Assembly: GCA_947567625.1 (NCBI GenBank)
Contig: CANONN010000029.1
Coordinates: 1-43,738, forward strand
Direction of reading: 5' to 3'
DNA length: 43,738 nucleotides
Source of the DNA: an uncultured Roseburia sp.
GTDB taxonomy: Bacteria; Bacillota; Clostridia; Lachnospirales; Lachnospiraceae
The position numbers and the translations under genes were made by a program. The notes under the pieces were generated by a model. It saw only the letters and a program-made list of their open reading frames with translations. It did no database searches and was not told the origin of the DNA. Below are positions 1 to 43,738 of the stretch, in pieces. Each line of letters starts with the position of its first letter. Position 1 is the first letter of the stretch.

Positions 1-330
1 CCCTCATTTAGTTTTTGACTTCTGTTGACACTTTTTGCTTATTCAGTCTTTGGCAATTTTGATCGTTTTCCCTCTTTCGTCCGTTTGACATATGTTGGTC
101 TTTTTCCCTCATTTGGTTTTTGATTTCTGTTGACGCTTTTTGCTTATTCAGCTTTGGCAATTTTGATCGTTTTCCCTCTTTCGTCCGTTTGACATATATT
201 GGTCGTTTCCCTCATTTAGTTTTTGACTTCTGTCGACGTTTTCCGCCTATTCAGTCTTTGGCATCTTTTGATCGTTTTCCCTCATTTGTCGGTTTGACAA
301 ATGTTGGTCTTTTTCGTTTTATGACATCTA
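1..330. repeat. Degenerate tandem repeat, about 105-bp period
   Basis: The segment beginning with CCCTCATTT at position 1 recurs at about 106 and 209, giving periods of roughly 105 and 103 bp; a decayed further copy follows to about 330. Within each unit there is a weaker sub-repeat near 35 bp (a T-rich block, then TTTGAC or TTTGGCA, then a short variable part). One strand is strongly pyrimidine-rich. The array continues beyond the left edge, so its full size is unknown. It lies downstream of the ABC permease gene. An open frame running through it on the plus strand is just low-complexity repeat and I do not regard it as a gene. Confidence 0.75.
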
Positions 331-479
331 TCAATCTTTTTTTGCTCATTCGGGCTTTGACACCCATTGCACTTTATCGGACACTCGATTTCGACTTTCC
401 CTTTCAAGACACTCACGCAGCCTCAGCCTTTTTCTTCTTAATTTGCTTAAACGTTCAACCGATGGCAGATAGCAAATAG

Positions 480-624
480 CTTATATTTATAACACTCACT
501 CGGCTCTGTTCTCACCGTTTACTACAGTCCCTGCACTTCCTCCTTCTCTTGTTTTTCCACTTACGCGGTAGCTTCTTGCATGAAATCCTTTCTAACCCCC
601 TTGCTCGTTTCCTTCATCCATTCT
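480..624. other. Intergenic stretch without recognised gene
   Basis: Between the left repeat and the 3' end of the ABC permease gene I see no convincing gene and no clear hairpin plus U-run terminator for the permease transcript. The minus strand is purine-rich. Confidence 0.4.
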
Positions 625-1539
625 TTACCGGTCTCTTAACCTGCGCTTTTTATTGATTACAGCCGCAATTCCAATAGCAACTATAGCATAAACCAGCAAA
701 AAGATCACCTGTTGTTTTATGTCAATCATATCCTCTCCCCAAAACAGCGTAATCCCCATCTCCTCATTAAAAACATCGGCAATCCCAGCCGGAAGACCCT
801 CAAAAATCTCTTTGACGGCATGTTCCGTGCAGACCTGGCGCATCATCGCAGCCCCGTGCAGCACGGGAAGCGCCTTTAGCACCGTCTGCAATTTCTCTGA
901 CAGAGCCGCCATGGGAATATAGATGCCGCCCACAAATCCGACCAGTGTGCCGACGACAGTGAGCATACCGCTCCATCCGCTCTCACTGTGCACAAACAGG
1001 GCCAAAAGATAGCCGAGCGAAGAAAACACAAATGTATTTAACATAATCATCAGCAGCAGCTTCAAATTGACAGACACAGAGAGAACCTCGTATCCGCGTA
1101 TCAGAAAATAAACCTCTCCGGCTGCCAGCGTCAGCAGACACATAATTGTTCCCACAATCCACGAGGCCAGGACATAGCCGAACACCAATTTGATGCGTTT
1201 GACAGGCGTAACATAAAAACCCAGAATACGTTTGCGCGTCTCATCCTGCACCATAGCGCCCAGGACTGTCAAGGTAACGGTGACCGCATTTACCACAAGA
1301 ATCCCCGCCAGCGTCCACAATTGAATCACATAGGCCGCATTTTTTTCATCCAGCGCAGTGTCGCGCTCCCCGCCGTATTCCGCCAGAATTTGTACCAGGC
1401 TGCGGCTGTTCATCGCGCCGAGAAAAATAACCATCAGTCCCAGCACAATCAACATAGACAGCAGGGAAAAAAATACCGCGCTCTTATCTCTCAAATACAC
1501 CATGCAATTTCGTTTCGTCAAATAAAAAATTTCCGTCAT
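625..1539 (-). CDS. ABC-2 type transporter permease
   Basis: Membrane subunit of an ABC-2 family exporter, predicted to work with the ATPase encoded upstream (2279-3229) to export an unidentified substrate such as a lipid, drug or peptide. The product is 304 aa with about six hydrophobic segments: one near residues 22-42, then after an extracellular loop segments around 67-90, 115-145, 160-180, 188-210 and one near the C terminus. It ends in a basic tail. A longer frame starts at 1617, but those codons lie inside the repeat array; ATG 1539 is preceded by a good GGAG box, so I choose it. Family is clear from the topology and the partner gene; the substrate is unknown. Confidence 0.85.
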   Translation of the reverse strand: MTEIFYLTKRNCMVYLRDKSAVFFSLLSMLIVLGLMVIFLGAMNSRSLVQILAEYGGERDTALDEKNAAYVIQLWTLAGILVVNAVTVTLTVLGAMVQDETRKRILGFYVTPVKRIKLVFGYVLASWIVGTIMCLLTLAAGEVYFLIRGYEVLSVSVNLKLLLMIMLNTFVFSSLGYLLALFVHSESGWSGMLTVVGTLVGFVGGIYIPMAALSEKLQTVLKALPVLHGAAMMRQVCTEHAVKEIFEGLPAGIADVFNEEMGITLFWGEDMIDIKQQVIFLLVYAIVAIGIAAVINKKRRLRDR

Positions 1540-2226
1540 CGTAATCTCCAATCTACTCTCATATCCAACTATAGCCGTTCTTTGCCTTAATAATTTCCAA
1601 GCTACTCTCATCGCCATTCCCCTAGTAGACGAGCTGGGTGAAGTTCTTTGTTTTAATAATCTACAATTCTACTCTCATGCGATCACCGCCAATATCGTCG
1701 GAAGGACGAGTTTTTTGCCTTAATATTTTACAAGCTACTCTCATCGCCATTCCCCTAGTAGACGAGCTGGGTGAAGTTCTTTGCTTTAATAATCTACAAT
1801 TCTACTCTCATGCGATCACCGCCAATATCGTCGGTGGGACAAGTTTTAGCCTTAATAATCTACAAGCTACTCTCATCGCCATTCCTCTAGAAAACGAGCT
1901 GGGTGAAGTTCTTTGCCTTATAATCTACAAGCTATTCTCATATCCAGATATGGCACTTCTTTGCCTTAATAATCTACAAGCTACTCTCATGCAATCACCG
2001 CCAATATCGTCGGTGGGAAGAGTTCTTGCCTTAATAATTTCCAAGCTACTCTCATCGCCATTCCCCTAGAAAACGAGCTGGATAAGTTCTTTGCCTTAAT
2101 ATTCTACAAGCTACTCTCATGCGATCACCGCCAATATCGTCGGTGGGAAGAGTTCTTTGCCTTAATAATCCCCAATCTACTCTCATATCCAGCTATGGCA
2201 CTTCTTTACCTTAACAATATTCCATT
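1540..2226. repeat. Composite minisatellite between two ABC transporter genes
   Basis: Eleven units begin with CAT at 1560, 1609, 1676, 1742, 1809, 1874, 1939, 1988, 2053, 2118 and 2184. Each has a type-specific part followed by a shared module of about 35 bp (consensus TTCTTTGCCTTAATAATC then TACAAGCTACTCT). Three types occur: A (65-67 bp, contains CGCCATTCCCCTAG), B (65-66 bp, contains ATCACCGCCAATATCG) and C (49 bp, contains ATCCAGCTATGGCAC). The plus-strand order is C A B A B A C B A B C. Unit lengths are not multiples of three, so no repeated protein is encoded. On the minus strand the shared module resembles the permease ribosome-binding region at 1540-1562, so the array may have grown from that site. 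It resembles a CRISPR in alternating constant and variable parts, but the variable parts recur. Confidence 0.9.
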
Positions 2227-2278
2227 CTTGTAACACACGTTTTCACTTCCCCCAGAAAGCGGCACTTTGCGGCGCAGC

Positions 2279-3229
2279 TTACAGGGAATCTGCACTTGTC
2301 TCACACCGCTGTCCCGTAATATTTAAAAACGCATCATCCATCGTGCCCTGCAACATTTCAAACCCCGCAATCTCACACTTCACATCATCCAAAATCGGCA
2401 GCGCACTCATACTTTCGGACATACACAAAAGGAAATACTTCTCCTCCTGCTCACAGCTTATCTCAGGATATGTACACGCAATTTTTTGCAATTTCTGTTG
2501 CAGCCTGGGCTCGCTGCCCGGTTTGGGATACAGGCGCAGCTTATCGTTTGTGTAGCGCTCTTTGATTGTAAATGGTGTTCCGAAGTCTTTGATCTTCCCT
2601 TTGTCCAGTATGGCAATGTGGCCGGCGGCGGCCGCCTCTTCCATGTAATGCGTGGTGAGAAAGATTGTCATATGCTCCTCATTGCGCAATTTTTCAATAC
2701 ATTGCCACACGAGCCGGCGCGTCGCCGGGTCTAACCCCGTCGTCGGTTCATCTAAGATCAGGATTTCGGGCGCATGGATGAGTGCAGACGCGATCTCACA
2801 CCGGCGCTTCTGCCCGCCGGAAAGCTTCTCATATTTTCTTCCGTATATATCCTGTAACTGCAATTTCTCGCACACATCGGCGATACTCTTCTTTAGCGCG
2901 CTCCCCTTTTTGCCGTACATAGCGCCCCGCAAATAAAGGTTTTCTTTGACGTTTAGTTTTCCGTCCAGACAATTGTGCTGCCATACCACGCCAATATGGC
3001 TGCGTATCTCTTGGTCCTGCCGCCCCATGCGGCAGCCGCAGATCTCAATTTCTCCCGCCGTAGGCGTAAATAACGTGCACATCATATGAATGGTCGTGGA
3101 TTTTCCGGCCCCATTGACGCCGAGAAACCCGAACAGTTCCCCCTTTTCCACCTGAAAACTGATATCATCCACAGCCCGCACTTCCCTAAAGTATTTTTTT
3201 AAACCATTGACTCTGATAACCGGCTCCAT
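2279..3229 (-). CDS. ABC transporter ATP-binding protein
   Basis: Cytoplasmic ATPase of an ABC-2 exporter (DrrA/NatA-like class), 316 aa from ATG 3229. Visible motifs: Walker A GVNGAGKST at residues 37-45, Q-loop near 84, signature LSGGQ at 136-140, Walker B LILD followed by the catalytic Glu of EPTTGLD near 157-166, and the switch His in TTHYMEEA. The region after about residue 220 is the usual extra C-terminal domain of this class. ATG 3229 has a strong GGGAGGAG box; an upstream in-frame start at 3268 lacks one. The partner permease is 740 bp downstream, an unusually large gap filled by a repeat array. Confidence 0.92.
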   Translation of the reverse strand: MEPVIRVNGLKKYFREVRAVDDISFQVEKGELFGFLGVNGAGKSTTIHMMCTLFTPTAGEIEICGCRMGRQDQEIRSHIGVVWQHNCLDGKLNVKENLYLRGAMYGKKGSALKKSIADVCEKLQLQDIYGRKYEKLSGGQKRRCEIASALIHAPEILILDEPTTGLDPATRRLVWQCIEKLRNEEHMTIFLTTHYMEEAAAAGHIAILDKGKIKDFGTPFTIKERYTNDKLRLYPKPGSEPRLQQKLQKIACTYPEISCEQEEKYFLLCMSESMSALPILDDVKCEIAGFEMLQGTMDDAFLNITGQRCETSADSL

Positions 3230-3359
3230 ACCGCTCCTCCCTATCTTATAAGCACCTAATCCAGACAAGCCAGAAACAAAAATAAGCTATTTTGCACAAA
3301 GTCTCCACGTTCAAGGCAAAACGACCCAACCTGTCTTTTCGCTGTCTTTATCCTATACA

Positions 3360-3404
3360 AAAAAAGCAGCCCTGGCAACAAAATTGCGCTAAGCTGCTTA
3401 TTTT
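3360..3404 (-). terminator. Rho-independent terminator after the GrpB-family gene
   Basis: Inverted arms AAGCAGC (3364-3370) and GCTGCTT (3393-3399) with flanking A and T tracts. On the minus strand the stem is followed by a run of T, placing it just after the gene at 3418-4047. Confidence 0.75.
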
Positions 3405-3417
3405 GTATCGTAAGCTG

Positions 3418-4047
3418 TCAAAATGAATCCCTATTCTCACACCATGCGGATTGCAATGCCCGCAGACGGCTCTCCCAATCCTCATAGCGGCCGCCATATT
3501 CCTGTTTGGCGCGAACCGTATTTTCCACGATAAACGGGCCCTTTGCCTGCGTATAGGCGTCGCGGTTGTGCTCATACTGTTTCCAGAGCGATCGTTTCAA
3601 CGCCTCATATTGTTTCGCCCGTGAGGGATATTCATTCATATAATCCCGAAAATACAGTTCGTCGTGGTCCCCGCGATAGCGCAGATGCAAATGAAATACT
3701 TGCTCCGCGAATCCCTCGCTCGTGTAGCCTCTGTTAAAAGACGCTCTGTTTTCTGCCTCAGACATAAGGATATATCCGTTGCGCGCCAGCACATTTTTTA
3801 TATCCTCCATCGGCGTGGTCTTCGGAATCTCCAGAAGGATATCCACAATCGGTTTTGCCCATATACCGTTTATCGCCGTACTTCCGATATGGCTTATAAC
3901 ATACTCTGTATCCGCCAAAAAATCCCGTATTCTCTCCGCCTCCGCCTGATACCAATCCCTCCAGCAGTCCTGGTGTGCGCTCAGCCGAATCGGAAATAAT
4001 TCCCACAATTCTTCCAGCGTCATTTCAGATAACAACTTTTTCATCAT
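3418..4047 (-). CDS. GrpB (UPF0157) family protein
   Basis: Protein of 209 aa in the GrpB/UPF0157 family, which has a nucleotidyltransferase-like fold and no settled physiological role. The family core is visible as HIGSTAINGIWAKPIVDI around residues 53-70, containing the GS and the D-x-L pattern seen in nucleotidyltransferases, followed by conserved segments with HLH and FRDYM near residues 120-140. The start ATG 4047 follows a GAGGAG box at normal spacing; a second ATG follows directly. It is a single gene with its own terminator, between the ABC exporter and a sensor kinase, and nothing nearby suggests a substrate. Confidence 0.8.
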   Translation of the reverse strand: MMKKLLSEMTLEELWELFPIRLSAHQDCWRDWYQAEAERIRDFLADTEYVISHIGSTAINGIWAKPIVDILLEIPKTTPMEDIKNVLARNGYILMSEAENRASFNRGYTSEGFAEQVFHLHLRYRGDHDELYFRDYMNEYPSRAKQYEALKRSLWKQYEHNRDAYTQAKGPFIVENTVRAKQEYGGRYEDWESRLRALQSAWCENRDSF

Positions 4048-4108
4048 GTGCGAACTCCTCTTTCATACCTGTGTCAATCGTTCCTCTTTGTCTCAACGCC
4101 CCAGGCGC

Positions 4109-6397
4109 TCATGAAAAGTGTGCAATCTGATCCTGTATCGCATGGCTGCACTTCTCATAATGCTCCATTACCTCCTGATGAAAAGCCAAGATATAGGCAT
4201 CATCTTTTCGCTTCACAGCATACTCCAGCTGTCTGGCCTGCTCGGACAGGCCCGGCAGGCCAATGCCGAGCGCCGTACTCTTCAAGGCGTGAACCACCGT
4301 TTGATAGTGTTCCCAGTCCTTCTCTCTAAAATATCGGTTCAACAACGGCTGCTTATCCTCCTGCACAAACATCTCGAGCATCTCCAGATAAAACGCCCTC
4401 TCCCCTGCACAATACTCTAATCCAAGCAAAAAATCAAGCTCCGGCACAGCCGCCTTCCATTCCTGCAGCTCTGTAACGGAAATGACCGCATCCTCCGCTT
4501 CCATGCTGCCTTTTTTCAAAAACTGCACCGTCCCTCCCTCCCTGATCTTTGCCTGATCTATTGGCGCGGTCTGTTCATATGCGTTCTCTATCTTCTCTTT
4601 CTCTTCTTGCGTCCGCTCCGGCACCCCTTCGCCCGTCTCCCGTCTGATCTTTTCCGCGGGGAGATATTTCATCAGCATCTTTTCCAGCGCCGCCCCGTCG
4701 ATCGGTTTGGTCAGATAATCGTCAAACCCCCTATCCAAATACTGCTGCCTTGCCCCGGAAATAGCGTTCGCCGTGAGCACGATCACCTTCGCGCCGTATC
4801 GCGGGAAATGTTTCTTTATTGCCGCAAGCGTCTCTATTCCATCCAGTTCCGGCATCATATGATCGAGCAATATCACATCGTATTGATGTTCCGCCACCAG
4901 CTCCAGACACCGCCGACCGTCCTCGGCCAAATCCACCTGCATGAGCGTCCTCTTAAGCAGACCCTTCGCCACCGCCCGGTTCATGTTATCATCATCCACA
5001 ACAAGAATCCTGGCGCAGGGCGCCGTGAACTGCTGCTTACAGACTTCGGCCGCTGTGCGGTTCGCTCCATATGGCTGCGCAAAATCACCGACCGTTTCAT
5101 CCCCGCATACCGTTTGCTTTATGACAAAATAAAAGTAAGAACCTTTTTGGTACTCACTCTCCACCATAAGCTCCCCGCCCATCATCCGAATATAACTCTG
5201 TGAGATGGAAAGCCCAAGCCCCGTGCCCTCAATGGCCTTATTCGACGTTTCATCCACCCGCTGAAATTCCTGAAAAAGCTTTGAGATATCCTCTTTTTTA
5301 ATCCCCTTGCCGTTATCCTTTACCCCCATGTGCAGCAGAACCTGATGGTCATCTGCCCGCCTGCCTGAGACAATAAGCGCTGCCTCGCCGCCTGCTTTGG
5401 TATATTTGATGGCGTTCGTCATAAGGTTGGTCAATACCTGCCAGATTTTCATGCCGTCGCCGTACAATTGGTCCGGCGTGTCGCAGGCGGCCTGCACCAC
5501 GATTTTAATTGATTTTTTCTCCGCGCGCTGGCGCGCCATCTGCATGACATCGTAAAGCAGCGAGCGGAGCGAATATTTGGCACAGATCAGCTCCGTTTTC
5601 CCGGATTCAATCTTTCTGATATCTAAAATATTGTTAATCAAAGACAACAAATATTGGCCGGACGAATCCACATTGGCCGCATACTCCAAAATATGTTCCT
5701 CGCTGCTCTCGCGAAGAATCATCTCATTCATGCCCAAAATAGCATTGATCGGCGTGCGTATCTCATGCGACATATTTGCCAGGAAATCGCTCTTCGCACG
5801 GTCCGCCTTCTCTGCGTCGTTTTTATATTGAATATTGAGCTGCAATAATTCATCCCGCTTTCGCTCCACCTGGGTAATCTTGTTTTTGATCAGCATCGCA
5901 ATGGCAATCTCCGCCAGATATAAGAGAGGAAATCGAATCTCAAATGTGCGTTCGTAATCATAGCAATAGGCATTTAAGGGCGACCACAACCCGATCACTG
6001 CGATCAGCCAAAAAAGCAGCGAGACAACGACCGCTCTCCTTACATCCATAATATAAATGGCAAACGGCGGGATTAGCAGTACCCACAAAATACTAAAACC
6101 GCCCTCCCCGCCGGTGATCAAGTACTGTACCATGACGAAAGCCAGCACCATTATTTCGAGCGGAATCGCAACTTTTAAAGATTTGCTCTTTACAATGGTA
6201 AAATATCCCAGTAGCATCATGGCGCTTATCATCCCGTTCATGGCTGCCATCATGCGGTTGCCCACAAACAGGTTGATCGGCACAAACAAAGCGCCCACAA
6301 TAAGAAACACAATGCAGACCACTTTGCCGGAAGGAATATAGAGTTGTTCCACCGAATCAATCATTTCGTTGTCGCTTCTTTTATCCTGATTTTTCAT
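4109..6397 (-). CDS. Hybrid sensor histidine kinase (HisKA-HATPase-REC-Hpt)
   Basis: Membrane-bound phosphorelay kinase, 762 aa from ATG 6397. About six transmembrane segments occupy residues 25-175 with little extracellular sequence. They are followed by a short coiled region, a HisKA domain (phospho-acceptor His in NMSHEIRTPINA near 211), an HATPase_c domain with N box TNAIKY and G boxes DNGKGI and GTGLGLS, a receiver domain (ILVVDDD; Asp in LLDHMMPELDG; LTANA; LTKP), and a C-terminal Hpt domain (His in HALKSTALG). The usual cognate regulator gene is not adjacent. An alternative ATG at 6409 lies inside a GC hairpin and has a poorer ribosome site. It is divergent from a c-di-GMP phosphodiesterase gene, so the two may belong to one signalling circuit; that is inference. 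Confidence 0.92.
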   Translation of the reverse strand: MKNQDKRSDNEMIDSVEQLYIPSGKVVCIVFLIVGALFVPINLFVGNRMMAAMNGMISAMMLLGYFTIVKSKSLKVAIPLEIMVLAFVMVQYLITGGEGGFSILWVLLIPPFAIYIMDVRRAVVVSLLFWLIAVIGLWSPLNAYCYDYERTFEIRFPLLYLAEIAIAMLIKNKITQVERKRDELLQLNIQYKNDAEKADRAKSDFLANMSHEIRTPINAILGMNEMILRESSEEHILEYAANVDSSGQYLLSLINNILDIRKIESGKTELICAKYSLRSLLYDVMQMARQRAEKKSIKIVVQAACDTPDQLYGDGMKIWQVLTNLMTNAIKYTKAGGEAALIVSGRRADDHQVLLHMGVKDNGKGIKKEDISKLFQEFQRVDETSNKAIEGTGLGLSISQSYIRMMGGELMVESEYQKGSYFYFVIKQTVCGDETVGDFAQPYGANRTAAEVCKQQFTAPCARILVVDDDNMNRAVAKGLLKRTLMQVDLAEDGRRCLELVAEHQYDVILLDHMMPELDGIETLAAIKKHFPRYGAKVIVLTANAISGARQQYLDRGFDDYLTKPIDGAALEKMLMKYLPAEKIRRETGEGVPERTQEEKEKIENAYEQTAPIDQAKIREGGTVQFLKKGSMEAEDAVISVTELQEWKAAVPELDFLLGLEYCAGERAFYLEMLEMFVQEDKQPLLNRYFREKDWEHYQTVVHALKSTALGIGLPGLSEQARQLEYAVKRKDDAYILAFHQEVMEHYEKCSHAIQDQIAHFS

Positions 6398-6409
6398 TTT
6401 AATCCCCAT

Positions 6410-6530
6410 GCCGCCTTTGGCGGCTCAAATAGGTATGAAAAACGCCGCTTTTGCGTTTTTCTTGTGTGAAACTTAATACTTCTTAGGCAGTGTTTTTTGC
6501 TGCCTTAGATGTATTTTTCACACTAACCTC
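6410..6530 (-). promoter_or_regulatory. Hairpin-rich leader of the hybrid kinase gene
   Basis: Three inverted repeats precede the kinase start: GCCGCC/GGCGGC (6410-6415, 6419-6424), GAAAAACGC/GCGTTTTTC (about 6437-6461), and a large stem GTGTGAAA/TTTCACAC (about 6465-6526) enclosing AGGCAG/CTGCCT. The innermost stem touches the start region and could control translation. I looked for a c-di-GMP (GEMM) riboswitch core here and did not find it. Confidence 0.5.
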
Positions 6531-6618
6531 TCAGTTTTGACATATCTCAAGTAACATCGGCGCTCCGATCTGCTGGTCTTATATAGGAATGACACGATAA
6601 GCCCCCATACTTGCTGTT

Positions 6619-6647
6619 ATCTTATCAGAAAAAGCGAAACGCATCAA
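6619..6647 (-). promoter_or_regulatory. Candidate promoter of the hybrid kinase gene
   Basis: On the minus strand, TTGATG (6642-6647), a 17-bp spacer and TAAGAT (6619-6624). This is a reasonable sigma-A type match about 220 bp upstream of the kinase start, implying a long leader. Confidence 0.45.
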
Positions 6648-6659
6648 CCAAATCCGCAA

Positions 6660-6691
6660 TTCTGGCAACAACGGCATTTTTCTGGCAACAA
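6660..6691. promoter_or_regulatory. Direct repeat TTCTGGCAACAA upstream of the EAL gene
   Basis: The 12-mer TTCTGGCAACAA occurs at 6660-6671 and again at 6680-6691, exactly 20 bp apart (about two helical turns) and just upstream of the promoter at 6701. This is the position and phasing expected of an activator or response-regulator site. Confidence 0.45.
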
Positions 6692-6694
6692 AGC

Positions 6695-6729
6695 GAACGC
6701 TTGCGTTCACAGGAAATGTGGACTATAAT
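6695..6729 (+). promoter_or_regulatory. Promoter of the EAL gene with overlapping dyad
   Basis: TTGCGT (6701-6706), 17-bp spacer, TATAAT (6724-6729). A perfect dyad GAACGC-TT-GCGTTC (6695-6708) overlaps the -35 element, a likely regulator site. Confidence 0.65.
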
Positions 6730-6760
6730 AGAATAATAACGTTCAGAAACGGAGGTCATC

Positions 6761-8659
6761 ATGCATATACAAATTCAATGCTGCGGTATTGTCTTAATGT
6801 TGACACTGTTTTATTTCTATATGCGCCAGAAACGGATATCCCTAAATACACAGCAGGCGTTTTTAGGTGTATTTTTTGCGACTTTCGTCTGTATCGCCGT
6901 CGATATCCTCTCGATCGGCGCCATCGAGTGCCGTCATCTGCTGCCGGAACACTTTGTCAAATTTATCGCCAAAAGCTATCTGGTAACACTGCTCGGTGTG
7001 GCCATCAGCGCCCTGTCCTACATGTGTGTGGATATCTACCCCAATCACAATATCTACCGGCAAAACATGAAAAGATACCGTATCTTGACCCTGATCGGCG
7101 TCATCGGCACCTACGCCGCGCCCTTAGATTACCATTACGACAAGGACGGCGTGACCGTGATGTACACGCACGGCCCCAGTCTCTATGTCACATACGGCAT
7201 GGCGCTGATTTTCTTTCTCCGCATCTTTTATCTTCTGCGAAAAGAAAAGGCCAGAATCAATCCCCGGCGCAGGGAGGCCGTCTGTATCTGGCTGCTGATC
7301 TGGATAGCAGCCTCACAGATACAGTTTATGTACACCAACGTCCTGATCGTGGGATACGCCGGTTCGATCGGCATTATGGTGCTCTACCTGAAACTGGAAA
7401 ACCCGGAAACCAATCTCGACCGCAATACCGGAATGTTCAGCAGCGGCGCTCTTTTCCAATATACGAAACAGCTCTTTGCCAGAGAAAAGGATTTTGCGAC
7501 GCTGGTGATTATATTTGAAAATACCGCCTACCAGAATGTGCCTCTCGAAAAAAGAGCCGCCATCAAAATGGAAATCATCGAGTATCTGTTGAAAACGCCG
7601 GATATCCTCTGTTTCAAAAACGCAGAAGACGAATTTTTCTTGATTATGGAAGAGACGGATACTGCAGAACAGCGGGTCAAGGCCATACGCGCTCGTTTCC
7701 GGTCTGGATGGGGCGAAGGCAACGCGCGCATGGTGCATCCACAATGGCTGTACCTGCCCCACACCAACATCGCTGGCGAAGCCGATCATCTGCTGTATCT
7801 CATACGTTACATCAGACAAAACAGCGCTACATTCTCCGAGAAAGACTTCTTTTGCATCGAGAAAAACAGCGTCGATCAGATGCAGCAGAAAAAGGAGACA
7901 GAACAGCTCATTCTCGAAGCGATCGACAACGACCGCGTAGAAGTGCATTACCAGCCGATCTTCTCAACCGGCGAACAGCGCATCACTTCAGCCGAAGCGC
8001 TCGTGCGTATTCGCGGCAGGGACGGCAATCTGGTTGCGCCGGGAGTATTTATCGAAGTCGCCGAGGAGAGCGGCATGATCTTAAGGCTGGGGGAAATTGT
8101 ATTCGAGAAAGTGTGCCGATTCATACAAGAGCATCCGCTGGAACAGTATGGTCTCCATTACATAGAAGTCAATCTCTCCGTCGTGCAGTGCTCCTACGAA
8201 TGGCTGGCGCGGGACTACATCAACATCATGCACAAGTATGATATCGACCCCAAATACATCAATCTTGAGATCACAGAGTCGGCCTCCACCAACGCCAAAA
8301 AGACTCTGCTCGACAATATGGAATCTCTGATCGGATACGGCGTAAAATTTTCTCTGGATGACTTCGGCACCGGGCAGTCCAATTTAAACTATATCGTAGA
8401 CATGCCGGTCGACATTATCAAATTTGACCGGAGTATGACCAATTCTTACTTTGAGAACGGAAAGGCCAAATATGTCATGGACGCCGCGATACATATGATT
8501 CACGGCATGAACTTGGAAATCGTCTCGGAGGGCATCGAAACGGCAGAACAATATCAGACCATGCAAGATCTGGGCATCAGCCACATACAGGGTTACTATT
8601 TTTCCAAACCGCTTCCGGCAGAAGAATTTATCCGGTTCCTGGAAAGACAGACAGCATGA
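6761..8659 (+). CDS. Membrane EAL-domain cyclic-di-GMP phosphodiesterase
   Basis: Predicted to hydrolyse cyclic-di-GMP to pGpG at the membrane. The 632-aa protein has about seven hydrophobic segments in residues 1-205, a degenerate GGDEF-like region (about 220-355, with no GGDEF signature, hence no cyclase activity expected), and an EAL domain (about 375-630). Residues needed for catalysis are visible: EAL in SAEALVR, NLS, LEITES, DDFGTG, IKFDRS, EGIET, and the terminal QGYYFSKPL. The domain therefore looks active. ATG 6761 has GGAGG at five bases. It ends at a strong terminator and is divergent from a hybrid kinase. Confidence 0.92.
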   Translation: MHIQIQCCGIVLMLTLFYFYMRQKRISLNTQQAFLGVFFATFVCIAVDILSIGAIECRHLLPEHFVKFIAKSYLVTLLGVAISALSYMCVDIYPNHNIYRQNMKRYRILTLIGVIGTYAAPLDYHYDKDGVTVMYTHGPSLYVTYGMALIFFLRIFYLLRKEKARINPRRREAVCIWLLIWIAASQIQFMYTNVLIVGYAGSIGIMVLYLKLENPETNLDRNTGMFSSGALFQYTKQLFAREKDFATLVIIFENTAYQNVPLEKRAAIKMEIIEYLLKTPDILCFKNAEDEFFLIMEETDTAEQRVKAIRARFRSGWGEGNARMVHPQWLYLPHTNIAGEADHLLYLIRYIRQNSATFSEKDFFCIEKNSVDQMQQKKETEQLILEAIDNDRVEVHYQPIFSTGEQRITSAEALVRIRGRDGNLVAPGVFIEVAEESGMILRLGEIVFEKVCRFIQEHPLEQYGLHYIEVNLSVVQCSYEWLARDYINIMHKYDIDPKYINLEITESASTNAKKTLLDNMESLIGYGVKFSLDDFGTGQSNLNYIVDMPVDIIKFDRSMTNSYFENGKAKYVMDAAIHMIHGMNLEIVSEGIETAEQYQTMQDLGISHIQGYYFSKPLPAEEFIRFLERQTA

Positions 8660-8688
8660 CGGGCAAAACCAGACAAAAATATATGAAC

Positions 8689-8741
8689 AAAAGGCCCACA
8701 GACACGGTCAAATGACACTTTGACCTGTCTGTGGGCCTTTT
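8689..8741. terminator. Strong bidirectional terminator
   Basis: A 16-bp inverted repeat AAAAGGCCCACAGACA (8689-8704) / TGTCTGTGGGCCTTTT (8726-8741), continued by an inner stem GGTCAAA/TTTGACC. It has A and T tracts on both sides and lies between the convergent EAL gene and gdhA. Confidence 0.92.
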
Positions 8742-8785
8742 CGTATCTATCGAATCAAAGCACGAATCGAATCAAACGGCTCCCA

Positions 8786-10282
<1,497 letters not shown>

Positions 10283-10360
10283 TCAAAAACTGCAAATTAC
10301 TTCTTCTTCGCTTCAAATACCCGCCTTTTCATGCGCACCGTTCCCGCAGCAACTGGCATC

Positions 10361-10624
10361 CTACATCAACCGATAGATCAGAATCGCGATCAGCACCCCG
10401 ATAATTCCCGCTATTGTAATTTTAATGTTTAATCCAAACGTGATCACCAGAATTCCCAAATCCAGCACAAGCGGGCTTGACAGTCCGAAGCTCTGCCCGT
10501 AATTAAGCCAGTTTAAAAAGGGATTTCCCGCCGCAAAACTGCCCAAAAATCCTCCCAGCACAATGCCTGAGAGCAGCAGTACTAACAAAACCCAGTAATT
10601 TTTACTTGCAATACCCCTTGCCAT
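10361..10624 (-). CDS. DUF4321 family small membrane protein
   Basis: An 87-aa protein with two hydrophobic segments (about residues 10-28 and 50-85) and the pattern LNWLNYGQSFGL between them, typical of DUF4321, a family of unknown function in Clostridia. ATG 10624 has an AGGG box; an upstream start at 10696 is not supported. It is the last gene of the minus-strand fatty-acid cluster, 93 bp after the MarR gene, so co-transcription is possible but not proven. Confidence 0.75.
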   Translation of the reverse strand: MARGIASKNYWVLLVLLLSGIVLGGFLGSFAAGNPFLNWLNYGQSFGLSSPLVLDLGILVITFGLNIKITIAGIIGVLIAILIYRLM

Positions 10625-10717
10625 AATAAAACCCTGCCTTTCCCGCCGTATCCTCCCTGACAGCACATGCATGATGTAGAAACTTTTCCGAAACAATCGG
10701 ATTCCCGTTCCTGTTTC

Positions 10718-11176
10718 TCACATGGAAACCTTCTCTAACTCACTTTTTTCCTCAAAATAATCTCCCAGCTTTGCCAGCGCATAGATCAGAATCGGCGTCT
10801 CCTGCTCCGTCAGGCCGCCTTTCATATGCGCGATCATGTCGCGGTGAAATTCCTCATGATGGGCAAACGCCTTTTTGCCTTTTGCGGTCAGATAAACCCA
10901 GACAACGCGCTTATCCTGTATGCTGCGTTCCCTCACGACATAGCCCTTGTTCGTCAGACCGTCAATCGCGCGCGTGAGCGTCCCCGTCGTAACCTGCATC
11001 AGTTTGGCTACCGTCGTCATGCTTTTGGGCTCCTCCACGCCGATCGCCTCTATAATGTGAAAATCATTGTAGCTGATATCGGAAAACTCTTCCGTCACCA
11101 GGCATTTCCCTTCGATTTCCATGATATTTTTGAACAATTTCACCAACAATTCATTTAACGTCTCATCTGTGGTCAT
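10718..11176 (-). CDS. fabT: MarR-family regulator, FabT-like, of the fatty-acid operon
   Basis: A 152-aa winged-helix regulator with the MarR core: recognition helix region MTTVAKLMQVTTGTLTRAID and wing RSIQDKRVVWVYLT. Location as a gene of the fab operon is the hallmark of FabT, which in streptococci represses fab genes with acyl-ACP as corepressor. Here it is at the promoter-distal end, and three FabT-like boxes lie at the operon promoter (18891-18935), supporting an autoregulatory loop. A GTG at 11200 is in frame, but ATG 11176 follows AAAGG at good spacing. The FabT assignment rests on context plus the boxes rather than on a diagnostic residue. Confidence 0.8.
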   Translation of the reverse strand: MTTDETLNELLVKLFKNIMEIEGKCLVTEEFSDISYNDFHIIEAIGVEEPKSMTTVAKLMQVTTGTLTRAIDGLTNKGYVVRERSIQDKRVVWVYLTAKGKKAFAHHEEFHRDMIAHMKGGLTEQETPILIYALAKLGDYFEEKSELEKVSM

Positions 11177-11215
11177 ACATAAACCTTTCCTCTCATCCAC
11201 ACAATACGCGTCCGA

Positions 11216-12196
11216 TCACCAGACAAGCGCCGCGGCCCCCCAGGTCAGTCCGGCTCCGAATCCGGCCATCACGACTTTATCACCTTTTTTGATCGTTCCG
11301 GCACGGTTGACATTGTCAAGCAAGATCGGCACGCTGGCCGCCGATATGTTGCCGCACTCCTGCAAATTCGTCGGGAATTTTTCCATCGGCTGTTTCAAGC
11401 GCTTGGCCGCGGCCTCTATAATACGGTAATTGGCCTGGTGCAGCAAAAAATAGTCGATCTCTTCTACGGACAGGCCCGCCTGCTCCACCACCTGCGTGAT
11501 CGCCCGCGGCACCGTGCGCACGGCAAATTTGTACACCTCCTGCCCGTTCATATAGGTATAAGAAAGCGCCGTGTCATTTTTGACATAAGGATTGTTCACC
11601 GGCCTGTTACTGCAATTTAGCACCATGCCGGCAGCGCCGTCGGAGCCCTGTACCATACTTAAGATACCGCCCTCCTCGTCACTCTCGCTCGCCCGGACAA
11701 TGGCCGCGCCTGCACCGTCGCCAAACAGCACGCAGGTACTGCGGTCTGTCCAGTCCATCATCTTAGACAACGTCTCGGCGCCAAGAATCAAAGCGGTCCG
11801 GTACACGCCGCTCTTTAAATAAGTAGAAGCAATATTCAGCGCAAATAAAAATCCCGAACAGGCCGCGTTGATATCAAATGCCGCCGCATTTTTGGCGCCG
11901 ATCTCCCGCTGTATCTCACAGGACAAATTGGGAAAAAAACGGTCGGGGGAGACGGTGGCCGCGATGATCAAATCAATCTCCTCCGGCACAACACCCGCTT
12001 TCTCCATCGCATGGGTTGCCGCCTCCACCGCCAAACCGGTCGTCGTCTCCTCCACTGCCAGATGACGTGCCCGGATGCCCGTTCTCGTAGATATCCATTC
12101 ATCCGAAGTGTCCATGAGCTTGCTCAGGTCGTCATTGGTCACCCTGAGCTTTGGGATGGCACTTCCCGTACCGATAATTTCAACTTTTCTAAACAT
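11216..12196 (-). CDS. fabH: 3-oxoacyl-ACP synthase III (KAS III)
   Basis: Starts fatty-acid synthesis by condensing acetyl-CoA or another acyl-CoA primer with malonyl-ACP. The 326-aa product has the Cys-His-Asn triad: Cys113 in DINAACSGF, His253 in LLHQANYRI and Asn283 in CGNISAAS. The C terminus has the thiolase-fold GFGAGLTWGA. ATG 12196 follows AGAGG; an ATG at 12208 is too close to its GGAGG. It is located late in the operon between accDA and the regulator, whereas many Clostridia place fabH near the front. Confidence 0.95.
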   Translation of the reverse strand: MFRKVEIIGTGSAIPKLRVTNDDLSKLMDTSDEWISTRTGIRARHLAVEETTTGLAVEAATHAMEKAGVVPEEIDLIIAATVSPDRFFPNLSCEIQREIGAKNAAAFDINAACSGFLFALNIASTYLKSGVYRTALILGAETLSKMMDWTDRSTCVLFGDGAGAAIVRASESDEEGGILSMVQGSDGAAGMVLNCSNRPVNNPYVKNDTALSYTYMNGQEVYKFAVRTVPRAITQVVEQAGLSVEEIDYFLLHQANYRIIEAAAKRLKQPMEKFPTNLQECGNISAASVPILLDNVNRAGTIKKGDKVVMAGFGAGLTWGAAALVW

Positions 12197-12283
12197 GTTT
12201 CCTCTCATTCCTCCGCGTAAGCGGCATTGTAATCAACGGGAACCAGCGCATTTTTCAGACACGCTCTGGGAAAACCCGGCATT

Positions 12284-14038
12284 TTAAAAGGCGCGGAAAC
12301 GGTCATAACGCTCTTTTGCCAGCTGTTCGCCTGTCTTGCCATCCTGCTTTAGTAAAAATTCTTTTATCTTTCCTTTCATATAGCGGGCAATCGACTCGCA
12401 GGCTTTCGCGTCCGCCATGCCGTATTCCGGTATGATCTGCTCCACAACTTTTAATTCGTGCAGATCTTTCGCGGTAATCTTCATGACCTCGCTCGCCTCC
12501 TTGGCGCGCCTGCTGTCTTTCCAGAGGATAGAAGAAAATCCCTCCGGCGATAAAATGGAGTATGTCGCATTCTCCATCATCCAGACTTCATTGCCGACCG
12601 CCAGCGCCAGCGCACCGCCGCTGCCGCCCTCGCCGATCATCAGGCAGAGAACCGGCACCTTCAGGGACGACATCTCGTAGAGGTTGCGCGCGATCGCTTC
12701 CCCCTGTCCGCGCTCCTCGGCTTCCATGCCGCAGAATGCGCCGGAGGTATTGACAAATGTGATCACCGGACGATTAAATTTTTCCGCCTGCTTCATCAGG
12801 CGCAGCGCCTTGCGGTACCCTTCCGGGGAGGGCATACCATAATTGCGCCCCATACAGTCTTTTAAGTCCTTGCCCTTGTGGACGCCGATTACCGTCATCG
12901 GCTGACCGTCAAGATAAGCGATTCCGCCCACGATCGCCGGGTCATCCCGAAAATAGCGATCGCCGTGCAGCTCCATAAACTCGTCAAAGATTTCATCCAT
13001 ATACTCCACAGACGCCACGCGGTCCACCTTGCGCGCCGCCTTTACTTTCTCCCATGCGGTGAGCGGCCTCGATTTGACGGCGCGCTCTTTCATAAGCTCG
13101 GTCGGCTCATAGGTGTCGCCCGACCGCCTTGGCTCAAAATTGGCATATCCTTTGACCGGTCGGTGTATTTTTAAAATCTCGTATAACGTCTCTTTTAAAT
13201 TGCTTCGCTCGACAATGGCGTCGACAAATCCGTGCTCCAACTGGAACTCGGAGCGCTGAAAGCCCTCCGGCAGCTTTTGTCCGATCGTCTGCTCAATCAC
13301 GCGCGGGCCGGCAAACCCGATCAGCGCGCCCGGCTCCGCCAATATGATATCGCCCAGCATCGCAAAGCTCGCCGTCACGCCGCCCGTCGTCGGGTCGGTC
13401 AGCACCGGAACATACAAAAGCCCGGCTTCCGCATGTTTCTTTAACGCCGCGGAAGTCTTTGCCATCTGCATCAGGGAGATAATTCCTTCCTGCATCCTGG
13501 CGCCGCCGGAACAGCAAAACAGGATCACCGGCAGCCGCTCTGCCGTAGCCCGCTCCACCGCGAGCGCAATCTTTTCGCCCACCACATGGCCCATGCTGCT
13601 CATCAAGAATCTTGCGTCGCAGATACCGAGAACCGCGTCTTCGCCGTATACTTTGCATCTTCCGATCGTAACGGCCTCATGCAGGCCGGTTTTTTCTTTC
13701 GCCGCCAGGACTTTTGCCTCGTACTCGGGAAAATTTAACGGATTCTCCTCGGCAAGCTCCTCAAACCACGGTGTAAACGTCCCTTTGTCGGCCACCATTT
13801 TAATGCGGTTTTTGGTGCGCACACGAAAATAACTGCCGCATGACGGACAGACATAGCGGTTGCGCTCCGTCTCTTTTTTGTCAATCTCCCTGCCGCATGA
13901 CGGACAGACAATCGTCGCCGCTACAGGGCGCTCGTTTACCGCCTTTGCTTGCTCCGCCGCATCCTCCGGCCCTTTCTCCTCTTTTCCGAGTTTTTCTGTC
14001 GAAACCGATTCTTTTTTGCGTTTAAATAATGCTGCCAT
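12284..14038 (-). CDS. accDA: Fused acetyl-CoA carboxylase carboxyltransferase, AccD-AccA
   Basis: Carboxyltransferase of acetyl-CoA carboxylase, which makes malonyl-CoA, as one 584-aa chain. The N-terminal half is AccD (beta): a four-cysteine zinc ribbon (Cys45, 48, 64, 67) after a charged linker, then the crotonase-like core with [11 protein letters not shown] and [11 protein letters not shown]. The C-terminal half, from about residue 325, is AccA (alpha): [28 protein letters not shown] and [12 protein letters not shown]. There is no stop or frameshift between the halves. ATG 14038 follows AAAGGAG. The partner subunits accB and accC, often in the same operon, are absent from this window. 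Confidence 0.95.
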
Positions 14039-14152
14039 AGCCACTCCTTTACATTCCATCCACTGCCACATTACCAATTATCATTATCCTGACTAATCTC
14101 CGCCACTGATTCCCTGCGTTTTCCACACTCACTGTATGTCTTTCCTGTCATG

Positions 14153-14581
14153 TCAGCTGACCGCAAATGTCAGCTCGGCGCTGCATACCAATTTATCATT
14201 TACTTTAGCGACTGCCTTTCCCACACCGATTGGGCCTTTCTGTTTGATGATCTCCGTCTCTAAAATAAGTACATCCCCCGGCACTACCTTCTGCTTAAAC
14301 TTTGCCGCATTAATCCCGGCAAAATAGGCGGTTTTCCCGCGGTTTTCCTCCATTCCCAGGATTGCCACCGCTCCGGTCTGCGCCAATGCCTCGACAATCA
14401 GCACTCCCGGCATCACCGGCTCGCCGGGAAAATGGCCGCCGAAAAACGGTTCGTTGTAGCTGACGCACTTCTTTGCCACGGCGCACACGCCTGGTTCCCA
14501 CTCCTCCACCGTGTCGATCAGCAGAAACGGCTGACGGTGGGGGATTATTTCCATAATTTCCTTTGTTGTTAAAACTGACAT
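14153..14581 (-). CDS. fabZ: 3-hydroxyacyl-ACP dehydratase
   Basis: Dehydrates 3-hydroxyacyl-ACP to trans-2-enoyl-ACP in the elongation cycle. The 142-aa hot-dog-fold protein has the FabZ start [11 protein letters not shown] and the catalytic pair His50 ([12 protein letters not shown]) and Glu64 (VEALAQ). ATG 14581 follows GGAAGG at seven bases. It begins 27 bp after fabF ends, consistent with one transcript. Confidence 0.96.
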
Positions 14582-14608
14582 GGAATAGCCTTCCTTCTCT
14601 TCTATCAT

Positions 14609-15841
14609 CTATCTATACTTTTTCAGTAACAGGCTCGCATTGTGACCGCCAAAGCCAAGGGAATTGCTCAGCGCATACGGCACCTCTGTCTGCACGGCTT
14701 CCTTACAGTAGTCGAGATCGAGCTCCTCGTCCGGCGTCGTATAGCCGACCGTCGCGTGAATATACCCCTCCTCGATCTCCTTTGCGCAGGCCACAAACTC
14801 GATGGCTCCCGCTGCCCCGAGCAGATGCCCGACCATGGATTTGGTGGAATTGATCTTCATCTCGTTCGCGTGTTCACCGAACGCAAGCTTGATCGCGCGC
14901 GTCTCAAACAGATCGTTGTGATGCGTGGCCGTGCCGTGCGCATTGATGTATGACACGTCCTCAGGCGCAATACCCGCGTCCGCCACGGCGTTTAACATGG
15001 CCTTTGCTGCTCCCTCTCCGTCCTCCGCCGGGGAAGTGATATGATAGGCGTCAGACGAACATCCATATCCCGCCACCTCGGCATAGATTTTCGCCCCGCG
15101 GGCCTTTGCGTGCTCTAACTCTTCGAGCACGACGATCGCCGCTCCCTCTCCCATGACAAAACCGCTGCGGTTCTTGTCAAACGGAAGGGAACATTTGGCC
15201 GGATCGCTCTCACTCGAGAGCGCGGTCAGCGAAGTAAAGCCGGCAATGCCCACCGGGGTAATGCAGCCTTCGGTGCCGCCGGCTACCATCACATCCGCCT
15301 CGCCGTACTGTACGGCGCGGAACGCTTCTCCGATCGTGTTGGTTCCGGTCGCACAGGCCGTTACCACATTTAAGCTCTTTCCCTTTAATCCAAACTGAAT
15401 CGACACATTTCCCGCCGCCATATTGGAAATCATCATCGGCACAAACAGCGGGCCAACGCGCCCCGGCCCCTTTTCCAGCAGCTTGGCATGCTCCCGCTCA
15501 ATCGCCTGCAAGCTTCCGACGCCGCTCCCGATAGCGCAGCCGACCCGGTAGGGGTCTTCGTTTTCCATCACAAGCCCCGCGTCCTCTATGGCCTCCTTTG
15601 CGGCGGCCACCGCATACTGGCAGAATAGCTCCATGCGTTTTGCCGTCTTGGCATCCATATAATTTTTGCCGTCAAAATTCTTGACCTCGGCGGCAAGATG
15701 ACATTTATATTCACTGGCATCAAAATGAGTGATTTCACCAAAACCGATCTTCTCGTCTTTGACGGACTGCCAGAACTCCGAAACGGAAAGTCCGATCGGC
15801 GTAATAGCGCCCATACCGGTTACTACAACTCTTCTGCTCAT
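14609..15841 (-). CDS. fabF: 3-oxoacyl-ACP synthase II (KAS II)
   Basis: Elongating condensing enzyme joining acyl-ACP and malonyl-ACP. The product is 410 aa with the Cys-His-His triad: Cys163 in VTACATGTN, His302 in NAHGTATHHND and His339 in MVGHLLGAAGA, and the closing SNSLGFGGHNAS. ATG 15841 follows GAGG. Unlike its neighbours it is preceded by a 188-bp structured gap after fabG, so its expression may be separately tuned. Confidence 0.96.
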   Translation of the reverse strand: MSRRVVVTGMGAITPIGLSVSEFWQSVKDEKIGFGEITHFDASEYKCHLAAEVKNFDGKNYMDAKTAKRMELFCQYAVAAAKEAIEDAGLVMENEDPYRVGCAIGSGVGSLQAIEREHAKLLEKGPGRVGPLFVPMMISNMAAGNVSIQFGLKGKSLNVVTACATGTNTIGEAFRAVQYGEADVMVAGGTEGCITPVGIAGFTSLTALSSESDPAKCSLPFDKNRSGFVMGEGAAIVVLEELEHAKARGAKIYAEVAGYGCSSDAYHITSPAEDGEGAAKAMLNAVADAGIAPEDVSYINAHGTATHHNDLFETRAIKLAFGEHANEMKINSTKSMVGHLLGAAGAIEFVACAKEIEEGYIHATVGYTTPDEELDLDYCKEAVQTEVPYALSNSLGFGGHNASLLLKKYR

Positions 15842-15853
15842 AGTTTGCCTCAT

Positions 15854-15960
15854 TTCTGCGCGGCTTTATTGCGCAAAGCCATACATGGCTTACAAGTTTG
15901 TGGATGCCGCACAGACACAAACTTGCAGATTGAAAATTTATATTTTCAATCTTTAACCTC
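15854..15960. repeat. Cluster of inverted repeats between fabG and fabF
   Basis: Four stems in about 100 bp: GGCTTT/AAAGCC (15862-15867, 15875-15880), AAGCCAT/ATGGCTT (15876-15882, 15885-15891), CAAGTTTGTG/CACAAACTTG (15893-15902, 15916-15925) and AGATTGAAAA/TTTTCAATCT (15927-15936, 15943-15952). The first two share bases and exclude each other. No long U-run follows, so this is not a classic terminator; an mRNA-processing element, attenuator or inserted repeat is possible. I saw no gene in it. Confidence 0.65.
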
Positions 15961-16029
15961 CATCGTATTCCTATGTTTTATATATCGTATGTGACGGAAA
16001 TTACGGCCTGCCGTTTGCGGGTCCCACCA

Positions 16030-16776
16030 TCACATAGACATTCCGCCGTCCACCGCAATCACCTGCCCGGTGATATACGCGGCCCGGCTGCTTGCCAAAA
16101 AAGCCGCCATCTCGGCGATATCAGCCACATTCCCGACTCTGCCGAGCGGAATCTGCGCCTTTACCGCTTCCCTGGCGGCATCGGGCATCGCGTCCGTCAT
16201 ATCCGTCGTGATAAATCCCGGCGCAATCGCGTTGCAGGTCACGCCGCGGCTGGCGAGCTCCCTGGCCACGCTCTTTGTCAGACCGATTATCCCCGCTTTG
16301 CTCGCGCTGTAATTTGCCTGCCCGGCATTGCCCATAATGCCGGATACAGACGATATATTAATGATGCTTCCGGCACGCTGTTTTAAAAAGTAGCGGGAAG
16401 TGTGGCGGATGGTATGAAACGCCCCCTTCAGGTTCGTCTCGATCACCCGGTCAAAATCCTCCTCGCTCATTTTCATCACCAGGCCGTCCCTTGTGATGCC
16501 GGCGTTATTTACCAGAATATCAATATGTCCGAATTCTTTTATGATCTCTTTTATCATTTCCTCGCAAGCGGCGAAATCCGCCACGTTGCAGCCATATGTA
16601 ACGGCGCTTCCGCGAAAACCGGCGTCTTTGATCTCCTGTGCCACCGCCTCTGCCCGCTCTTTGGAACCGTTATAATTTACAATGACTTGAGCGCCCTCCC
16701 TGGCGAGTGTTTTCGCGATCTCACTGCCGATTCCACGGCTGGCGCCCGTCACCAAAGCAACTTTATCTGCCAACAT
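16030..16776 (-). CDS. fabG: 3-oxoacyl-ACP reductase
   Basis: NADPH-dependent reductase of 3-oxoacyl-ACP, 248 aa, short-chain dehydrogenase family. Visible are the TGASRGIG cofactor loop (10-17), NNAG (89-92), and the catalytic Ser142 (ISSVSG), Tyr155 and Lys159 (YSASK), with the closing [15 protein letters not shown] 16776 overlaps the end of fabD by 14 bp, suggesting translational coupling; a GGAGG lies about 12 bases upstream inside fabD. Confidence 0.96.
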
Positions 16777-17677
16777 ACGTTTCAAAGTCCTCCATCTTGT
16801 CAATGTTGCTGACCGCAACATCTCTGTTAATCTTCTTCATAAATCCGGTTAATGTCCTGCCCGGACCAATCTCTACAAATTCATCCACACCGTCTGCTAT
16901 CATGCGCTCTACGGACTGCTGCCAGCGCACGGAGGAGGACACCTGGCGAATCAGTAAATCTTTCACCATATCTTTGTCTGTCACATATTCTGCGGTCACG
17001 TTTGCGACATAAGGAATGGTGTAATCCCGTATGGTCACGCCCTCCAGGTGTTTGCCGAGCTTTTCGCCGGCTCCTGTCAGCATCTTAGAGTGAAACGGGC
17101 CGCTGACATTAAGCGGCACGCACCGTTTTGCGCCCGCTTCCTTACACCTGTCGGCGGCTGCCGCAACCGCAGCCGCCTCCCCGGTAATCACGATCTGCCC
17201 GGGGCAGTTATAATTGGCGATTGACACCACACCCTCTGTCGCCTCACACGCCGCTTCAATGGCAGCTGCATCTAATCCCAAAACGGCCGTCATCGCGCCG
17301 CCGACAGGTACTGCCTCCTGCATATATATGCCTCTGGCCCGCACCAGACGGAATGCATCCTGCATATCGAGTACACCGGCCGCAATCAGCGCCCCGTACT
17401 CTCCCAGGCTAAGACCGGCCGTCACGTCCGGTCTTAGCCCCGCATCCTCCAGCGCTTTTAAGATGGCCGCTTCCGCAGTCAGCATACAGATCTGTGTGTA
17501 TTCTGTAATGTTAATCTTTTCATTTTCCTCAAAGCAAAGGGCCGCGATATCCAGCTTGGAAGCCTCTGAGGCGATCTCAAACACTTCCTTGCAGACCGGC
17601 ATCTGCTCATAGAATTCCTTTGCCATACCTACATACTGTGCACCCTGTCCGGGAAAAATAAATGCTCTCTTTGCCAT
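16763..17677 (-). CDS. fabD: Malonyl-CoA:ACP transacylase
   Basis: Transfers malonyl from CoA to ACP. The product is about 304 aa and has the nucleophile Ser90 in [10 protein letters not shown] and His196 in SGPFHSKML; the N terminus reads [12 protein letters not shown] as in the family. The start is uncertain: ATG 17677 fits the family length, ATG 17692 lies five codons upstream, and the AGAAAGG box near 17694-17700 is not ideally spaced for either. It overlaps fabG at its 3' end and follows fabK by a short gap. Confidence 0.94.
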
Positions 17678-17701
17678 TGTACTGCTAACCATACCTTTCT
17701 G

Positions 17702-18625
17702 TTATCTGGCCAAAAGCCGATCCGCCTCGGCCACAAGCTCCTCAATGATCTCCTGACAAGTCTGTCTCTTCTTCACCATGCCGGCGCTCTGTCCGGCCAT
17801 CAGGCTGCCGTTTACGACATCCCCGTCCATCACTGCCTTGCGGAGGGAACCTAACGTCAACTGTTCGAGTTCCTCAAAAGAAGCTCCGTCTTTTTCCATT
17901 TTTAAGTATTCACGGCTCATTTTATTGCGCAGCACGCGAATCGGATGTCCGGTACTGCTGCCCGTCACCTCGGAATCAATATCTTTGGCCTTGATGACGC
18001 GCTCTTTGTAATTGTCATGTACGATGGATTCCTCCGCCACGATAAAGCGCGTTCCCATCTGGACGCCCTCGGCGCCAAGCATAAAGGACGCCGCAATCCC
18101 CCGGCCGTCCGCAATGCCGCCGGCTGCGATCACCGGGATGGACACGGCATCCGCGACCTGCGGCACCAATGTCATCGTGGTCTGCGCCCCGATATGTCCG
18201 CCGGACTCCATGCCTTCCGCCACTACGGCATCCGCGCCGGCGCGCTCCATCATTTTTGCCATGGCGACGCTCGCCACGACCGGAATGACGACAACGCCGG
18301 CTGCTTTCCATGCCTCGATAAACTTAGCAGGGCTTCCGGCTCCCGTCGTCACCACCTTAACGCCCTCTTCGATCACAATCTGCGCCACTTCCTCGGCGTT
18401 TGGATTGAGCAGCATCACATTGACGCCGAAGGGGCGGTCCGTCAACTCTTTTGCCTTGCGAATCTGCTCCCGCACAATCTCGGGCGGTGCGCTGGCCGCT
18501 CCGATTAAACCCAGGCCCCCGGCATTGGAGACAGCCGCCGCGAGATGATACTCGGCAACCCACGCCATACCGCCCTGGATTATCGGATATTTTGTTCCCA
18601 GCAATTCACTGATTCTTGAATTCAT
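17702..18625 (-). CDS. fabK: Enoyl-ACP reductase II (flavoenzyme)
   Basis: FMN-dependent reductase for the last step of each elongation cycle, the alternative to FabI; this class is not inhibited by triclosan. The 307-aa TIM-barrel protein resembles 2-nitropropane dioxygenases: YPIIQGGMAWVA at the N terminus, GVNVMLL, the conserved His144 in ESGGHIGAQTT, and the phosphate-binding AAGGIADGRGIAA with GAEGVQMGTRF. The start codon overlaps the acpP stop as TAATG, with its GGAG box inside acpP, so translation is likely coupled. Confidence 0.94.
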   Translation of the reverse strand: MNSRISELLGTKYPIIQGGMAWVAEYHLAAAVSNAGGLGLIGAASAPPEIVREQIRKAKELTDRPFGVNVMLLNPNAEEVAQIVIEEGVKVVTTGAGSPAKFIEAWKAAGVVVIPVVASVAMAKMMERAGADAVVAEGMESGGHIGAQTTMTLVPQVADAVSIPVIAAGGIADGRGIAASFMLGAEGVQMGTRFIVAEESIVHDNYKERVIKAKDIDSEVTGSSTGHPIRVLRNKMSREYLKMEKDGASFEELEQLTLGSLRKAVMDGDVVNGSLMAGQSAGMVKKRQTCQEIIEELVAEADRLLAR

Positions 18626-18858
18626 TACTCCTGAACACCTTTTCCTTTTAAGTACTCCACTACGTCCTTGACCGTTACGATAGACTCAAGGTCCTCCGAC
18701 GGAATCTCCACGTCGAACTCCTCCTCCAAAGCCATGACAAGCTCGAACAAATCTAAAGAATCCGCGCCCAAATCGTCCTTGAAGTTGGACTCCAGCTTAA
18801 TCTCAGACTCTTCCACGTTTAACTGCTCCGCGATGATTGGTAACATTTTCTCTAACAT
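18625..18858 (-). CDS. acpP: Acyl carrier protein
   Basis: A 77-aa acidic carrier that holds growing acyl chains on a phosphopantetheine arm. The attachment Ser34 is in [13 protein letters not shown] 18858 follows a GGAAAGGAAAA box; in-frame upstream starts only add a basic, non-family segment. It is the first gene of the operon, with a 70-nt leader that carries three FabT-like boxes. Confidence 0.96.
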
Positions 18859-18890
18859 AATCTTATTTTCCTTTCCTTTTGACATTTTCA

Positions 18891-18935
18891 TTTGCTTATC
18901 AAATATTTTGATTGTCAAACTTTTTGCAAATCAAA
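18891..18935 (-). promoter_or_regulatory. Three FabT-like operator boxes before acpP
   Basis: Three 13-mers of the form TTTG-N5-CAAA: TTTGCTTATCAAA (18891-18903), TTTGATTGTCAAA (18907-18919) and TTTGCAAATCAAA (18923-18935), each exactly 16 bp from the next. The middle one closely matches the streptococcal FabT site (ANTTTGATTATCAAATT). Box three spans the predicted transcription start; the others lie in the early leader, a repressing position. Confidence 0.75.
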
Positions 18936-18963
18936 GTATATGAGTGTTGGAAAGATTTGTCAA
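18935..18963 (-). promoter_or_regulatory. Promoter of the fatty-acid operon
   Basis: Minus strand TTGACA (18958-18963), 17-bp spacer, TATACT (18935-18940): a near-consensus sigma-A promoter whose -10 element abuts the operator boxes. Confidence 0.85.
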
Positions 18964-19008
18964 TAGGTTTTTATAAATTATTATAATTTTATAAACCGCC
19001 GTAATTCC

Positions 19009-19038
19009 TTGACAATCTTTGACCGGATACTATATAGT
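19009..19038 (+). promoter_or_regulatory. Candidate thiT promoter
   Basis: TTGACA (19009-19014) followed after 18 bp by TATAGT (19033-19038), or after 16 bp by TATATA. The remaining leader is only about 70 nt, too short for a TPP riboswitch, and I see none. Confidence 0.6.
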
Positions 19039-19114
19039 TATCATAATATTCAAGATATCTTCATCTTTATTATAGATATCACAAAATAAATACCGCTTCG
19101 GAATGGAGGATACC

Positions 19115-19798
19115 ATGAATAACTTTTTTGTCACACAAGAGGGTGCATGGGGCGACGGCTCCATGCGCATGACGGCGCCCAGCATCGCGATCGTGGCGGC
19201 AGTCATCGCGCTGTTACTCGTCATAGCCGCCATTGTCCGGCAGCACCGTGCCAAAAGGAAAGCGGCGCTCACGACAAAGCAGCTTGTATACTCCGCCATG
19301 GCGATCGCGCTGGCGGTCGTCTGCTCGATGATCAAGCTCTATGACCTGCCCTTGGGCGGCTCCGTCACTTTGATATCCATGTTTTTCATCACATTAATCG
19401 GCTACTGGTACGGTCCTTATGTCGGCATCATGACCGCCGTTGCCTACGGCCTGGTGCAGTTTGTCATGGAACCGATTTTCTACACCGTTCCCCAGATGCT
19501 GTTGGACTATCCTCTGGCTTTCGGCGCACTCGGATTATCCGGTTTCTTCCACAAGAAAAAATATGGCATCCAGCTCGGCTATCTGGCCGGCGTGATGGGT
19601 CGTTTTGTTTTTGCCACAATCTCCGGCGTCGTATTTTTTGCCTCCTATGCACCGGAGGGCATGCACCCGCTGCTCTATTCCGTCGCATACCAGGCGTCCT
19701 ACCTGATACCGGAAGCCCTGCTTACCGTATTGGTGGTCTCTTTCGCACCGGTCACCAGGGCAATCACGAGCGTGCAAAAACAGGCCGTGGAGTCTTAA
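19115..19798 (+). CDS. thiT: ThiT, thiamine-binding subunit of an ECF transporter
   Basis: S-component that binds thiamine in the membrane and works with the shared ECF ATPases and EcfT encoded elsewhere. The 227-aa protein has the ThiT segment YDLPLGGSVTLISM followed by YGPYVGIMTAVAYGLVQF and EPIFYTVPQMLLDYPLAF, which includes family residues for thiamine binding. It has an extra N-terminal hydrophobic segment (about residues 23-41) and a basic stretch before the usual six helices, making it longer than typical ThiT proteins near 180-200 aa. ATG 19115 has GGAGGA at good spacing; ATG 19103 overlaps that box. Confidence 0.88.
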   Translation: MNNFFVTQEGAWGDGSMRMTAPSIAIVAAVIALLLVIAAIVRQHRAKRKAALTTKQLVYSAMAIALAVVCSMIKLYDLPLGGSVTLISMFFITLIGYWYGPYVGIMTAVAYGLVQFVMEPIFYTVPQMLLDYPLAFGALGLSGFFHKKKYGIQLGYLAGVMGRFVFATISGVVFFASYAPEGMHPLLYSVAYQASYLIPEALLTVLVVSFAPVTRAITSVQKQAVES

Positions 19799-19842
19799 AC
19801 ATTAAGCTCTCAGGCCAATCAAATTTTGAAATGGAGATTCGT

Positions 19843-20721
19843 ATGAGAAAAATAGGTATTGCCACCGATAGCCACAGCGGCATCACCGCCGCAGAGGCGC
19901 AGAGACTGGGCATCTATGTGCTTCCGATGCCCTTTAATATAGGAGACACCTGCTATTATGAGGATGTCACATTAACCAGACAGGAGTTTTTTGAAAAGTT
20001 AGATTCCGGCGCCGTCATATCGACCTCACAGCCCTCGCCGGAGGACGTTATGAAGCTTTGGGACCAGGCGCTGGCGGAATGTGAACAGCTAGTTTACATT
20101 CCGATCAGCAGCGGTTTAAGCGGCTCCTGCCAGACGGCACTGATGCTGGCGGGGCAGGAAGCATACGAAAACCGCGTCTATGTCGTGGACAACGGACGCG
20201 TCTCGGCGCCGATGCACCGCTCAGTGCTCGACGCCTGCGAGCTGGCAAACGAGGGCTATGCCGCCCCTCAGATCAAAGAAATGTTAGAAGAGGTTCGCGC
20301 GGACATGGTAATCTATGTTGGCGTACAGACGTTGGAACATTTAAAGCGCGGCGGCAGAATCAGTCCCGCCACCGCAGCCCTGGGCACCATCTTGCACATC
20401 AAGCCGGTACTGAAGTTCGACGTGGGCACTCTGGATACGTTTCAGAAATGCCGCAGCTTCGAGAAAGCGAAAAAGGCCATGATTGACGCCATGCACCACG
20501 ATCTGGAAACCACATTCCGCGCGCAGCGCGACGCCAACGAGGTATACCTGGTAGCCGCCTCGAGCGCCGCCCCTGAGGAGACGGAGCGATGGCTCGCGCA
20601 AATCCGTGCGTCCTTCCCGGATATGGACGTCATGTGCGATGATCTCTCCCTTGGCGTTTCCTGCCACATCGGCGCAGGCGGCCTTGGCATCGGCTGCTCA
20701 TGCCGCCCCAAACGGCGTTAG
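19843..20721 (+). CDS. DegV family fatty-acid-binding protein
   Basis: A 292-aa DegV protein. Members bind a fatty acid in a pocket, and FakB members present it to the kinase FakA for phosphorylation. Family features are IATDSHSGI at the N terminus, STSQPSPEDV near residues 66-75, PISSGLSGSCQTA, and GGRISPATAALGTILHIKPVL. ATG 19843 has GGAG six bases upstream. It follows thiT by 44 bp and lies beside the fatty-acid operon, which fits a lipid role. Its last four bases overlap the convergent glucokinase gene. No FakA is in the window. Confidence 0.88.
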   Translation: MRKIGIATDSHSGITAAEAQRLGIYVLPMPFNIGDTCYYEDVTLTRQEFFEKLDSGAVISTSQPSPEDVMKLWDQALAECEQLVYIPISSGLSGSCQTALMLAGQEAYENRVYVVDNGRVSAPMHRSVLDACELANEGYAAPQIKEMLEEVRADMVIYVGVQTLEHLKRGGRISPATAALGTILHIKPVLKFDVGTLDTFQKCRSFEKAKKAMIDAMHHDLETTFRAQRDANEVYLVAASSAAPEETERWLAQIRASFPDMDVMCDDLSLGVSCHIGAGGLGIGCSCRPKRR

Positions 20722-21653
20722 AGCAGCATTTTGACACAGCCGTACATGCCGGCGTCATTGCCGAGCTTGGCCAGCGCAAACTTTGTCTCACGGCAGGCGT
20801 GGAACACATTCTCGACGAAATGTCTCTTGATCGTTTCGAGCAGGATATCCCCCGCCTTGGACACGCCGCCGCCGATCACAATCATCTCAGGATTCACCAC
20901 GCAGGCGGCGTTGGCAAGCGCACGCCCTAATATCGTTCCAAGTTCCTCCACCAGATCATCCGCAACCTCGTCCCCGGCCTTTGCGGCGTCAAAAATATCT
21001 TTGGCCGTCAGAGGTTCGCAGTCCCCCAGCACGGTATCGCGGGAGGATACCGCAAGCTTTCGTTTCGCCATGCGCACGATACCTGTCGCAGATGTGTACT
21101 GCTCCAGACAGCCGTATTTGCCGCAGGTACACTGCTCGATCTCATCTTCGTTTACGGCCATATGGCCGATCTCTCCCCCGGCGCCGTGATAACCCGGCAC
21201 CATCTTTCCGGCAACAATGATACCGCCGCCGACGCCGGTCCCGAGCGTCACCATGATCACATTTTCACATCCCTTCGCGCCTCCCTGCCACGCCTCACCC
21301 AGCGCCGCGACATTGGCGTCATTTCCGGCCTTCACCGCCAGCCCGGTAATATTGTGCAACGCCTCCTCCACGTTTAAGACGCCCCAGCCGAGATTGACGC
21401 ATTTGTTGACGACGCCGTCCTCTTTTACCGGCCCCGGCACTCCGATGCCGATGCCCAGCACTTCATCCTTGGAAATGCGCTCCTGCGCCAGTCTGTTGTC
21501 GATCGACCGCGCCACGTCATCCAAAATGGCTTCCCCGTTGTTCTCCGTGTTGGTGCGAATCTCCCAGCGGTCCAGCAATTTCCCTTTCGTCTCAAAAAAC
21601 CCTATTTTACAGGTGGTTCCCCCAATGTCTACTCCGAATGCATATTTTTTCAT
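20718..21653 (-). CDS. glk: ROK family glucokinase
   Basis: Phosphorylates glucose with ATP in the cytosol. The 311-aa ROK protein shows the phosphate motif DIGGTTCKIG near the N terminus, the catalytic Asp in AGNDANVAALGE, GTGVGGGIIV, and the ROK zinc site formed by His in GGEIGHM and the cysteines of CTCGKYGC. ATG 21653 is used; an AAGGA box lies somewhat far upstream. It is 21 bp after the penicillin-binding protein gene, so probably co-transcribed. Confidence 0.9.
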   Translation of the reverse strand: MKKYAFGVDIGGTTCKIGFFETKGKLLDRWEIRTNTENNGEAILDDVARSIDNRLAQERISKDEVLGIGIGVPGPVKEDGVVNKCVNLGWGVLNVEEALHNITGLAVKAGNDANVAALGEAWQGGAKGCENVIMVTLGTGVGGGIIVAGKMVPGYHGAGGEIGHMAVNEDEIEQCTCGKYGCLEQYTSATGIVRMAKRKLAVSSRDTVLGDCEPLTAKDIFDAAKAGDEVADDLVEELGTILGRALANAACVVNPEMIVIGGGVSKAGDILLETIKRHFVENVFHACRETKFALAKLGNDAGMYGCVKMLL

Positions 21654-21674
21654 ACCCGAAACGTTCCTTTCTTT

Positions 21675-24185
21675 TTACATTTCCAACGGCGGAATATCCT
21701 CTATCAGTTCCCCGTCCTCGTTGATTGTGCCTCCCGCAGTCTCGCTCTGTCCGGGCGGCTGGCTTCCTCCGTTTGGCCCATTTCCTCCCGGCTGGCTTCC
21801 TCCGTTCGGCCCATTTCCTCCCGGTTGGCTTCCTCCTGGCTCATTTCCTCCTGACTGGCTTCCTCCGCTCGGCCCATTTCCTCCCGGCTGGCCCCCTCCG
21901 CTTGGCTGGCCGTTTTCTCCTGACCGGTTTCCTCCAGCCTGGCCTCCTCCGTTTGGCTGACCATTTTCTCCTGGCTGGCTTCCTTCTGACTGACCTCCTC
22001 CGCTTGGCTGGCCATTTCCTCCTGGCTGGTTCCCTCCAGCCTGGCCTCCTCCGCTTGGTTCATTTCCTCCGTTCGGCTGACCTCCTCCGTATGGCTCATT
22101 TCCTCCGTTCGGCTGATCTCCCTCCGGCTGCATCGCGCTTTCACTGTCCCGCTCGATCTGCCACAGCTCCGAGGACGGCTCCCCCTCAAATTCCCGGCCG
22201 CCCTGATGCTCCTTTGAAACTTTGACATAGGGCAGAAAATCCACGATCTCCAATCCCTCATGGGCCTGTAACATAAAGGTCTGCCAGATTTTGCCCGGGT
22301 AAGTGGAGCCCGCCAAATGCTCCAGCTTTTTGGGCATATCATAACCCACCCAGACGCTTGTCGTATAATATCTGGTATAGCCGACAAACCATCCGTCTTT
22401 CTGATTGTTTGTCGTCCCTGTCTTGCCCGCCGCGGGTATCTCCCCCAGATCGAGCCCTTTGCCGGTCCCGGCAGTCAGTACGCCGCGCAAGGCGTCCGTC
22501 ATCATACGCGCCGCATTCATTTTATAGACTTCCGTCTCCGTCTGTGCCGATTGAAAGACCGGTATGCCGTCCGCATCATCAATGCGCAGAATACAGGTCG
22601 GCGTGCGGTATTTTCCGTCGTGCTCAATCGCGGCAAACCCCGCCGCCATCTCCAGCGCCGACACGCCGTTCGTAAAACCTCCCAGAGATGTCGCCAGACG
22701 GTAATCCTCAGCGTCCAGCTTTGCAAAATTCATCTTCTGTAAATAGGATAATCCCACCGTCGGCGTAATCTCGTCATACAACTTCCACGCGATCGTATTG
22801 ACGGAGCGCTCGATCGCCTCCCGCAGTGTCATTTCCCCGAGATAGGTGCCGTTGGCATTTTTCGGCCCGTCCTCCACCGGCTCATCCACCACGACACTTT
22901 CCGGCGTGTAGCTCCTTTCCATGGCCGGAGTATAAACGAGAAGCGGTTTGATGGCGCTGCCCGGCTGCCGGTAACTCTGGTAGGCGCGGTTTAACGTGTA
23001 CCCCGGGTACTCCTGCGCCCTGCCTCCCACAATCGCCGCGACATAGCCGGTTCGGTTGTCAATGCACACTGCCGCGGATTGCAGCTGATAGATTCCCTCC
23101 TCGTTGACCGCCGAAAAATCCTCCAGCGTACCGTTGACCGCCGACTGAAGCTTCTCCTGAAGCCCCAGCTGAAGCGACGTGTAGATATGGTAGCCCCCCG
23201 TATAGAGCTTTTTCTGGCACGCGGCGTAAGCTTCGCCATAACGCCCGTCATAATCCTGCCGCTCCTTGGGCGAGGCAAACTGATATTGAAACACGAATCC
23301 CTCCTGCTCCATCAAAGCCCTGGTCGCGCAATAATAGGCAAATGTCTCTACATAATCGTTCTTTTCATAACCCCCGGCCTGCTCTAAGACGACAGGCTCC
23401 GCTTTCGCCGCCATGCAAAGCTCCTGCGTAATCTTTCCGTCCTCCTGCATCTGGTCTAACACACGATTTCTTCGGGTGACGGCGTGGTCCATATGCTCCA
23501 CGGGGTCGTAGTAGGTGGGGTTGTTCGGCACCGCACAGAGAAAAGCGATCTGTGCCAGGGAAAGCTCCGATATTTCCCGGTTAAAAAATCCTCTGCACGC
23601 GGACAGTACTCCATAATAACCGTGTCCGTAGTAGATATTATTCAGATAAAACTCCAAAATCTGGTCTTTGGTATACTTTTTTTCCAGCTCCCAGGCGATA
23701 AAAATCTCCTCAAGCTTTCGCTGCCAGGTCTTTTCCTGATTCAGAAACATCGTCCGCGCCAGCTGCATCGTAATCGTGCTGCCGCCCTGCGTCGCCTTTC
23801 CCCCGTTTTCGAGCATCACCTTAAAGGCGCGCAGCAGCGCCTTATAATCCACCCCTCCATGCGTAAAGAATCTTTTATCCTCAATCGTCGTAATCGCGTC
23901 CACCAGAGTCTTTGGCATATCGCCGATACTCAGATAGTAGGACTTCTTCTCTCCGTTTAAAACCGATATCACACTGCCGTCGGCCGCATATACCACGCTG
24001 ATCTGATTCTGTTGAAAATCAGCCGGCGTCGAGGCGCGCACAAAACGCTCCGCCTCTGCTTTTAATTCTTTGATCTCGCCCGCGTATCCGCTCAGAAAAT
24101 AGTACGCAGTCCCCGCGGCCACCAAAAGGAACAAGATCAGCTGCACCTTAAAAAATATGCGAAATTTTCGATGCTTTTTTTTCAT
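21675..24185 (-). CDS. Class A penicillin-binding protein with long repeat tail
   Basis: Bifunctional peptidoglycan synthase at the outer face of the membrane, 836 aa. In order: a short basic cytoplasmic tail, a transmembrane anchor (13-33), a GT51 glycosyltransferase (about 60-230, catalytic Glu102 in IEDKRFF, then GGSTITMQLAR), and a transpeptidase (about 370-640) with Ser410-x-x-Lys413 in GSAIKP, SVN at 461-463 and KTG at 588-590. Residues 686-815 are a low-complexity tail of GGNEP, GGGQP and GGSQP repeats ending in an acidic segment. ATG 24185 has an AAGGA box. It lies between an amidohydrolase and a glucokinase gene on one strand. Confidence 0.93.
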   Translation of the reverse strand: MKKKHRKFRIFFKVQLILFLLVAAGTAYYFLSGYAGEIKELKAEAERFVRASTPADFQQNQISVVYAADGSVISVLNGEKKSYYLSIGDMPKTLVDAITTIEDKRFFTHGGVDYKALLRAFKVMLENGGKATQGGSTITMQLARTMFLNQEKTWQRKLEEIFIAWELEKKYTKDQILEFYLNNIYYGHGYYGVLSACRGFFNREISELSLAQIAFLCAVPNNPTYYDPVEHMDHAVTRRNRVLDQMQEDGKITQELCMAAKAEPVVLEQAGGYEKNDYVETFAYYCATRALMEQEGFVFQYQFASPKERQDYDGRYGEAYAACQKKLYTGGYHIYTSLQLGLQEKLQSAVNGTLEDFSAVNEEGIYQLQSAAVCIDNRTGYVAAIVGGRAQEYPGYTLNRAYQSYRQPGSAIKPLLVYTPAMERSYTPESVVVDEPVEDGPKNANGTYLGEMTLREAIERSVNTIAWKLYDEITPTVGLSYLQKMNFAKLDAEDYRLATSLGGFTNGVSALEMAAGFAAIEHDGKYRTPTCILRIDDADGIPVFQSAQTETEVYKMNAARMMTDALRGVLTAGTGKGLDLGEIPAAGKTGTTNNQKDGWFVGYTRYYTTSVWVGYDMPKKLEHLAGSTYPGKIWQTFMLQAHEGLEIVDFLPYVKVSKEHQGGREFEGEPSSELWQIERDSESAMQPEGDQPNGGNEPYGGGQPNGGNEPSGGGQAGGNQPGGNGQPSGGGQSEGSQPGENGQPNGGGQAGGNRSGENGQPSGGGQPGGNGPSGGSQSGGNEPGGSQPGGNGPNGGSQPGGNGPNGGSQPPGQSETAGGTINEDGELIEDIPPLEM
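21741..22130. repeat. Coding minisatellite in the PBP tail
   Basis: Imperfect repeats of about 30-36 bp in multiples of three encode the Gly/Pro/Asn/Gln/Ser-rich tail of the penicillin-binding protein. Such arrays commonly change copy number by slippage. Confidence 0.8.
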
Positions 24186-24197
24186 AGTTATCCTTTC

Positions 24198-25034
24198 CTA
24201 TGACAAGCCCAGCAGTTTGGCCGCATTGGCGCCCAAAACAGCCTGAAGTTCCGTATCCGAAAGGCCGCTGTCACTTATCAGCTGAAGAGCCTGCCGCTGC
24301 CCCTCCCACGGGCTGTCCGTGCCAAACAAAATCTTGTCCGCACCGTGTGTCCGCACAAAAGAGACAAAGCGGTCGACCGGCATAAACGAGCCGGCGTGCT
24401 CCGGCGGCACATCTTTGCTTCTGATCGAAAATGCGGTATCCAGCCAGACCTCTCTGCCGAGAATTTTTTCTTCCACGTCATCATAGCAGCCCCAGCCGCC
24501 CATGTGCGCCAGAATAATCTGTCGGTTGGCGACCGCATCCAGCAGGGGAACTACATGCTCGATTGTCGCATAGTCCACGCCCGGAAAGCCGATATCGTAG
24601 CCGGCATGGATTAACACCAAAAGTCCCTGCTCACATGCATAGTCCACCAGACGTATATATTTGATATCGTCCAGGTACGTGTTCTGGAATACCGGATGCA
24701 GCTTGATGCCTTTTATATGGTATGACACAAGACGGTTGATAATCTCCTTATAATTGTCATTTTCCGGGTGAATCCCGCCAAAGGAGATCACGCCGGTCTC
24801 CTCGGCCGTCCCGTTGATCTCTGCCGCGAGCTGATTCACCTTCTCCTGCTGCGCCGGCTTTGTCACTACGGGCAGCAGCACCACATAGTCATAACCCGCA
24901 GACCGCATGGACTGTTTCAAATCCGCCAGCTTTCCGCTCAGATAATTGGCAGCGTGGGAATTTTTTTTCAGGCTTTCCACGGCGCGCTCTGCAAGCGCAT
25001 CGGGAAACGTATGTGTATGAAAATCAATAATCAT
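24198..25034 (-). CDS. Amidohydrolase family (amidohydrolase 2) protein
   Basis: A 278-aa TIM-barrel metal-dependent hydrolase. Metal ligands are visible as HTH in IIDFHTHTF near the N terminus, His in GIKLHPVF and LIHAGYD, His in LAHMGGWG, and the late Asp in FGTDSPW. The fold matches amidohydrolase 2 proteins, which include decarboxylases and lactonases; the substrate cannot be told from sequence. ATG 25034 follows AGAGG. It ends 12 bp before the penicillin-binding protein gene, probably one transcript. Confidence 0.82.
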   Translation of the reverse strand: MIIDFHTHTFPDALAERAVESLKKNSHAANYLSGKLADLKQSMRSAGYDYVVLLPVVTKPAQQEKVNQLAAEINGTAEETGVISFGGIHPENDNYKEIINRLVSYHIKGIKLHPVFQNTYLDDIKYIRLVDYACEQGLLVLIHAGYDIGFPGVDYATIEHVVPLLDAVANRQIILAHMGGWGCYDDVEEKILGREVWLDTAFSIRSKDVPPEHAGSFMPVDRFVSFVRTHGADKILFGTDSPWEGQRQALQLISDSGLSDTELQAVLGANAAKLLGLS

Positions 25035-25093
25035 CAGAACCTCTTTTCCACAGCCAAATTTCGCTGTTTGCATTTATATTTTTTTGGTATATA

Positions 25094-25108
25094 CTGTATA
25101 TCATACAG
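25094..25108. promoter_or_regulatory. Dyad CTGTAT-ATC-ATACAG
   Basis: Perfect 6-bp inverted arms with a 3-bp centre, about 60 bp upstream of the amidohydrolase start and in the divergent region with spoVT. A possible operator; no partner is known. Confidence 0.3.
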
Positions 25109-25223
25109 AACAAACTATACACAGGTACAAAATCGTGATTTCAATAGTCTTTATTATACAAAATATTGTAAAAAAGTGCAACTGACTGCGCCGCATATTC
25201 CATACAAATAGGAGAATCCGACT

Positions 25224-25274
25224 ATGAACCAAAACATGCAGATCGCAAAGGCGGTAGAAGCAGATCTCGATTAA
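25224..25274 (+). CDS. Possible 16-aa small ORF upstream of spoVT
   Basis: ATG 25224 opens a 16-codon frame (MNQNMQIAKAVEADLD) ending in TAA, preceded by an AGGAG box nine to ten bases upstream. It lies about 85 bp before spoVT on the same strand. It may be a leader peptide, a real small protein, or a remnant of a longer gene. I do not recognise it, and the only support is the ribosome site and the plausible codons. Confidence 0.25.
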   Translation: MNQNMQIAKAVEADLD

Positions 25275-25360
25275 ATGAAACCGGCTTCATGTATAATTGA
25301 ATCCTTTTTACAGATACTACTTCTGCCAAGGAAAAATTAGTAACTGGAGGAACTTTATAT

Positions 25361-25909
25361 ATGAAAGCAACAGGTATTGTACGGCGCATCGACGATCTGG
25401 GAAGAATCGTTGTGCCAAAAGAGATAAGAAGAACATTGAGAATCCGTGAGGGCGATCCACTGGAAATTTTCACCGACCGCGAGGGCGAAATTATTCTGAA
25501 AAAATATTCGCCGATCGGGGAATTGAGCCAGTTTGCAGGCGAATACTCCGAAAGCCTTGCACAGACGACAGGACATCTGGTATTGATCACCGACTGCGAC
25601 CATGTAGTGGCAGCCTCTGGAACAGGGAAAAAAGACTTTGAAGGAAAACCGATCAGCCGCCAGTTAGAAGAGGCGATCGGAAAAAGAAGAAGTTTTCTTG
25701 CCGCCAAAGAAGACAACGAGTTCATTAAAATCACGCTGGACGACGCGGGAGATTTTAACCAGCAGGCAATCAGCACCATTATCTGTGAGGGGGACGCGAT
25801 CGGCGCCGTGATTTTGTACGATAAGAGGGAAAAAGGCAAGATGGGCGAGACCGAGAGTAAGCTTGCGACCGCAGCGGCAGGCTTTTTAGGACGCCAGATG
25901 GAGCAGTAG
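25361..25909 (+). CDS. spoVT: Stage V sporulation protein T
   Basis: Transcription factor of late forespore development. The 182-aa protein has an N-terminal AbrB swapped-hairpin DNA-binding domain (MKATGIVRRIDDLGRIVVPK, about residues 1-50) and a C-terminal GAF-like domain (about 55-180). In Bacillus SpoVT modulates sigma-G genes; the same role is inferred here. ATG 25361 follows GGAGG at suitable distance. It is a single gene, ending before a bidirectional terminator. Its presence indicates a spore-forming lineage. Confidence 0.93.
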   Translation: MKATGIVRRIDDLGRIVVPKEIRRTLRIREGDPLEIFTDREGEIILKKYSPIGELSQFAGEYSESLAQTTGHLVLITDCDHVVAASGTGKKDFEGKPISRQLEEAIGKRRSFLAAKEDNEFIKITLDDAGDFNQQAISTIICEGDAIGAVILYDKREKGKMGETESKLATAAAGFLGRQMEQ

Positions 25910-25939
25910 CCCCTTTTGCAAACCGCCCTTCTATTTCAA

Positions 25940-25982
25940 AAAAATCGAGCAGTGGCGAACGGGCGCGCCCTGCTCGATTTTT
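25940..25982. terminator. Bidirectional terminator after spoVT
   Basis: Inverted arms AAAAATCGAGCAG (25940-25952) and CTGCTCGATTTTT (25970-25982), serving the convergent spoVT and acyl-CoA ligase genes. Confidence 0.9.
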
Positions 25983-26006
25983 CCGTAAAAACTGATTGCA
26001 AATGCG

Positions 26007-27641
26007 TTAAGCCTGATTCTCCTTTGCCACGAGCTGATCGGCGCCATACATCTTGCGAAGCTTCGGCTTTTCGATTTTACCCGTTGCATTTCTCGGAATC
26101 TCACTGAATATATACTCTTTGGGCCGCTTATAGCGCGGAAGTTCCAGACAAAATTCTTCCAATTCTTCCTGGGTACATGACATGCCATCCTTGACTTCGA
26201 TCACCGCAGCCGTTTTCTCACCAAGGCGCCGGTCGGGCAGTCCAATGACGGCCACGTCCTTAATCTTATCATAACGGCGCATAAAATCTTCGATCTGCAC
26301 CGGATATATATTTTCGCCGCCGCTGACAATCACATCCTTCTTCCGGTCCACAAGGAAATAGAAGCCGTCCTCATCCTGTATCGCCATATCGCCGGTGTAG
26401 AGCCAGCCGTCTTTCAGCGTTTCGGCAGTCGCCTCCTCATTGCGGTAATAGCAGGTCATGACGCCCGGGCCTTTCACACAGAGCTCACCCACCTCGCCGC
26501 GCGCGACCTCTTTATCATTTTCATCGACAATCTTACACTCCCAGCGATAACCCGGCACGCCGATGGCTCCGACTTTATGGATATTTTCCATGCCCAGATG
26601 CACGCAGCCAGGACCCGTCGACTCGGAAAGCCCGTAGTTGGTGTCGTAGGCATGATTCGGGAAATATTCTCTCCAGCGCTTAATCAATGACGGCGGAACC
26701 GGCTGCGCGCCAATGTGCATCAGACGCCACTGGTCGAGCTGATAGTCCTCACGTTTCAGATCACCGCGCTCTAAGGCATCCAATATATCCTGCGCCCAGG
26801 GCACCAAAAGCCAGACGATCGTACACTTTTCACTGGAAACCGCCGAGAGAATGGCCTCCGGGCTTGTCCCTTTTAAGAGCACTGCCCGGCTCCCCGCCAC
26901 CAGACTTCCCATCCAGTGAAATTTTGCGCCTGTGTGATAAAGCGGCGGTATACAAAGAAAGGTATCCGCACGCCCCGTCTCATGATGCTTCTGCTCCATC
27001 TGTGCAGCCTGTGTCAAGCTCCTGTGTTTATGTAAAATTGCCTTGGGAAATCCGGTCGTGCCGCTGGAAAAATAGATGGCGCCAAAATCATCCTCCGTCA
27101 GGGGAACGTCCGGCGACTGGCTCGAGCAGTCCGCCACCAGCTCGCGGTAGCTCTCCGCAAACGCGGGACAGCCATCTCCCACATAGATTAAAAGCCGCCC
27201 TTTCGCCAAACGCTCCGCGTTCACCTCGATACGGCCGATAAAAGCCGAACCGAACACGATAACATCGACCTCCGCCAGCTCCACACAATACAAAATCTCC
27301 TCCGCATCATAGCGGAAATTGAACGGCACAGCGATCGCGCCCGTCTTTAACACGCCAAAGTAGATCGGCAGCCATTCCAGGCAGTTGTACATTAGGATTC
27401 CTACTTTATCTCCCTTTTTTATGCCGCGGCCTATCAGCATATGGGCAAAACGGTTGGCTTTCTCGTTGAACACGCTCCATGTGATCTCTCTGCGGTAAGG
27501 CTCGAAGCGGCTGGGCTGGATTAACGCAAACTCTTTCCAGCTGGTTCTCCTTGTATCTTTCTCATCCGGGTTGAGCTCCACCAAAGCCACCTCGTCCGGG
27601 TACAGCCTCGCGTTTCTCTCCAGGTACTCTGTTACTGGCAT
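26007..27641 (-). CDS. AMP-dependent acyl-CoA synthetase-like ligase
   Basis: ANL-superfamily enzyme, 544 aa, that activates a carboxylic acid with ATP and probably transfers it to CoA. Motifs: P-loop YFSSGTTGFPKA, YGLSESTGPG, the Asp of WLYTGDM, the hinge RKKDVIVSGGENIYP, and the catalytic Lys in GKIEKPKLR near the C terminus. It resembles medium or long-chain fatty acyl-CoA ligases, but the acid is not predictable. ATG 27641 follows a GGGGG box. It is a single gene with its own promoter; fatty-acid activation would complement the nearby biosynthetic genes. Confidence 0.88.
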   Translation of the reverse strand: MPVTEYLERNARLYPDEVALVELNPDEKDTRRTSWKEFALIQPSRFEPYRREITWSVFNEKANRFAHMLIGRGIKKGDKVGILMYNCLEWLPIYFGVLKTGAIAVPFNFRYDAEEILYCVELAEVDVIVFGSAFIGRIEVNAERLAKGRLLIYVGDGCPAFAESYRELVADCSSQSPDVPLTEDDFGAIYFSSGTTGFPKAILHKHRSLTQAAQMEQKHHETGRADTFLCIPPLYHTGAKFHWMGSLVAGSRAVLLKGTSPEAILSAVSSEKCTIVWLLVPWAQDILDALERGDLKREDYQLDQWRLMHIGAQPVPPSLIKRWREYFPNHAYDTNYGLSESTGPGCVHLGMENIHKVGAIGVPGYRWECKIVDENDKEVARGEVGELCVKGPGVMTCYYRNEEATAETLKDGWLYTGDMAIQDEDGFYFLVDRKKDVIVSGGENIYPVQIEDFMRRYDKIKDVAVIGLPDRRLGEKTAAVIEVKDGMSCTQEELEEFCLELPRYKRPKEYIFSEIPRNATGKIEKPKLRKMYGADQLVAKENQA

Positions 27642-27712
27642 GATTGATTTTCCCCCTGTCATTGATTCTCTTTTACCATATGCGCACTTTGGCGCGTATC
27701 ATATCCTTCGAC

Positions 27713-27740
27713 ATTATACCATAAATTTGACCGTTTTCAA
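27713..27740 (-). promoter_or_regulatory. Candidate promoter of the acyl-CoA ligase gene
   Basis: Minus strand TTGAAA (27735-27740), 16-bp spacer, TATAAT (27713-27718). Confidence 0.6.
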
Positions 27741-27760
27741 ACTATTTGTAATCTCGGTAA

Positions 27761-27851
27761 AAAAGGCTGTCGCGAATTTGTTCCCCGGTATTACGCCTTT
27801 CCCACACATGGACACAGCGTACCCTCTGTGAAACCAACATCCGCAACAGCC
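27761..27851 (-). terminator. Terminator after the response regulator gene
   Basis: Long-range arms GGCTGTCGCG (27765-27774) and CGCAACAGCC (27842-27851), nearly complementary, with an inner CACAG/CTGTG stem. On the minus strand the stem is followed by a T-run (plus-strand A-run 27759-27764). Confidence 0.6.
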
Positions 27852-27886
27852 TCTATCCTACGATTTTCATTATATTGTCCAAGCCC

Positions 27887-28678
27887 CTAGAAAGCGGCCT
27901 GCCTGCCCAGCACCTTCTCAATCGTCTCCACCAATTTCTCGCGGCTCGCCGGCTTGATCAAATATCCTTCCGGCCGCAGCTCTAATACGGAAGCGATATG
28001 CGCCCTGTCTTTCATGCCTGTCAAAAACACCACGGGGATATCCTTCGCCTCATCCAATTCCCGGATCATCTGCAACGTCATCCGGCCGTCACAGATGGGC
28101 ATTTCATAATCCAAAAATATAATATCCGGCTTTTTCTTTCCAATCATGGTCAGCGCCTTCATACCGGAGGTCGCCATCTGCACGTCATACTTATCCGACA
28201 GAATCTTATACAAAGACCGAAGTTGAATGGCATTGTCGTCCACCAGCAGCACCAGCCTCTTTTCCTCGGGCGCATTGCTTGGTCTGGCCGCCGAAGCATC
28301 CTCCCCGGACGCCCCGGACACGCTGTTGCTGACATTTAAGACCTCCGCCAAAATCTCCGCGTTGCTGATCGGCCTCGTCAGCGCATGAAACTGACTGTCT
28401 TCAAAGAACTCACTAAAGTGCGCCTGCTCCGCTTCCGTCCCGATGCAGATCACGGGAATCGTGGGAAACTTGATCTTAAACTCGCGCAAGATCTTGTTGA
28501 TATCTCTGCCCATGGCAATCAGGCTGACGATCACGATATCGGGCATTTTAATCTTTAACATTCCTTTGACCATATCCAGATTATCGACGCAAGCCTGCAC
28601 ACTGTAGCACTGCATCAACTCGTCATGGATATCCTGATACACCGTATTAAACTTTCCAATAAACAATATTTTTTTCAT
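27887..28678 (-). CDS. Two-receiver response regulator without output domain
   Basis: A 263-aa cytoplasmic protein with two receiver-like domains. The first (residues 1-115) is degenerate and lacks the acidic pocket. The second (about 140-260) is canonical: LLVDDN, phospho-acceptor Asp in FLDYEMPICDG, FLTG and YLIKP. There is no DNA-binding or enzymatic output domain, so it probably acts as a phosphate relay or through protein contact. ATG 28678 follows GGGAGG. It lies 42 bp after a hybrid kinase gene on the same strand and is the likely partner. Confidence 0.88.
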   Translation of the reverse strand: MKKILFIGKFNTVYQDIHDELMQCYSVQACVDNLDMVKGMLKIKMPDIVIVSLIAMGRDINKILREFKIKFPTIPVICIGTEAEQAHFSEFFEDSQFHALTRPISNAEILAEVLNVSNSVSGASGEDASAARPSNAPEEKRLVLLVDDNAIQLRSLYKILSDKYDVQMATSGMKALTMIGKKKPDIIFLDYEMPICDGRMTLQMIRELDEAKDIPVVFLTGMKDRAHIASVLELRPEGYLIKPASREKLVETIEKVLGRQAAF

Positions 28679-28720
28679 ATGGACGCCTCCCTTCTCTCCC
28701 GGCACATAAAATCCCCTGTC

Positions 28721-31552
28721 TCACAGTGAATCCTTTATTAACAAAGCTTTGATCTGTTGAATGGTATCCACTGCCTCCTCTGAACTAAGATTCATAATCT
28801 GCTCCCCCAACCGTTCAACCTGATATCCAAGATCGCCCGCAAATTCATAACTGTCGATCTGTGCAAACACAAAATCGGCCGTCTCATACTCCTCCTGCTC
28901 CAAAGCGCCAAGCAGCATATCAAAATAGGGAACGATCTCCTGTATATCTTCCAACTGCCGCTTCTCTTCCTCCTGGGGCATGATCTCCCTCAAACGCTCT
29001 TTATGCTTTTTCATTTCCTCCATCAAAATCGGATGCAAAAGCAAGATTCGCTCCACATTCCCTTCTTTGGCCGCCATCTCAAGCAGACGCGCCAGCTTCG
29101 AGAGCAACAGCGCTCCCACGGTCGCCGCCGTGCTCTTTAAGGCATGCACCTCTATCCGGTACGCATCGAGCGCTTCCGGCTGTGTGAGACAATCAATCTT
29201 ATCGCCAAGCTTTTGACACACGCCGTCCATCGAACGATAAAAGTCCTCCAATGTACTGCGCAGCAGCGATTCTTCGCGCAGGATGCGCAGCGCATATGCA
29301 AAATCGAATTCTTCCGGCTCCACAAGCGACGGCTGCTTCGGCTCCGCGGATTGCTCCGCGTGTGTTTCACCCTTTTTGACCAGCGCGGGCGGCAGATGTT
29401 TTTGCACCATCTCCTCGAGTTTATCCGGGTCCATCGGCTTGGTGAGAAAATCGCTGAACCCCTCCCGCATATAGTTTTCTTTCGCCCCGGTGATCGCATT
29501 TGCGGTGAGCACCACGATCGGAACGCCCTCGCAGAGCTTTTCCTTCCTAATCGCGTGTAAAGTCTCAATCCCGTCCATCTCGGGCATCATGTGATCCATG
29601 AAAATAAGGTCAAATTGGCTTTCGCGCAACTGCTGTAAACATGCAAAGCCGCTGTCCGCCTGTGAGATCTGCAACTTGGTCTGCTTTAACAGGCTGCAAA
29701 ACACCTTGCGGTTCATGTCATTGTCATCCACCACCAGGACTCTCGCCTCCGGGGCGGTAAAACCGGTCTTATAGCTGAAGTTCTCCACACTCTGCAACGC
29801 TCTGTCCTCAAAGCGGCCGAGAGGTTCATCATTTACGACAATCTGCTTGATATCAAAAGAAAACGTACTGCCCTTTCCGTACTCGCTCTCCACCCGAAGC
29901 CGACTGCCCATCAAACGCAGCAGCTGAACCGTGATATTCATGCCAAGCCCGGTCCCTTCCGTGTAACGGTTGTGCGCATCGTTGATGCGGGTGTAGGCGG
30001 AAAACATTTTGCCGATATCTTCTTTTTTGATGCCGATACCGGTGTCTGTAACCGCATAAGAGAGTACCGCCGCATCTCCTTCTACCCGTCCGCCCAAAGA
30101 CATTCGCACCGTTCCCTTTTGCGTATATTTGATGGCATTATTTAATATATTAATCAAAACCTGGCGTATTCTCACATCATCGCCGAAATATTCGCAGGGC
30201 AGCTCCTCGTCGATCTCAAAGATAAATTCAAGCCCCTTCTCTCTCGCACGCACTGCCATCATATTGTGCAGGTCGTTTAAGAGACTGCCGAGATGGTAAT
30301 TGCCGTTGACGATCGCCATCTTGCCCGATTCTATCTTCGACGCGTCTAAAATCTCATTGATGATACCAAGCAGCGACTGCGCCGATGTCTTAATATCCAT
30401 GGCATATTTTTTGATTCCGCTCTCCGTGCTCTCGCGCAAAATCATTTCATCCATGCCGAGCACCGCATTGATCGGCGTCCTGATCTCATGTGACATCTTG
30501 GCCAGAAATTCAGACTTGGCCCAATTGGCCTTTTCCGCCTCGACCTTTAGCGTCGTCATCTCATCGAGCTGCTGCACATCCTTTGTCAGATCGATCAGCA
30601 ATACGGCATAGCCCTCGATCTTCCCGTCATGTATGATATGCTGCACATCGGTGCGGAATATATAATCGTCGCTGATGATCTCCCCTTCCCTGCGTTCTTT
30701 GAGGATAGTAAACAAAATGCCCTCGATCTCGTCTCCTCGCTTTAGCCTCTTGAGCGCCGGGAAAATCGCGATCGCGGAATCGTTGGCTTCCACATAACGA
30801 TAAGCATTATCAGAGATCACAACCGGCTCTTTTAGGTTCTTGATAATACTGGCATGGGCAATGTGACGGTTATCAAACACCCAGCTTGCAACCGCCCGTT
30901 TACCAATAATAAAGGAACAGACCGCGAGCGCCCCGGGGGTCAAGTCAAAACATCCGAGCACCCCTAAAAACGAAATGATACAGCATACCAAAAGCAGCAA
31001 CACGGCAAACTCTATCCGATAAAAATTGCGCTTATATTCGATTTTGTTGGACTGCTGCGCCATCTTATGGCACAGCCATATACTCAAAACAGATTTTCCG
31101 ACCATCAAACATTCGGCCACATAATACACGGGGCCGTTTTCGTAGACAAGACAGGGGATCTGCCTGATCTCAAACGATATCCGGGTAAAAAAACCGGGAA
31201 TGGTCGGGTTGAGCCACATAAAAATCAATATGATCAGATCGGCCGCAAGCACCGTATCCCAGAGAAGCTCCGGCACTTTCCTGCCGCAAAATTCCAATCC
31301 GAAAAACATAATAAAGGAAAAGATAAAAATCCTTCCAATGTATTCAATCCGCATGGCAGCCAGCGCCTGCCCGTAATCGGTGGACAACAGACGCGCAAAA
31401 TATCCGACATTGGTGATCAGAGCAAGAAAATACACAAACACCAGATAGCGGATCTCCGGTTCCAACTTTTGCTTTTTCAGCGATAACAGGGACATGACAC
31501 ACAACAGAACCATGCATGCCTGGATTACCAGTACAATCTGATATACGGTCAT
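28721..31552 (-). CDS. 7TM-PAS hybrid histidine kinase with REC and Hpt
   Basis: Large membrane sensor kinase, 943 aa. Domains in order: seven-helix N-terminal sensor (residues 1-220), PAS (about 230-330), HisKA with the His in KMSHEIRTPINAVLGM (about 355), HATPase_c (about 455-575; NILNNAIKYT, DTGIGI, GTGLGM), receiver (about 610-730; VLVVDDND, Asp in FMDHMMPEMDG, LTANA, LTKP), and Hpt with His in VHALKSTAATVGA (about 800). A further acidic helical segment ends the protein. ATG 31552 has GGAGGGG nearby. It is followed by a two-receiver regulator and is divergent from a sodium:solute symporter whose substrate it may sense (inference). Confidence 0.93.
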   Translation of the reverse strand: MTVYQIVLVIQACMVLLCVMSLLSLKKQKLEPEIRYLVFVYFLALITNVGYFARLLSTDYGQALAAMRIEYIGRIFIFSFIMFFGLEFCGRKVPELLWDTVLAADLIILIFMWLNPTIPGFFTRISFEIRQIPCLVYENGPVYYVAECLMVGKSVLSIWLCHKMAQQSNKIEYKRNFYRIEFAVLLLLVCCIISFLGVLGCFDLTPGALAVCSFIIGKRAVASWVFDNRHIAHASIIKNLKEPVVISDNAYRYVEANDSAIAIFPALKRLKRGDEIEGILFTILKERREGEIISDDYIFRTDVQHIIHDGKIEGYAVLLIDLTKDVQQLDEMTTLKVEAEKANWAKSEFLAKMSHEIRTPINAVLGMDEMILRESTESGIKKYAMDIKTSAQSLLGIINEILDASKIESGKMAIVNGNYHLGSLLNDLHNMMAVRAREKGLEFIFEIDEELPCEYFGDDVRIRQVLINILNNAIKYTQKGTVRMSLGGRVEGDAAVLSYAVTDTGIGIKKEDIGKMFSAYTRINDAHNRYTEGTGLGMNITVQLLRLMGSRLRVESEYGKGSTFSFDIKQIVVNDEPLGRFEDRALQSVENFSYKTGFTAPEARVLVVDDNDMNRKVFCSLLKQTKLQISQADSGFACLQQLRESQFDLIFMDHMMPEMDGIETLHAIRKEKLCEGVPIVVLTANAITGAKENYMREGFSDFLTKPMDPDKLEEMVQKHLPPALVKKGETHAEQSAEPKQPSLVEPEEFDFAYALRILREESLLRSTLEDFYRSMDGVCQKLGDKIDCLTQPEALDAYRIEVHALKSTAATVGALLLSKLARLLEMAAKEGNVERILLLHPILMEEMKKHKERLREIMPQEEEKRQLEDIQEIVPYFDMLLGALEQEEYETADFVFAQIDSYEFAGDLGYQVERLGEQIMNLSSEEAVDTIQQIKALLIKDSL

Positions 31553-31575
31553 AACAATCCCCTCCATGTGCCTTT

Positions 31576-31604
31576 ATTATATCAAAAGTACTAAGTGTTT
31601 ACAA
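31576..31604 (-). promoter_or_regulatory. Promoter of the kinase-regulator operon
   Basis: Minus strand TTGTAA (31599-31604), 17-bp spacer, TATAAT (31576-31581), close to the kinase start. Confidence 0.7.
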
Positions 31605-31623
31605 GATTTTTTGGAAATTACGG

Positions 31624-31671
31624 TTGCACCTTTTCCGGCTTCATGATATAATACTTTAGCACTTAAAAGTG
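31624..31671 (+). promoter_or_regulatory. Promoter of the symporter gene with downstream dyad
   Basis: TTGCAC (31624-31629), 17-bp spacer, TATAAT (31647-31652). Near the predicted start lies the dyad CACTT-AA-AAGTG (31660-31671), a possible operator. Confidence 0.7.
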
Positions 31672-31703
31672 TTACAGTTTAACTTAGAAAAGGGGAAATA
31701 CAT

Positions 31704-33209
31704 ATGAAATTAGTACTGCTCTTAATCTATTTTGCCGTTTTAATCGGTATCGGCATCTACTGCCGGAAACACGCGACAGATGTCAATGGCTTCGTGCTCG
31801 GCGGGCGCTCCGTCGGCCCGTGGCTCACAGCGTTTGCCTACGGCACATCCTATTTTTCTGCGGTGGTATTTGTGGGCTACGCCGGACAGTTTGGCTGGAA
31901 ATACGGAGTAGCGGCCACATGGGCCGGTATCGGCAACGCTATCATCGGCTCTCTTTTGGCGTGGGTGATTTTAGGGAGAAGGACGCGCGTCATGAGCCAG
32001 CATCTAAATTCGGCCACCATGCCGCAGTTTTTCGGTGAACGTTTTCACAGCAAAGGCTTAAAAATCGGCGCCTCCGTCATTATATTTATCTTTTTGATTC
32101 CGTACACCGCTTCTCTCTACAACGGTCTCTCGCGCCTTTTTGGCATGGCCTTTACCATCGATTACTCCGTCTGTATCGTGCTGATGGCCGTACTCACCGC
32201 GATCTATGTGATCGCCGGCGGTTATATGGCTACCGCGATCAACGACTTTATACAGGGCATCATCATGCTCGGCGGTATCGCGACGATCATCGTCGCCGTG
32301 TTAAAGAGCAAAGGCGGCCTTATGGCAGCCATGGACGGTCTGGCACGCGTCACGGACGAAACCGTGGCCACGACCCCCGGCGTTTTTGCCTCTTTCCTTG
32401 GCCCCGACCCTCTGAACCTGATGTTTGTCGTCATTCTCACCTCCCTTGGCACATGGGGTCTGCCGCAGATGGTGCAGAAATTTTATGCCATCAAAAATGA
32501 GGAGGCCATCCGCAAGGGAACGATTATCTCCACCATATTTGCGCTGGTGGTCGCCGGCGGCTGCTATTTCCTTGGCGGATTCGGACGTCTGTTCTCCGAC
32601 CAGATCGATATCGCCGCTAACGGCTACGATTCGGTAATCCCGACCATGCTCTCCAATCTCAGCCCTGCTCTGATTGCGCTGGTGGTCATTTTGGTGCTTT
32701 CCGCCTCCATGTCGACGCTGTCCTCGCTGGTCATTGCTTCAAGCTCCACGCTGACGATCGACTTCCTGAAAGACAACTTTATAAAGAATATGAGCGAAAA
32801 GAAACAGGTGCTTTTTATCCGCGTACTGATCGTCGTTTTTATCGCGATCTCCGCGATACTGGCATTGATTCAATACAAGAGCTCCGTCACCTTTATCGCA
32901 CAGCTCATGGGCGTCTCCTGGGGCGCGCTCGCCGGCTCGTTCCTCGCGCCGTTTCTGTACGCGCTCTACTCGAAAAAAGTCAGCACGGCCTCCTGCTGGG
33001 TATGCTTTTTATTCAGCTCCGTGTTGATGCTGTTAAATATCTTCTGCCGCGACAGTTTTCCCGCCATCATGCAGTCGCCGATCAACTGCGGCGCCATCGC
33101 CATGCTGGCCGGGCTCGTAATCGTGCCGGTCGTAAGCCTGTTTACGCCGAAGCCGGAGAAGAGCTTTTTGGACAAAATATTCGCCTGCTATGAAAAAGCA
33201 GAAAAATAA
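31704..33209 (+). CDS. Sodium:solute symporter (SSS family)
   Basis: A 501-aa inner-membrane transporter with about 13 hydrophobic helices. SSS features include GGRSVGPWLTAFAYGTSYFSA near residues 35-55, with sodium-binding type residues, then the GGYMATAINDFIQG segment, and the long alternating helices to the end. It resembles PutP/PanF-like carriers, but the substrate is not predictable. ATG 31704 follows AAAAGGGG. It is divergent from a hybrid sensor kinase operon and ends at a strong terminator, so it is a single gene. Confidence 0.9.
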   Translation: MKLVLLLIYFAVLIGIGIYCRKHATDVNGFVLGGRSVGPWLTAFAYGTSYFSAVVFVGYAGQFGWKYGVAATWAGIGNAIIGSLLAWVILGRRTRVMSQHLNSATMPQFFGERFHSKGLKIGASVIIFIFLIPYTASLYNGLSRLFGMAFTIDYSVCIVLMAVLTAIYVIAGGYMATAINDFIQGIIMLGGIATIIVAVLKSKGGLMAAMDGLARVTDETVATTPGVFASFLGPDPLNLMFVVILTSLGTWGLPQMVQKFYAIKNEEAIRKGTIISTIFALVVAGGCYFLGGFGRLFSDQIDIAANGYDSVIPTMLSNLSPALIALVVILVLSASMSTLSSLVIASSSTLTIDFLKDNFIKNMSEKKQVLFIRVLIVVFIAISAILALIQYKSSVTFIAQLMGVSWGALAGSFLAPFLYALYSKKVSTASCWVCFLFSSVLMLLNIFCRDSFPAIMQSPINCGAIAMLAGLVIVPVVSLFTPKPEKSFLDKIFACYEKAEK

Positions 33210-33231
33210 AGGCTATAGTACAAATCTCTAA

Positions 33232-33290
33232 AAATACCCCGTTTTCCAGAATGCATCCGCTTTGACGCCTCTCTGAAAAACGGGGTATTT
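33232..33290. terminator. Bidirectional terminator
   Basis: Arms AAATACCCCGTTTT (33232-33245) and AAAACGGGGTATTT (33277-33290) between the convergent symporter and M56 peptidase genes. Confidence 0.92.
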
Positions 33291-33301
33291 GACTTATCAG
33301 C

Positions 33302-34855
33302 CTACGCGCCGCTGTCTGCGGCGTTCTCCAAGGCAAAACGCAGCGAAGACCCGAATCCCGCAAAGATCTTTTGCACTTCATCGGCAGACAGCTCCACCGT
33401 CACGGCCCAAATACCGCCTTCCCCCTGCCCGATTGCAAGGATGGGCGTTTCGACCAGAAGCTCTGGTGCATTACCCGCCGAACTCTGCGGCAAATCTGTT
33501 TCCTCTTCGGTACTTTCCTGATAAACGGACAGCATATCCCCGGTTTGTGCCGTCTCAATCTCCGGCACCACGCCCCCGGGAAAGGTAAAGCGGTAATCCG
33601 TTCCTTCCGCGCGCTCTAACGCACACCCCTGCCACATCACGACAATACTCTCCGCCGCCGTCTGGAAAGACGCTGGCCAGGTTTCCTGTATAAAAACCTC
33701 GTCTCCTTTCGGGAATGTAATGCACACCATATCTCCTGGTAACAGCTCCTGCTCGTCACGCTCAAAGTAAGTATACACCTTATCCGCAGCCGGTATTTCC
33801 ACCTCCCCCACTCCCGGAACCGCCAATAGGCGGCGGGCACTTCCCTCGAACTGCATATCTGAAACCACACCATAATAGACTGCCTGCCCCGCTTCCGCCT
33901 CTTCTGCCGTCCGTTTTGGATTTGCCAGAAGCATCACTCCCACGGCAGTGCAGATAGCGGCCACAAGCAAAGCGGCAAATACGGCCGGTTTCTTATAGCG
34001 GAGTACATTCTTAATCCGTCCCCCGGTCTCACCCTCGCCAAAGGCCAGCGGCACTTTGTTGAGCCGACGCTTTCCCGTCGCCATGCGCAGCAGTGACGCA
34101 GAGTACTCCTTTTTTACGTCCGCGCCCATTTTGCCAAGCACCGCCTCGTCGCAGGACATCTCCATATCTTTTTCGCTCAGGAAAAATGCCGCCCAGGCCA
34201 ACGGATTAAACCAGTGCAGGCTAAGCGCCGCAAATGCTGCTATTTTGAAAATATGATCTCCCCGTTTCAAGTGAATCTGTTCATGCAGCAAAACATATCT
34301 TTCTTCATTCTCTTCCAAATGCGCAGGCATATAAATTTTGGGCCTTATCACCCCAACGACAAACGGTGTTTCCATCTGCTCCATGCGATAGATATTATCC
34401 CGTTCCCGTCTGGCAGTCTTCAATCTCTTGTTCAGGCGTACAAACGATACGGCGCTGTATGCTGCCATTAAGCAGATGCCGGCCAGCCAGATGACACTTC
34501 CGGCTCCAACAAGCGCTTCCAGATTGTTTCCTTGCGGCGCCGCTACATTCGTCTCCCCCTGAGGCTGCAAAGTATCCGCCCCCTCAGACGGCTCCTCTGC
34601 CGTCTGACGTATCAAATCCTCGGAAATATATACGATCCTGCCGTTGGAAGTCTCTGAAGGTTCCAATACCTGCAACGGCGAAAATACGGCTGAAAAAGAC
34701 ACCGGACAGAGCAATCGCAGCAAAACCACCGCCCACAGACAATAAGAAAAAATCTTTGGCGCCCTGCGCAAGAACATCCGCATAGCCAGCACCGCCAGTA
34801 TCACAAAACTGCCGGTCAGACTCATATTCAAAACTCTGATAAATAATAGCTCCAT
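33302..34855 (-). CDS. BlaR1-like M56 metallopeptidase sensor
   Basis: Membrane metallopeptidase of family M56, 517 aa. Hydrophobic segments lie near residues 10-28, 38-58, 118-140 and 290-313; a BlaR1-type zinc motif HEQIH sits at 191-195 in the cytoplasmic loop, with the third ligand in EMSCDEAVL. In BlaR1/MecR1 this domain cleaves the BlaI repressor after sensing. The extracellular C-terminal part (about 314-517) is not a penicillin-binding domain: no SxxK, SxN or KTG set is seen, so the signal is something other than a covalently bound beta-lactam. ATG 34855 follows a GAGG box. It follows the BlaI gene on one transcript. Confidence 0.9.
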   Translation of the reverse strand: MELLFIRVLNMSLTGSFVILAVLAMRMFLRRAPKIFSYCLWAVVLLRLLCPVSFSAVFSPLQVLEPSETSNGRIVYISEDLIRQTAEEPSEGADTLQPQGETNVAAPQGNNLEALVGAGSVIWLAGICLMAAYSAVSFVRLNKRLKTARRERDNIYRMEQMETPFVVGVIRPKIYMPAHLEENEERYVLLHEQIHLKRGDHIFKIAAFAALSLHWFNPLAWAAFFLSEKDMEMSCDEAVLGKMGADVKKEYSASLLRMATGKRRLNKVPLAFGEGETGGRIKNVLRYKKPAVFAALLVAAICTAVGVMLLANPKRTAEEAEAGQAVYYGVVSDMQFEGSARRLLAVPGVGEVEIPAADKVYTYFERDEQELLPGDMVCITFPKGDEVFIQETWPASFQTAAESIVVMWQGCALERAEGTDYRFTFPGGVVPEIETAQTGDMLSVYQESTEEETDLPQSSAGNAPELLVETPILAIGQGEGGIWAVTVELSADEVQKIFAGFGSSLRFALENAADSGA

Positions 34856-34866
34856 TATTCCTCACC

Positions 34867-34952
34867 CCTCGCGTTCCTCAGTCCTTATGCGACAAATTAA
34901 ATATGTATTCAGCACACACTGGATTTTCCCACTCCTCGCGTTCCTCAGTCCT
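34867..34952. repeat. 19-bp direct duplication at the blaI/M56 junction
   Basis: CCTCGCGTTCCTCAGTCCT occurs at 34867-34885 and 34934-34952, 67 bp apart. The second copy covers the last codons of the BlaI gene; the first lies in the intergenic gap just before the M56 start. Confidence 0.85.
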
Positions 34953-35304
34953 CATGTGCGTCAATGAGTTTTTTCAATTCCAAAATTTCCCTGTCGCTCA
35001 ATGTTTTCCTTCTGGAAAAAGCCGCCAGAAACCGCGGAAGCGAACCGTCAAATGCTTCGTTAATAAATTGTTCCCCCTGTGCCGCCAAAAAATCTTCTCT
35101 TGTCATAAGTATTTTGACAATGCCTCCTTCGTTGACAAAGATCTGTCGGTCACACAGCCTTTTTAACATCGTATAAGACGTAGTCCTTTTCCACGCAAAT
35201 ACATTTTCGCACAGCTTGGCCAATTCCCCGGAGGCAATCGGTGCATGTTCCCATATAAGCTCTGCAAATCTCTGTTCCATCTCGCCCAATTTAAATCGTT
35301 CCAT
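34945..35304 (-). CDS. BlaI/MecI-family repressor
   Basis: A 119-aa winged-helix repressor, the usual partner of M56 sensors. The HTH region is LGEMEQRFAELIWEHAPIA then KRTTSYTMLKRLCDRQIF, and the C-terminal helices (EQFINEAFDGSLPRFLAAF) form the dimer interface. ATG 35304 follows GGGAGG; the longer frame from 35421 reads through the operator and is not credible. Two 19-bp dyads at its own promoter fit autoregulation. Cleavage by the M56 protein downstream would relieve repression (inference from the family). Confidence 0.9.
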   Translation of the reverse strand: MERFKLGEMEQRFAELIWEHAPIASGELAKLCENVFAWKRTTSYTMLKRLCDRQIFVNEGGIVKILMTREDFLAAQGEQFINEAFDGSLPRFLAAFSRRKTLSDREILELKKLIDAHED

Positions 35305-35350
35305 AGATACCTCCCTGCGCACTCGGCGTCCTCGCGTCCCGACAGCCAGA

Positions 35351-35394
35351 AGTCTAACGGCATTAGACTTCGTATAGTCTAACATGATTAGACT
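35351..35394. promoter_or_regulatory. Double operator for the BlaI-like repressor
   Basis: Two 19-bp dyads with identical half sites: AGTCTAA-cggca-TTAGACT (35351-35369) and AGTCTAA-catga-TTAGACT (35376-35394), 25 bp apart. They cover the -10 element and the start of the blaI transcript. The half site differs from the TACA/TGTA core of staphylococcal and bacillar BlaI sites. Confidence 0.8.
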
Positions 35395-35405
35395 GGCGCT
35401 GTCAA
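35376..35405 (-). promoter_or_regulatory. Promoter of the blaI-M56 operon
   Basis: Minus strand TTGACA (35400-35405), 18-bp spacer, TAGACT (35376-35381), the latter inside an operator dyad. Confidence 0.7.
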
Positions 35406-35417
35406 CCCAAAAATATC

Positions 35418-36041
35418 TCACTCCTCCGTTACGATCTGATATTCCATCTCCCGCGTCTCACAGAGCTCGCCGTTTTCACTCTGCAAGAGTTGCCGTTTCC
35501 TCAAAAAATCCTCTCCGCCCTCCTGGCCCATGACCGCACGCCAGGAAAACGTTTGATATTTTTCGTACATTTCTATGTAAGTTCCTATCTTAGCCGGGAG
35601 CCACACCCAACCGGACAGTTCGTCATAGCAGGCATGCAGCGCAGTGTCCGAAAAACACAATTCCACATAAGCGCCTCCCACTTCTGTCATGCCCCGGCTC
35701 ACAGCAAAGTCGTGCAGTACCTTAGTAACCTCGGCAAAATCCGCTCTCTTTTTTTCGTTTGGCAGGCAAAGCCACCGATATGTGTTTTCCGCCGTCTCAC
35801 TTTTCAACTGCACGGCGAGTTTAGACGCGCCGCCCGCGCTCTCTCGCCATAATTTTATGATATGCCATCTCGTTTTAGAGGGCATCACAAATACATCCTC
35901 TTCCTGACGCTCCAAACAAAAGCGTTTAAATCGCTCCGTCAGGGAGCTTTGACTCTCAATTATTATGAACAGAGCACAACATATAACCGTTACTGCCAAC
36001 AACCTTCTCCCCCGTCTCTTATGTCTGATTTTCTCTTTCAT
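35418..36041 (-). CDS. Unknown membrane-anchored protein
   Basis: I do not recognise this 207-aa protein. It has a basic N terminus (KEKIRHKRRGRR), one hydrophobic segment (about residues 13-29) and a mixed, probably extracellular domain of 175 residues with several cysteines and tryptophans, such as WRESAGG and LSGWVWLPAKIG. No enzyme motif is evident. The ribosome site before ATG 36041 is weak (AGGA very close to the start). It lies directly downstream of an inverted-repeat-flanked segment beside a serine recombinase, and upstream of the BlaI/M56 genes, so it is the first candidate for control by that element. Confidence 0.65.
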   Translation of the reverse strand: MKEKIRHKRRGRRLLAVTVICCALFIIIESQSSLTERFKRFCLERQEEDVFVMPSKTRWHIIKLWRESAGGASKLAVQLKSETAENTYRWLCLPNEKKRADFAEVTKVLHDFAVSRGMTEVGGAYVELCFSDTALHACYDELSGWVWLPAKIGTYIEMYEKYQTFSWRAVMGQEGGEDFLRKRQLLQSENGELCETREMEYQIVTEE

Positions 36042-36067
36042 GTCCTGCCTCGTATGGTCTCTTTAAC

Positions 36068-36213
36068 AAAAAAGTGTACTTTTTTAGCTTAAAATATCAC
36101 TGTACAAATTTACCAAAATTTCATGAAAATTGTATGAAATCTATTTTTATTTATTTGCATTTGTTATATAATATGTATGTTTTTTATAACAATTAAAAAA
36201 GTACACTTTTTTA
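36068..36213. repeat. Putative invertible segment with crossover-like sites
   Basis: AAAAAAGT-GT-ACTTTTTT at 36068-36085 and AAAAAAGT-AC-ACTTTTTT at 36196-36213 are exact reverse complements (19 bp when the next base is included). Each has palindromic 8-bp arms around an asymmetric dinucleotide, the layout of serine-invertase crossover sites, with centres 128 bp apart. The enclosed DNA is very AT-rich and contains a promoter-like sequence pointing to the gene at 35418-36041. The adjacent recombinase gene ends 14 bp away. Inversion is inferred, not shown. Confidence 0.65.
36165..36193 (-). promoter_or_regulatory. Candidate promoter inside the invertible segment
   Basis: Minus strand TTGTTA (36188-36193), 17-bp spacer, TATATA (36165-36170), facing the unknown gene at 35418. 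The opposite strand has TTTTTA-17-TATAAT (36144-36149, 36167-36172), so a promoter-like element might face that gene in either orientation. AT-richness makes false matches likely. Confidence 0.4.
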
Positions 36214-36227
36214 TCAGACAATATAAT

Positions 36228-36833
36228 CTATTGCCCGGCGTACCGGCTGGCCTTATATTTGAAGGTCGACAACGGCATCTGGCACGCATTGGCGGCTTCG
36301 CAGGTACTGATCTCTTTCGTCTGCCACAATTGATATATCTCTTCAAAGTTGTCGGGCAGCGGCACGGGCTTGCGGCCAAATTGAACGCCTCTCGCTCTTG
36401 CGGCCGCAATTCCCTCCGCCTGCCGCTGCCTGATATTTACCCTCTCATTCTCCGCCACATAACTTAAAAGAGACAGCACAATATCGCTGATAAATGTCCC
36501 CATCAGATTCTTTTCGCGCCTCGTATCGAGAATCGGCATATCAAGCACCACGATATCGGCTTTTTTCTCCTTGGTGATGACACGCCATTGTTCATTCAAA
36601 TCCCCGTAATTTCGCCCCAGTCTGTCAATTGATTTCACATAGAGGATGGAATCCTGGTCGAGCTTTTTCAGCAATTTTTTATATTGGCTGCGCTCGAAAT
36701 CTTTTCCCGACTGCTTATCCATAAATATATTTTTGCCCGGCACCCCCACTTCCGTCAATGCAATCATCTGGCGTTCCTCGTTTTGATCTCTTGAAGATAC
36801 CCTAATATAGCCATAAATCTTTGTTTCCCTCAT
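36228..36833 (-). CDS. Small serine recombinase (resolvase/invertase family)
   Basis: Site-specific recombinase, 201 aa. The catalytic domain (about residues 1-130) has the nucleophile Ser13 in YIRVSSRDQN and the arginines of KSIDRLGRNYGDL (71 and 74), then the long dimer helix around NERVNIRQRQAEGIAAARARGV. A C-terminal helix-turn-helix (about 155-200, EISTCEAANACQMPLSTFKYK) binds DNA. Size and order match Hin/Gin invertases and Tn3-type resolvases. ATG 36833 is chosen; a GTG at 36839 is also possible. It ends 14 bp from an inverted pair of crossover-like sites, which suggests a local DNA inversion role rather than transposon resolution. Confidence 0.9.
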   Translation of the reverse strand: MRETKIYGYIRVSSRDQNEERQMIALTEVGVPGKNIFMDKQSGKDFERSQYKKLLKKLDQDSILYVKSIDRLGRNYGDLNEQWRVITKEKKADIVVLDMPILDTRREKNLMGTFISDIVLSLLSYVAENERVNIRQRQAEGIAAARARGVQFGRKPVPLPDNFEEIYQLWQTKEISTCEAANACQMPLSTFKYKASRYAGQ

Positions 36834-37128
36834 AATCACTCACCATGCCTCTCTTTCTTGCTCCATGCTTACTCCGTGTTTTATCTATTTTTCGCAGCAA
36901 CAAGATCTTTTCGTCATACAAAAAAGACCCATTGTAAACGGCGCATCATAGAATTTGATCTCTCTGCACCATAGACAATGGGTAGTATTTGTATTTTATA
37001 TGAAATTATCGGCTATTTGTGATTTTCAGGGCAGCCTTCTCTTCCTTCCGCCTAACGCTCGATGCATATAGGCCGTTTAAAACGTATTGAACTATGATTT
37101 GTAGAAGGCAGAAATGATTTTTCTGACA
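36834..37128. other. Intergenic region upstream of the recombinase
   Basis: No gene seen. It holds a terminator for the gene at 37129-37731 and presumably the recombinase promoter, which I could not place with confidence. Confidence 0.4.
36920..36983 (-). terminator. Terminator after the unknown gene 37129-37731
   Basis: Arms ACCCATTGT (36927-36935) and ACAATGGGT (36975-36983) with a 39-nt loop; on the minus strand the stem is followed by TCTTTTTTG. Confidence 0.7.
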
Positions 37129-37731
37129 CTAGACTTCCTGCAAGACAAAAAACTGTACGATTCCCCGATAGCTTTTGGCCAAGCTTGTCAAAATGTCCTG
37201 CATACGCTCATTCACCCTGTGATACCGGACACCTTTTTGCCACATGATTCCATCCAAGTATTCGATTTGTCCAGGTTCCAGGCAGGAAATCAAATCCTGA
37301 TCCAATGTACCCTTCTTGGTAAATATGCATCTTACATAGACGTCTTCTGTTTTATAAAGTTCTGTCATTTTTTTCAAACCGGCCCCATCCGCCGAAATCT
37401 GCACGCATACAGACCCCCAGCGTCTTTCGTTCGCCGTCTCCTCCCCGCAAATCGCAACCCTGCGAAAGCTGGCTCTCCCGTAAGCATCCTGTTCCCGGAC
37501 AAAACGGTATCGTTCTTTCACGCCTTCGCTGCCCGGTTCTTCTTGCAAAAGAATCCCCTGTTCCAGCAAATACACGGTGTAGACCTCCCGGACTTTATCG
37601 TAGGAAGCAGGATAATCCAGCTTTTTTACAATCTGACTGGCCGTATAGCCCAGATTGGCCAGATGCCGGATGGCGCCCCCACAGGCGGCATCGAACGTAA
37701 AATTGCCCAACGCATCTTTAAAATAATTCAT
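37129..37731 (-). CDS. Unknown conserved-looking cytoplasmic protein
   Basis: I do not recognise this 200-aa protein. It has no signal peptide or membrane segment. The N-terminal third (CGGAIRHLANLGYTASQIVKKLDYPAS) reads like a helix-turn-helix, followed by a mixed domain with WGSVCVQISADG and a C-terminal EYLDGIMWQKGVRYHRVNERM segment. ATG 37731 is the first ATG; the upstream TTG is less likely, and the ribosome site is weak. It follows rplL with a small hairpin between them and has its own terminator, so it may be expressed by readthrough from the ribosomal operon. Confidence 0.65.
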   Translation of the reverse strand: MNYFKDALGNFTFDAACGGAIRHLANLGYTASQIVKKLDYPASYDKVREVYTVYLLEQGILLQEEPGSEGVKERYRFVREQDAYGRASFRRVAICGEETANERRWGSVCVQISADGAGLKKMTELYKTEDVYVRCIFTKKGTLDQDLISCLEPGQIEYLDGIMWQKGVRYHRVNERMQDILTSLAKSYRGIVQFFVLQEV

Positions 37732-37742
37732 AATCCACAAAA

Positions 37743-37765
37743 CAGGCGCGATTACCTCGCGCCTG
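37743..37765 (-). terminator. Short terminator or attenuator after rplL
   Basis: Arms CAGGCGCGA (37743-37751) and TCGCGCCTG (37757-37765), five-base loop, followed on the minus strand by TTTTG. The next gene starts only 12 bp on, so partial readthrough is likely. Confidence 0.75.
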
Positions 37766-37787
37766 CCCTAACACTCTATCCAATTGA

Positions 37788-38165
37788 TTATTTCAGGGTA
37801 ACTTTTGCACCCTCAGCTTCCAGTTTCGCTTTGATATCATCTGCGGTAGCCTTGTCAGCTGCCTCTTTTAATACCTTCGGAGCGCTGTCAACTAAGTCTT
37901 TCGCCTCTTTGAGACCTAAACCGGTCGCCTCGCGAACTACTTTGATGACCTTAACCTTGTTCGGGCCAACCTCTGTCAGCTCTACGTCGAACTCTGTCTT
38001 CTCCTCAGCCGCTGCGCCGTCGCCTGCGCCTGCTGCTGCAACTACAACGCCTGCCGCCGCAGATACGCCGAACTCTTCTTCACAGGCTTTTACTAAGTCA
38101 TTTAACTCTAATACGCTTAACTCTTTGATCGCATCAATAAATTCTGCTGTTGTCAACTTTGCCAT
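37788..38165 (-). CDS. rplL: Ribosomal protein L7/L12
   Basis: Stalk protein of the 50S subunit that recruits translation factors, 125 aa. The N-terminal dimerisation domain ([24 protein letters not shown]), a flexible Ala/Gly hinge and the C-terminal domain ([35 protein letters not shown]) are all present. ATG 38165 follows GGAGG; the five extra upstream codons are not needed. It is 37 bp after rplJ. Confidence 0.97.
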
Positions 38166-38202
38166 TTTATTATCCTCCATTTTATTATTTATGATTCACA
38201 TA

Positions 38203-38769
38203 TTACTCTGCTGCGGGTGCTTCTTCCGCTGCCGCCTCAGCGGGCGCTTCCTCGGCTGCTGCGCTTGCTACGGCTGCGTCCGCACCGCCGCCCTTCTCCG
38301 CGATCTGATTAAGAACACGGGCAAGATTGGTGATCGGTGACTGCAAGCTGCCAAGCAATTTGGAGAGAAGCTCTTCTCTCGACGGAATGGAAGCGATTAC
38401 TTTCATACCGTTCTCATCATAGAAGCTTCCTTCCACAACGCCGGCTTTCATCTCAAGCGCCGGAGCTGTTTTCGCAAATTTAGCGATGATTCTCGCAGGA
38501 GCTGTCGCGTCCGTCGCTGAAATCGCAAACGCACTCGGTCCCTCAAGTACATCCTTTAAACATTCAAACTCAGTACCCTCAATCGCGCGGTTCACCAGTG
38601 TGTTTTTGTATACTTTATATACAACACCGGCTTCTCTTAACTGCTTACGCAACTGAGTGTCTTCCGCAACAGTCAATCCACGGTAATCTACGACTACGAC
38701 AGACTGCGCGTCTTTGATGTTCGCAGAAATCTCTTCTACGATAGGCTGTTTTAATTCTACTTTTGCCAC
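38203..38769 (-). CDS. rplJ: Ribosomal protein L10
   Basis: Base of the ribosomal stalk that anchors L7/L12 dimers, and the repressor of its own operon through the leader. It is 188 aa, starting with GTG at 38769, after a full AAGGAGG box. The family segment is SVVVVDYRGLTVAEDTQLRKQLREAG. The C terminus carries an Ala/Glu-rich extension of about 20 residues beyond the usual length, seen in some Clostridia. Confidence 0.97.
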   Translation of the reverse strand: MAKVELKQPIVEEISANIKDAQSVVVVDYRGLTVAEDTQLRKQLREAGVVYKVYKNTLVNRAIEGTEFECLKDVLEGPSAFAISATDATAPARIIAKFAKTAPALEMKAGVVEGSFYDENGMKVIASIPSREELLSKLLGSLQSPITNLARVLNQIAEKGGGADAAVASAAAEEAPAEAAAEEAPAAE

Positions 38770-38870
38770 GAATGATTTACCTCCTTATTTTATTTTTGTC
38801 ACAAAAAGACATTGAGGTTCTTACAGATTGTTTTATATCACAGAAAATGCAAAGCAATTGCTATGATATG

Positions 38871-38897
38871 AAAAACCCTCCTGCTAAGACAGGAGGG
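38871..38897 (-). terminator. Attenuator terminator upstream of rplJ
   Basis: Arms CCCTCCTG (38876-38883) and CAGGAGGG (38890-38897) followed on the minus strand by TTTTT, about 100 bp before the rplJ start. Confidence 0.88.
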
Positions 38898-38927
38898 CAG
38901 TAAAATCATCGTTGTAAAACTTTGATT

Positions 38928-38988
38928 CCCTCGGCAGGCCGCTACGGTTACGCCTTACGGCACCTGCTGTCTTCGGCAACATACTTTG
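38928..38988 (-). promoter_or_regulatory. Ribosomal protein L10 leader
   Basis: On the minus strand the transcript shows GCCGAAGACAGCAGGTGCC, then GTAAGGCGTAACC, then GCCTGCCGAGG, the conserved pattern of the L10 leader that binds the L10-L12 complex. With the terminator just downstream it provides feedback control of rplJ-rplL. Confidence 0.88.
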
Positions 38989-38990
38989 TG

Positions 38991-39019
38991 AGTATAACAT
39001 TATATCATGCGGTTGTCAA
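38991..39019 (-). promoter_or_regulatory. Promoter of rplJ-rplL
   Basis: Minus strand TTGACA (39014-39019), 17-bp spacer, TATACT (38991-38996), directly before the L10 leader. Confidence 0.88.
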
Positions 39020-39038
39020 TAAAAAATAACAGTATACA

Positions 39039-39734
39039 CTAGTTTGTAATCTTGGTGACGTTCAGTTTTACACCCGGTCCCATCGTCGAGGTGAGAACCG
39101 CACTGCGGATATACTGTCCTTTTAAGCTGGCAGGTTTCGCCTTATTGACAGCGCCCATAAGGGTCTGGAAGTTGTCGCTTAACTGCTCTTCTGTAAAAGA
39201 AGCTTTTCCAACTGGCACGTGGATAATATTTGTCTTGTCCAATCTGTACTCAATCTTACCAGCCTTGATGTCGTTTACCGCCTTGGTAACGTCCATCGTT
39301 ACGGTTCCTGCTTTGGGGTTCGGCATCAAGCCTTTTGGTCCGAGCACACGTCCGAGACGGCCGACAACGCCCATCATATCCGGGGTTGCAACGACAACGT
39401 CAAAATCAAACCATCCCTCGTTCTGAATCTTCGGAATCAGCTCCTCGCCGCCGACAAAGTCAGCGCCCGCAGCCTGTGCCTCATCCAATTTTGTTCCCTT
39501 TGCAAAAACCAATACCTTAACCGCTTTCCCTGTTCCGTGCGGCAGTACCACTGCGCCGCGGATCTGCTGCTCCGCGTGACGGCCATCACAGCCTGTTCTG
39601 ATATGAAGCTCGATTGTCTCATCAAACTTAGCTGTCGCGTTCTTCTTTACAATGTCAATTGCCTCCGCCAGATCGTACTGGGCAGTCTTGTCGAACGTCT
39701 TGACAGCGTTGTTATATTTCTTTCCTCTTTTCAT
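39039..39734 (-). CDS. rplA: Ribosomal protein L1
   Basis: Protein of the L1 stalk of the 50S subunit, 231 aa, with the family segment [22 protein letters not shown] split by normal spacing and the end [15 protein letters not shown] 39734 follows AGGAGG; a longer frame to 39779 is not supported. It is 101 bp after rplK, a gap with small inverted repeats (for example CAATC-tct-GATTG at 39789-39801). Confidence 0.97.
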
Positions 39735-39835
39735 TCTAAAAAACCTCCTAGTGGTATTGTCGGGAGAGGTCCCTCCCACTTACTATTGCAATCTCTGATT
39801 GTAACAGTTCAGGCAAGCTGATCTGTCACGCTTTC

Positions 39836-40261
39836 TTACTCTTCTACCGTTACGCCCATACTTCTTGCGGTACCGGCGATCATGCTCATCGCTGCCTCCA
39901 AAGAAGCCGCATTTAAATCCGGCATTTTCAATTCTGCGATCTCCTGCAATTTTGCCTTTGATAATACCGCAACTTTATCTTTGTTCGGTTGTGCGGAACC
40001 GGACTTGATGTTGCAGGCTTTTTTGATCAGGACCGGTGCAGGCGGTGTCTTTGTCACGAAGCTGAAGCTTCTGTCCGCATAGACCGTGATCACGACAGGA
40101 ATGATTAAATCTCCCTGATCTGCTGTTCTGGCGTTAAACTGCTTGGTAAACTCCACGATATTAACGCCGTGCTGTCCAAGTGCAGGACCGACTGGAGGAG
40201 CAGGTGTTGCCTTGCCAGCAGGAATCTGCAATTTGATATATCCTTCTACTTTCTTTGCCAT
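39836..40261 (-). CDS. rplK: Ribosomal protein L11
   Basis: GTPase-centre protein of the 50S subunit, 141 aa, the standard length. Motifs: [26 protein letters not shown] and the C-terminal RNA-binding end [17 protein letters not shown] 40261 follows AAGGAGG. It is 34 bp after nusG. Confidence 0.98.
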
Positions 40262-40295
40262 TGGAATATTGCCTCCTTAAATTATTTGTTGCAAA

Positions 40296-40811
40296 CTACG
40301 CTAACTTTACATCTGCGAAACTTATCTCTACCGGTGTTTCGCGACCGAAAAGCTCTACGTTGATCGTCACGCTCTGCTTGCTGTGATTCATCGTCTGTAT
40401 CACGCCTGAAGTGTCTTTCCACACACCGGCGGTCACGACCACAAGATCACCCTCGCCAAAATTAACCTCAACGCTTTCTTTCTTGATTCCAAGCGGTTTC
40501 ATCTCCGCATCGGTCAGTGGTACCGGCTTACTTCCCGGACCGACAAATCCGGTCACACCACGGGTATTTCTGACGACATACCAGGTGTCGTCATTCATGA
40601 TCATATTAATAAGCACATAACCCGGAAACATTTTCTTTGACACAGACTTTTTGGCACCGTTTTTCATCTCGATGACATCCTGCATCGGAACCCGCACCTC
40701 TAAGATCTGTTCCTCCAAATGTCTGTTTTCGATCGTCTTGTCAATATTCGCCTTTACTTTATTCTCATATCCAGAATAAGTATGAACTACATACCAGTGT
40801 GCTTCTGCCAT
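40296..40811 (-). CDS. nusG: Transcription antitermination factor NusG
   Basis: RNA polymerase elongation factor, 171 aa. The NGN domain (WYVVHTYSGYENKVKANI, FPGYVLINM, VRNTRGVTGFVG) is followed by a KOW domain (about residues 118-171, FGEGDLVVVTAGVWKDTSGVIQ). It is 14 bp downstream of secE, the classic secE-nusG pair. Confidence 0.97.
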   Translation of the reverse strand: MAEAHWYVVHTYSGYENKVKANIDKTIENRHLEEQILEVRVPMQDVIEMKNGAKKSVSKKMFPGYVLINMIMNDDTWYVVRNTRGVTGFVGPGSKPVPLTDAEMKPLGIKKESVEVNFGEGDLVVVTAGVWKDTSGVIQTMNHSKQSVTINVELFGRETPVEISFADVKLA

Positions 40812-40825
40812 ATCGCTGCCTCCAC

Positions 40826-41035
40826 TTATAATGATAAACCAACAAGGAAATCAATGCCGTACTGAATCAGGAAATCCAGAATTGCGATAATGACGCCAAG
40901 TACAACAGAAACCACCACGACCGCAGCAGACTGTCTTACAAGGGTCTTATTATCCGGCCAGATAATCTTCCGAAACTCTGCCGAAAGACCGGTGAACCAG
41001 CTCTCTTTTTGAACTTTGTTTTCGGTGTCTCCCAT
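40826..41035 (-). CDS. secE: Preprotein translocase subunit SecE
   Basis: Short essential membrane component of the SecYEG channel, 69 aa, with the cytoplasmic helix FRKIIWPDNKTLVRQSAAVV and a single transmembrane helix at about residues 38-60. ATG 41035 has GGAG about 12 bases upstream. It precedes nusG. Confidence 0.95.
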   Translation of the reverse strand: MGDTENKVQKESWFTGLSAEFRKIIWPDNKTLVRQSAAVVVVSVVLGVIIAILDFLIQYGIDFLVGLSL

Positions 41036-41091
41036 GTTATTACCGTTCTCCTTTCAAAGTCCGGGTACTTCGTACATGACACAAATACCCC

Positions 41092-41115
41092 AATTGAAAA
41101 AATGTTTTTTCAATT
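41092..41115. repeat. AT-rich hairpin between rpmG and secE
   Basis: Perfect 11-bp arms AATTGAAAAAA and TTTTTTCAATT separated by TG. It could act as a weak terminator or processing site within the operon. No tRNA-Trp gene was found here, although some related clusters carry one. Confidence 0.55.
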
Positions 41116-41128
41116 TTCCTTTCTGTTA

Positions 41129-41278
41129 CTATTTGGTCTCCTTGTGTAAAGTATGGCTTCTGCAGAATCTGCAATACTTTTTGGTCTCCATCCTGTCAGG
41201 ATGAGCCTTTTTGTCTTTTGTCGTGTTGTAATTACGATTCTTACATTCCGTACATGCCAATGTTATTTTCGTGCGCAC
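41129..41278 (-). CDS. rpmG: Ribosomal protein L33
   Basis: A 49-aa small 50S protein of the zinc-binding form: cysteines in [11 protein letters not shown] and YCRFCRSH make the two CxxC pairs. The start is GTG 41278, with GGAGG eight bases upstream, which is why simple ATG scans miss it. It is the first gene of the rpmG-secE-nusG-rplK-rplA cluster. Confidence 0.93.
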
Positions 41279-41388
41279 AACTTCTACCTCCATTAAATTC
41301 TTTGTGTGTTTTTTTCATGCCCTGTGCTTTAAGAGCGACATTCTTAAAAAAAGGCATAAAAAAAAGACCTAACTTCCATCGCTAGTCC

Positions 41389-41417
41389 ACTATAACACAA
41401 TTTGGAAGAAAGGTCAA
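41389..41417 (-). promoter_or_regulatory. Promoter of the rpmG-secE-nusG cluster
   Basis: Minus strand TTGACC (41412-41417), 17-bp spacer, TATAGT (41389-41394). Confidence 0.8.
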
Positions 41418-41554
41418 TGTTTTTTTATTTAGAATGAAAAAGTCAGCAATTTTATGAATATTGGCCACAAGCTTTGGCTGCCGTTTTACATCCCGGAGAG
41501 GATTATATAACTGTTCAGACAAGCTGGACTGCGGCATGTAAAAATTATTAGATT

Positions 41555-41606
41555 CGACAGCGGCGATAGGATTCTAAGCGCCAGCGGCGCTTGCTCATGG
41601 CTGTCG
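41555..41606. repeat. Nested GC-rich stem-loop
   Basis: Outer arms CGACAGC (41555-41561) and GCTGTCG (41600-41606) enclose an inner hairpin AAGCGCC-AGC-GGCGCTT (41576-41592). It could be part of a small RNA or a recombination site near the integrase gene; I do not recognise the family. Confidence 0.45.
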
Positions 41607-41788
41607 GAAACGAAGAGCAGACTTTACATACCCGAATTTTCCTTACAGGCAGGTGTATCAATGCGTCTACCAACTGTCTAAACCGTTATAAAATCATTTC
41701 AATGGTGTACATGTCCAAATGGCTGGTGTACGATGATAAACATCCATATATGATAGATTTTTAAGCACTATAGATAAGGAGAGCAGAT

Positions 41789-42652
41789 ATGCACGATTTA
41801 CAGGCACACATTAAAAACTATTTGGAATACTGCAAAAACCAGAAAAGACTGGACGAAAAGACCTTAAAGGCTTACCGGATTGATCTGACGCAATTCTCCA
41901 GCAAAATATCTACTGACTGCACAGCGGGAATTACGGCCGGCATTTTGGAGGATTTTATCGCGGGACTTCACCAGATCTATAAACCGAAAACCGTCAAAAG
42001 AAAAATTGCCTCCGTGAAAGCTTTCTTTCACTACCTGGAATACAGGGAGGTCGTTGACCGTAACCCGTTTAATAAAATTCATGTGAAATTCCGCGAACCG
42101 GCCAAGCTGCCCAAAACGATTCCGCTCCACACTGTGGAACAGTTTTTATCCGTGATCTATCAGTATCATGCCGATGCAAAAACAGATTGCCAGAAACTGA
42201 ATTCTCTCAGAGATATTGCTATCATTGAGCTGCTTTTTGCAACCGGAATGAGAATTTCTGAATTATGTTCTTTGAAAGTAACAGATGTCAATCTATGTGA
42301 CAGAAGTATTTTAATTTACGGGAAGGGTTCTAAGGAACGAAAAATACAAATTGGAAATGATGATGTCATCCGCGTGCTGGAGGAGTATGCGGATGCTTTT
42401 CGGACGGGAAGGGAGGCTTGCGGCTATTTTTTTGCCCATCGGTCCGGCAGAGTGGTCTCCGATCAATCCATCCGCAGGATGATTAACAAGTATACTTCGC
42501 TTGCCGCCATAGAGATGCATATTACCCCGCATATGTTCCGGCATACGTTTGCCACGAGCCTGCTGGAAGCGGATGTGGATATCCGCTATATTCAGGAGAT
42601 GTTGGGGCATAGTTCTATTAATATTATTGACAAAATTTGCAGCAACCATTAA
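41789..42652 (+). pseudogene. Tyrosine recombinase lacking its nucleophile
   Basis: XerC/XerD-type integrase of 287 aa. An N-terminal SAM-like DNA-binding domain (1-100) is followed by a catalytic domain with Arg155 (ATGMRISELC), a Lys in YGKGSKERK, the His248-x-x-Arg251 pair (HMFRHTFA) and His274 (MLGHSSIN). After His274 the sequence is SINIIDKICSNH then stop. The family expects a Tyr nine residues on, in a motif like IYTHV; none occurs after Tyr267. The protein is either inactivated by a recent C-terminal change or truncated. ATG 41789 follows AAGGAGA. It is not next to obvious att sites or cargo. Confidence 0.75.
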
Positions 42653-42702
42653 TACCAACCTATATCGCACCACATAACAACCAAAACAACTATCCTACGC
42701 AA

Positions 42703-42740
42703 AAAAATCACCCTGCAAGCACCGAAAGCACCCGCAGGGT
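42703..42740 (-). terminator. Terminator of the right-edge surface-protein gene
   Basis: Arms ACCCTGC (42710-42716) and GCAGGGT (42734-42740), followed on the minus strand by a T-run (plus-strand A-run 42701-42707). Confidence 0.8.
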
Positions 42741-42847
42741 TCATACATGTTATTAGGATAAAGTCAAATTCTACCCCATCGTCAATCTATTTTCCTCTTG
42801 CCAACCTGCACATCGGCTCATCCAGCCCAAACACCTGCACAAGCCAT

Positions 42848-43738
42848 CTACTTCTTCGTCCGCACCGTCTTCGTATTCGACCAGTCAGAGTACAGCGTTC
42901 TCTTTTCGCCATCCACAATAACCTTCTTGTACGTCCGAATCCGCACATAGTATTTCTTCTTTCCTTTCAGACCCGAAATCTTCTTCGTCTCTGTGGAGCT
43001 GCCTTGGCAGTTCACTGTTTTTAGCGTCTTTCCCTTAAATTCCCCGCCAATACAACATTGAATCTGGTAGCCGTCCACCTGTTTTTTCTGCTTTTTCCAC
43101 ACTGCAAGGATTCCTTTTTTCTTCGCCGCAAGAGCTTTGATCTGCGTTCCTTTCGGCCTGATCATAAAAGTCCCATTCAGTGTACCGCTGTATTTCCCCT
43201 GCAACTGAACCGTCACCTTATACACACCCGGATTCTTCGCACCGTTTGGATATGATACGCGATAATCGGCTCCGGCCTGAAGCACTTTGCCGCCGCTGTC
43301 TTTCACGACTACGGACGGCTTTTTGACTTTACCGTTGTAGGTGTAATCTTTCTTACTCAATGCAACCTTCTGCGGACGCAAAATCTCCGTCACATCTTTT
43401 CTGTCGGAACAGACAGCACAGATTTTCCCTCTATACCCTGCCGTCTGCGGCGTTGCCTGTACAAGTACCTCCTGATACCGGTGTTCTGCCATACTGATTG
43501 GTTCCGTATAACTCGCCCCGCAGCCACTGCAAATATAGGTACGCTCACCTTCCCTTGCACACGTTGCCTCTCTCGTCACCGTCATACTATAATTGTGTAT
43601 ATGTTCAGATGACGCTACCTCTGTATCAGGCGTTTCCGTTGTCCCCGGCGCCGGTTTCTCTGTTTCTAACGTCTCCGAATTCTTTGGTATCTCCGAATCC
43701 CCCGGCACATTCGTCTCTGAATTCCCCGGTGAGGGGGC
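42848..43738 (-). CDS. Secreted surface protein, C-terminal part (5' end outside window)
   Basis: The frame stays open to the right edge, so only the last 297 or so codons are visible. From the edge: a Pro/Thr/Glu/Ser-rich linker with PGNSET and PGDSEIP repeats; a small Cys/His domain with CxxC pairs (ICSGCGASY, ICAVCSDRKD) of the kind repeated in Clostridial surface proteins; an Ig-like segment (LSKKDYTYNGKVKKPSVVVKD to GTFMIRPKG); and a fibronectin III-like end (IKALAAKKKGILAVWKKQ to YSDWSNTKTVRTKK). It is probably exported and bound to the cell surface. Function is unknown; the N-terminal catalytic or binding part is missing. Confidence 0.8.
   Translation of the reverse strand, partial: APSPGNSETNVPGDSEIPKNSETLETEKPAPGTTETPDTEVASSEHIHNYSMTVTREATCAREGERTYICSGCGASYTEPISMAEHRYQEVLVQATPQTAGYRGKICAVCSDRKDVTEILRPQKVALSKKDYTYNGKVKKPSVVVKDSGGKVLQAGADYRVSYPNGAKNPGVYKVTVQLQGKYSGTLNGTFMIRPKGTQIKALAAKKKGILAVWKKQKKQVDGYQIQCCIGGEFKGKTLKTVNCQGSSTETKKISGLKGKKKYYVRIRTYKKVIVDGEKRTLYSDWSNTKTVRTKK

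Follow-up and report, generated by a model that had tools for sequence, protein, structure and literature searches.

The locus examined here raises the question of whether a small serine recombinase gene and two inverted 18-bp sites beside it make up a DNA-inversion switch, as an initial annotation had proposed. The window, by which we mean the whole stretch of 43,738 nucleotides that was analysed, carries the following elements at this position.

36228..36839, minus strand: small serine recombinase of 203 aa with a GTG start (ATG at 36833), with a resolvase/invertase catalytic domain and C-terminal helices
36195..36212, minus strand: predicted recombinase-proximal crossover site, read on the minus strand as AAAAAAGT-GT-ACTTTTTT (arm, centre, arm)
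36068..36085, minus strand: predicted distal crossover site, read on the minus strand as AAAAAAGT-AC-ACTTTTTT, inverted with respect to the proximal site
36086..36194, no strand: A+T-rich segment of 109 bp, predicted to invert from the behaviour of orthologous pairs of relatives

We consider the locus to be a self-contained DNA-inversion switch, with a probability of about 0.8. The sites themselves are unambiguous. Both are exact 18-bp matches, AAAAAAGTGTACTTTTTT at 36068-36085 and AAAAAAGTACACTTTTTT at 36195-36212, and they are the sole matches in the window when up to two mismatches are allowed, where dinucleotide shuffles average 0.02. They sit within a 19-bp inverted repeat, 36068-36086 and 36194-36212, that is 100% complementary. 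The claimed pair is real and perfect, with the second site one base lower than first placed (36195-36212 rather than 36196-36213). The core-to-core distance is 127 bp with a 109-bp segment between the 18-mers, and the proximal site lies 15 nt from the recombinase stop codon (36228-36230). A reading of the sites as a terminator was rejected, as the proximal site, folded together with 26 nt of sequence to its left and right, reaches only −6.5 kcal/mol.

The recombinase is in good agreement with an intact enzyme. It matches Pfam Resolvase PF00239 (E 8.4e-27) over profile positions 1-144 of 145, and R9, S11, R46, D68, R69, and R72 (alignment numbering), which we take to be the catalytic residues as in γδ and Sin, are invariant in 9/9 aligned sequences (the window protein and eight relatives); the Ser and Arg residues described as intact are so. 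A PDB sequence search returned Sin/Bin3 and γδ. The structure model (mean pLDDT 79.7, pTM only 0.50) predicts a long helix at 108-145 followed by helices at 161-169, 175-181, and 186-198, with γδ resolvase 1zr2/1gdt as the best Foldseek match. By comparison with γδ, the three C-terminal helices are read as a putative helix-turn-helix. Upstream of the gene, a 30-nt imperfect inverted repeat (77%) occurs at 36916-36994, perhaps the terminator of the 37129-37740 gene, and a ribosomal protein L10 leader (RF00557, 75.7 bits) lies at 38860-38994.

On the other side of the site pair, the genes and regulatory elements are as follows.

35418..36041, minus strand: orphan 207-aa protein with a hydrophobic N-terminal stretch (by eye), the first gene past the distal site and the probable switched gene
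35376..35405, minus strand: promoter-like site TTGACA-18-TAGACT, with 10/12 matches (shuffles mean 0.1), placed to serve BlaI/M56
35351..35394, no strand: two 19-bp operator-like repeats, AGTCTAAC...TTAGACT, overlapping the TTGACA-18-TAGACT site
34945..35421, minus strand: BlaI/MecI-type repressor, Pfam Penicillinase_R E 4.8e-18 over residues 45-154
33302..34855, minus strand: M56 (BlaR1-type) membrane metallopeptidase, Pfam PF05569 E 3.9e-55

The gene order is as originally described, a membrane protein followed by a BlaI/M56 pair. The membrane protein has no Pfam or NCBIfam match, its start codon is 24 nt beyond the edge of the scored distal site, and it is present in 1/63 genus genomes, namely its own; the gene upstream was found in 8/63, the seven others at 35-48% identity. 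The 19-bp repeats are probably BlaI operators, and while the BlaI ORF extends to 35421, an ATG near 35304 is by inspection the more likely start. Because the BlaI/M56 pair has its own promoter-like site and operator-like repeats, it probably falls outside the directly switched unit. The direct target of the switch is probably the orphan membrane protein only, and any effect of inversion would be on its expression.

The segment had been described as AT-rich and carrying promoter-like sequences. It is A+T-rich and contains a TATAAT hexamer, but a promoter within it is no more than putative: the best promoter scores in the two directions, 5.8 and 6.8, equal the shuffled mean (6.5 ± 1.9), and none of the three sigma-70-like sites found in the promoter scan lies within the 109 bp. 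This chance-level score suggests a reading in which the family is active in inversion and the window copy has decayed or become locked, such that the sites remain with no working promoter or with a flip of no consequence. The segment was found in a single orientation when a flipped copy was sought in its own assembly, and contig C29 assembles straight through it, unlike contigs C2 and C62 discussed below. However, decay would be expected to erode the recombinase, the repeat, and the spacing, whereas this copy has an intact recombinase, a perfect 19-bp repeat, and a 127-bp spacing that corresponds to 12.1 helical turns (10.5 bp each) and is in phase with that of the relatives. We regard a locked copy as unlikely and favor a switch that would still be active at this locus, with the adjacent recombinase as its probable enzyme.

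Other loci in the same genome bear a resemblance to this one. The paralogue on contig C101 (recombinase at 357-944, sites at 84-101 and 221-238) has a layout like that of the window; its sites are fully palindromic and AT-centred, each the centre of a 34-bp perfect palindrome, with outer arms that differ between the two. A further paralogue, on contig C6, has a GTGTAC...GTACAC pair that is more degenerate. The end of contig C2 reads ...CTACTTTTTTA (L005:1501-1519) and the start of contig C62 reads TAAAAAAGTAGG... (L006:1-20), which places complementary CT/AG-centred half-sites exactly at the two contig ends. By eye, the C2 half-site faces a flavoprotein-like gene and that of C62 a large membrane protein gene, which among 299 family genomes was found in its own genome only. 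No recombinase of the window family was detected on either contig. If the two contigs are adjacent, such ends are what an assembler leaves when both orientations are present; this is suggestive only, and the half-sites may possibly mark an inverton acted on in trans and present in both orientations. Three other contigs (L016, L216, L051) end in or at the edge of a proximal site; they belong to a set of 18 loci whose sequence ends <1380 nt after the stop, at least one of which (L023) was limited by the fetch.

Relatives of the recombinase were gathered by protein search of 146 related genomes and 397 family genomes, by region fetches, and by a protein search of GTDB r220 (one genome per species), from which the best 80 of at least 569 relatives were taken. 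The searches yielded 190 different recombinase loci, counting that of the window; 11 had <250 nt after the stop and were dropped, which left 179. An initial scan with 18-mers also returned A+T-rich chance pairs (L024, for example), and the main counts therefore use a GTNNAC-core test together with pseudo-stop controls. An inverted pair with GTNNAC cores follows the recombinase stop in 92/179 loci and in 0/513 pseudo-stop controls from the same loci; when a second, core-independent test is added, the figures are 104/179 and 3/513. The proximal core begins 5-35 nt past the stop in 42 of the 46 pairs with a score of at least 12. Homologous loci that keep the recombinase but lack the sites had been named as evidence against a switch. 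Most loci pass this check, 104/179 having kept the paired sites, but 75/179 keep the recombinase with no pair by either test used, and in some of these the absence is clear. Among these 75, degenerate pairs are visible by eye in, e.g., L018, L019, L103, L105, and L120. By eye, no pair is seen near the gene in L014 and L015 (71-73% identity), and the region after the stop is likewise free of such a pair in the more distant relatives L228 (62%, phage-labelled), L229 (53%), and L230 (48%). The sequence of the sites varies together with that of the recombinase (Mantel r 0.34 for the C-terminal domain and 0.29 for the catalytic domain, 0/500 permutations each, shared ancestry still included). Two loci have unusual arrangements. 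L026 carries an inverted site pair upstream of the recombinase gene, where a switch might control the recombinase itself. L040 has three sites, at +45, +127, and +250 relative to the stop; two of them share one orientation and the third is inverted, a layout with which both inversion and deletion could be possible.

The polarity of the pairs bears on a second reading, in which the enzyme is a resolvase of the plasmid or transposon type and the paired sites are binding subsites of a res-type resolution system. The sequence and fold are nearest to Sin/Bin3 and γδ resolvases, as given above, and plasmid homologues exist, at 48-53% identity among 20 listed of at least 5000 matching records. However, the directly oriented sites of such a system are not what we observe. 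The window pair is inverted, and orientation-blind pairing of 90 loci gave 75 inverted, 13 palindromic, 1 direct (L212), and 1 other (L109), such that 75/77 pairs whose centres have polarity are inverted; L109, and L212 with it, are probable false pairs. Near-universal inverted polarity is a requirement of inversion and not of resolution. In addition, orthologous loci show reversed segments, where deletion would have removed the segment. Site polarity and the flips seen between relatives led us to reject the resolvase reading, which we hold to be very improbable.

The flips were found by comparing the segments of loci with a scored pair, to which L094 and L100 were added. Twenty-two locus pairs shared at least ten 8-mers in one orientation; 4 were flagged as flipped, and many others were distant and unreversed or undecided. 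Orthologous pairs were defined as those with both recombinase and distal flank at least 79% identical, six of which are in the 22-pair comparison, with L043/L227 in addition. Of these seven, five have a clearly reversed inner segment between unreversed flanks, one is weakly reversed, and one is unreversed. In L076/L138, the recombinase and the distal flank are 1.00 identical, while the inner segment is 0.99 identical as the reverse complement versus 0.57 forward. Their half-sites are exchanged, and inversion in silico makes 259/260 nt identical for any crossover from −1 to +9 of the core. L049 and L050 (the latter Extibacter muris DSM 28560) match at 578/606 positions of the gene and 270/283 of the distal flank, with the inner segment at 58/121 forward versus 87/108 reversed. 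Inner segments are likewise reversed in L094/L100 and L093/L142, weakly so in L123/L125 (0.70 reversed versus 0.60 forward), and unreversed in L074/L133. The fifth clear case is that of L043 and the phage-labelled fecal contig L227 (122/131 reversed, 88/157 forward), where the cores are palindromic GTATAC. A flip at these cores indicates that centre polarity is not essential. A non-palindromic centre, as the initial annotation described for both sites, is thus not required; palindromic AT centres occur in 12/92 pairs (13/90 in the orientation-blind set). We note that the orthologous pairs come from different assemblies and are differences between genomes, not switching within one culture. The proposed inversion is in this way supported through the relatives, with their paired sites kept and their segments reversed, and not through the window locus.

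A third reading, that the near-palindromic sites between the recombinase and the BlaI operon are operators for the recombinase (autoregulation) or for BlaI without any recombination, is barely credible and was rejected on the half-site exchange, since that exchange and the segment reversal in relatives need strand exchange, BlaI has its own, different operator-like repeat, and operators have no reason to be oppositely polarised.

Returning to an inversion switch, the spacing of its sites follows the DNA helix. Core-to-core distances fall into groups at 113-116, 123-128, 134-139, 145-149, 156-158, 166-167, and 176-179 bp, with ten further spacings at 63, 185, 205, 207, 211, 229, 241, and 261 bp as well as close to the edges of the groups. 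Periodicity is strongest at 10.35 bp (R 0.68, n = 90, a set containing the two probable false pairs L109 and L212), and 0/20000 jittered sets match the observed value at 10.5 bp. As relatedness inflates these unthinned figures, the thinned values are the safer guide: 4/20000 jittered sets at <70% protein identity (n = 22) and 552/20000 at <65% (n = 14). Between 100 and 200 bp, 76/85 spacings are within 2 bp of a multiple of 10.5 bp (38% expected) and 9/85 are out of phase. Three GTATAC cores are present in both L043 and L227, from about +27 to +164 after the stop; the segment flipped between these loci is bounded by the two outermost cores, which are 137 bp or 13 turns apart, rather than by the third, which lies 118 bp from one of the two. 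From the phasing we infer that two recombinase dimers may meet directly via a short loop, an arrangement in which the sites must share one face of the helix.

Promoter direction can be called in part of the set of relatives. One 63-bp pair (L212) was omitted from the promoter, next-gene, and hairpin analyses, leaving 91/92 pairs, among which L210, with two recombinases, was entered twice with the same values in all three. Of the 91 segments, 53 have the better sigma-A-type score (by >2 units) in the direction of the recombinase, 18 have it in that of the next gene, and 20 score similarly both ways. The better promoter is at least 2 sd above shuffles in only 47/91 segments, so the direction is uncertain in about half. 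The promoter TTGCTT-16-TATAAT is shared by the flipped pair L049/L050 and points in opposite directions in its two members. Orientation is also associated with a hairpin, assessed by folding 26 nt either side of the proximal core with a 6 kcal/mol threshold that was picked post hoc. Where the promoter points toward the recombinase, the hairpin is stronger by at least that amount in the segment as it stands in 23/53 cases and if flipped in 2/53; where it points toward the next gene (ON), the counts are 3/18 and 7/18 (rank test p 0.0025; Fisher p 0.0005 on the four counts, with related loci kept and noisy promoter calls). From the predicted folds, a terminator-like hairpin spanning the proximal site thus seems to form in the OFF orientation and would be split in the ON orientation. 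At the window locus, such a hairpin across the proximal site is absent.

The genes past the distal site vary. The mechanically chosen next ORF is co-directional in 83/89 loci, 2/91 being too short for a call, and 68/89 of these ORFs were scanned with Pfam and PADLOC. Among 25 listed of 68 Pfam families are C5 DNA methylases (3), MmeI-type methyltransferases (2), flagellins (2), acyltransferases (2), glycosyltransferases (2), S-layer proteins (2), LRR_5 (4), and DEAD-type helicases (4), and the 25 listed of 109 PADLOC families are type II and related DNA methyltransferases, with 3 members each. The pairs L103/L105 and L075/L079 have the recombinase, the upstream context, and most of the segment in common and differ in downstream sequence, which points to a possible exchange of cassettes near the distal site. 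In L105/L120 and L133/L135, mainly the recombinase and parts of the segment are in common.

Taken together, these data are consistent with the following scheme. A recombinase dimer would bind each near-palindromic site, and the two dimers would meet as the ∼127-bp segment bends into a short loop. The enzyme would then cut around the central GT, rotate, and rejoin the strands, leaving the 109-bp segment inverted. Among the related segments, about half have a sigma-A-type promoter that stands above chance, and this would face either the gene past the distal site (ON) or the 3′ end of the recombinase (OFF); in the window, the gene in the switched position is the orphan membrane-anchored protein. 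More broadly, we see even odds that these loci belong to a large group of minimal serine invertases in gut Clostridia, so far little described and in need of no distant enhancer, in which dimers synapse across a loop of 11-17 turns, helical phase rather than polarity dictates inversion so that palindromic sites also invert, and a portable phase-variation cassette sits before surface, glycan, flagellin, and restriction/defence genes, with an OFF hairpin across the proximal site in many copies that is undone in ON. Inversion switches are known; in this case, genomes alone are enough to read off the enzyme family, the site, the spacing rule, and the flipped states. The rule predicts that a half-turn insertion stops the switch and that a full-turn insertion restores it, and it offers a way of finding such switches without reads. 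In gut anaerobes, a compact switch whose site is defined would be of practical use. The results also suggest phase-variable restriction and surface genes in Lachnospiraceae and Oscillospiraceae, which would affect phage susceptibility and host interaction.

Among known systems, Sin/Tn552 Bin3 and γδ resolvases are the nearest solved sequences and folds to the window recombinase. In the res architecture, subsites lie within one recombination site; the window, unlike Sin or γδ, has two inverted sites around a short segment. The Mpi-type invertase of Bacteroides fragilis is a serine invertase that flips short promoter segments, and the window recombinase scores 40.7 bits against the Mpi family NF009949, below its 272-bit cut-off. 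The RecV switches of C. difficile likewise provide clostridial phase variation through short inversions; RecV is a tyrosine recombinase. In gut invertons of the PhaseFinder type, invertible promoters close to surface genes are flanked by short inverted repeats, and inverted repeats around a short segment are what the window locus has. A 2025 survey of invertons in hCom2 names tyrosine-type invertases when it lists the gene families with enrichment near invertons, and its main text does not contain the word "serine" (PMC11892184); a 2025 review of phase variation mentions a serine recombinase for Hin (PMC11868660). Among the titles and abstract openings listed by our search, outside which most subscription literature lies, we found no account of the recombinase family, its site, or the helical spacing of inverton sites. 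The Hin, Gin, and Cin invertases also pair a small serine recombinase with the inversion of a promoter-bearing segment. Their sites are near-palindromic with a 2-bp centre, and the Hin segment is about 1 kb. P1 Cin compares with the window recombinase at 32.8%, and a long segment of the Hin/Gin type, about 1 kb with an enhancer between the sites, is not present. In the Hin system, the enhancer to which Fis binds is located between the two hix sites, at a distance of about 100 bp from one site (PMC3798978, which also cites experiments on the helical phasing of this enhancer). Unlike in Hin, the whole window segment is 109 bp, and it is the two sites themselves that are helically phased.
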